Positions 1 to 34,339 of a stretch of DNA of 34,339 nucleotides are shown piece by piece (within the stretch, counting starts at the first letter, position 1; the number at the start of each line of letters is the position of its first letter). The translations under genes were made by a program, and so were the position numbers. The stretch spans positions 1-34,339 of the forward strand of contig SKNY01000102.1 of NCBI GenBank assembly GCA_007123105.1, in the 5' to 3' direction. The stretch is from Salinarchaeum sp. Its GTDB lineage: Archaea > Halobacteriota > Halobacteria > Halobacteriales > SKNY01. Under the pieces are notes generated by a model. That model was given only the letters and a program-made list of their open reading frames with translations, was not told the DNA's origin and made no database searches.

Positions 1-224
1 CGACAGCAGATGCACCCGTTGGACATTTCGATGATCTCTTCGTCGGCTTGCGACAGCTCGGACTGTTGTTCGACGTGGTCGACGTCGATGTTCACCTCGC
101 CCATGTCATTGACGAGGACGGCGACCTCGTGGCCGTGATCTTCGGTCAGGACGTGGTTGAGCGTGGTCGTCTTGCCGGCACCGAGTGCGCCCGAGAGGAC
201 GGTTACTGGGATCGTCTGGCTCAT
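1..224 (-). CDS. CobW/COG0523 family metal-chaperone GTPase (N-terminal part, cut by window edge)
   Basis: The minus strand from the ATG at 222-224 reads as the N-terminus of a COG0523 (CobW/ZigA/YeiR-type) G3E GTPase, and the frame stays open to the left edge, so only about 74 residues are visible. The Walker A loop GALGAGKTT lies at residues 12-20. The family signature CxCC appears as CICC at residues 71-74. In this family the CxCC cysteines bind the metal ion (Zn, Co or Ni depending on subgroup) that is delivered to a client protein using GTP. The three NikR-like regulators and the zinc transporter next door fit a metal-handling role. The metal and client cannot be told from this fragment. 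Confidence 0.9.
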   Translation of the reverse strand, partial: MSQTIPVTVLSGALGAGKTTTLNHVLTEDHGHEVAVLVNDMGEVNIDVDHVEQQSELSQADEEIIEMSNGCICC

Positions 225-260
225 CAGGTCGTGTTACGAACTGGGGGGACAAAATTGTTA

Positions 261-293
261 GTTATTACGAAATCTGGAATCTATCATAATAAC
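261..293. promoter_or_regulatory. Inverted repeat upstream of the first NikR-like gene
   Basis: GTTATTA (261-267) and TAATAAC (287-293) form a perfect 7-bp inverted repeat with a 19-bp spacer. It ends 31 bp before the start codon at 325, so it would sit over or just upstream of the expected TATA/BRE position of a leaderless haloarchaeal promoter. NikR proteins bind dyad sites with widely spaced half-sites, so autoregulation is plausible. The spacing differs from the E. coli box, and no binding evidence exists here. Confidence 0.35.
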
Positions 294-324
294 ATCTATC
301 CTGCTGGGAACCAATCGACACCAT

Positions 325-735
325 ATGCCAGTCGTCAGCGTCTCGATGCCGGACTCACTGTTACACGAACTCGATGAATTCATCGAGGACCACGGGTACA
401 GTGGTCGAAGTGAGGCGGTCAGAGAAGGCACGCGCGGGTTGCTAGAGGAGTTCGACGACCAAGATTTCGATGGACAACATGTTATTTGCGTCATCACGAC
501 CATGTTCGATCACGATTCTGGGGCGGAGGTGACGCTTTCGGAGCTTCGCCATGCGAACCAGGATCTCGTTACGTCGAACGTCCACAGTCACGCTGGGAAC
601 ACCTGTCTCGAGCTGTTCGTCGTCGAAGGAACGGTCGACGACATCAGTTCATACGTCTCCCGCCTACGTGCCGTCGACGGTGTCACAACGGTCGAATATT
701 CGGTTCTAACGGCTGATCAGTCCGTGCTAACCTAG
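325..735 (+). CDS. NikR-like ribbon-helix-helix metal-responsive regulator (copy 1)
   Basis: This 136-residue protein has the NikR layout. An N-terminal ribbon-helix-helix DNA-binding segment (SVSMPDSLLHELDEF, then GYSGRSEAVREG) is followed by an ACT-like regulatory domain. The nickel ligands of E. coli NikR (H76, H87, H89, C95) can be matched: a His after LR, eleven residues before the first His of HSH, then a Cys in CLE. However, only four residues separate the second His of HSH from the Cys, against five in the canonical site, so the loop is one residue short. It acts as a cytoplasmic transcription regulator. The targets may include the adjacent metal genes, which is an inference. It is one of three paralogs within 2.7 kb. 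Confidence 0.85.
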   Translation: MPVVSVSMPDSLLHELDEFIEDHGYSGRSEAVREGTRGLLEEFDDQDFDGQHVICVITTMFDHDSGAEVTLSELRHANQDLVTSNVHSHAGNTCLELFVVEGTVDDISSYVSRLRAVDGVTTVEYSVLTADQSVLT

Positions 736-793
736 TTGACCCAGCCGGTCCAAGTCGATCAGATCTCGATATCTTCCAACCCCCACGCGAGGA

Positions 794-1540
794 TTAGCCC
801 TCCTCGTGCAATCGAGCGATCACGTGACCGTCGTGACAGCGACAATTACAGCGGTAATATGCCGCCCGGTATCCGGCGCTCTCGAACGTATCAATGAGTG
901 CATCTGCTTGCACGCGATCCGTGATTTCGACGTTGACGATGGATTTCTGTCGCGTTTCGAGCGCATCGATGGCAGTGTCAGGATCCAGTCGTTCGGGTTG
1001 CAGCGCCTCGATGAGGATCGCTTCGACAGTCCAGTCTTCGAGAATGGGAACCTCGCCCGCATCCATCGCCGTTGTGATCGCCTCGTCTTCGTAGAAATAC
1101 TCGGCCAACTCGGGACCGTCGAATGCTCGGAGCCGCTCCCGATCCGCTTCCGTAAAGCGCGTCACGATGAGAAGGAGGTCAATGTCAGCACGGTTCGCGA
1201 TTCGTTCGTAGGTCGACACGGTGTCCAGCGTGTCAGGGGTGGCGACGACGAATGCGGTGTCGAGCGAATCAGTCCACCGTTTGAACGACTCTGGGCCTGC
1301 GTTCGCGTCTACGACTGTCCATTCTATTTCGAGTTCGGGACTTACATTGGGCTGTTGGGCCGACTCACTGCCGACGATTCCTGCAGCTTCTCCCAGCACC
1401 GCTACCTGAGTCCGATCCGAAAGCCGATCTGCAACCAGCGTGGCGACTGTCGTTTTGCCGACGTCGCTCTCACCGACAAACCCGATTCGATGCGTTAATG
1501 CGTTTGATACCGGCTGCTGACTCAGGATCTGTGACGCCAT
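794..1540 (-). CDS. CooC/MinD-like P-loop ATPase with Cys/His-rich C-terminal tail
   Basis: This 248-residue protein has a P-loop at residues 20-31 (GFVGESDVGKTT) and the general flow of a MinD/CooC-type ATPase, including the stretch VVATPDTLDTV followed by DLLLIVTRF around residues 98-129. The extra signature lysine of the KGGxGK deviant Walker A is not present. The last 20 residues contain CNCRCHDGH (231-239), a dense Cys/His cluster likely to bind metal. CooC proteins insert nickel into CO dehydrogenase, and the flanking NikR-like genes suggest a nickel or related metal role. The real client is unknown. The gene is divergent from the NikR copy 2 gene at 1632. A perfect TGATATTATCA palindrome lies at 1542-1552, directly before the start codon. 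Confidence 0.65.
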   Translation of the reverse strand: MASQILSQQPVSNALTHRIGFVGESDVGKTTVATLVADRLSDRTQVAVLGEAAGIVGSESAQQPNVSPELEIEWTVVDANAGPESFKRWTDSLDTAFVVATPDTLDTVSTYERIANRADIDLLLIVTRFTEADRERLRAFDGPELAEYFYEDEAITTAMDAGEVPILEDWTVEAILIEALQPERLDPDTAIDALETRQKSIVNVEITDRVQADALIDTFESAGYRAAYYRCNCRCHDGHVIARLHEEG

Positions 1541-1631
1541 ATGATATTATCAACTCTAATCCCTGTATTAATGATTTTTACTATTATAGACGGTAGTATT
1601 ATTAACGAGGCATGACAAGGCTTATCTGGCT

Positions 1632-2078
1632 ATGAGTATGGACGTCGTCACCGTGTCAATGCCCCCGGCGTTACGCGAACGCCTCGATGCATTCGCCGAA
1701 GCACACGACTACGAAGGCAGAAGCGCAGTCGTGCGAGAAGGGACGCGAGGGTTGTTGGACGAGTTCGAAAACACTCTCGAGGACGATCAGGTGCTCTCTG
1801 GAATCGTGGCAGTCCAGTTCACCACTCAATCCGAACGAGCTGATCAACGATTGACCGAACTGCGCCACAGTCACGACGGGCGGATCGTCGGTCATACCCA
1901 TCAATGCGTGAGTCCGGATACGTGTCTCGAGGTGTATATTCTCTCGGGGACTGTCGAGGACATCTCCACGTTTGTACAGAAGCTTCGAGCGATTTCGCAG
2001 CTAGATCACCTCGAGTATTCGCTGTTACCGATCGATGAAGCACGGGAACAGATGGGATTGGAGGCGTGTCATGACTAA
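1632..2078 (+). CDS. NikR-like metal-responsive regulator (copy 2), variant metal site
   Basis: This 148-residue NikR-like protein has an N-terminal ribbon-helix-helix (TVSMPPALRERLDAF, then YEGRSAVVREG) and an ACT-like domain. Aligned on ligand spacing, the His after LR corresponds to E. coli H76, the last His of GHTH lies eleven residues later (H87 position), the residue two further on is Cys rather than His (H89 position), and a second Cys follows after five residues (C95 position). The site is therefore His, His, Cys, Cys instead of His, His, His, Cys. This could shift metal preference towards zinc or another thiophilic metal, which is an inference. An in-frame ATG two codons downstream (1638) is an alternative start. 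An AT-rich stretch at 1597-1607 lies where a TATA box would be. Confidence 0.85.
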   Translation: MSMDVVTVSMPPALRERLDAFAEAHDYEGRSAVVREGTRGLLDEFENTLEDDQVLSGIVAVQFTTQSERADQRLTELRHSHDGRIVGHTHQCVSPDTCLEVYILSGTVEDISTFVQKLRAISQLDHLEYSLLPIDEAREQMGLEACHD

Positions 2079-2179
2079 GCCCATCGCGAATGCTTCCGGT
2101 AGTGATGGATGCATCGCCACCTCGAGAAATACAGAGACCCGGTCGAATAGCTGTCTTCAACTGAAGGTGAACTGAGGGT

Positions 2180-2578
2180 ATGGAAAGCTCCAACATGTAC
2201 CGGGAACGGATTCTGGATCACTATCGAAATCCGCGCCGCTACGGGAACCTCTCCCCGCTTACGTTCTCTCATACGGGTGAGAACGCCTCATGTGGTGACG
2301 AGCTCACCTTCGACGTCCGCCTCGCTGACGACAGTGAGACGATCGAGGAGGTTGCCTTCAGGGGCGATGGCTGTGCGATCAGTCTCGCAAGTGCGAGTAT
2401 GCTGGCAGAACAGCTCTCAGGGATGACCGTTGAAGAGGTCCGTGAACTGGACCACGAGGACGCACTCGAAAAACTCGGCGTCGAGATCTCACCGATGCGG
2501 ATCGACTGTGCGATACTGGCCGAACGCGTCGTTCAGGATGGAATCGATGAGCACGCACCCCGAGATTCTTGGGATTAG
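2180..2578 (+). CDS. SufU/IscU-like iron-sulfur scaffold or sulfur-transfer protein
   Basis: This 132-residue protein belongs to the IscU/SufU fold family. The three conserved cysteines are in order: C38 in ASCGDE with Asp40, C65 in GDGCAIS, and C110 in RIDCAIL. The layout matches archaeal SufU-like proteins, which carry a nascent Fe-S cluster or, in the zinc-bound SufU type, accept sulfur from SufS. No sufS or sufBCD gene lies in the window, so its partners are elsewhere. An in-frame ATG at 2195 ([10 protein letters not shown]) is an alternative start and matches the usual family N-terminus better. The stop overlaps the stop of the convergent NikR copy 3 gene by 4 bp. Confidence 0.85.
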
Positions 2579-2994
2579 GAAAGACCGGAGATGTCGTCAA
2601 CTGGTAATACAGAATAATCGACGGTCAGGGTGTCTTTCGTGGCACGGATTTTTCCGACGAATGTCGAGATGTCCTCGAGTTCGCCTTCCAGCACGAATAG
2701 TTCCATGCAGTAGTGGTCACCGACGTGACTGTGAAAGTTCGACACGACCAGATCTTCGTGGTCGTGTCGCAAGTGCATCATTCGCTCTTCGACGCTGGTC
2801 GTCTCGTAATCGAAGAGGACGGTCACGATTGCCATGAGTTCGCGGTCTTCGAGTTGTTGGTCCTCAAACTCTCCAAGTAGATTCCGAACTGCCTCTCGAA
2901 CGATCTCACTTCTTCCTGTGTACCCGTGCTCTTCAGCAAACTCGTCGATTCGTTCTTCCAATTCATCCGGCATCGAGATACTAACGACACCCAT
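2575..2994 (-). CDS. NikR-like metal-responsive regulator (copy 3), canonical site
   Basis: This 139-residue NikR-like protein has a ribbon-helix-helix N-terminus ([15 protein letters not shown], then [12 protein letters not shown]) and an ACT-like C-terminal domain. The ligand set matches nickel NikR: His after LR, eleven residues to the first His of HSH, the second His of HSH, then five residues to Cys in CMEL. Of the three paralogs this one keeps both the residues and the spacing of the canonical high-affinity nickel site. It is transcribed leftwards. An AT-rich element (minus-strand reading of about 3016-3026) sits about 26 nt before the start, as expected for a leaderless mRNA. It is the best candidate for the true nickel sensor of the trio. 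Confidence 0.88.
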
Positions 2995-3102
2995 GTATTA
3001 ATCGTGGCTACATGAAATAATAAATATTCATATTTTAACCGGGGCGACTGATCTGGGAATGGGAGGAGCAAAACTCTTTACGAGCGGGTGTGTACTTTTA
3101 CC

Positions 3103-3255
3103 ATGGCTTACGCCTGCTCCAGTTGCGACGCTACGTTCCAGTCAGCGGCCGGCGTCACGCAGCACGTCGCATTGCACCACAACACCTGCGCAGAATGTGA
3201 CGAACGGTTCGACGACACTGATGCCCTTCGAGACCACATCCACGAGACCCACTGA
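3103..3255 (+). CDS. Tandem C2H2 zinc-finger small protein (50 aa)
   Basis: An ATG at 3103 opens a 50-residue ORF with two classical C2H2 fingers in tandem. The first starts CSSC and has C-x2-C-x12-H-x3-H spacing. The second starts CAEC and has C-x2-C-x12-H-x4-H spacing, ending HIHETH. Nearly the whole protein is finger. Such zinc-finger microproteins occur in haloarchaea, where a few influence phenotypes such as biofilm or lipid production, but the role of this one is unknown. Its place between NikR-like regulators and the zinc-uptake operon is suggestive only. A CTTTACG sequence about 26 nt upstream could be the TATA element. Confidence 0.8.
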   Translation: MAYACSSCDATFQSAAGVTQHVALHHNTCAECDERFDDTDALRDHIHETH

Positions 3256-3487
3256 CCAAACACCGCGATATCCGAGACACAAGTGTAACCATAATCAATA
3301 GGGCCAACACACATCCCAGGGATTGAGTCCGAGCTCTTACCAACCACCCTGCCTTCTTTCAGCGTAGCTGCGTTCACCCATGACTCGTTGAGCTGTGCTT
3401 CCAACCCCAGAACGTGACGGACACCCAGAGGTAGCTGTTATTCACGGAAAGGGCTGGAAAGCCATGTTAGGACCCGAAACTACTGGA
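3256..3487. other. Intergenic stretch, nothing recognised
   Basis: This 232-bp gap lies between the zinc-finger gene and the convergent znuB-like gene. I see no intact ORF with protein-like composition, no RNA gene and no clear terminator hairpin. Reading frames on the minus strand (3108-3404) have unconvincing composition. Confidence 0.4.
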
Positions 3488-4579
3488 TCAATGGATCGAT
3501 ATCGACGGTACCGAACGATTGGAGACGAAGATCGCAAGCAAGTAAATAGCGATCGCGACTACAACAATTGACCCACCCGACGGGAGGCCCTGCTGGATCG
3601 ACACACCGAAGCCGGCCAGAATCGACAGCTCTCCGAACAAAATCGAGAGATACAGCGTCTCCCGAAAGCTGTTCGCCACCTGCGAGGCGGCAGCGACCGG
3701 AACCACGAGCATCGCGGCGACGAGGATCACCCCGAGTATCTGCATCGCTCCGACCACGACCACAGCCGTCAACACGATCAGTAATGTGTTGTAGCGATTG
3801 ACGTTCAGTTGTGCGACGCGAGCTGCTTGTTCGTCGAACGTGATGAACAACAATTGCTTGTAGGACGAGGCCACGACGGCAACGACGACAATTGTGATGA
3901 TCGCCATCAGTTGCGCACCTTCAGGCGTGACGAAAGCGATACTCCCGAAGAGATATGATTCGATGTCGATTGCGATCGTCATCATCCCCCGTCCGTAGCT
4001 GATGAGGAGCGTCCCGATAGCGAAACTCCCGCTGAGCATGATCGCGATCGGGACGTCGCCGTATGTATTCGTCCGTTCAGCAAGCCACTGCACACCGAGC
4101 GCACCGATGATCCCGACGACGAGTGCGATGAGGAGTAACGACCCTCGCCACCCAGCAAGCGCACTGAACAGCACGCCGACTGCCACTCCAGCGAAGGCCG
4201 TGTGCGCTAGCGTTTCTCCGATAAGCGCCATCTCTCGGTGAACGAGGAATACGCCGATGACCGGCGCGGCGATGCCTATCAACACGCCGGTTGCCAGTGA
4301 TTGCCACATGAACGGGTGCTTGAAGACGTTCGTCCCGAGATAGAAGTCCATCCATTGACCGCCGACTAGGAACTGCTCGTAGAGAACCGTCCCGTACTGG
4401 TAGTCCCGGAGCCAGTAGAGTAGGATAAATCCGACCATCAGGAATGCGATGAGGCCAGTGACGGCAAGCCCAACGTGTTCGACGGTCCGTCTCCCTGGGA
4501 GGATCGCCTGAATGCGAGTGCGAGCACGGCTGGTGGTTGATTCGTCCTCGGTGTCGGTGCGAAGCGTATCTAGACTCAT
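3488..4579 (-). CDS. znuB: Zinc/manganese ABC transporter permease (ZnuB-like, ABC-3 family)
   Basis: This 363-residue integral membrane protein has hydrophobic segments from about residue 36 to the C-terminus. It carries the ABC-3 family hallmark HREMALIGETLAHTAFAG around residues 110-130 (first His to last Gly), which lies at the interface with the ATPase and is highly conserved in ZnuB/MntB/TroC permeases. The N-terminal 30 or so residues are hydrophilic and rich in Arg and Thr, an extension before the first membrane helix. It is the last gene of the minus-strand operon with the substrate-binding protein and ATPase and begins 2 bp after the ATPase stop. Zinc is the favoured substrate because the partner proteins are so His-rich. 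Manganese cannot be excluded. Confidence 0.9.
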   Translation of the reverse strand: MSLDTLRTDTEDESTTSRARTRIQAILPGRRTVEHVGLAVTGLIAFLMVGFILLYWLRDYQYGTVLYEQFLVGGQWMDFYLGTNVFKHPFMWQSLATGVLIGIAAPVIGVFLVHREMALIGETLAHTAFAGVAVGVLFSALAGWRGSLLLIALVVGIIGALGVQWLAERTNTYGDVPIAIMLSGSFAIGTLLISYGRGMMTIAIDIESYLFGSIAFVTPEGAQLMAIITIVVVAVVASSYKQLLFITFDEQAARVAQLNVNRYNTLLIVLTAVVVVGAMQILGVILVAAMLVVPVAAASQVANSFRETLYLSILFGELSILAGFGVSIQQGLPSGGSIVVVAIAIYLLAIFVSNRSVPSISIH

Positions 4580-4581
4580 TG

Positions 4582-5322
4582 TCAGTGATCGTGTTCGATG
4601 ATGCGGCTCGCCGTGCCGTACGCGTCAGTGAGCGCATCGCTTTCGAGAAACGACGTAGTATCTCCGTGATGGTACAGGTCCCGGTTGAGACACGCGATGT
4701 GATCGACGTGTTCGGTCACCACGCCAATATCGTGCTCGATCAGGACGATCGTGATCCCCTGTCGATTGAGATCGTCCAGTAGGTCGTAAAACTGCTCGCG
4801 TGACTCCGCGTCGACGCCAACAGTCGGTTCGTCAAGTGCGAGGAGCTCGGCTTCCGAGGCAAGTGCGCGCGCGATGAACGTTCGTTGCCGCTGGCCACCT
4901 GACAATTCGTTGAGTCGCCGATCGGCGAGGTCGGTGATGTCAACGGTTTCCAATGCCTCTTCTACAGTCTCGCGATCCATTGGATCAAGTCGAGATCGTC
5001 CACGGTGGGCGAACCGGCCCATGGTCACCACTTCACGGACCGTGACCGGCATCGTGGATCCGCGATTCGTTGACTGTTGTGAGACGTATCCGATCCGCTC
5101 ACCCGCTTCGAACTCGTCGAGTGGCTTCCCGAACAGGTTGACCGAGCCGGTGTCAGGCTCTAATAACCCCAACATGAGGTGTAAGAGCGTCGTCTTCCCT
5201 GAGCCGTTCGGCCCGATTAACCCGAGAAAATCACCGCGTTCGATCGTGAGCGACACGTCTCGAACCGCGACAGTTTCGCCGTATGCAAACGTAACGTCCT
5301 GAATGTCGACTATCGGAGGCAT
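4582..5322 (-). CDS. znuC: Zinc ABC transporter ATP-binding protein (ZnuC-like)
   Basis: From the ATG at 5320-5322 this is a 246-residue ABC ATPase, the usual length for ZnuC. It shows Walker A GPNGSGKTT, the signature LSGGQRQR, Walker B LLALDEP and the switch His in LIEHDIG. The frame is open further upstream to 5430, but that part overlaps the end of the substrate-binding protein gene and has no family character, so the internal ATG (MPPIVDIQDV) is chosen. It hydrolyses ATP in the cytoplasm to drive metal uptake through the permease encoded next to it. The C-terminus ends in a short His-containing tail (IIEHDH). Confidence 0.93.
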   Translation of the reverse strand: MPPIVDIQDVTFAYGETVAVRDVSLTIERGDFLGLIGPNGSGKTTLLHLMLGLLEPDTGSVNLFGKPLDEFEAGERIGYVSQQSTNRGSTMPVTVREVVTMGRFAHRGRSRLDPMDRETVEEALETVDITDLADRRLNELSGGQRQRTFIARALASEAELLALDEPTVGVDAESREQFYDLLDDLNRQGITIVLIEHDIGVVTEHVDHIACLNRDLYHHGDTTSFLESDALTDAYGTASRIIEHDH

Positions 5323-5416
5323 TGTGGCTTGACGTGTCGTGATGTATGTGGCTGTCGGACTGGATATTGCTGTCTTCGACGACGACCAGACGCGTCGCGG
5401 CGTCGGTAACGTTCGA

Positions 5417-6823
5417 TCACTCTTCCGCACCGAGTGCTGCCGTAAGCGACGGGATGTTAATCTCTTCCATCTGCTCGACCCATCCCCACTCGTTTTCGGC
5501 CCATTCCTGAGTCGTGCCTTCGGCAGGTGTGAGTGGTGCGACGTCGGTTGCGGAGCTATTCTCGACGATCGTTTCCGCGAGCGGCGGGATTTCCGTATCG
5601 GGATCCGGCGTCTCGAAGGGATCGTACAGGATCGTGTCGATCCCGTGTTCGTCTACGAGCTCGATCGTTGTGGCGATGTCTTCCTGGCTCGGTGATTGGT
5701 CCGGCGAAATCCCAGTCGGTGAATGTAGCTCGAACCCGTACCGATGTTCGAGATACTGGAAGGAGTCGTGCCCTGCGAAGACGGCCGTAGAGTGAGCGGC
5801 GTTTGCAGCGAGATCCTCAAACTGGGCGTGAACGTCGTCGAGTCGGCTCTTGTAGGACTCGGCGTTCGATTCGAACGTGTCTGCGTTGTCCGGGTCGATT
5901 GCGGAGAGTCCGTCGACGACGTTGTCGATGACCTGTTGGGCAAGGATCGGATCGACCCAGACGTGGGGGTCGTAGAACTCGTCGAGTTCCGCTTGCTCGA
6001 TCTCATCGACGACCTCGACGTCCATCGACGCCTCGTCGGTCTCCCAGAGCACCTCCCCGTCGTGGACGAGCTGGAAGACGACGAGGGTACGACCCGTTTC
6101 CTGGCCGATGAGATGGATATGATCTCCGTGGGACTCGATCTCGACGATTCCTTCGGGAGCGTTCTCTGTGAGCCGGGCGTCGAACTGGAACGGTTCGTCG
6201 TCACCGAGCGGAAGCACTCGACCCTGGTCGTCCTCGAAGACTGCTCGCAAAGAAACGCGACCGTCGATCGGTATTTCGGGAATCCCGCCGTGCCAGTGAT
6301 CGACGTGCCAATACGCCGAGACGCCGCCCGTATTTCTGTCGATAATGTCGAACCCCCCGACTTCCACGGTCTGCGGATCCCAGTCGTGGTCGTGATCCGG
6401 TTCGACATCCGAATCGGAATCGAACGCCAACAGCTGGTCGCGCGTGAATCCAGTCAATCCGTCGATGACGGCGATATCGTCGTAATCGCGCTCGAGTTGC
6501 GCTGCCACGTCCTGTGCCCACCGGAACTCGGGCGTATCGAGGTAGACGAACACGTCTGTACCGGCGATGTCTCGGGTGAGGTCCCCTTCGGGTTCCCAAC
6601 CGTGGCCCATCCGCCCGACTGGAACCGGATTCTCGAACGTGAGAGCGTCGCCAGCAACTTGCTCGGCCCAGTCCCAGAGGGTGAAGAACGCTGCGTACCC
6701 GGACGGATCATCGTCTGCTCCGGCTTCACCGCCCGGGGGCGAGCTACAGCCGGCGAGCGATCCGAGTACAGCAGCTCCCAACCCGCCTTTCAGGGCGGAT
6801 CGACGTGTGAGTTCCATAGTCAA
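5417..6823 (-). CDS. znuA: Zinc ABC transporter substrate-binding lipoprotein (ZnuA-like) with inserted His-rich domain
   Basis: This 468-residue lipoprotein starts with a twin-arginine-like signal (LTRRSALKGG) and a lipobox LAGC (Cys26). ZnuA landmarks are visible: H74 in GHGWEP, H287 in DPHVWVDP, H352 in AGHDSF and D401 in ILYDPFE, the positions expected for the metal site of cluster A-I binding proteins. Between the N-lobe and DPHVWVDP, where ordinary ZnuA has a short His-rich loop, lies a domain of about 125 residues (150-274). It contains VDHWHGG and SHGDHIHLIG and is plainly homologous to the two repeats of the lipoprotein encoded 15 bp upstream. The insertion makes the protein some 130-170 residues longer than typical ZnuA. 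An alternative start is the ATG two codons in. Confidence 0.92.
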   Translation of the reverse strand: MTMELTRRSALKGGLGAAVLGSLAGCSSPPGGEAGADDDPSGYAAFFTLWDWAEQVAGDALTFENPVPVGRMGHGWEPEGDLTRDIAGTDVFVYLDTPEFRWAQDVAAQLERDYDDIAVIDGLTGFTRDQLLAFDSDSDVEPDHDHDWDPQTVEVGGFDIIDRNTGGVSAYWHVDHWHGGIPEIPIDGRVSLRAVFEDDQGRVLPLGDDEPFQFDARLTENAPEGIVEIESHGDHIHLIGQETGRTLVVFQLVHDGEVLWETDEASMDVEVVDEIEQAELDEFYDPHVWVDPILAQQVIDNVVDGLSAIDPDNADTFESNAESYKSRLDDVHAQFEDLAANAAHSTAVFAGHDSFQYLEHRYGFELHSPTGISPDQSPSQEDIATTIELVDEHGIDTILYDPFETPDPDTEIPPLAETIVENSSATDVAPLTPAEGTTQEWAENEWGWVEQMEEINIPSLTAALGAEE

Positions 6824-6838
6824 CGATTCGGCAGGTGC

Positions 6839-7771
6839 TTATTCGTCCACGACGACGGCCTCGATCGACGGCGATTCGTAGTCAGCGTGGTCGTCGTGCC
6901 ACAGCTGGAACACCACTTCCGTCTCACCGACGGATTCTCCGATCAGGTGGACGTGGTCACCGTGGAAGTCGAAGTCGACGACGTCCTCCTCGGCGCCGTC
7001 GGCAACCCGAGCTCTGAACTCGTATTCTTCATCGGAGCCGATCGAAATTTCGTCGCCATGGTCGTCGATGAACCGCGCACCGAGGGAGACGTGATCGTCG
7101 ACCGGGATCTCGGGCAGTTCTCCGTGCCAGTGATCACCGTGTACGTCGGCGACGACCTCGTCGGTGCTCCGGTCGATAATCTCGAGTTCATCGACGTGGA
7201 CATCCTCGTGCTCGTGATCATCATGGTCGTGGTCGTCCTCGACGACCTGAGCCGTGATCTCCGGAGTTTCGTAGTCGGCGTGGTCGTCGTGCCACAGCTG
7301 GAAGACGACATCAGTGATTCCCTCCGCTTCACCGATGATATGGACGTGGTCGCCGTGATAGTCGAAATCGACGACGTCTTCAGCTGCCCCATCTGCGACA
7401 CGCACTCGAAGTTCGAACTCTTCGTCGCTTCCGAGCGGAATTTCGTCACCGTGATCGTCCTCGACGTAGGCTCCTAGGGAGATGTGGTGGCCTTCTTCAA
7501 CGTGTGGAAGCTCTCCGTGCCAGTGATCTCCGTGCACGTATGCCGCTACATCGTCGTGATCACGATCGATAATCTCGAACTCGGCAATCTCGAGGTGATC
7601 ATGGTCATGATCGTCGTGGTCATCGTCATGGTCGTGATCATCATGATCGTCATCGTCATGATCGTCATCAGTATCGCCTGGTTCCTCATCATCGCCGAGA
7701 CATCCAGCCAGTGCCGTGAGAGCGAGCACTCCAGCACCGCCCATAATTAGTTCGCGTCGAGTTCGGACCAT
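6839..7771 (-). CDS. His/Asp-rich lipoprotein with two tandem HGDHWHG domains
   Basis: From the ATG at 7769-7771 this is a 310-residue secreted lipoprotein with RTRREL, a hydrophobic stretch and the lipobox LAGC (Cys24). A His/Asp linker (residues 34-59, almost only D and H) follows. Then come two homologous domains at about 60-178 and 192-309, each with IIDR, HGDHWHGELP, SLGA, HGDEI, FHGDHVH or YHGDHVH, and VFQLWHDDHADYE. A second His/Asp linker (about 179-191) separates them. The same domain is inserted in ZnuA encoded directly downstream. The open frame continues upstream to 7978, but that part lacks these features. The protein is first in the operon and probably binds zinc outside the membrane for hand-over to ZnuA. 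This role is inferred from composition and position. Confidence 0.85.
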   Translation of the reverse strand: MVRTRRELIMGGAGVLALTALAGCLGDDEEPGDTDDDHDDDDHDDHDHDDDHDDHDHDHLEIAEFEIIDRDHDDVAAYVHGDHWHGELPHVEEGHHISLGAYVEDDHGDEIPLGSDEEFELRVRVADGAAEDVVDFDYHGDHVHIIGEAEGITDVVFQLWHDDHADYETPEITAQVVEDDHDHDDHEHEDVHVDELEIIDRSTDEVVADVHGDHWHGELPEIPVDDHVSLGARFIDDHGDEISIGSDEEYEFRARVADGAEEDVVDFDFHGDHVHLIGESVGETEVVFQLWHDDHADYESPSIEAVVVDE

Positions 7772-7792
7772 ACTCGCGGATTGGGGCGTTAC

Positions 7793-7828
7793 ACTAAAAG
7801 AATTATTATTTATGACCTCAATTTTAGT
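7793..7828. promoter_or_regulatory. Promoter region of the zinc-uptake operon with inverted repeat
   Basis: ACTAAAA (7793-7799) and TTTTAGT (7822-7828) form a perfect 7-bp inverted repeat around a 22-bp AT-rich core. On the minus strand this core contains CATAAATAATAATTC, a good TATA-like element. The repeat starts 22 bp upstream of the lipoprotein start codon. Its symmetry around the core promoter fits an operator for a metal-dependent repressor. Which protein binds is unknown. The SirR/DtxR or NikR type would be obvious candidates. Confidence 0.45.
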
Positions 7829-8363
7829 AACTATACGTATTTGAGATGGGCATGTTAATAATCTCGTGCCAACTCGCCTCTCCATATCGGGTGGTGTTTT
7901 TGCGTGATTGCTACAACCTGGAGATACCCTTGTTCGAATGTTGGCGAAAAAAGGGACAACCAGTCGGCGCCAACACACATTAGAAGGGGCTCGTAAGATG
8001 TGGCGATGGAGTTCGAGTTGTTCCAGAAGATGTGTGGAAATCGACTTTTAAATTCCACAGGTCCACGATTCTTCCAGCGGGTATACGATCACGATGACCC
8101 ACCGACGCCAGTTGGCTCGAAGAAATCGTACAAGACGATGTCGGGTACGTCTCGACAGTGATCGAGCGCGGGTGAAGGAATGTTTCCCCACCGTATCCTC
8201 TTCATCGACACTCATCGAGGGAACGAAACGCGCCTTCGCTGGCACAAATCCACGCGTCTGTCCGCTGTGGGGCCACGACGGTGCGTCCATATCCTAAAGC
8301 CGCTCAATCCTTGGGTGTATTAAGAGCCGCTATGTAGTAGAGGAAACAATGTCAGAAATCGAA
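7829..8363. other. Long non-coding or decayed stretch
   Basis: About 530 bp hold no intact gene. Short protein-like fragments occur in shifting frames. One reads WLEEIVQDDVGYVSTVIERG on the plus strand before a TGA near 8170. Neither strand gives a family I recognise. The composition is lower in GC than the neighbouring operons. I see no tRNA, CRISPR repeat or clear insertion-sequence ends. Confidence 0.4.
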
Positions 8364-8900
8364 TTAATTCGTCGTGGCTTCGACCAATGCTTGGCCACCA
8401 ACGTTCTGCTCGGCGATTCCTCCCAGATCGGGCGTCTCGTCACGCTGCTCCAGGAACGCTTCACAGTACTCTGAGTGAATTTCGGAGCGTTTCGTGATCA
8501 CCTGGTCCTCCATCAACATCGGGGTCAGAAGCGTAAGATCAAGGCCGGTATCAACCGTTGTAAGCACATGGTGCTCCGATCCGGCCACATGTGCATCGGC
8601 TTAGGAACTAGTCCTGGACCGTAGCGTACATCGCTTATCTTGGCTGACGCGGGGTTGTACTTGCTGAAGTGGACCAGAATTCATTCCTCGAGATTTGAAC
8701 CGCATCACACGGATGCGCGGTAGGTGGTCCGTCCGCGGGCCCATCACCGCTCTGGAACACATCTTCGACCATACGTGACGGGCGAACTGCATCGAAGTGA
8801 AACGTCGATACATTCGGCCTCCATTGCCTTGTAGAAGGACCCTGGATCCCTGCACGACTGCACCCTCCACTTGTTGTACTCCTTGAGGATGGGAAAGTAC
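8364..8900 (-). pseudogene. Decayed unidentified coding sequence
   Basis: The minus strand shows protein-like stretches that jump between frames. YFPILKEYNKW and DPGSFYKAMEAE occur near 8900-8820, VHFSKYNPASAKISDVRYGP near 8680-8620, and an open segment of about 78 codons containing AGSEHHVLTTVDTGLDL and GGIAEQNVGGQALVEATT runs to a TAA at 8364. Stops and frame changes separate them, with a TAA directly before the last segment. This pattern suggests one ancestral gene broken by frameshifts, ending just downstream of ilvE. I do not recognise the family. The last segment could still be expressed as a small protein from GTG at 8588, but no promoter supports that. Confidence 0.4.
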
Positions 8901-8908
8901 CGGTGAAG

Positions 8909-9838
8909 TTAGACGTAGTGGAACCAATCGCGATACCGATCGGGCGGCGCTTCCAACATCTCGAAAAACTGGGTCTGGATCTCGTCGGTGACCGGTCCCT
9001 TCGTTCCTTCACCGATCGAACGATCGTCGACCGTGCGGATCGGCGTGACTTCGGCGGCCGTACCAGTAAAGAAGAGTTCGTCAGCGGCGTACAGCTCCCC
9101 ACGCGAGATCGTTGCCTGATCGTAGACGGAATACCCGAGATCGCGGGCGAGTTCGATTACTGACCGACGGGTAATCCCGTCGAGAATCGACTCGGCGAGG
9201 CCGGTCGTATAGATCTCGCCATCCCGAACGAGAAACAGGTTCTCGCCGGGGCCTTCGGCGACGTTACCTTCCTGATTCAGGACGATCGCCTCGAGATAGC
9301 CGTTGCCCCGTGCCTCAAGCGATGCGAGTACACTGTTGACGTACGCACCCGTGGTCTTGGCGTTCGTCGGGATCTGATCCGACCCGTACTTCCGCCAGGA
9401 CGAGATCGCGACGTCAGCCCCCTCCTGGATGGCCTCCTCACCGAGATACTCACCCCACGGCCAGACCGCGATGGCTACCTGCACCGGACAATCCGACGGA
9501 TTGAGCCCGAGCATCCCGTACCCGTAGAACGCGATCGGCCGGATGTAACACGAGGGCAACTCCTCGGTGCGGATCAACGTCGTCGTCGCATCCGTCAACG
9601 TCTCGCGGTCGAACGGAATCTCCATGTCGTAGACGTCCGCGGATTGATAGAGTCGATCGAGGTGGGCATCCCAGCGAAAGATCGCCGGTCCGTCGTCGGT
9701 CTCGTAACACCGGACGCCCTCGAACACGCCGGTCCCGTAGTGCAATCCGTGGGTGAGTACGTGCACCGAGGCGTCCGCCCAGTCGACGAACTCCCCGTCT
9801 AGCCAGATCGTTCCCACGTCCATCTCCTCGAAACCCAT
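8909..9838 (-). CDS. ilvE: Branched-chain amino acid aminotransferase
   Basis: This 309-residue class IV PLP enzyme transfers amino groups between glutamate and the 2-keto acids of Leu, Ile and Val. Family features are the N-terminal LTHGLHYGTGVFEG, the PLP lysine in TNAKTTGAYVNS (about residue 160), EGPGENLF, and the C-terminal FFTGTAAEVTPI that contacts the cofactor phosphate. Length and start agree with archaeal IlvE. It is monocistronic or follows the riboflavin genes at 48 bp on the same strand. D-amino acid aminotransferase is in the same fold class, but the motif set favours IlvE. Confidence 0.95.
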   Translation of the reverse strand: MGFEEMDVGTIWLDGEFVDWADASVHVLTHGLHYGTGVFEGVRCYETDDGPAIFRWDAHLDRLYQSADVYDMEIPFDRETLTDATTTLIRTEELPSCYIRPIAFYGYGMLGLNPSDCPVQVAIAVWPWGEYLGEEAIQEGADVAISSWRKYGSDQIPTNAKTTGAYVNSVLASLEARGNGYLEAIVLNQEGNVAEGPGENLFLVRDGEIYTTGLAESILDGITRRSVIELARDLGYSVYDQATISRGELYAADELFFTGTAAEVTPIRTVDDRSIGEGTKGPVTDEIQTQFFEMLEAPPDRYRDWFHYV

Positions 9839-9886
9839 GGCAGAAGCTCCGAAAGCCTCCCTCTTGAGTGTACCAGATTCGATCGT

Positions 9887-10546
9887 TCAGAATTCGAGGG
9901 CGTGCAGGGCCGTAGCCTCCAGATACGGCCAACCGTGGCGACGAGCATACGCCCGGGCGTCGGCGGGCGAGAGCGCTTTTCCCGACTCGTCATCGAGCAT
10001 CTCGCAGAGCGCCACGGCCGGGGGGACCGCTGCCGCGCGGGCGAGCGCGAGCCCGAGTTCGGTGTGGCCCTCCCGTTCGGTGAGGAGACCAGGTGCCGCC
10101 CGGAGGAGGTGGACGTGGCCGGGTGCCCGGAACGTCTCCGCGAACGCCGTCTCGTCGGGGGCCGCAGCCGCCTCCCCGAGCGCTGAGATCGTCCGCGCGC
10201 GATCACGATCGGTGATGCCGGTGCGGGTTTCGCGGTGGTTGACGCTGATGGAGAAGGACGCCCGGTCGTCGTAGGCAACGTCGTGGCCATCGGCTGCCGG
10301 GTGGTCCAAGACGGTGTGTAAAAACGGCAACTCGAATGCCCCGGCGACGTCGTCGGGGAACGCCACGCAGATGAGTCCGCCGGCGTCGTTGCGCATCCGG
10401 GCGACCGCCTGCGGGGTCACGGCGGTGGCGGGAAACATGAGATCGGTCTCGCCCTCTCGGTCCTCGTCGTCGTGAATCAGCACGGGACCACCGGATCCGA
10501 AGTGCTCGACCGCCGCGGGCAGCGTTGCCGGCACCGCACGGCTCAT
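9887..10546 (-). CDS. ribB: 3,4-dihydroxy-2-butanone 4-phosphate synthase
   Basis: This 219-residue enzyme converts ribulose 5-phosphate to 3,4-dihydroxy-2-butanone 4-phosphate plus formate, the four-carbon precursor of riboflavin. The acidic active-site loop DDEDREGETD lies at about residues 26-35. FRAPGHVHLL and REGHTELG supply the other conserved residues, including the catalytic His. The protein is single-domain, without the RibA GTP cyclohydrolase II fusion common in bacteria. Its start overlaps the stop of rbkR by 4 bp, so the two genes are probably translationally coupled and co-regulated. Confidence 0.95.
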   Translation of the reverse strand: MSRAVPATLPAAVEHFGSGGPVLIHDDEDREGETDLMFPATAVTPQAVARMRNDAGGLICVAFPDDVAGAFELPFLHTVLDHPAADGHDVAYDDRASFSISVNHRETRTGITDRDRARTISALGEAAAAPDETAFAETFRAPGHVHLLRAAPGLLTEREGHTELGLALARAAAVPPAVALCEMLDDESGKALSPADARAYARRHGWPYLEATALHALEF

Positions 10547-11250
10547 GAGTCGGCCCCCGCAATCGCGATGGCAATCCGATCGCCGTCCGCAAGCGAGAGG
10601 ACATCCCGTAACTTCTCGGGGGCGATGAGCTCGAGATTGTCCTCGTCGTGGTGGGTCCGTTCTGGGACGATCACGTGGGCGGTGTCGTACTGTTCACCAC
10701 TGGTGGATTCGACGGTCGCCGGGTAACACGAGGCAGGACCGTAGGTGCGGTTTTCGTCCTCCCAGTCGTCGATGAGGATCGGATCGAGCGTGTCGAGCTG
10801 TGCCCGGCGACGGATGCTGTCCCGCTCGAGGGTCAGATTGAGGGTCCCTGGAAACGGTTCGTAGCCGAGCCGGTCGACGAACTGAGTCGCGTATCCCGAA
10901 AGCGTGATGTAGTGTTTTCCCTCGCCCATCCCCCCAGTAACCTCGCCATGGAGTTCGACCGTCTCCGCGTCCTCGAAGATCCGGCGGTAGCGCTCGTATT
11001 CGGTTCGCAACACTCGACGACCATCCTCCGTGATGGTCACCCACTGACCGTCCGAGGCGAGCTCTCGTGTCACGTACGCGTGATCCTCGAGCAGTTGCAG
11101 TCGCCGCGAGATCGTCTGGTTCGAAACGTCGAGCCTGTCGGCGAGCCCGGCACAGGAAACCTTCACCGGAGCGTCGAGCGCCCCCGCACGGGCAAGCGTC
11201 CGCATCGTCGCGATCGCGTCCTGCCCGACCGCGGGCGTCGCACTGGCCAT
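10543..11250 (-). CDS. rbkR: CTP-dependent riboflavin kinase with N-terminal winged-helix regulator domain
   Basis: This 235-residue bifunctional protein has two parts. Residues 1 to about 90 form a winged helix (ADRLDVSNQTISRRLQLLED as recognition segment) and the rest is the archaeal CTP-dependent riboflavin kinase domain (GGMGEGKHYITL, FPGTLNL). The kinase makes FMN from riboflavin using CTP rather than ATP. In the archaeal RbkR family the N-terminal domain represses riboflavin genes and FMN acts as effector (established for other archaea). The operon with ribB and a palindrome just upstream fit that scheme. Confidence 0.93.
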   Translation of the reverse strand: MASATPAVGQDAIATMRTLARAGALDAPVKVSCAGLADRLDVSNQTISRRLQLLEDHAYVTRELASDGQWVTITEDGRRVLRTEYERYRRIFEDAETVELHGEVTGGMGEGKHYITLSGYATQFVDRLGYEPFPGTLNLTLERDSIRRRAQLDTLDPILIDDWEDENRTYGPASCYPATVESTSGEQYDTAHVIVPERTHHDEDNLELIAPEKLRDVLSLADGDRIAIAIAGADS

Positions 11251-11281
11251 ACCCCGAGTACCATATCACCTGTGTTAAGCG

Positions 11282-11295
11282 TACCGGACCCGGTA
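11282..11295. promoter_or_regulatory. Palindrome upstream of rbkR, candidate RbkR operator
   Basis: TACCGG, AC, CCGGTA form a perfect 6-2-6 palindrome centred 38 bp before the rbkR start codon and inside the 73-bp gap to the taw1 stop. It lies near the expected core promoter of the rbkR-ribB operon. RbkR proteins are known autoregulators, so this is a reasonable operator candidate. The motif match to characterised RbkR sites was not tested. Confidence 0.4.
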
Positions 11296-11323
11296 TGCAT
11301 CACGCTTTCGTGATGGCTTCGTG

Positions 11324-12280
11324 CTATTCCCAAAAGGAACTATCGAGCGCAAGTTTGGGAATCCAGGTGTCGTCTGTGGTGGCCAACAGTGCCACACGAG
11401 AAGCAGGAACGTCTTTTAGGGTTTGGTGTTCCGGCATATGTTCTTGGACTGCACGGGCAAACGCGACGACGTCGTCGTGACTCGGCATGTTCTCGCGATC
11501 GAGTCGCCCCCGGGAATGTCCGACGTGCATGTACGCTTTGAGCTCGACGAAATCCGGATCGGCCCGCTCGTAGAGTGTCGCATACCAATCCGGATCGGTC
11601 ATGTTCCACCCGTCGACGAGCGTCGTGCGGAGCACGGTGCGCGTCCGTTCTTTCGCCGCGAGGACATCGAGCGTGTCGATCAACTGCGCCCAGGCAGCAG
11701 GATCGACCGGCCGGACGACGTCATCGAACGTCTTCCGGTTGGGGGCGTCGACGCTGACGTACAGTTGAGTCGGATTGCATCGGTCCAACATCTCCGGGTT
11801 GGTGCCGTTACTCACGAGAAACGTCGTGATGTCTCGGTCGTGGAAGGCGTCAATGAGTTCCGGCAGGTACGGATACAACGTGGGTTCGCCGTCGAGGCTG
11901 ATCGCAACGTGTCGAGGTTCCATTGCCTCCTCAAACCGCTCGCGCGGAACCTCGTCATTGCCACCGAATCCCGAGAGTAGCGTGCGCTGGAGTTCAATGC
12001 TCGCGTCGACGACTGCCTCCGGGTCGTCCCACTCGACCTCGTCGAGTTCGTATGCGTGCCCGCGATGATCCCGCCAGCAGAACACACACCGCTCGTTACA
12101 TCTGACGACCGGCGTCATCTGGATACAGCGGTGTGATTGGATGCCATAGAAGACGTTTTTATAACACCGGCCCTCGCCCCGGAGCGCGTTTGCGGTCCAT
12201 CCACAGGTCTGGGCGGCCGTATGCCGGACGCTGTGGTAGTCCGGCTCGTCGACCTGCTTGGGGCCGTCCTCAACGCTCAT
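11324..12280 (-). CDS. taw1: tRNA 4-demethylwyosine synthase, radical SAM enzyme
   Basis: This archaeal TYW1/Taw1 enzyme condenses N1-methylguanosine at position 37 of tRNA-Phe with pyruvate carbons to give 4-demethylwyosine. Counting from the longer ATG at 12301, the radical SAM cluster motif is C68-x3-C72-x2-C75 (CNERCVFC). A second cluster is supplied by C33, C46 and C59, with the 13-residue spacing known from Methanocaldococcus Taw1. I chose the ATG at 12278-12280 (MSVEDGPKQV) because a TATA-like element on the minus strand at 12305-12309 lies about 26 nt upstream and because the N-terminus then resembles haloarchaeal relatives. The length from that start is 318 residues. Confidence 0.95.
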   Translation of the reverse strand: MSVEDGPKQVDEPDYHSVRHTAAQTCGWTANALRGEGRCYKNVFYGIQSHRCIQMTPVVRCNERCVFCWRDHRGHAYELDEVEWDDPEAVVDASIELQRTLLSGFGGNDEVPRERFEEAMEPRHVAISLDGEPTLYPYLPELIDAFHDRDITTFLVSNGTNPEMLDRCNPTQLYVSVDAPNRKTFDDVVRPVDPAAWAQLIDTLDVLAAKERTRTVLRTTLVDGWNMTDPDWYATLYERADPDFVELKAYMHVGHSRGRLDRENMPSHDDVVAFARAVQEHMPEHQTLKDVPASRVALLATTDDTWIPKLALDSSFWE

Positions 12281-12303
12281 GGCAGCCCTAGCCGCATGCA
12301 TGG

Positions 12304-12310
12304 GTATAAC
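12304..12310 (-). promoter_or_regulatory. TATA element of taw1
   Basis: Read on the minus strand, GTTATAC lies 24-30 nt before the ATG at 12280. This is the spacing of a leaderless haloarchaeal transcript and supports the shorter taw1 start. Confidence 0.5.
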
Positions 12311-12375
12311 ACCGGCGGTCGGGCGCGACCGGTCCCAACGGAAGCTTTACCGCCAGTCGCCGTCGCTCAACGTGC

Positions 12376-13158
12376 ATGTCGGCATTGGATGGGAAAACGG
12401 CGGTCGTCACCGGTGGCTCGAAGGGCATCGGTCGGGCGATTGCCGCGTCGTTTGCAGCACAGGGCGCCGCAGTTGTCGTCACATCTCGATCGGCCGACCG
12501 CGCAAAGGACGCGGCGGCGGAGATTCAGGACGAGGGAGGTGAAGCGATCGGTCGGGCGGCCGACGTTGCCGATTACGACGCAATGGAACAACTCATTGCG
12601 GCCACGGTCACGGAGTATGGACGGCTCGACGTGATGGTCAACAACGCCGGCATGACGGTGATCGAGCCGGCGACGACGTTCGATCCGGATGACTGGCGTC
12701 GCGTCATCGACGTCGACCTCACGGGGGTGTTTTTCGGCAGTCAACTCGCCGCCCGCCAGATGATCGACCAGGGGAACGGCGGTGCCATCCTCAATATCTC
12801 CTCGATGATGGGCAAGATGGGCTTGGCTCGCCGTGCTGCCTACTGTGCCGCCAAGGGGGGTGTCGACAATCTCACGCGAACGCTCGCGGTCGAATGGGCG
12901 CCCTACGACATCTCCGTAAACGCACTTGCCCCGGGATACATCCACACCGACATCACCGACCAAACCCAGGATTCGGCCGGGTATACTGAGGATGACATCC
13001 GCAAACGGACGCCGATGGAGCGGTTCGGCACCCCCGAGGAGATGGCGGAATGTGCGACGTTTCTCGTCTCGGGCACCAATTTCGTGACCGGGGAGGTACT
13101 CACCGCCGACGGTGGCTGGACCGCCGACGCGTGGCGATACGAGGAGGACCGCCGATGA
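12376..13158 (+). CDS. Short-chain dehydrogenase/reductase, sugar or sugar-acid type
   Basis: This 260-residue classical SDR has the nucleotide motif TGGSKGIG (residues 12-19), NNAG (89-92), the catalytic Ser around 142-143, and Tyr156 and Lys160 in YCAAK. It oxidises or reduces a hydroxyl group using NAD(P). Sequence style is that of gluconate 5-dehydrogenase, L-fucose or L-rhamnose dehydrogenase and 2-keto-3-deoxy-sugar-acid dehydrogenases. Its stop overlaps the next gene's start as ATGA (13155-13158), tying it to the UxaA-type dehydratase genes. A CTTTACC sequence about 26 nt before the start may be the TATA box of the island's first operon. The exact substrate is not readable from sequence. 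Confidence 0.88.
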   Translation: MSALDGKTAVVTGGSKGIGRAIAASFAAQGAAVVVTSRSADRAKDAAAEIQDEGGEAIGRAADVADYDAMEQLIAATVTEYGRLDVMVNNAGMTVIEPATTFDPDDWRRVIDVDLTGVFFGSQLAARQMIDQGNGGAILNISSMMGKMGLARRAAYCAAKGGVDNLTRTLAVEWAPYDISVNALAPGYIHTDITDQTQDSAGYTEDDIRKRTPMERFGTPEEMAECATFLVSGTNFVTGEVLTADGGWTADAWRYEEDRR

Positions 13159-14348
13159 GCGAGTCCACCTTCGACGGATACCACCGGCCGGACGGGCGAA
13201 TCGGCATCCGAAATTACGTCGCGGTGGTGCCAATGTCTGCGACGGCGAGCCCCATCGCCAAACGACTGGCGGCCGATGCAGAGCACATGGTCCGTGCGAC
13301 ACCCCATCAACTGCCATTACACCCGCCAACGCCAGCCCGCGAACAGCTCGAACGGGTCCTCGTCGGGATCGCACACAATCCCAACGTCGCTGGCACGTTA
13401 TTCGTCGGCCTCGGCACGGAATCTACCGCGATCGAGGAGCTGGCAGATCGAGCGGCACGCGCGGGAAAACCCGTCGAAACCATGACGATTCACGACGCCG
13501 GGGGCGTGTCCGGTGCGATCGAATCGGGGAGCGATCACATTGTCTCACTCGTCGACGATGCCCGCGATGCGACCCGATCGCCGGCGTCGATGGAATCGCT
13601 CATCGTTGGGCTCGAGTGTGGGGGCAGTGACGCCACCAGCGGGCTCGCCTCGAACCCGGTCGTGGGGCGAGCCTGCGATCGACTCGTCGCGGCGGGCGGC
13701 ACCGGCGTGATCAGTGAGACCCCCGAGTTCATCGGTGCCGAACACATCCTTGCCGATCGATGTGCCGACGACGCGGTGCGCGACCGATTACTCGCGTGCG
13801 TCGACCGCCGGGAACGGATGGCCGATCTGATGGGGGTGGACTTTCGCGGGGCCCAACCCTCGCCCGGCAATCAGGAGGGTGGTCTAACCACCATCGAGGA
13901 AAAAAGTCTCGGTGCGATCGCAAAAGGTGGCACCACGCCGCTCCAGGACGTGATTGCGTACGGGAAGTCCTTGCCCGTCGGCGGCGGGTTCGTGGTCATG
14001 GACACGCCCGGATACGACGTCGAAAGCGTCTCCGGGAAGGTCGCGGGCGGGGCCCAACTCGTGATCTTCACGACCGGTCGCGGTTCGACCACCGGGAATC
14101 CGATCGCGCCGGTCATCAAAGTGACCGGCAACCCGGAAACGGCGGCCCGCATGGCAGATAACATGGACGTCGACGCCTCGGGTGTCGTCGCCGGCGAGCG
14201 CATTGACGACATCGGCGATGATCTGTTCGAGACGATACGGGCGGTCGCGGACGGCCAGCCAACGGCGGCTGAGCGGTTCGGCATGGCAGAGTTCGCGATC
14301 AACGACATCCCACCGAACGAGATCGCGTCGATGGGGGCACCAGAATGA
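13155..14348 (+). CDS. UxaA/GarD-superfamily dehydratase, large subunit 1 (C-terminal motifs intact)
   Basis: This 397-residue protein is homologous to the large part of altronate (UxaA) and galactarate (GarD) dehydratases. It starts with RPDGRIGIRNY (residues 11-21). The second half is well conserved: CGGSDATSG (155-163), the block SETPE (188-191 and beyond), PSPGN (235-239), GGLTTIEEKSLGAIAKGG (242-259) and FTTGRGS. The first-half cysteine motifs are gone: the TxxC, H-x-x-GC and LGCE positions read MSAT, HQLP and LGTE. The gene overlaps both neighbours by 4 bp (ATGA). The real start is the ATG at 13155, not the longer open frame. It probably works together with the SAF subunit and large subunit 2. 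Confidence 0.88.
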   Translation: MSESTFDGYHRPDGRIGIRNYVAVVPMSATASPIAKRLAADAEHMVRATPHQLPLHPPTPAREQLERVLVGIAHNPNVAGTLFVGLGTESTAIEELADRAARAGKPVETMTIHDAGGVSGAIESGSDHIVSLVDDARDATRSPASMESLIVGLECGGSDATSGLASNPVVGRACDRLVAAGGTGVISETPEFIGAEHILADRCADDAVRDRLLACVDRRERMADLMGVDFRGAQPSPGNQEGGLTTIEEKSLGAIAKGGTTPLQDVIAYGKSLPVGGGFVVMDTPGYDVESVSGKVAGGAQLVIFTTGRGSTTGNPIAPVIKVTGNPETAARMADNMDVDASGVVAGERIDDIGDDLFETIRAVADGQPTAAERFGMAEFAINDIPPNEIASMGAPE

Positions 14349-14647
14349 AAGGCACGACCCTCGAAGACGCGGCAATTGTCATGACGCCGGAGGACACCGT
14401 CGGCACTGCGATCACTGACCTCGTCGCAGATCGGACGCTCACACTCAGGGACGACCACGCGGTCACGCTCACCGAGCCGATCCAGTTCGGCCACAAATTC
14501 GCACTCGTCGGCCACGAGCCCGACGACGAAGTCGTCAAATACGGGGCAGTAATTGGACGGGCGACCACCACAATTCGGCCCGGCGATTGGGTTCACACCC
14601 ACAACGTGGAGAGTATTCGGGGCCAACCGGCGGAGGACCGGCCATGA
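14345..14647 (+). CDS. UxaA N-terminal (SAF) domain protein, small subunit
   Basis: This 100-residue stand-alone SAF domain corresponds to the N-terminal domain of UxaA/GarD. The family pattern is visible in QFGHKFALVGHE, VVKYGAVIGRATT and GDWVHTHNVES. In E. coli UxaA this domain is fused to the large part, while in many archaea and Bacillus-type systems it is separate. It carries conserved His residues (H in GHKFAL and the HTHN motif) near the active site of related enzymes. The gene is sandwiched between the two large-subunit paralogs with 4-bp ATGA overlaps on both sides, strong evidence for stoichiometric co-translation. Confidence 0.9.
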   Translation: MKGTTLEDAAIVMTPEDTVGTAITDLVADRTLTLRDDHAVTLTEPIQFGHKFALVGHEPDDEVVKYGAVIGRATTTIRPGDWVHTHNVESIRGQPAEDRP

Positions 14648-15744
14648 GCCGCTCGCGCACGCACCCGACCATCGCGGGCTTCCCGCGGGAGACACGCCGC
14701 GCCGGAATCAGAGACCATCTCCTCATCATGCCGTCGGTGATTTGTTCTGCGCTCGTCTCCGAGGCAATCGCCGATGCCGTTCCAGGAGCGATCGCGGTTC
14801 CCCACGACCACGGTTGTGCACAGATCGGCGGCGATAAGGACCAGACCAGACGGACGCTCCTGCACGTCGCGGCCAATCCAAACGTCGCCGGGGTCGTCCT
14901 CGTTGGTCTCGGGTGTGAGACGCTCAACAGCGAGGAGCTCGCCGCAGACGTTGACGTCCCCGTCCGACAGACCTCGATTCAGGGGACCGGAAGCACGGAC
15001 GCGACGATCGCAGCCGGGATCGAGGCGGCCGAGGAGCTCAGCGCTGGGTCGGCGCCGTCACGGTCTGCCGTGGGGATCGAGGAACTCACGGTGGGTATCG
15101 TTGCGAGTGACGCTGCGTCCACGACCGTGAACCACGTCTATCCGATGCTCGGCGGGTTGGTCGACCGGCTCGTGGCCGCGGGCGGCCGCGTCGTCGTCGG
15201 TGGGCTCGACCCGTTCGTCCCCCACCGGTCGGCGATCGTCGACCTCGTCGGTGACACCGCCACCGCGACCGAGCTCGACGCCATGCTCGAGGCCCGGACG
15301 ACGAACGGAATCCCGACTCGCGTCCATCGAGACGCTGCTGATCTATCGCTTGCGGACCTCGGAACCATGTTTGGCAACAAGCCCATTGCTGGCGCGTACA
15401 CGTACGGGTCCATCGCGTGTCACGACACCGGGGTCGCGGTCGTCGATACGTCGGCAGCCTTCGAGGAGGCGGCAACGGGGCTCGTTGCGGCCGGTGCACA
15501 ACTGATCGTCCACGCGACCGCTGCCGGGATCCCCACCGGCCACCCGGTGGCCCCGGTCATCTCGATGACAGGAGATGCATCGACCGCAGCCGCGATGGGC
15601 GAGGACGTGGACGTCGATGCTACGGCCACCGACGAGGCCACCCTCTACGATCGAGTGATTCGCGTGGCGAGCGGAGAAGCAACCGCAGCCGAGCGTCACG
15701 GACTGTCCCCGTTTGCGATCACGCGGACCGGACCATCGCTGTAG
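14644..15744 (+). CDS. UxaA/GarD-superfamily dehydratase, large subunit 2 (N-terminal motifs intact)
   Basis: This 366-residue paralog of the gene at 13155 shows the opposite conservation pattern. The first-half motifs are present: the Cys in MPSVICSAL (C34), HDHGCAQIGGD (54-64) and NPNVAGVVLVGLGCE (78-92). The second-half motifs are missing: the CGGSD position reads IVASDAAS, and PSPGN with GGLTTI is replaced by LSLADLGTMFGNKP. The end (GAQLIVHATAAG, PVAPVISMTG, DVDVDA) still aligns with subunit 1. The true start is the ATG at 14644, overlapping the SAF gene stop by 4 bp. It ends 2 bp from the convergent GH88/105-like gene. A heteromeric enzyme with subunit 1 is the simplest reading. Confidence 0.85.
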   Translation: MSRSRTHPTIAGFPRETRRAGIRDHLLIMPSVICSALVSEAIADAVPGAIAVPHDHGCAQIGGDKDQTRRTLLHVAANPNVAGVVLVGLGCETLNSEELAADVDVPVRQTSIQGTGSTDATIAAGIEAAEELSAGSAPSRSAVGIEELTVGIVASDAASTTVNHVYPMLGGLVDRLVAAGGRVVVGGLDPFVPHRSAIVDLVGDTATATELDAMLEARTTNGIPTRVHRDAADLSLADLGTMFGNKPIAGAYTYGSIACHDTGVAVVDTSAAFEEAATGLVAAGAQLIVHATAAGIPTGHPVAPVISMTGDASTAAAMGEDVDVDATATDEATLYDRVIRVASGEATAAERHGLSPFAITRTGPSL

Positions 15745-15746
15745 GG

Positions 15747-17219
15747 CTATCTACGCACCGAGTCGGCTCCGACGTCACGGTCAAATTGTTCGATAACAGC
15801 TCGCAGGTTGGTGAGCAATCCAAGCCCGTACTGGGCGATGACGCGGTACCCATTCCGCTGTAGCGATTCGCCACCTGCGTTGTGTTGGGCGACGCACGTC
15901 AACAGGCCGTCGGGGGTGACGTATTCTACCAATTCGTGGTAAGTACTGGTCGCGATGCGGTACGCGTCGTCTCGATCGGTGAGGCCGCTTAATCCGGCAT
16001 GGCCAATGGCCGCGGCGATTCCAGCAGATCCCGACGTTTCGACGCCCGTCTCGGGATCATCAGTGAAACACGCCCACAACCCCGCCGGTTGACGATGACC
16101 AATCACCAAATCATTGATATCATCCCACGCACCTCGAAGTCGTTCGACCGATACCGACGACCTGAGGCGGTTCCAATCACCAGTATCCGGTGTCGCAGCG
16201 AGTAACCGGAACGTCCGGGCGATGCCGAGCATGTACCAGGCATACGCACGGCTCCAATTTTTGAACGTGCGCGAACCGTCTTCGTGGGAGCGCAAGTAAA
16301 GGTCGTCAGCGACTGGCAAGTGATCCACCCGAGCAATGAGTTGCCGGATCGCCTCCCGGCCGACGCCCGGGTCATCGCGTGTCACCGCGTACCGCATGAG
16401 GGGGTAGGCAACGGTGTAGGCGCCCTCCGCGGTGACCGCGCCGCCACGGATAATCCCGTCATTACGTTTTTGGGACAGCGTGTGCGCAAGGAGGCGATCG
16501 GTCACGGAACGAGTTGGCCAGACGTCGGTGAATGCGCCCAGCATCAGCATCGATTCGATGCCACCCGGGTCGATGGCGAGATCACCGTTTGGACCCAGAT
16601 AGCGCTCGAGGTGATCGATGGCGGCCGCCCGCCAATCCGCAGCATCATCGGCGCATGTGGCCATCGCGAGCATACCATCGAGAACACAGCCTTCCATCCA
16701 GCCGAACGGTTGCTGGCTGGCTGCAGACTGCATCGTCGCCGTCATCGCCCGTTCCTTGTCGGCGTCCGATACCGAGGCCGGGGCGATCAAGAGGTGCGGG
16801 GTGAGCATTTGGTCGTGATCACCAGTTGGCCCCTCAGCGATCACCCACGTCGGCGTCGAGCCAGTAATCTGGGTGAGACCGATGCCGCCCTCGCACACAC
16901 TCGACACGGCCGACCGATCGAGTTGGAGTTCGAACGGCTGGCATGGGTACGAGAACCGGAGATCGAATTCGCCGAGGTGGCGATCAGCGTGCGGATCGGT
17001 CACCGCGATGGTTCGTCGTTCGTCGAACCGAACGGCGGTGGTACATCGTAACCAGATCCGGTGGTCAGACGGCGGTGTGGCGTCGAGTGACCGTGTCCAT
17101 TCGAGCCGCGGCTCCGATCGGGCCGAAACCGGTCTCGCCGACCAATCGAACGGGGGTACATCGGTAGCAGGCAAGGAATCCCGTGACCGCCACGCGACAC
17201 AATCTGGCGGGTAATCCAT
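15747..17219 (-). CDS. GH88/GH105-like unsaturated uronyl hydrolase with extra N-terminal domain
   Basis: From the ATG at 17217-17219 this is a 490-residue cytoplasmic protein with no signal peptide. From about residue 155 it resembles the alpha6/alpha6 barrel of GH88/GH105 enzymes, which remove unsaturated uronic acid from oligosaccharides made by polysaccharide lyases. NWSRAYAW (321-328) matches the family W-x-R-x-x-x-W segment, and ETSGSAGIAAAI resembles the conserved E-x-S-x-(T/A)-A motif. The N-terminal 150 residues (with YPCQPFELQL and HLLIAP) form an additional, probably beta-rich part not found in YteR-type enzymes of about 370 residues. It is divergent from the GH29 gene across a 122-bp gap. 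The substrate is unproven. Confidence 0.7.
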   Translation of the reverse strand: MDYPPDCVAWRSRDSLPATDVPPFDWSARPVSARSEPRLEWTRSLDATPPSDHRIWLRCTTAVRFDERRTIAVTDPHADRHLGEFDLRFSYPCQPFELQLDRSAVSSVCEGGIGLTQITGSTPTWVIAEGPTGDHDQMLTPHLLIAPASVSDADKERAMTATMQSAASQQPFGWMEGCVLDGMLAMATCADDAADWRAAAIDHLERYLGPNGDLAIDPGGIESMLMLGAFTDVWPTRSVTDRLLAHTLSQKRNDGIIRGGAVTAEGAYTVAYPLMRYAVTRDDPGVGREAIRQLIARVDHLPVADDLYLRSHEDGSRTFKNWSRAYAWYMLGIARTFRLLAATPDTGDWNRLRSSVSVERLRGAWDDINDLVIGHRQPAGLWACFTDDPETGVETSGSAGIAAAIGHAGLSGLTDRDDAYRIATSTYHELVEYVTPDGLLTCVAQHNAGGESLQRNGYRVIAQYGLGLLTNLRAVIEQFDRDVGADSVRR

Positions 17220-17298
17220 GAGTGATTTTGGATACTCGACTGCTGGCCTGCATGATCGTGTCGTTCCGCCCGTGTATCGAGGACACCGGGCGCGAAGA

Positions 17299-17316
17299 TC
17301 GGTACCGAAATACCGA
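17299..17316. promoter_or_regulatory. Dyad repeat in the GH88/105-GH29 divergent promoter
   Basis: TCGGTACCGA (17299-17308) is a perfect 10-bp palindrome and is followed by a second TACCGA (17311-17316), so TCGGTA-N6-TACCGA is also a perfect dyad. It ends 25 bp before the fucosidase start, overlapping the expected TATA position, and lies in the only gap between two divergent glycosidase genes. A repressor or activator site for the island is likely. No regulator gene is present in the window. Confidence 0.45.
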
Positions 17317-17341
17317 TGCTTCCACCCCGATCTGCGTTCGT

Positions 17342-18733
17342 ATGGCTGGCACCTACGAACCGACGTGGTCGTCCCTCGACGCCCACCCGGTGCCACAGTG
17401 GTTCGACGACGCCAAACTCGGGATCTGGATCCACTGGGGCATCTACTCCGTGCCGGCGTGGGCGCCCCCGCCGGCGGAACCACCCGAACACGCCTACGCC
17501 GAATGGTATCCGTACTACATGTACCGACCGGGAAATCGCTTTTACGAGTACCATCGCGAGACGTACGGGGCCGACGTCGACTACGCCGATTTCATCGCCG
17601 ACTGGACGGCAGCAGCGTTCGACCCGAACGCGTGGGCAGAATTGTTTGCCGACATCGGTGCCCGGTACGTCGTCATCACTGGCGAGCACCACGACGGCTT
17701 CCCGTTGTGGGATACTGCCGTCACCAAGTACAATGCGAGCCAGATGGGCCCAGAACGCGACATCGTTGCGGAACTCGCCGACGCGGTGCGACGCCGCGGT
17801 TTGAAATTTGCCCCGTCGTTCCACGGCCTGCTCAACTACTATCAGCCGGATCCCGACGCCCCGCAAGGGCAACCGATCGGTGCGGACGGTGGCGACCCGC
17901 CATCACCCGAATACGTCGCGTACATGCACGACAAACTGGACGAGCTCATCGAGGCCTACAAACCGGATCTCCTGTGGCTCGACGGCGATTGGATCGCGGA
18001 TGCGGAGACGTTCGGCACGAAAGCAACGGTTGCCCGATATTACAATGCCGCCGAACACTGGGGGAAAGAAGTCGTGGTCAACGATCGACTCGGTCGAACC
18101 CGGTGGAAACACGAAGGCGACACCCACGGCGACTTCTACACCCCTGAGTACGAGGAGTTCGACGAGATCGTCGAGCACAAGTGGGAGGCGTGTCGCGGGA
18201 TCGGTCACTCGTTCGGGTACAATCAGGCCGAGGGGCAAGCCGAGTATCTCGATCCCCGCGAGCTCGTCCACCTGTTCGTCGATACGGTCGCGAAGAACGG
18301 GAATCTCCTGATCAATGTGGGCCCAACGGCCGATGGGAGGATCCCGGAGCCCCAACGGCTGCGGCTCGAAGCCCTCGGTGGCTGGTTGGATCAGTACGGC
18401 GAGGCCATCTTTGGCACGACGTACTGGATCACCCACGACGATCCGACGAGTACCGTCCCCGTGCGATACACGTGGAAGGACGGGACGCTCTATGCAATTG
18501 CGCTCGAGTGGCCGGGGGATGACTTACGACTGGCAGTTCCCGAACATGTCGACATCGATCCGGCTGCGATCGAGATCCGGCTGCTCGGCCAAGCAGGAAA
18601 GCTCGCGTGCCGGCGACGTGGCAGGACACTCACGATCGACACACCTGGGCAGCCGCGCGAGGTGCACGTCCAGTACGCACACGCGTTCGCGATCGACGAC
18701 GTGGCCAATCCGGCAACAGCAGACGACGAGTAA
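17342..18733 (+). CDS. GH29 alpha-L-fucosidase
   Basis: This 463-residue glycoside hydrolase of family 29 releases L-fucose with retention of configuration. Family features are the opening WFDDAKLGIWIHWGIYSVPAW (20-40), GEHHDGF (114-120), the nucleophile Asp214 in LLWLDGDW, and NLLINVGPTADG near the end of the barrel. A short beta-sandwich-like tail follows. There is no signal peptide, so it works in the cytoplasm on imported oligosaccharides. I use the ATG at 17342 because the upstream frame to 17222 lacks family similarity and covers the divergent promoter. A dyad repeat sits 26-43 nt upstream. Confidence 0.93.
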   Translation: MAGTYEPTWSSLDAHPVPQWFDDAKLGIWIHWGIYSVPAWAPPPAEPPEHAYAEWYPYYMYRPGNRFYEYHRETYGADVDYADFIADWTAAAFDPNAWAELFADIGARYVVITGEHHDGFPLWDTAVTKYNASQMGPERDIVAELADAVRRRGLKFAPSFHGLLNYYQPDPDAPQGQPIGADGGDPPSPEYVAYMHDKLDELIEAYKPDLLWLDGDWIADAETFGTKATVARYYNAAEHWGKEVVVNDRLGRTRWKHEGDTHGDFYTPEYEEFDEIVEHKWEACRGIGHSFGYNQAEGQAEYLDPRELVHLFVDTVAKNGNLLINVGPTADGRIPEPQRLRLEALGGWLDQYGEAIFGTTYWITHDDPTSTVPVRYTWKDGTLYAIALEWPGDDLRLAVPEHVDIDPAAIEIRLLGQAGKLACRRRGRTLTIDTPGQPREVHVQYAHAFAIDDVANPATADDE

Positions 18734-18798
18734 CGGGACGCAGCCACGGGTTCGATTCTAACCGGGATCTTTGTGATCACGGATGCTCCGAATCGAGT

Positions 18799-19248
18799 AT
18801 GGTCGGAACCATCCACCACCACGGCATCGTCGTCGACGACCTGGAGGCCTCGGTTGCATTTTACGTCGATCATTTCGACCTCGAAGAGGAATACCGCATC
18901 ACGGCTGAACCAGCGGGCTTTGGCACATTGCTCGGTGTGGACCGTCCCGCACCAGCCGAAATTGCCTTTCTCCGGGATGAGACCGGGATGCGGGTCGAAC
19001 TCGAAGAACACGCAACTGCCGAACGGACCGTCGACGAACTCGCGGATCCAACCGATGTGGGGTACGCCCATCTTTGTTTCGAGGTCGACGATATCGATGC
19101 TACCTACGATGAACTCGTGGCAGCCGGTGTCGAATTCGTCACTCGTCCCGGTACCGCGACCGATAGCGGGGCCCACATCGTCTACTGTCGGGATCCGAGC
19201 GGCAATCTGCTCGAGCTGATCGAACTGCCTGACGGCCCCAACGAGTGA
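18799..19248 (+). CDS. VOC (glyoxalase/dioxygenase fold) protein
   Basis: This 149-residue protein has two beta-alpha-beta-beta-beta modules of the vicinal oxygen chelate fold. Likely metal ligands are a His in IHHHGIVVDD, a Glu in RVELEEH, a His in YAHLCFEVDD, and a Glu in LLELIEL, the usual H/E/H/E arrangement of glyoxalase I and methylmalonyl-CoA epimerase. It lies 65 bp after the fucosidase gene on the same strand. In a fucose pathway a lactaldehyde-related or epimerase role can be imagined, but the substrate cannot be assigned. The ATG at 18799 is used although the frame is open upstream. Confidence 0.85.
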   Translation: MVGTIHHHGIVVDDLEASVAFYVDHFDLEEEYRITAEPAGFGTLLGVDRPAPAEIAFLRDETGMRVELEEHATAERTVDELADPTDVGYAHLCFEVDDIDATYDELVAAGVEFVTRPGTATDSGAHIVYCRDPSGNLLELIELPDGPNE

Positions 19249-19389
19249 CGGCCCGGGACAACAGAGTGAGACCACTTCTGTCGGATCGACCTCGGCGAAT
19301 TCAGACTGGATGCCGCCGGATCGCACCCGTCATGTCGATCGGAACGGTCAACCCACGAGGCTTATGCCCAACCGGCGGCGGGAATTGAT

Positions 19390-21453
19390 ATGGATCGTCG
19401 TCGGATGCTCCTGCTTTGTGGGGCGGCCGTGCTGTCCGTTGCCGGCTGCACCGGCGAGGATGATGACGGGGAATCCGGAACGGACAGCGTGGACGAAACA
19501 GATATCGAGCTAACCACCGCGAGCACGGACGACATCGCCGATGCGAGCAATGCGGGCGAGACGGCGGTTCCCCCGGTCGAACCGGTCGATCTCATCGATC
19601 TCGACCCGGCCACATTCGAGGACGACGAAGTGGATCTCCCGTATTATCTGGCGAATTTCCACGAAGTGGCAAACGCCATCGTTACTACGGGGAACGACGC
19701 GGGCTTCATCGATCGCCACGTCTGGCGTTTGGAAGCCGACCAGGAACCGTACAACGCCCGGGTGATGGAGAACATCCTGTCGCTCGCGTGGTTTTACACG
19801 ACGAATCGACCGTGGAATCCATACTTTGGCGACCGGAAGCTTCGCCAGCGACTCGAGCTGACACTCTCGTTCTGGACGGACATGCAGGCGGGCGACGGCC
19901 GATTTAGCGAATACGGACGATACAACTGGAATCTTGCCGCGACGGCATTCGCCACGAAGTTCATCGGGGAGGCACTCGTCCGCCTCGATCAGTCCGTTGT
20001 GGCGGTCGATGAGGAGCTCTACGACGAGGCACTTGATGCCCTGCGTGCCGCGATCATGGTCACGCTCACGGACGACGCGTTTCGTGAGGACGGGGCCTCC
20101 TTCGCGAACCAGTTCTCGAACGTCTGGGGCGGGGCCGGGGCGTATCTCAGTATCCGCGACGACGAGGAGGTACATGCCGCACTCGAGGCGGCCCTCGCGG
20201 ACGCAGATCGCATGCTGAGTACCGCGGGATTTTATTACGAAGCGGACGGGCCGGATTTCGGCTACGGGTGGGGGACCGAACAGAGCAATCAGCAGGCCGC
20301 CTGGCATTATCTTGGAAACGTCGACGAATCGCTCCAGGCCGCGTTCGTTGCACACACCCAGCCGTTCTGGGAATGGCTCTCGTATGCAGCGGTCGTCGAA
20401 CCCGATGGGACGGCGTGGTTTCACCCGGGAGGTGTGGCCGCACGAACCGACTGGACGTCGAGTCGCGCGGCGTTCGGGGTAGGCAATCCGCTGGCCGAAT
20501 CGATCGAGACCGTCCGGGCATTCCACTACATCGATCGTGAGCGACACGACTGGCTCGACCATCACTGGTCGATGCGCCAGAACCGGTGGCCAGCGGTCGA
20601 GCGACTCGGCTACGGGGTCTCGACGTTTAGTCCATACGCGTTTCTCCACCGGGACCACGAACGCACGTCGGTACAGGCGGTCGACCGGCGAGCCGCCCGC
20701 GAGGCGCTCCCATACATCGATCAGGAAACCTTCACCCACCAACGGGTCGACGATCGCGTCGGCACGGCGTTTACGTTCGTCCGGCGACCGAGCTATTATG
20801 CGATCCTATCGGCCGGGCCGCTGGCCAACGACGGCCAGTCGAATGGCCTCCATCTGCTCTGGCATCCACAAGTGGGTACGTGGTGGCAAACGGCACGAGA
20901 GGGACCGCGGACCGGGACGACCACCGAAGGGACCACGCTCGAAACGGCGGCCGACGAGGTCAGCTACGAGATCGCGGGCGAATCCGTCGCGGCCACGCCC
21001 GGAGTCGAGGAATTACCGGACGGGCCACTCACGGTCACGTATCGAAACGAAGCGGGACACAAGGAGATCAGGTTCGACGAAAAGATCACGGTCGACGTGG
21101 CCGTCGAGGGCGGGTTCACCGAGTTGATTCCGTTGCTCCTCCGGGAACGGGACAGCGTCTCGATCGACCATGACGACGATCGATTCACCCTCGACCTCGA
21201 GCGAAACGATGTGCGGGTGTCCATCACCGCAACGGGGGTCAACGCACACGAGTCAACGACCGACACTTTTCACGTTGGGCGGGCTGGTGGAGACAATCAT
21301 CTGTTCGGGACCACAACGGCGTTCGACGACGTGACCAACGAGGAACGCGAGCGATTGTACGGAGTCGGGTGGCCTCGCCGGGTCCGACAACTCGTATTCG
21401 ACGCCCGTGATTCACTGTCCTATACGGTGTCGGCACACACCACCGATCCGTAG
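19390..21453 (+). CDS. Large secreted lipoprotein, possible polysaccharide lyase (alpha/alpha toroid plus beta domain)
   Basis: This 687-residue protein begins MDRRRMLLLCGAAVLSVAGC, an Arg-rich lipoprotein signal with lipobox VAGC (Cys20), and an Asp/Glu/Thr-rich linker follows to about residue 65. Residues about 75-420 are helical and rich in Trp and Tyr (for example YNWNLAATAFATKFIGEAL and FANQFSNVWGG), typical of an alpha/alpha toroid. The last 250 residues look like a beta-sandwich (VSYEIAGESV, LTVTYRNEAG). This two-part design is seen in polysaccharide lyases of the heparinase II/III and chondroitin-lyase type, but I see no family-specific catalytic motif. It would act outside the cell and supply unsaturated oligosaccharides to the GH88/105-like enzyme. 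A CTTATG element lies about 26 nt upstream. Confidence 0.6.
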   Translation: MDRRRMLLLCGAAVLSVAGCTGEDDDGESGTDSVDETDIELTTASTDDIADASNAGETAVPPVEPVDLIDLDPATFEDDEVDLPYYLANFHEVANAIVTTGNDAGFIDRHVWRLEADQEPYNARVMENILSLAWFYTTNRPWNPYFGDRKLRQRLELTLSFWTDMQAGDGRFSEYGRYNWNLAATAFATKFIGEALVRLDQSVVAVDEELYDEALDALRAAIMVTLTDDAFREDGASFANQFSNVWGGAGAYLSIRDDEEVHAALEAALADADRMLSTAGFYYEADGPDFGYGWGTEQSNQQAAWHYLGNVDESLQAAFVAHTQPFWEWLSYAAVVEPDGTAWFHPGGVAARTDWTSSRAAFGVGNPLAESIETVRAFHYIDRERHDWLDHHWSMRQNRWPAVERLGYGVSTFSPYAFLHRDHERTSVQAVDRRAAREALPYIDQETFTHQRVDDRVGTAFTFVRRPSYYAILSAGPLANDGQSNGLHLLWHPQVGTWWQTAREGPRTGTTTEGTTLETAADEVSYEIAGESVAATPGVEELPDGPLTVTYRNEAGHKEIRFDEKITVDVAVEGGFTELIPLLLRERDSVSIDHDDDRFTLDLERNDVRVSITATGVNAHESTTDTFHVGRAGGDNHLFGTTTAFDDVTNEERERLYGVGWPRRVRQLVFDARDSLSYTVSAHTTDP

Positions 21454-21488
21454 GCAACGTTCTTCGTTCGGGCGGCGCAGTCCCGAGT

Positions 21489-22316
21489 ATGAAGGTACTC
21501 GTCCTCGGCTCCAGCGGCAGGGTCGGGACCGCCTTGTTCGAGCATCTCCCAGATTTCGGCCCGTACCAGCTCACGGGTCTGGACGTCACCGAACATACAG
21601 ACCCGGATCGACGAACCGGTGACGTCCGGGATCGCGAGGTCATCACCCAGGCCGTCGAGGGTCAAGATGCGATCGTCCACGCCGCGTTAAATCCCGCGCT
21701 CAACCACACCGTGACCGACGTGCGATTCTTCCCCGGGCTGCTCGATAACGTCTGGATGTCGTGTAACGTCTTCGAGGCAGCGATCGAAGCCGACGTCGAG
21801 ACGGTTGTCTACGCCTCGAGTACCCACGCGGTCGGTCGATACGAACAGGAACACGCCCCGGAGTTGTACGCCGACCCGGCTCCCCCTTTCCGACTGGGCC
21901 CCGAGGTCGCTCCGAGACCGGATTCGCTGTACGGTGCCCAGAAACTCTTCGACGAGGCGGTCGGGCGACTCGCTGCCGAATTGCACGACATCTCGGTCTA
22001 CGTCGTCCGAATTGGGAACGTCCGGGGACCAGCGGCAGATCATCCGTATGCACCAGCCGAACGGAGCGATGCGGAGCGCGGTACGCCGGCCTACGAACGG
22101 TCCGTCAGGCGAATGAAGGCGGTGTGGTTCTCCCGGCGCGACGTCGCGAATTTCGTCGATTGCTGTCTCCGGGATGATACCGTGGACTTCGATATATTCT
22201 ACGGCGTCAGCGACAACGACCGCGCCTGGTTCGACCGCGAGCACGCCCGACAGCAGATCGGCTACGAACCGCTGGACGCAGGTGAGGAGTGGTCGGGCCC
22301 ACCCGACGCGGCGTGA
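21489..22316 (+). CDS. NAD-dependent uronate dehydrogenase-like SDR
   Basis: This 275-residue extended SDR has the nucleotide motif GSSGRVGTAL (residues 8-17), VYASSTHAVG containing the catalytic Ser, and YGAQK with the Tyr-x3-Lys pair. The C-terminal stretch YGVSDNDRAWFD is characteristic of uronate dehydrogenase relatives. Uronate dehydrogenase oxidises galacturonate or glucuronate to the aldarate lactone. Haloarchaeal members of this group also include the NAD-dependent glucose-6-phosphate dehydrogenase Azf, so substrate assignment from sequence is not final. Context with a uronyl hydrolase and a GarD/UxaA-type dehydratase favours a uronate route: uronate to aldarate to 2-keto-3-deoxy acid. 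Confidence 0.8.
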   Translation: MKVLVLGSSGRVGTALFEHLPDFGPYQLTGLDVTEHTDPDRRTGDVRDREVITQAVEGQDAIVHAALNPALNHTVTDVRFFPGLLDNVWMSCNVFEAAIEADVETVVYASSTHAVGRYEQEHAPELYADPAPPFRLGPEVAPRPDSLYGAQKLFDEAVGRLAAELHDISVYVVRIGNVRGPAADHPYAPAERSDAERGTPAYERSVRRMKAVWFSRRDVANFVDCCLRDDTVDFDIFYGVSDNDRAWFDREHARQQIGYEPLDAGEEWSGPPDAA

Positions 22317-22347
22317 GCTTTACGAGCCCCCCGGGTGAGCGTCGGAT

Positions 22348-23388
22348 ATGACCGAATACCGAGTCGCAATCATCGGGACCGGTGCAGAAGACGGTGGCGG
22401 CGAAGACGGGTTTGCGATGGGCTATCGCCACGCGGCTGCGTACGACAGCCACCCCGACTGCGAGATCGTCGCCTGTGCCGACCTCGTCCCCGAATACGGC
22501 GAGCGGTTCGCAGAATCGTACGACCTTCCCGCAGATGCCACATGGACCGATCACGTCGAGATGCTTCGGGCACACGAACCGGATATCGTGAGCGTTACGA
22601 CCCCGATCCCGACACACGCCCCGATCGTCGCCGACTGTCTGGCGACAGCCCCACCGGCGGCGATCCACTGCGAGAAACCGATGTCCAACCGGTGGGGCGA
22701 GGTGGTCGAGATGGTCGATACGTGTGCGGCCGCCGACGTCCAGTTGACGATCAACCACCAACTCCGCCTGTCCGGCCCCGTCCGCCGTGCCGTCGAGCTG
22801 ATCAACGAGGGAAGGATCGGTGACGTCAGACGCGTCGAGGGGGCCCGCCGAGACCTCTACGAGGCGGGCATCCACCAGCTGGATCTCTGTACCTATTTCG
22901 CCGGTGACGAACCAGCCGCGTGGGTGATGGGGTCGATCGACTTCCGCGAGGGTGAACGTCGCAGTGGCATGGTGATCGAGGATCAGGCAGTCGGACTCTG
23001 GATGTACGAGAACGGCGTCTACGGAATGATGGCCACCGGCGACGGTCAGGACGCGGTCGGTTCACTCAACCGGGTGATCGGGACGGAAGGCGAGCTGGCG
23101 ATCGATTTCTGGGGTGAGGAACCACTCCGCCTGCGCCAGGATGGCTCTGGATGGGAATCAATCGAGTGTACCTACGGCACCCCACAGGAGGCGGCCGTTG
23201 CGCACCTGATAGAGGCACTCGAAGCTGGCTCAGAGCCGGTCATCGTGGGGGCAAACGCCAAACGCGGCGCTGAAATTGCCTTTGGCATTTATGAATCGGT
23301 GCGCCGTCGTGCCCGCATCGATCTGCCGCTCGATATCGAGGACGATCCGTTGGCGGCGATGGTAGAAGCCGACCAGCTCGGCAATTAA
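22348..23388 (+). CDS. Gfo/Idh/MocA family oxidoreductase
   Basis: This 346-residue NAD(P)-dependent sugar oxidoreductase has an N-terminal Rossmann fold (VAIIGTGAEDGG, residues 6-17, with a small loop insertion before GFAMGYRHA). The family motif CEKP is in HCEKPMSNRW, and the C-terminal beta-sheet domain carries GIHQLDLC. Family members oxidise myo-inositol, sugar alcohols or sugars. Nothing here fixes the substrate. It lies 31 bp after the uronate-dehydrogenase-like gene and overlaps the convergent TIM-barrel gene by 4 bp. Confidence 0.88.
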   Translation: MTEYRVAIIGTGAEDGGGEDGFAMGYRHAAAYDSHPDCEIVACADLVPEYGERFAESYDLPADATWTDHVEMLRAHEPDIVSVTTPIPTHAPIVADCLATAPPAAIHCEKPMSNRWGEVVEMVDTCAAADVQLTINHQLRLSGPVRRAVELINEGRIGDVRRVEGARRDLYEAGIHQLDLCTYFAGDEPAAWVMGSIDFREGERRSGMVIEDQAVGLWMYENGVYGMMATGDGQDAVGSLNRVIGTEGELAIDFWGEEPLRLRQDGSGWESIECTYGTPQEAAVAHLIEALEAGSEPVIVGANAKRGAEIAFGIYESVRRRARIDLPLDIEDDPLAAMVEADQLGN

Positions 23389-24119
23389 CGGTTTTCGTCG
23401 ATCCAGGCTGCCGCCCGCTCCATGGAACCGATCGGATCGTCCGTGAGTCCGTGTTCGAAGACTGCCCACGCCACGCCAGCGTCTTCACAAATGTCGAGAC
23501 ACCGATTGAGATCGGCAGTGCCGGTCCCAAGATCGGCGTGGCGGGCATCGTGGTCGGGTGGTCGGCTGTCGGTGAGGTGGACGAGTTCGACCCGATCGGC
23601 ATAACGCTCGAGATACACCGCAGGATCGACGCCACCGTGGTTGGCAAGGCCGATGTCGAACTCCAACGCCACACCGTCTGCTGCGGTAACGAACGCGTCG
23701 AAAGTGGTCTCGTCATTCACTGGTTCGAATTCGAACGTGTGATTGTGATAGAGGAGGCGCGCGCCGATGTCCTCGACGGGGTCGACGAGGTCGCCGATTC
23801 GCGCGCCGGCTTCGCGAGCGGCTGCCGCGGTGGCGAAGGCGTCTCGATCGTACGACGGGATGACGATCCGATCACAGCCGAGCGTCTGATACGGTCCAAG
23901 CGTGCCGGCCGGATCGGCCTCGAGATCGTTAAAGGAGACGTGTGCGCCCACGATGTTCAGGCCGGCACTAGCGGCCGTTTTAGCGAGCTGGGCGGGGTCC
24001 TCACCGTCAAACCCCGCGAATTCAATCCCCTCGAACGCAGAGTCGCCGACCAGTTCGATGGTCTCGGGCAGGGTGGCATCGATGTCACGCAGCGTGTAGA
24101 GTTGGATCCCGTACTGCAT
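23385..24119 (-). CDS. Xylose isomerase-like TIM-barrel protein (sugar phosphate isomerase/epimerase family)
   Basis: From the ATG at 24117-24119 this is a 244-residue TIM-barrel protein of the AP_endonuc_2/xylose isomerase-like superfamily. Metal-site features are visible: YHNHTFEFE, ALEFDIGLANHGG, and LVHLTDSRP. Relatives include hydroxypyruvate isomerase, 3-dehydro-sugar epimerases and inosose dehydratase, and they often sit beside Gfo/Idh genes as here. The frame is open to 24170, but the internal start fits the family's MxxGIQLYTLR N-terminus. It is divergent from the SAF-dehydrogenase gene with 82 bp between. Confidence 0.85.
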   Translation of the reverse strand: MQYGIQLYTLRDIDATLPETIELVGDSAFEGIEFAGFDGEDPAQLAKTAASAGLNIVGAHVSFNDLEADPAGTLGPYQTLGCDRIVIPSYDRDAFATAAAAREAGARIGDLVDPVEDIGARLLYHNHTFEFEPVNDETTFDAFVTAADGVALEFDIGLANHGGVDPAVYLERYADRVELVHLTDSRPPDHDARHADLGTGTADLNRCLDICEDAGVAWAVFEHGLTDDPIGSMERAAAWIDENR

Positions 24120-24201
24120 GGTCGAGACAGCACCGGCTAGTCCCATAAAACATCGGACCCCGACGGACAAGCGTTTTCACCCACGGTGTGATGGGTCGGC
24201 T

Positions 24202-25419
24202 ATGTCGGGTGTCACAGACGAGACGGTGCGGGTCGGCATCGCGGGTGCAGGCGAGTTCGGGACGATGTGCGCGAGTCAACTGGCCCGAATCGACGGGCTC
24301 AGACTGGTCGGAGTGGCTGATCCGAACGAGCATCGCGCCGCGGCGTGTATCCGAGCCGGCGGCGGCGAACCGGTCGCGGCCGTCGGCACCAGCGCCGTTT
24401 CCCGAGTCATCGCGGCTGGCGACATCGCGGATGTGCGTGACGGCGTCGACCTTGCGCGTGCCGACATCGATGTTCTGCTCGAGGCAACCGGTGAGCTCGA
24501 CGCAGGGGCACAACACGCCTTCGAGGCGATCGTGAGCGGCACCCACGTTGCCATGGCAACGTGTGAGGCAGACGCGGTCGTCGGGCCAGTCCTCGCCGAG
24601 CTCGCACGGGCAACCGGCGTCGGCTATGCACCCGCGGGTGGTGATCAACCAGCGCTCATCGCCGACCTCGTCCGGTGGGCACGAGAGTGTGGCTTCGATG
24701 TGGTGGCCGCCGGCCGTGGCGTCCGCACCGCAGACCCGAACCTCGCGATCGAATCGGCAGTGGCCGCGAACGTCACCGGGTTGCAGCCGGCGGTTGAGGG
24801 GTTCCACTGCCCGACGGTCGATCTGCAAGATCTGGCGAACGAACTCCGTCCAGAGGCCGATGGCGGCGTCCTCACCGAAACCGGAGTCATCGATGCGGTC
24901 ATGGTGCCACCAGCGGCGCGTGGAACCCCTGGGCGGTCGATTGGGGACGGCGTCTTTGTGGTGGTGTCGACGCCGGATGATGAGGTCCGACAGTTCGCGA
25001 TCGGGAAGAACCGGGCGGGGGCGTACCCCGACGACGACGGTCAGTACGTGGCGTTCGTCCGTCCCCATCACATTCCAGGGGTCGAGACGCCCCAGACCAT
25101 CGCCAGACTGACCAATGATGCAACGCCGTGCTGCCCGATGGCGAGCCACGTCTGTGAGGTCATTGCGATCGCCGACACGGCCATCGCACCTGGGGATCGC
25201 CCGTTTGCGATTCATCGCACCGACCCCGACAACAGGCTCCGGGCAGATCTGCGACGGCGGGATGTGGCGCGAACCGACGAGCTGGTGCCATATGGACTGC
25301 TTGACGGTGCACAGCTTACCGCGCCGCTTTCGCCCGGCGAGGCGGTCACGGCCGATCACGTCGAGCTCGAGCCGACGTTCGTCCATCATCTCAGCGGCAT
25401 TCGAACCCCGCCGTCCTGA
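24202..25419 (+). CDS. COG4091-type NAD(P)-binding dehydrogenase with C-terminal SAF domain
   Basis: This 405-residue protein starts with a Rossmann fold ([12 protein letters not shown], residues 11-22) related to homoserine dehydrogenase. It continues with APAGGDQPA and ends in a SAF-type domain ([25 protein letters not shown]). The COG4091 family is described as homoserine-dehydrogenase-like with a SAF domain, and its members cluster with sugar-acid genes. The reaction is not established for this type. The presence of a SAF domain here and in the UxaA small subunit is notable. The frame extends upstream to 24118, but the ATG at 24202 fits the Rossmann start. It closes the catabolic island. 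Confidence 0.75.
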
Positions 25420-25474
25420 CCGACCGGACGATCGGTTCAGAACCCATATGACTGCCGGTCGAATAGCCCGTCGC

Positions 25475-27232
25475 ATGTATCGACGGCTTCGAGCGGAGGC
25501 CGCGGACGTGCTCGCGGCCGCGCTTTCCGCCCACGAACTGCCGGCCAACGAACTGGGACTCGAGGATCCGCCGGGAGACGTGGATGCGATCGTGGCCTCG
25601 AGCGTCGCCTTCCGACTGACCGAGGCGATGGAGGGCGCGCCGCCTGAGATCGCCGCCCGCCTCGCCGAGGCTGTCGACACGAGCGAGTGTACCTACGTAG
25701 CCGGCGTCGAGCCGGTGGGGCCGTATCTGAACGTCCGTCCGAATGACACATACTACGAGGATACGCTTGCGGCGGGGCTGAATCCAGAGTATGGGGAACT
25801 GCCGGCAACCGGCGAACGAGTCGTGGTCGAGCACACGAGCGCCAATCCGACCGGACCGGTCCACGTCGGCCGCGCACGAAATCCAATCATCGGGGATTCG
25901 ATCGCCAGAATGCTCGAAGCTGCCGGCCACGACGTCGAACGGCACTACTACGTGAATGACGCGGGACGACAGGTTGCCGTGTTCACGTGGGCCTACGAGA
26001 CGATCGACGACACGGAGCTTCCCCCGCCAGAGCGGGAGAAACCGGACTACGACCTGGTCCGGTACTACCGCGCGGGCAACCGACGTCTGGAAGCGCTCGA
26101 GGGTACCGCGAAAGCCACCGCAGAAGCAGAGATCCAGGCGATCATGCAGGGCCTGGAGGCGGGCGATGAGGCCACGCTCGAGCGGGTCCACGCCGTCGTC
26201 GATGAGGTCCTGGCCGGAATGCGTGCCACCCTCGAACGACTACCCGCGCGATTCGATGAGTTCGTGAAGGAGACCCGCTTTCTGGTGGACGGTTCGACCG
26301 CAGACGTCGCCGAGCGGTTGCGGGCGTTACCTGCCGCGGCTGAAGAGGATGAGGCCTGGCACCTCGACCTCCAGGCAGACGGCATCGATACGCCGTTGGT
26401 GTTTCTGCGTTCGGATGGCACGAGCCTCTACACCACGCGCGATCTCGCCCACCACGAGTGGAAGCTCGAGCACTTCGACCGGGCGGTGACCGTCCTTGGC
26501 GAGGATCACGAGCTCCAGGCGAGCCAGCTACTGGCTGCACTCGAGCAATTGGGCCAAGACGTCGACCGGATCGCCACCGTCCACTATTCGTGGGTGAACC
26601 TCCCGGGCGGGGCTGGCATGTCGACTCGGGAGGGTACGGGCGTCGATCTTGACGACCTGCTCGATGAGGCGGTTGATCGAGCACGCGAGGAGGTCGAATC
26701 CCGGCTCGACACCCGGACCCGGGATACCGAATTGGACGAGGACGACATCGAGCGGATCGCCAGACAAGTCGGAGTGGGCGCCGTCCGGTATGACATCGTG
26801 GCCAAGCAAGCGACCAAGGCCATCACCTTCGAGTGGGAACGCGCGCTCGACTTCGATGCCCAGAGCGCACCACACCTCCAGTACGTCCACGCGCGGTGCT
26901 GTGGTATCATCGAACAGGCCGACGACGAGGTGCCGACAGCGCCGGACGCCTCGGTGCTCGATCATCCCGCCGAGCGGGCGTTACTTGAGGTCATCGCCCG
27001 GTTTCCAGCCGAGATCGAGACGGCTGCCGAGGAGCTTGCCCCCCATACGATCGCTACGTACACCCGCGAGTTCGCCGACCGGTTCAACGCCTTTTATCGG
27101 GACTGTCCGGTGACCGCCACAGACGTTCCCGCCGATCGGCGGGCGGCCCGTCTCGCAGTAGTGGTCGCCGCCCGGCACACGATTGCGAACGCCCTCGACC
27201 TCCTGGGTATCGAAGCGCCCGAGTCCATGTAG
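25475..27232 (+). CDS. argS: Arginyl-tRNA synthetase
   Basis: This class I synthetase charges tRNA-Arg. The HIGH-like motif is [17 protein letters not shown], the KMSKS-like region is GAGMSTREG, and the C-terminal anticodon-binding domain ([18 protein letters not shown]) is complete. The ATG at 25475 ([13 protein letters not shown]) gives 585 residues and matches haloarchaeal N-termini. The ATG at 25448 would add nine residues. A CATATGA element (25445-25451) about 26 nt before 25475 fits a leaderless start there. A much longer open frame begins inside the previous gene and is not real. This is housekeeping sequence outside the island. Confidence 0.96.
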
Positions 27233-27280
27233 TCACCGCGTTCAACAACTACTTTAGCACGCATCCAACTAGCATGAGTG

Positions 27281-28525
27281 ATGAGTAGCCTGGAGGGGGA
27301 ACGCGCCGATCGCCGCAAATACGAATACCGAAAGGTGATCGAGGAGCTCAAGGAGTACGAAGGCTCCGGGACGCAGCTCGTAACGATTTACGTCCCCCCC
27401 GACCGCCAGATTAGCGACGTCGTCGCCCACGTCACCCAGGAACACAGTGAAGCGGCCAACATCAAATCGAAGTCGACCCGCACGAACGTCCAGGACGCCC
27501 TCACGAGCATCAAGGACCGGCTCCGATACTACGATACGTTCCCGCCGGACAACGGGTTGGTGCTGTTCAGCGGCGCCATCGATACCGGCGGCGGCCAGAC
27601 CGATATGGTCACCCGCGCGCTCGAAGATCCCCCACAGCCGATCCAGTCGTTCCGATATCACTGCGATTCGAACTTTCTCACCGAGCCACTCGAGGAGATG
27701 CTCGCGGAAAAGGGGCTATACGGCCTCATCGTACTCGATCGTCGAGAAGCGAACGTCGGGTGGTTGAAAGGCAAGCGCATCGAGCCGGTCAAGAGCGCGA
27801 CGTCGCTCGTCCCGGGAAAACAACGCCAGGGGGGCCAGTCCGCCCAGCGGTTCGCGCGGCTCCGGCTCGAGGCGATCGATAAGTTCTACCAGGAGGTTGC
27901 TGGCATGGCCGACGAGCTGTTCGTTCCCCGCCGACACGAAATTGATGGCGTGCTCGTTGGCGGACCGTCGCCGACCAAGGACGAGTTCCTCGACGGTGGC
28001 TATCTCCACCACGAACTCCAAGATAACGTCCTGGGAAAGTTCGACGTCTCCTACACCGACGAGAGCGGCCTGTACGACCTCGTCGATGCGGCCGAGGATG
28101 TGTTGGCCGACGCCGAAATCATGCAGGATAAGCTGGAGGTCGAAGACTTCTTCAAGGAACTCCATAGTGGCGAACGCGCCACGTACGGGTTCGAACCCAC
28201 GCGCCAAAACCTCCAGATGGGTGCCGTTGATCGGCTGCTCGTGAGCGAGGACCTCCGCCAGGACGTCATTACGTTCGAGTGTCCGGACGGGGATCCCCAC
28301 TACGTGCCAGTCGGTCGCGGGAAATCGACAGAACCACCGACCTGTGCGAACGGCGAGCCGGCCACCGAAGTCGAGCGTGAAGATCTGATCGAACATCTGA
28401 TGACGCTTGCCGAACAGCGCGGGACCGAGGTCAAATTCATCTCGACGGATTTCGAGAAGGGTGAACAACTGTACAACGCGTTCGGCGGCGTCGCGGGGAT
28501 TTTGCGCTACGAAACCGGGGTGTGA
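27281..28525 (+). CDS. prf1: Peptide chain release factor aRF1
   Basis: This 414-residue archaeal/eukaryotic class 1 release factor reads all three stop codons and triggers peptide release. The NIKS motif (stop recognition) is in EAANIKSKSTRT, and the GGQ motif (peptidyl-tRNA hydrolysis) is in GKQRQGGQSAQRF. The C-terminal domain that contacts the partner GTPase follows, with a zinc-type FECPDGD segment. The ATG at 27281 is used. A GTG directly before it (27278) is a possible but less likely start. It lies 48 bp after argS. Confidence 0.96.
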   Translation: MSSLEGERADRRKYEYRKVIEELKEYEGSGTQLVTIYVPPDRQISDVVAHVTQEHSEAANIKSKSTRTNVQDALTSIKDRLRYYDTFPPDNGLVLFSGAIDTGGGQTDMVTRALEDPPQPIQSFRYHCDSNFLTEPLEEMLAEKGLYGLIVLDRREANVGWLKGKRIEPVKSATSLVPGKQRQGGQSAQRFARLRLEAIDKFYQEVAGMADELFVPRRHEIDGVLVGGPSPTKDEFLDGGYLHHELQDNVLGKFDVSYTDESGLYDLVDAAEDVLADAEIMQDKLEVEDFFKELHSGERATYGFEPTRQNLQMGAVDRLLVSEDLRQDVITFECPDGDPHYVPVGRGKSTEPPTCANGEPATEVEREDLIEHLMTLAEQRGTEVKFISTDFEKGEQLYNAFGGVAGILRYETGV

Positions 28526-28545
28526 ATCGGCTCGTCACCGTGCGT

Positions 28546-28953
28546 TCAGCCATCGAGCAGCTGGGCGAGCTGGACTCGTCGGTGGGGGAGATCGACGAAC
28601 GGATCGAGGTGCTCGTCAGCGTCGATCCGTTCGAGCGCGAGCAGCGGATCGACGCCCGCTGCGTCGAGTTCGGCCACCGTGCGCTCGATGGCCTGCCGGT
28701 TCAACGCGAGCGAATCAAGCAGAGTGACCAAGACCGCCATCCTGACGGCCGCGTCCGGGTCGCCGGGTAAGGCGGGGCTCACCTCCAGTGGGTCCCAATC
28801 ACGATCAACCGCTTCGCCGGGAGCCGGCGTGACCGAAAGACACCGCTCGCAGACCCGCACAATAGTCGTTATATCGTCGACAGGGACGCCCTCGGGTGTC
28901 GGCCGAACGACCGTCTCGCCGCGGCACCGATCGCATCGGGACTGGGAGGCCAT
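28546..28953 (-). CDS. Haloarchaeal DUF6276-like small protein with zinc-ribbon
   Basis: From the ATG at 28951-28953 this is a 135-residue protein. The N-terminal CDRCRG and CERC form a Cys4 zinc-ribbon-like pair about 30 residues apart. The rest is acidic and helical (LLDSLALNRQAIERTVAELD) and ends with residues likely to pack as a helical bundle. The layout resembles the haloarchaeal family DUF6276, whose function is unknown. It is convergent with prf1, 20 bp apart. The upstream extension of the frame to 28986 has no support. Confidence 0.65.
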   Translation of the reverse strand: MASQSRCDRCRGETVVRPTPEGVPVDDITTIVRVCERCLSVTPAPGEAVDRDWDPLEVSPALPGDPDAAVRMAVLVTLLDSLALNRQAIERTVAELDAAGVDPLLALERIDADEHLDPFVDLPHRRVQLAQLLDG

Positions 28954-29026
28954 GTGCTCGAGTGATACGGTCGTGGACGGCTTCAACTTACCCGAGACGG
29001 GAAGACCGGAACAATGCTGGGGGGGG

Positions 29027-29422
29027 TCAGTCCCGTGATATGTCGTCCTCGATGGCTGCGAGCACGCCGGACGCTTCCATCACCGACAACAACAGCGAGG
29101 CTTGTGGGCCACGAGTGATCACGCGGTCCGTTTCATCGAAGTCGATGACGTCGTGTCGCCCGAGCTTCGGCACGTGGGCGTGCTCTAGCGAGAGCTCGAC
29201 CGCATCCAGCGTTGCCGCCGGCACCGTATCGATCGGGCGACCCGTCTCCCAACTCGCGAGTATCAGTGCCGCATCCGCAAGCGGCAAGCGGGTTTCCGCC
29301 CGAAGGGCATACAGCAGTCGGCGGCGGTGTTCGTTGGCGAGCAGTTCGAAGATGCGGTCGTACGTCAGCGGCGCTGTGTCCACGTCATCCGCGAAACCCG
29401 TCAGGTCGGGAGCGGTCGTCAT
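29027..29422 (-). CDS. Small HTH-type protein (DUF7344-like)
   Basis: This 131-residue protein starts at the ATG at 29420-29422. It has the segment DRIFELLANEHRRRLLYALR, typical of haloarchaeal winged-helix proteins of the ArsR-like DUF7344 group, followed by LEHAHVPKLGRHDVIDFD, which resembles the wing. It is probably a DNA-binding regulator with unknown targets. The open frame continues upstream to 29668 but loses this character. No operon partner is seen. Confidence 0.7.
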   Translation of the reverse strand: MTTAPDLTGFADDVDTAPLTYDRIFELLANEHRRRLLYALRAETRLPLADAALILASWETGRPIDTVPAATLDAVELSLEHAHVPKLGRHDVIDFDETDRVITRGPQASLLLSVMEASGVLAAIEDDISRD

Positions 29423-29624
29423 CAGTTGCGCCGAATTCTGTAAGGACACGCATAACTGTTTCGTTAATCGTGAAGATATGCTCAACGTGCGGACAGTCCC
29501 CGCGCATTCTTCTCCACTCGGACGGAGGCCGGTCTGACCGGGGGAGACAACGTGTGCCCGGCGGTCAACGGGGTGGACCGGAGGATTCGTTCGGCCATAC
29601 GGTTGGAAAACCATCCTCGGTGGC

Positions 29625-31127
29625 ATGAACGGGAAGTCACTTGCCGTCAGGGTTTTCCCCTCTCCCAAGAGCCAAGTTGCAATAAAGCAGCGAACTGGAG
29701 ATGAGACACCCCATGATGGGGTGGATATCCCAACTGATGCCGATCACCTCACACAGGGTGGACACGACGTCGAATTCCAGACCCTCGTCGACGCCCTCGA
29801 AGAATACGCCATCTTTCGTCTCGATCCCGACGGATACGTCGTGCGTTGGAATGTCGTGCCCAACAGATCAAGGGCGATACCGAGAAGGAAATCATGGATG
29901 AGCACTTCTCGACGTTCTACACTGCGGGAGATCTCACCGCCTATTGCCAGGACGGAACCTCGCTGCAGCGGCCGAGCACGGGTCTGTAGAGGACGAGGGC
30001 TGGCGCGTGCGAAAGGACGGATCGCAATTCTGGGCGACCGTTTCGATCACGGCCATCCCAACCGATGAGGGCGAACTCGAGGGATGCTTGTAAGTCACGC
30101 GTGAGATGACCGATCGAAAGCGGGCCCAAGAGGAACACGCCCTCCACCTGTCGGTAAGTCGGTCGGTGGCAGAGGCGACATCCCTCGAAGCCGGGATTCG
30201 GGCGGCGCTCAGAGAAGTCTGCGTCTGGACCGAGTGGGTCGTGGGACAGGCATGGACCCCAAGGGAAGATGGAGTTGCCGAACGGATGTCCGGTGCCTAC
30301 GATAATGACTCGACGGATGCACCCTTCGAAGCCGCGTCCCGGGACTTCGTATTCGCCCCGGGGAGTGATTCCCGGCCGGATGCTCGAATCGGGCGAACCC
30401 GTATGGGTCCGTGACGTCACCGGAGTCTCCGAGGCCGCCGATCGACGGACGGATCTCGTGGGTGAATATGGCATTCAGGCGGGGGTCGGTGTTCCCGTGA
30501 TGACGGGCGGGAGGTGGCGGTGATACTGGAATTCTATCTAGGCGAACAGCGCGACGTCGTTGAGCTTCTCGTCGAACTAGCCAGTTCGATCGCTGCCAAC
30601 CTCGACGGCCTCGTCGCCCGGAAACTGATCGAGGACGAACTCGATCGCGAACAAGAATTGCTCACCGACATGATGGACGCGGCACCCACGGGATTACCGT
30701 CCCTTCAGACGATGGTCGAGCCGAACGAATGAACGACCGAGCGTTCGCCCTCCGCCAGCTGCCATCGGACGCCCCGAGTCTCGACGCTGGAGTTCGAGAG
30801 TTCTCTGACGAATCGGGTGAACCAGTTCCTGCTGCAGAGTGGCCATGCGCGCGGGTTTACGAGACCGATCGTGCAGTCTACGATTGGATAGCGCAGGTGG
30901 AACGCCCGGATGGCAACCAAAAGTGGCGCTCGATCGACCCGGCGCCCATCCACAGCGATCACGGAACACTCGATCGCGTCGTCATCGTCGAGCAGGACGT
31001 CACGGAGATCTATGAGCGTCTCGGAATCTTGTTTCTGAAGGCCTTCGGCGAGGTACTTCGGGAGCGATGCGGGTGGCTGGGGTGGTTCGGGTGGGCGTGT
31101 CCGCGGGTGCCGTCGTATCAAAAATAG
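29625..31127 (+). pseudogene. Frameshifted PAS/GAF sensor protein (Bat- or histidine-kinase-like)
   Basis: Joining frames rebuilds a signal-transduction protein. A PAS domain (LVDALEEYAIFRLDPDGYVV, then KGDTEKEIMDEHFSTFY after a frameshift near 29857) continues in a third frame as EDEGWRVRKDGSQFWATVS. An in-frame TAA stands at 30091-30093 before TREMTDRKRAQEE. A GAF domain follows (LEAGIRAALREVCVWTEW) with further shifts near 30360 and 30508 (GVGVPVMTGG, then VAVILEFYLGEQRD). A second PAS piece (EQVERPDG-like, AQVERPDGNQKW) ends near 31010. The C-terminal output domain is missing. At least five disruptions make it a clear pseudogene. Haloarchaeal relatives carry histidine-kinase or HTH_10 output domains. 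Confidence 0.8.
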
Positions 31128-31139
31128 CGAATAAAAAAG
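31120..31139 (-). terminator. T-rich terminator after atpD
   Basis: On the minus strand two T-runs (T6 at 31138-31133 and T5 at 31124-31120) follow the atpD stop immediately. Oligo-T tracts without a hairpin are the usual archaeal transcription terminators. This would end the atp operon. Confidence 0.6.
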
Positions 31140-31826
31140 TTAATCGGCAGGCTGTGGTGGTTCGACGTCGGCTTCTTCGGCCTCCCGTTCCGCGGCTGCC
31201 TCGGCTTCCTTTTTGTCTTTGATCTTCTTGAGCCGGAAGATCTCCTCGCGCTCCTGTTCTTCGAGCTTGCGTTCGATGTACTCGCGAGACTCCTTGAGCT
31301 CGGGAATAACCTTGAACTCCAGGGCGTTCACCCGGCGTTTGGTCGTCTCAATCTCCTCGAGCAGTTTGCGCATCGCCGTCTCGACCTCCGCTGCGAGGAT
31401 GATCTCCTCGAGGAGCGCCTCGTAGGCCTCGGCGGCCTCGTCGATACGAGCGCTCGTGCCGAGGATGCCGTAGCCGCGCTGGTCGAGCGTCTTCGAGACC
31501 ATCGTAGACTCGATCTGGGGAACCACCACACCACTGACGTTCTTCGACTGAAGCGTGATCTCGGGGTGTTCCTTGAGCGCCGCTGCGGCGCCCCGAACTG
31601 CGACGTCTCCATCGAGTGCCCGCGCCATGTCGATCGCGTGCTGGGCGGTCTCGTATTCGGCCTCGAGATCCTCACGGACAGCGGTTGCCTCCTCGAGAAT
31701 TTCCTGAAACTCGAGGATCAGGGCATCGCGTTTGTCCTCCAACGTACTGTGGCCTCGCTCTGAGAACTCGATCCGGTCGCGGATCTCCATTAAGTTCTTC
31801 CGCGTGGGTTTGACGTCAGTGCTCAT
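31140..31826 (-). CDS. atpD: A-type ATP synthase subunit D
   Basis: This 228-residue coiled-coil subunit forms the central rotor stalk that couples the catalytic head to the membrane rotor. It shows [13 protein letters not shown] at the N-terminus, the long helix around [13 protein letters not shown], the internal [17 protein letters not shown]-like region ([13 protein letters not shown]), and a long C-terminal helix with [14 protein letters not shown]. The tail ([16 protein letters not shown]) is acidic. The gene starts 6 bp after the atpB stop in the minus-strand operon. Confidence 0.95.
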
Positions 31827-31832
31827 GGGAAC

Positions 31833-33248
31833 TCAGTCGTCGGCCGTAATTGGTTCTTCCTCGATGGATGCTTCGGCTGTGTAATACTCGTCGATGAACT
31901 CCTCGTCGATCCGGTGGAGCACGTCCGCGGGCAACATCGACAACAGCTGCCACCCGATGGTCAGCGTCTCGCCAATATCGCGGTTGGTATCGTATCCTTG
32001 CTGGACGAACTCGTTTTCGAATCGGCTTGCAAAGTCCAAGTACAGGTTTTGGAGCTCGCTCAAGGCCTCGCGGCCAACGATCTGCTCGAGATCACGAAGG
32101 TCGTTCCCCTCGGCATACGCGGCGTACAGCTGATCGGAAACGTCAGCGTGGTCGGCACGGGTCAAGCCCTCGCCAATCCCGTCGTCCATCAACCGCGAAA
32201 GACTCGGCAACACGTCGATCGGGGGCTCGATGCCTTTGCTGTGCAACGAACGGTCGACGATGATCTGGCCCTCGGTAATATACCCGGTCAGGTCCGGGAT
32301 CGGGTGGGTAATATCGTCGCTGGGCATCGTCAGGATCGGAATCTGAGTAACTGACCCCTCATGACCTTGAATCCGGCCAGCCCGCTCGTACAGTGTTGCC
32401 AGGTCGGTGTACATGTAGCCGGGATACCCACGTCGCCCCGGGACCTCCTCACGGGCCGCCCCGATTTCACGGAGCGCCTCACAGTAATTCGTCATGTCCG
32501 TCAGGATCACCAGCACGTGGTAGTCCTGCTCGAACGCGAGATACTCGGCGGTCGTCAGCGCCAGCCGTGGCGTGACGGTCCGTTCGACCGCCGGGTCGTC
32601 CGCGAGGTTCATGAACACGACCGACCGTTCGAGCGCGCCGGTGCGCTCGAAGTCGGCCATGAACTCGTTTGCCTCCTCCTGGGTGATCCCCATCGCGGCG
32701 AAGATCACCGCGAACTCGGTCTCCGCATCGCCCTCCTCTTCGGGCACCGTCGCCTGGCGGGCAATTTGGAGGGCGAGTTGATTGTGAGGCAGACCTGATC
32801 CGGAGAAGATCGGGAGCTTCTGGCCGCGAACGAGGGTGTTCATGCCGTCGATCGCCGAAACACCAGTCTGGATGAACTCCTCTGGGTACTCCCGCGAGAA
32901 CGGATTGATCGCCTCGCCGACGATGTCGTGTCGTTCGTCCGGGACGATGTCGGGTCCGCCGTCGATCGGCAGGCCGGACCCGTCCAGCACGCGCCCGAGG
33001 AGGTCCTCAGTCACGGGCATCTTCATGGTCTCGCCGATGAACCGAACCGAACTCGCCCGGTCGATTCCCGTCGTACCCTCGAACACCTGAATGGCGACGA
33101 GGTTCTCGGCGGTTTCGAGGATTTGTCCCCGACGGATGTCGCCGTTAGGCGTCTCGATTTCGACGATTTCGTCGTAGCCGATCGGTTCGTCGACCTCGGC
33201 AAAGACCAGCGGTCCGCTGATCTCGGTGATGGTCTGGTATTCCTTCAT
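31833..33248 (-). CDS. atpB: A-type ATP synthase subunit B
   Basis: From the ATG at 33246-33248 ([14 protein letters not shown]) this is a 471-residue regulatory, non-catalytic nucleotide-binding subunit of the A1 head. Typical segments are [14 protein letters not shown] in place of a Walker A loop, [11 protein letters not shown], and [20 protein letters not shown]. The open frame upstream to 33626 lies antisense to nothing but inside atpA in another frame and is not real. The spacing to atpA is 2 bp. Confidence 0.96.
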
Positions 33249-33250
33249 GG

Positions 33251-34339
33251 TCAGTAGAGCCCCCGAAGCTGCTCGGTGATGGTCGCCTCCAGCTCGTCGA
33301 CGAACTCGTCGTACTCCTCCTGGGTCCCGATGCGGTTGAGCTGTGGGGCCGCATCGATGGCGTAGATCTCTTCGACCGGTACGCCGGCCTCGAGCGCGGC
33401 GAAGGCTTCGTCCGCGAACGTCTTGATCGCTTCCCAGATCCGGTATGACTTTTCGGGCGCACAGTATTGGTCGACGTCGTGGAACGCGTTTTGCTGAAGG
33501 AATCCCTCGCGGAGATATCGGGCAACTTCCAACGTCAGCTGTTGGTCCTCTGGCAGCGCGTCCCGGCCGACCAACTGTTCGATTTCCTGGAGGTCGGCTT
33601 CCTCGTCTAGGGTATCGATCGCCCACTGGCGCAGTTCGGCCCAGTCTTCGGCGACCTCATCGGCGAACCACGGATCGAGCTGCGTCCGGTACAGCGAGTA
33701 GGATTCATTCCAGTTGATCGCCGGAAAGTGACGCCGTTCGGCAAGGTCAGCATCGAGCGCCCAGAACGTCTTGACAATGCGCAGCGTGTTCTGGGTGACT
33801 GGCTCCGAGAAGTCCCCGCCGGGCGGGGAGACCGCACCGATAACCGACACTGATCCCTCCGCATCGTTCAGCAGCGTAAACCGCCCGGCTCGCTCGTAAA
33901 ACTCGGAAAGTCGGGCGGCGAGATACGCCGGATAGCCCTCCTCGCCTGGCATCTCCTCGAGCCGCGAGGAGATCTCCCGCATCGCCTCGGCCCATCGGGA
34001 CGTCGAATCCGCCATCAGCGCGACGTCATAGCCCATGTCGCGGTAGTACTCGGCGATCGTAATGCCGGTGTACACACACGACTCCCGGGCGGCCACGGGC
34101 ATGTTCGAGGTGTTTGCGATCAGACAGGTCCGGGACATCAGTGGCTTCCCGGTCACCGGATCCTCGAGCTCGGGGAAGTCTTCGATCACTTCCGTCATCT
34201 CGTTGCCACGCTCCCCACAACCGACGTAGACGACGATGTCCGCGTCGGCCCATTTGGCGAGGCTGTGCTGTGTTACCGTTTTTCCCGAGCCGAACGGGCC
34301 CGGAATCGCGGCCGTCCCGCCCTTTGCGATCGGGAACAG
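33251..34339 (-). CDS. atpA: A-type ATP synthase catalytic subunit A (C-terminal part, cut by window edge)
   Basis: The minus-strand frame is open from the right edge to the stop at 33251, giving the last 362 residues of the catalytic subunit. The Walker A loop GPFGSGKT lies near the edge, followed by [36 protein letters not shown], and [19 protein letters not shown]. It hydrolyses or makes ATP at the A/B interface. The N-terminal part is outside the window. No intein insertion is visible at the P-loop, where some archaeal atpA genes carry one. Confidence 0.96.

Follow-up and report, generated by a model that had tools for sequence, protein, structure and literature searches.

A histidine-triad domain present in two lipoprotein copies and one ZnuA copy in a zinc-uptake operon of Salinarchaeum, and its relatives in other metal importers

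A histidine-triad protein that feeds metal to the solute-binding protein (SBP) of a transporter is a known type of arrangement; the domain described here and its spread are the new part. In Streptococcus pneumoniae, the triads of PhtD bind zinc with a Kd of about 100 nM and pass it to AdcAII (PMC3842936). PhtD resembles the lipoprotein of the present locus in that repeated HxxHxH triads occur in a surface protein whose gene lies beside that of a zinc SBP, but the Pht unit is short and three-stranded, whereas the domain here is a sandwich of ~118 residues with two triads. The ZnuA protein encoded here also carries the shared domain, while AdcAII is not known to bear a Pht domain. The AztABCD system likewise pairs a surface or periplasmic zinc chaperone, AztD, with a His loop on the SBP AztC as receiver; AztD can pass zinc on only if this flexible loop is present and all three of its histidines are intact (PMC7463823). 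AztD is a beta-propeller, unlike the lipoprotein here, and the loop of AztC is short and flexible where ZnuA here has a folded domain. An actinobacterial anchored-repeat ABC transporter cluster (TIGR03772/03769/03773), which is Zur-regulated in Corynebacterium diphtheriae (PMC6711530), combines, judged by NCBIfam names, a zinc-type SBP with surface-anchored proteins that have a common repeat, but this repeat (TIGR03769) is a different domain; a look through 150 genomes for actinobacterial TIGR03772 proteins gave none, nor any control match, and so carries no weight. The classical ZnuA His-rich loop (AdcA, YcdH, haloarchaeal ZnuA) occupies the same position as the domain in the present ZnuA and precedes the DPHxW ligand; the loop is low-complexity, whereas the segment here is a folded homologous domain.

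Membership in the Pht, AztD or anchored-repeat families was rejected on profile tests. The lipoprotein and ZnuA gave no match to PF04270 (streptococcal histidine triad) or TIGR01363 (NCBIfam histidine triad); among 50 domain members, PF04270 matched four weakly (best E 3.8e-4), TIGR01363 one (E 0.048) and TIGR03769 none. The AztD profile NF038015 had no match in the lipoprotein and was present only as a fusion partner at one other locus, L072. No Pht structure was found within the 50 best Foldseek matches of the domain model (~11 strands).

The operon and its proteins

The window, that is, the whole 34,339-nucleotide stretch analyzed, contains the following features.

6839..7771, minus strand: Tat-type lipoprotein, 310 aa, with two domain copies (no Pfam or NCBIfam profile above cut-off)
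7238..7594, minus strand: domain copy 1 of the lipoprotein, two HxxHxH triads (copy alignment)
6845..7201, minus strand: domain copy 2 of the lipoprotein, two HxxHxH triads (copy alignment; AlphaFold pLDDT 98.0, pTM 0.90, all-beta)
5417..6817, minus strand: ZnuA-type solute-binding lipoprotein, 466 aa (PF01297, E 2.5e-47; AlphaFold model matches AdcA 7jj8)
6008..6367, minus strand: third domain copy, inserted in ZnuA just before DPHVW (tblastn, alignment, AlphaFold)
4582..5322, minus strand: ABC ATPase, zinc/manganese type (AztA-like NF040873, E 3e-58, under the equivalog cut-off)
3488..4579, minus strand: ABC-3 permease (PF00950, E 4.5e-60)

The gene order given in an earlier note on this DNA, lipoprotein followed by znuA, holds on the minus strand and continues with the ATPase and permease genes. 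The ATPase starts at an ATG at about 5322, not 5430, and for ZnuA the ATG at 6817 is likelier than the TTG at 6823. The lipoprotein begins with a Tat-type signal and lipobox, MVRTRRELIMGG...LAGC (TRRELIMGG...LAGC), as does ZnuA (TRRSALKGG...LAGC), and both proteins are therefore expected to be anchored facing outward from the membrane. Histidine makes up 11.6% of the lipoprotein, in which low-complexity His/Asp stretches precede domain 1 and form part of the linker between the domains; four HxxHxH motifs fall within the domains and three in these stretches. Searching the lipoprotein against Pfam and NCBIfam profiles returned no family above cut-off. ZnuA scored 162 bits against PF01297 (curated cut-off 29), and its operon is that of a cluster A-I zinc SBP, with the SBP fold and with ABC and ABC-3 permease genes alongside. 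The cleft ligands His72, His285, His350 and Asp399 are conserved (H72 in 28/28, H285 in 26/29, H350 in 29/29 and Asp at 399 in 27/29) and constitute a zinc-type set, with a third His instead of Glu (Zn/Mn rule). The source genome encodes a second ZnuA-family protein, which lacks the insert (G000:C84). A 577-codon open frame on the plus strand (5744-7477), antisense to znuA and the lipoprotein gene, is in all likelihood a by-product of GC-rich coding on the opposite strand.

The shared domain and its site in ZnuA

Alignment and tblastn bore out the earlier claim that one domain, of ~118 residues, is used three times, twice in the lipoprotein and once in ZnuA. The two lipoprotein copies share 69% identity, copy 1 and the ZnuA copy share 46%, and 45 columns are invariant across all three. 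Run against the whole genome by tblastn, the lipoprotein retrieved the corresponding part of ZnuA (50% identity, E=5e-31), far beyond chance. HGDHWHG and HGDHVHLIG, previously read as separate motifs, are both present but represent the same H-x-x-H-x-H pattern occurring twice per domain: H21-H24-H26 and H80-H83-H85 in lipoprotein copy 2, and residues 171-176 and 230-235 in ZnuA, which has two HxxHxH in total. Across archaea and several bacterial phyla, the residues of the triads rank with the best-conserved columns of the alignment.

Lipoprotein copy 2 was predicted by AlphaFold as an all-beta sandwich of ~11 strands, in which each triad forms a beta-hairpin turn between two strands; the models are metal-free. 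An Ig-like beta-sandwich, one of the two folds guessed earlier from pattern, is the probable class in view of this predicted structure and of Foldseek matches of the Ig-like class, the best being the Rib domain 9avk (E 6.9e-4, TMq 0.45), followed by the lambda gpV Ig domain, the S-layer protein SbsC and filamins. TM-scores to solved Ig-like domains were at most 0.58 among the matches listed, with no close relative there. The cupredoxin-like alternative fared worse: its only representatives were PmoB-type chains of AMO/pMMO with E-values near 0.01, and the Ig-like matches score better. No family in Pfam, NCBIfam or the PDB covers the domain, and a PDB sequence-profile search with it found nothing significant; the streptococcal histidine-triad family is the one weak match that recurs. 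The domain is undescribed, and its spread is unusual.

That the third copy sits at the site of the ZnuA His-rich loop was confirmed by removal of the insert and alignment to AdcA. The insert spans residues ~153-272 (counted from the ATG at 6817); once it is taken out, the rest of ZnuA matches AdcA (7jj8) over the full length, with the junction inside the His-rich loop of AdcA, EEEGDHDHGEEGHHHEFDPHVW. The AlphaFold model of ZnuA retains the SBP fold (AdcA 7jj8, E 2e-16, TM 0.87 by target), with the insert flanked by short, acidic/His linkers of lower confidence. The flexible His-rich loop that usually precedes DPHxW in zinc SBPs is missing, and the folded domain stands in its place. The domain profile hits none of the insert-free haloarchaeal ZnuAs used as a control; of the 22 readable cases, 18 have 6-15 His within 45 residues at the loop site, often as plain DDHGDDHHD repeats ahead of DPHVW. 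Since low-complexity His loops occupy the same place in these proteins, the folded domain replaces a disordered loop. Three insert-bearing ZnuA paralogues (L033, L034, L091) have Lys for the second cleft His (DAKFF for DPHVW), a substitution that suggests a different metal or an altered site.

The two triads are kept to different degrees in ZnuA-borne and separate copies. In the 104 ZnuA-borne copies, the three positions of triad 1 are His in 100/100/93%, and its first two His and the Trp are kept in 104/104, the third position being His (93%) or Asp (7%); triad 2 is His in only 45/57/27%. The corresponding values in 142 separate copies are 87/92/73% for triad 1 and 88/89/73% for triad 2. Many of these sequences are related, so that the counts are not independent. 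Even so, the difference is large and suggests a division into a capture copy that would use two triads and an acceptor copy that would use triad 1.

Proposed function and distribution of the domain

We consider it likely that the domain is a portable, folded module for the capture and hand-over of divalent metal, with its triads on hairpin turns. By analogy with the described systems, we infer that it binds metal and transfers it, in the direction from lipoprotein to ZnuA. The lipoprotein, with two domains, four triads and His/Asp tails, would enrich scarce zinc on the surface of the cell; the ZnuA insert, in place of the His-rich loop, would take zinc by its strictly kept first triad and hand it to the cleft (His72/His285/His350/Asp399), from which it would be imported through the ABC transporter. 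The insert may also work alone as a loop replacement. The presumed selective reason is the scarcity of soluble zinc in alkaline brine.

The domain is present in 52 of 294 haloarchaeal genomes. Of the 114 haloarchaeal domain genes located, 58 encode ZnuA fusions, another 38 are no more than 5 kb from ZnuA and 18 belong to neither group, which links the domain to metal uptake, as the earlier note had proposed, in 96 of 114 cases. By genome, the 51 besides the source genome comprise 35 with insert and separate copies, eight with the insert only and eight with separate copies only. These counts bear on the role of the ZnuA copy, which the earlier note had regarded as a docking site for the lipoprotein. 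The copy would then serve mainly for protein-protein contact by homotypic pairing, and metal would pass straight from the lipoprotein triads to the ZnuA cleft. In its favour, both partners carry the same domain, another copy is present in 35 of the 43 insert genomes, and much of triad 2 is lost from the ZnuA copy. However, the remaining eight insert genomes have no other copy, and in these the insert must function alone; a domain lipoprotein lies just upstream of only 31 of 58 insert-bearing znuA genes; the first two triad-1 His never vary in ZnuA copies, whether or not the genome has a partner copy; and other ZnuAs have a metal-handling loop at this very site. We therefore regard pure docking as unlikely. 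The lipoprotein-to-ZnuA hand-over in the earlier proposal still appears to fit best, while the docking copy as stated is unsupported: the absence of a second copy in 8/43 insert genomes, the limited adjacency and the preservation of triad 1 of the insert, the most strictly kept of all the metal motifs, suggest that the ZnuA copy most likely handles metal itself.

Outside haloarchaea the domain is rare, occurring in 2/291 members of the class of Tindallia, 8/189 of the phylum of Lujinxingia and 1/301 of the family of the flavobacterial match. Its neighbourhoods extend to other importers. At L072 it is fused to the zinc metallochaperone AztD (E 5e-28), and the operon also has ABC, permease and ZnuA genes. 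The cobalt ECF operon at L062 (4056-7702; order CbiQ-CbiO-domain-CbiM-NikL) has a domain gene between those for CbiO and CbiM and adjoins hemA and cobalamin genes, and the gene order is the same at L057, L059 and L065; at L155 (11126-15723) a domain gene is ahead of archaeal CbiM/CbiQ. At L096, domain lipoproteins in which the domain is fused to DUF4625 come after a TonB receptor whose closest profiles are haem and ZnuD ones, a CobW-type GTPase is close to the domain gene at L118, and Thermoplasmata ZnuAs (L046-L048) bear C-terminal copies in addition to the insert. Some of the 18 haloarchaeal genes distant from ZnuA sit in DUF7350/Fe2+-transport-protein operons, so not every relative serves zinc. 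Zinc alone is too narrow a role for the family, because cobalt ECF operons also carry domain genes. Extracellular sequestration of excess zinc or copper by the lipoprotein, as a buffer or for detoxification with no feeding of ZnuA, would agree with its high His content and the surface location predicted by its lipobox; we hold it to be very improbable, since the importer operon, the AztD fusion and the linkage to CbiM and to a TonB importer are all uptake systems.

Several further arrangements were observed at these loci. Distant relatives with an HWHG...SHWH signature lie beside DUF7350 proteins (L107:2611-5653, L131:3549-5370, L149, L169, L124), at L107 together with a PF10634 Fe2+-transport match and DUF7405, and perhaps serve iron or copper uptake. 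A second repeated haloarchaeal domain, LLAEEDIDHDHACLHAEFDERTPLEAG...THVIWEVTYEG (L037:5185-8301, L104:3144-3746, L043:3539-4078, L118:3456-4073, L128:8392-9015, L153:9259-9897), is joined to the first in large secreted proteins and occurs alone in nearby small lipoproteins; the one tested against Pfam gave no match. Degenerate domain lipoproteins at L137, L159 and L168 (around 5000-5700) are always directly 5' of a GTPase gene whose N-terminus resembles aIF2-gamma, and single-domain lipoproteins of ~150 aa at L101 and L151 are directly 3' of a gene with a purL-like N-terminus.

Evolution and occurrence in soda-lake datasets

In a tree of 146 copies, 40 haloarchaeal ZnuA inserts form one clade (SH-aLRT 99), and a second clade (SH-aLRT 98) contains most lipoprotein copies together with ZnuA inserts of Thermoplasmata and Mollicutes/Izimaplasma. 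Because the haloarchaeal ZnuA copies form a supported clade apart from the lipoprotein one, a recent duplication or gene conversion linking lipoprotein and ZnuA copies was rejected. A single origin of all ZnuA inserts was also rejected, by constrained monophyly (AU test, p=7.5e-5), which implies two or more entries of the domain into ZnuA. Part of the acidic, His-rich character of haloarchaeal proteins could be an effect of composition. Spacers are often Ig-like domains, and haloarchaea often have Asp/His-rich linkers, as in the loops of the insert-free ZnuAs, but a spacer with histidines incidental to a halophile proteome is also very improbable, given the conservation of the triads over archaea and several bacterial phyla and the choice by independent lineages of the same insertion site, that of the His loop.

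Kulunda soda-lake sample codes (PMC6146748 and PMC4766312) were found on 43 of 63 named loci, among them 18 of the 21 loci ranked bacterial by NCBI, in a locus scan that relied on motifs from the source contig's own domain copies. This excess is strong because the 2018 sediment study comprises 871 MAGs and the whole collection 84,980 genomes, with the reservations that the code list pools several soda-lake studies and that MAG binning errors may affect single contigs. Haloarchaeal isolates among the remaining named loci mostly have alkaliphile names. PLSDB contains no plasmid coding for a close relative, and thus no transfer vehicle was found. Taken together, we somewhat favour the view that this is a mobile metal-acquisition domain of haloalkaliphiles, which would have crossed between the two domains of life, archaea and bacteria, and become part of four or more uptake machines on repeated occasions (ZnuABC, an AztD chaperone, CbiMQO ECF transporters and TonB receptors), including several independent insertions at one and the same loop of ZnuA, as a common solution where levels of free divalent metal are very low, in soda brine.

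The role of the disordered His loop in zinc SBPs is a hard question, and it becomes testable here because nature has swapped the loop for a folded homologous domain with strictly kept ligands. A putative metal-capture family, absent from Pfam and NCBIfam, connects zinc, cobalt and possibly iron uptake, and its occurrence suggests trace-metal scarcity as a driver of gene exchange in soda lakes.

Follow-up and report, generated by a model that had tools for sequence, protein, structure and literature searches.

A three-gene UxaA/GarD-type locus of haloarchaea in which two large-subunit paralogs retain complementary parts of the conserved dehydratase motifs

Organization of the locus

The window, meaning the whole stretch of 34,339 nucleotides analysed here, is contig SKNY01000102.1 (C26 in our numbering) of a haloarchaeal assembly (Salinarchaeum sp., GCA_007123105.1) of 1.88 Mb that is 67% complete. 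Four of its genes are chained by 4-nt ATGA overlaps and code for an SDR-family dehydrogenase, a UxaA/GarD large subunit paralog (A), a stand-alone SAF subunit and a second large subunit paralog (B) (Table 1). The coordinates and reading frames given in the initial annotation were correct, as were the ATGA junctions at 13155 (SDR/A), 14345 (A/SAF) and 14644 (SAF/B). The SDR probably shares a transcription unit with gene A and is probably a sugar or keto-acid dehydrogenase; its database matches are generic sugar/gluconate dehydrogenases only, none of which points to a specific substrate.

Table 1. Coordinates of the genes and of selected codons in the window
Feature	Coordinates	Strand	Evidence
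SDR-family dehydrogenase	12376..13158	+	PF13561/PF00106
Gene A, UxaA/GarD large subunit paralog, 397 aa	13155..14348	+	PF04295 + PF20629; 6u7l fold match; retained and lost columns
Codon of A Cys155 (GarD C288), fourth Cys of the proposed iron site	13617..13619	+	alignment
A PGN motif, residues 237-239	13863..13871	+	alignment
Stand-alone SAF subunit, 100 aa	14345..14647	+	PF08666; matches to 3k3s, 3laz and the 6u7l N-terminus
Gene B, UxaA/GarD large subunit paralog, 366 aa	14644..15744	+	PF04295 + part of PF20629; pLDDT 91; 6u7l fold match
Codon of B Cys34 (GarD C144)	14743..14745	+	alignment
Codon of B Cys58 (GarD C179)	14815..14817	+	alignment
Codon of B Cys91 (GarD C215)	14914..14916	+	alignment
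Alpha-L-fucosidase (GH29)	17318..18733	+	PF01120, E=4.5e-110

Fold and superfamily membership of the gene products

E. coli GarD (6u7l) is the sole PDB sequence match for A as well as for B, and it is also the best fold match of both AlphaFold models (pLDDT 85 and TM 0.72 for A, pLDDT 91 and TM 0.78 for B). The confidence of the B model together with its GarD fold indicates that B is a folded two-domain protein and not a fragment. In the A model the CGGSD and PGN loops are of low confidence, as would be expected if a partner or a cofactor orders them.

Both proteins display the GD_AH second and C-terminal domains and the GarD fold of the UxaA/GarD superfamily (COG2721), and the SAF component of this superfamily is present as a separate PF08666 gene between them, corresponding to the N-terminal domain of GarD/UxaA and to SuyA of (2R)-sulfolactate sulfo-lyase (SuyAB). 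The PF20629 match extends over the whole C-terminal domain in A (310 bits) and over its later half only in B (75 bits). UxaA/GarD dehydratases have four Cys in one chain, whereas here B has three of them and A the remaining one. Nor does A resemble SuyB in its placement or in its residues, as it lies outside the SuyB-like clade and mostly Thr or Ala occupies the column of C179 (GarD numbering) in the A clade.

Complementary loss of conserved residues in A and B

The window A protein has LGTE, lacks the H-x-x-GC motif and retains CGGSD and PGN/GGL, while the window B protein has the early Cys, HDHGC and LGCE and lacks CGGSD and PGN/GG, in agreement with the opposite motif loss claimed in the initial annotation. 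The residues of the retained half are C155-GGSD, E188, E191, ETPE and P237-G-N239 in the C-terminal domain of A, and C34, H54-x-HGC58 and LGC91-E92 in the second domain of B. In the single-chain GarD and UxaA of E. coli all of them lie within one polypeptide.

Conservation was then compared column by column after removal of near-copies, using 74 A, 78 B and 23 SuyB-like proteins together with 13 single-chain four-Cys enzymes (eleven bacterial, among them E. coli GarD and UxaA, and two from archaea that are not haloarchaea); a degenerate A/B pair on another contig of the same genome, described below, was excluded. Among the 13 single-chain enzymes 44 columns are invariant. Of these, A has lost C144, C179 and C215 in GarD numbering (0/74 each) and no others, keeping the remaining 41 at 91-100%. 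B has this Cys triad in 78/78 sequences and misses 13 of the 44 columns, with 8 more only partially kept, all 21 being within the C-terminal domain. The lost or weakened columns of B include C288, S291, D292, G296, N300, E321, E324 and P367, the PGN/GG loop, and K382, G385, K389, F436 and G478; an isolated Cys at the C288 column occurs in 2/78 B proteins, without the rest of the motif, and the region of the PSPGN loop carries a deletion in B. Every one of the 44 columns is thus retained by at least one paralog, mostly by A.

The mean identity follows the same division, the retained half being in each paralog the better conserved one (second versus C-terminal domain, 0.64 versus 0.79 in A and 0.64 versus 0.53 in B). 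The split is the same in every clade member examined (74-75 A and 78-79 B, near-copies removed), with the degenerate second pair of this genome as the one exception, and this uniformity indicates that neither chance nor decay accounts for it. The statement that A keeps only the second half of the motifs holds for the loss of the triad and is too strong for H175 and LG-E, which are kept across the A clade. Similarly, B has indeed lost CGGSD and PGN/GG, but besides the first half of the motifs it still has the fold and, of the C-terminal domain, the last third.

Co-occurrence of A, SAF and B in haloarchaea

In a class-wide search PF20629 was found in 74/394 genomes, from which the loci were collected, and in a second, independent scan the B alignment was run against about 85,000 species genomes, yielding 43 loci. 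All 41 haloarchaeal loci of this B-only scan have A just upstream. In the combined set the three genes stand together, in the order A-SAF-B and on one strand, in 97/97 loci where all three were callable, some species being counted twice because they occur in both collections. The co-occurrence proposed as a check in the initial annotation was therefore borne out. A 4-nt overlap is found at the A/SAF junction in 95 loci and at the SAF/B junction in 73, and in one locus (L064) SAF and B form a single reading frame, that is, a natural fusion; additional SAF-B fusions seemed to be present and were traced to the fused L064 protein having entered the SAF profile. The hosts include Haloferax, Haladaptatus, Halosimplex, Natrinema, Haloterrigena and Halorubrum. 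In many haloarchaea all three genes carry the annotation 'UxaA family hydrolase'.

No solitary intact member of the A or B clade was found among the haloarchaeal loci examined. Three apparent orphans were rejected: in G122 a contig break separates A from B, in G239 (L118) a deletion joins A residues 1-198 to B residues 324-366 and removes SAF, and in H. denitrificans (G191/L152) B is frameshifted. The genome of the window itself has a second A/B pair (contig C87) with no SAF between the genes and with a B lacking two of the three Cys, which indicates that a degenerate A/B pair is able to persist.

A-like proteins without B and phylogeny of the paralogs

A single A-like gene, preceded by a SAF gene and with no B partner, is found in about 20 haloarchaeal genomes. 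In these singles Tyr, Arg and Gly stand at the three Cys columns and the C-terminal domain is intact. An Ldh/ComC-family dehydrogenase is a neighbour in 12/19 singles versus 3/97 A-SAF-B loci, and a sulfate-exporter gene in 12/19 versus 0/97; those singles that are annotated resemble suyA-suyB-comC clusters. Near the window no ComC or sulfate-exporter match was found.

In the trees A forms one clade and B another (100/100 each). The SuyB-like proteins (20 haloarchaeal and 3 bacterial) form one clade in the first tree (99/95) with A outside it, and in the second tree one further archaeal single that lacks the Cys (L203) is interspersed with them. Consequently, the suggestion that A also occurs alone with SAF was rejected, as these singles belong to or resemble the SuyB-like clade with its sulfonate-pathway genes. 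Occurrence of either paralog alone with the SAF gene had been named in advance as evidence against a heteromer; the A-like singles fall in a separate clade and a SuyAB context, and solo members of the A and B clades are only broken ones, so that the heteromer idea is left standing.

A grouping of A and B as one clade was not rejected (p-AU 0.36), and a single locus (L120) is the nearest relative of both window A and window B, which is consistent with their joint descent. Undivided single-chain relatives with all four Cys are found in bacteria (11/11) and in another lineage of Halobacteriota (G520, L200/L201).

A proposed iron site composed of residues from both paralogs

For the D-arabinonate dehydratase of H. 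huttiense (C785_RS13685), Cys134, Cys173, Cys208 and Cys276 have been described as conserved throughout the superfamily except in sulfolactate sulfo-lyase, and a rubredoxin-type ferric site was proposed from EPR, conservation and Cys-to-Ser variants (Watanabe 2019, PMC6336799). We take these residues to be the columns of C144, C179, C215 and C288, matched by order and spacing. On this correspondence the four-Cys site, which in the H. huttiense enzyme lies in one chain, would be divided here, with three Cys supplied by B and one by A. All A proteins have the fourth Cys, as do 13/13 single-chain enzymes and the SuyB-like set. The lost motifs, for which a mapping on the active site had been suggested, can be related to it through the literature only, in that the four Cys would correspond to the proposed shared iron site.

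It is likely, in our judgement, that none of A, SAF and B works without the others and that together they constitute a heteromeric aldonate dehydratase, in which each A/B pair forms a single composite iron site. As regards this central proposal of the initial annotation, conservation of opposite halves and co-occurrence are observed, while formation of the complex and sharing of the site are what we infer from them. A and B would pair like the two chains of a GarD homodimer, with the second domain of B placed over the C-terminal domain of A, giving a complete four-Cys iron site made of three Cys from B and one from A next to the substrate-binding residues of A; the mirror-image site, made of the second domain of A and the C-terminal domain of B, would be dead. 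The iron would activate the substrate for abstraction of the alpha-proton, followed by beta-elimination of water to give a 2-keto-3-deoxy acid, and the SAF subunit may cap the site as in SuyAB and UxaA.

If the iron site is shared by an unswapped GarD-like pair, the second domain of one chain must meet the C-terminal domain of the other. As a corollary, ordinary GarD/UxaA homodimers would build their iron site in trans, each chain lending its second domain to a site whose C-terminal-domain residues belong to its partner. The second domain of GarD is reportedly described as the dimer interface in the paper on its structure, which agrees with such an arrangement. The full scheme, in which a self-complementing homodimer was duplicated to give a mononuclear Cys4 iron site of the 3+1 type, with one site per heterodimer live and the other dead, and in which GarD/UxaA have a trans site, appears to us about evenly balanced between being right and being wrong.

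Alternative interpretations

The main competing interpretation assigns catalysis to A with SAF alone, without the triad, as in the SuyB-like lyases, and makes B a pseudoenzyme partner whose role is structural or regulatory. Such activity of A is conceivable in principle, since SuyB-like proteins share the pattern of A, a Cys-free second domain joined to a C-terminal domain that is intact, and are found with SAF but no B, and A keeps 41 of the 44 canonical invariant columns. On the other hand, B maintains its triad without exception and a second-domain identity of about 0.64 although its own C-terminal site is gone, which is hard to explain if the triad is idle. In addition, A groups outside the well-supported SuyB-like clade and intact A without B was not found in the loci examined, and we regard this interpretation as improbable. 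Far less probable still is a B that is a duplicate in decay, its complementarity to A being coincidental. The deletion near the PSPGN loop and the lower C-terminal identity of B would suit decay; nevertheless, chance or decay of B was rejected on account of the confident B model, the conserved triad, the pronounced invariant blocks that each half of B contains and an operon fixed in about 100 loci.

A different view of the site itself accepts the obligate heteromer and takes its share from the probability given to it: the site may be domain-swapped, or the three Cys of B may hold an Fe-S cluster of their own for structure or metal delivery. In other dehydratases a [4Fe-4S] cluster can be bound by three Cys. 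The additional g~2 EPR signal of the H. huttiense enzyme, of uncertain origin, would fit such a cluster, but in the same account a cluster of the ILVD/EDD type was argued against (PMC6336799), and the invariance of the fourth Cys in A, in the 13 single-chain enzymes and in the SuyB-like set also speaks for a site that includes it. This variant is rather unlikely, albeit less so than catalysis by A and SAF alone.

Comparison with known systems

Taken together, A and B have the fold, the domains, the four Cys and the CGGSD/PGN motifs of E. coli GarD and UxaA (galactarate and altronate dehydratase). They differ from these in that the E. coli enzymes are one polypeptide with SAF fused at the N-terminus, whereas here three genes are present and the motifs are shared between two large paralogs. 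The two-gene form of P. mimosarum, SAF plus large subunit, inferred from its context to be an L-fuconate dehydratase (Watanabe 2019, PMC6336799), and the SAF plus large-subunit form of C. jejuni (cj0482-cj0483), hypothesised to act on L-fuconate, are likewise multi-gene and linked to a non-phosphorylative L-fucose route; as described, however, they have one large subunit, without a second large paralog. SuyAB also combines a stand-alone SAF with a large subunit, and the triad is absent there as in A. Unlike A, it has no B partner, forms a separate clade, has Ldh/ComC and sulfate-exporter neighbours and eliminates sulfite instead of water. No description of two complementary large paralogs or of a haloarchaeal UxaA heteromer was found in the open literature, and within this scope the remark that the arrangement was not known to have been described remains valid.

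If correct, the heteromer would represent a new build of a known family of sugar-acid dehydratases, with the halves of the active site on different chains, and genes labelled only by family in many haloarchaea would be assigned to a likely obligate three-subunit dehydratase. The locus is also a natural experiment in which about 75 sequence pairs show which half must supply which residues, and it yields a prediction for the unsettled metal site of GarD/UxaA, namely that three Cys come from the second domain of one chain and one from the C-terminal domain of the other.

Substrate and gene context

Neighbour genes were called by searches with annotated exemplars. Across haloarchaea the neighbours of A-SAF-B are sugar-acid genes, coding for FAH-family hydrolases, SDR, mandelate-racemase-like enzymes, UxuA and LUD, as well as IclR regulators and TRAP and ABC transporters. 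None of them accompanies the locus throughout, and from a context as varied as this no single substrate follows. In the window, the GH29 alpha-L-fucosidase lies 1.6 kb downstream of B. Because of this nearby fucosidase and the SDR, L-fuconate is our guess for the substrate in this genome, one to which we give somewhat less than an even chance, and other hosts may use different aldonates. Of genes for a possible downstream pathway, those of the FAH family are present in the assembly (67% complete), in which no LUD genes were found.

Variant forms of the A-SAF-B operon

The operon encoding the two paralogous UxaA/GarD large subunits, A and B, with the small-subunit (SAF) gene between them, seems to have disappeared as a whole in genome G239, where a deletion took out SAF together with the middle parts of both A and B, leaving a single open frame made up of the first 198 residues of A and the final 43 of B. 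Within the source genome itself, the second A/B pair is a degenerate or re-purposed copy; no SAF gene lies between its A and B, C144 and C215 (GarD numbering) are missing from its B, and the Asn of the PGN motif of its A is replaced by His.

The A-like single at L097, found without a B partner, is a further variant carrying Tyr/Asn/Arg/Lys at the usual first-half positions and retaining CGGSD, and its SAF gene lies on the opposite strand. The SAF-B reading frame at L064, which resembles the arrangement of SAF-fused GarD, is a naturally occurring fusion, unless it stems from a frameshift in the assembly.

Coordinates of variant loci and operon neighbours
Feature	Location	Strand
A-B deletion fusion	L118:7050-7976 (G239)	+
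Second A/B pair	G000:C87:16246-18646 (= L085:8247-10641)	-
A-like single	L097:6803-7978	+
SAF-B single reading frame	L064:7785-9230	+
Two undivided 4-Cys relatives	L200:5799-7022 and L201:5779-6951 (G520)	
GH88-family match, weak but significant	window 15762-17000	-
Lipoprotein-like protein, 687 aa	window 19390-21453	+

Undivided relatives and genomic surroundings

Two undivided relatives with all four cysteines are encoded in a non-haloarchaeal Halobacteriota genome (G520), the one at L200 being ~49% identical to A and ~31% to B. Close to each of them lies a gene resembling those of LarA-type lactate racemases, and the Sporomusa relative (L180) is likewise adjoined by a lactate racemase domain gene.

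In the window, the GH88-family match adjoins the operon in convergent orientation and, together with the GH29 (alpha-L-fucosidase) gene, suggests a polysaccharide-degradation locus. The lipoprotein-like protein, for which no Pfam matches were obtained, is encoded in the same run of sugar-related genes.
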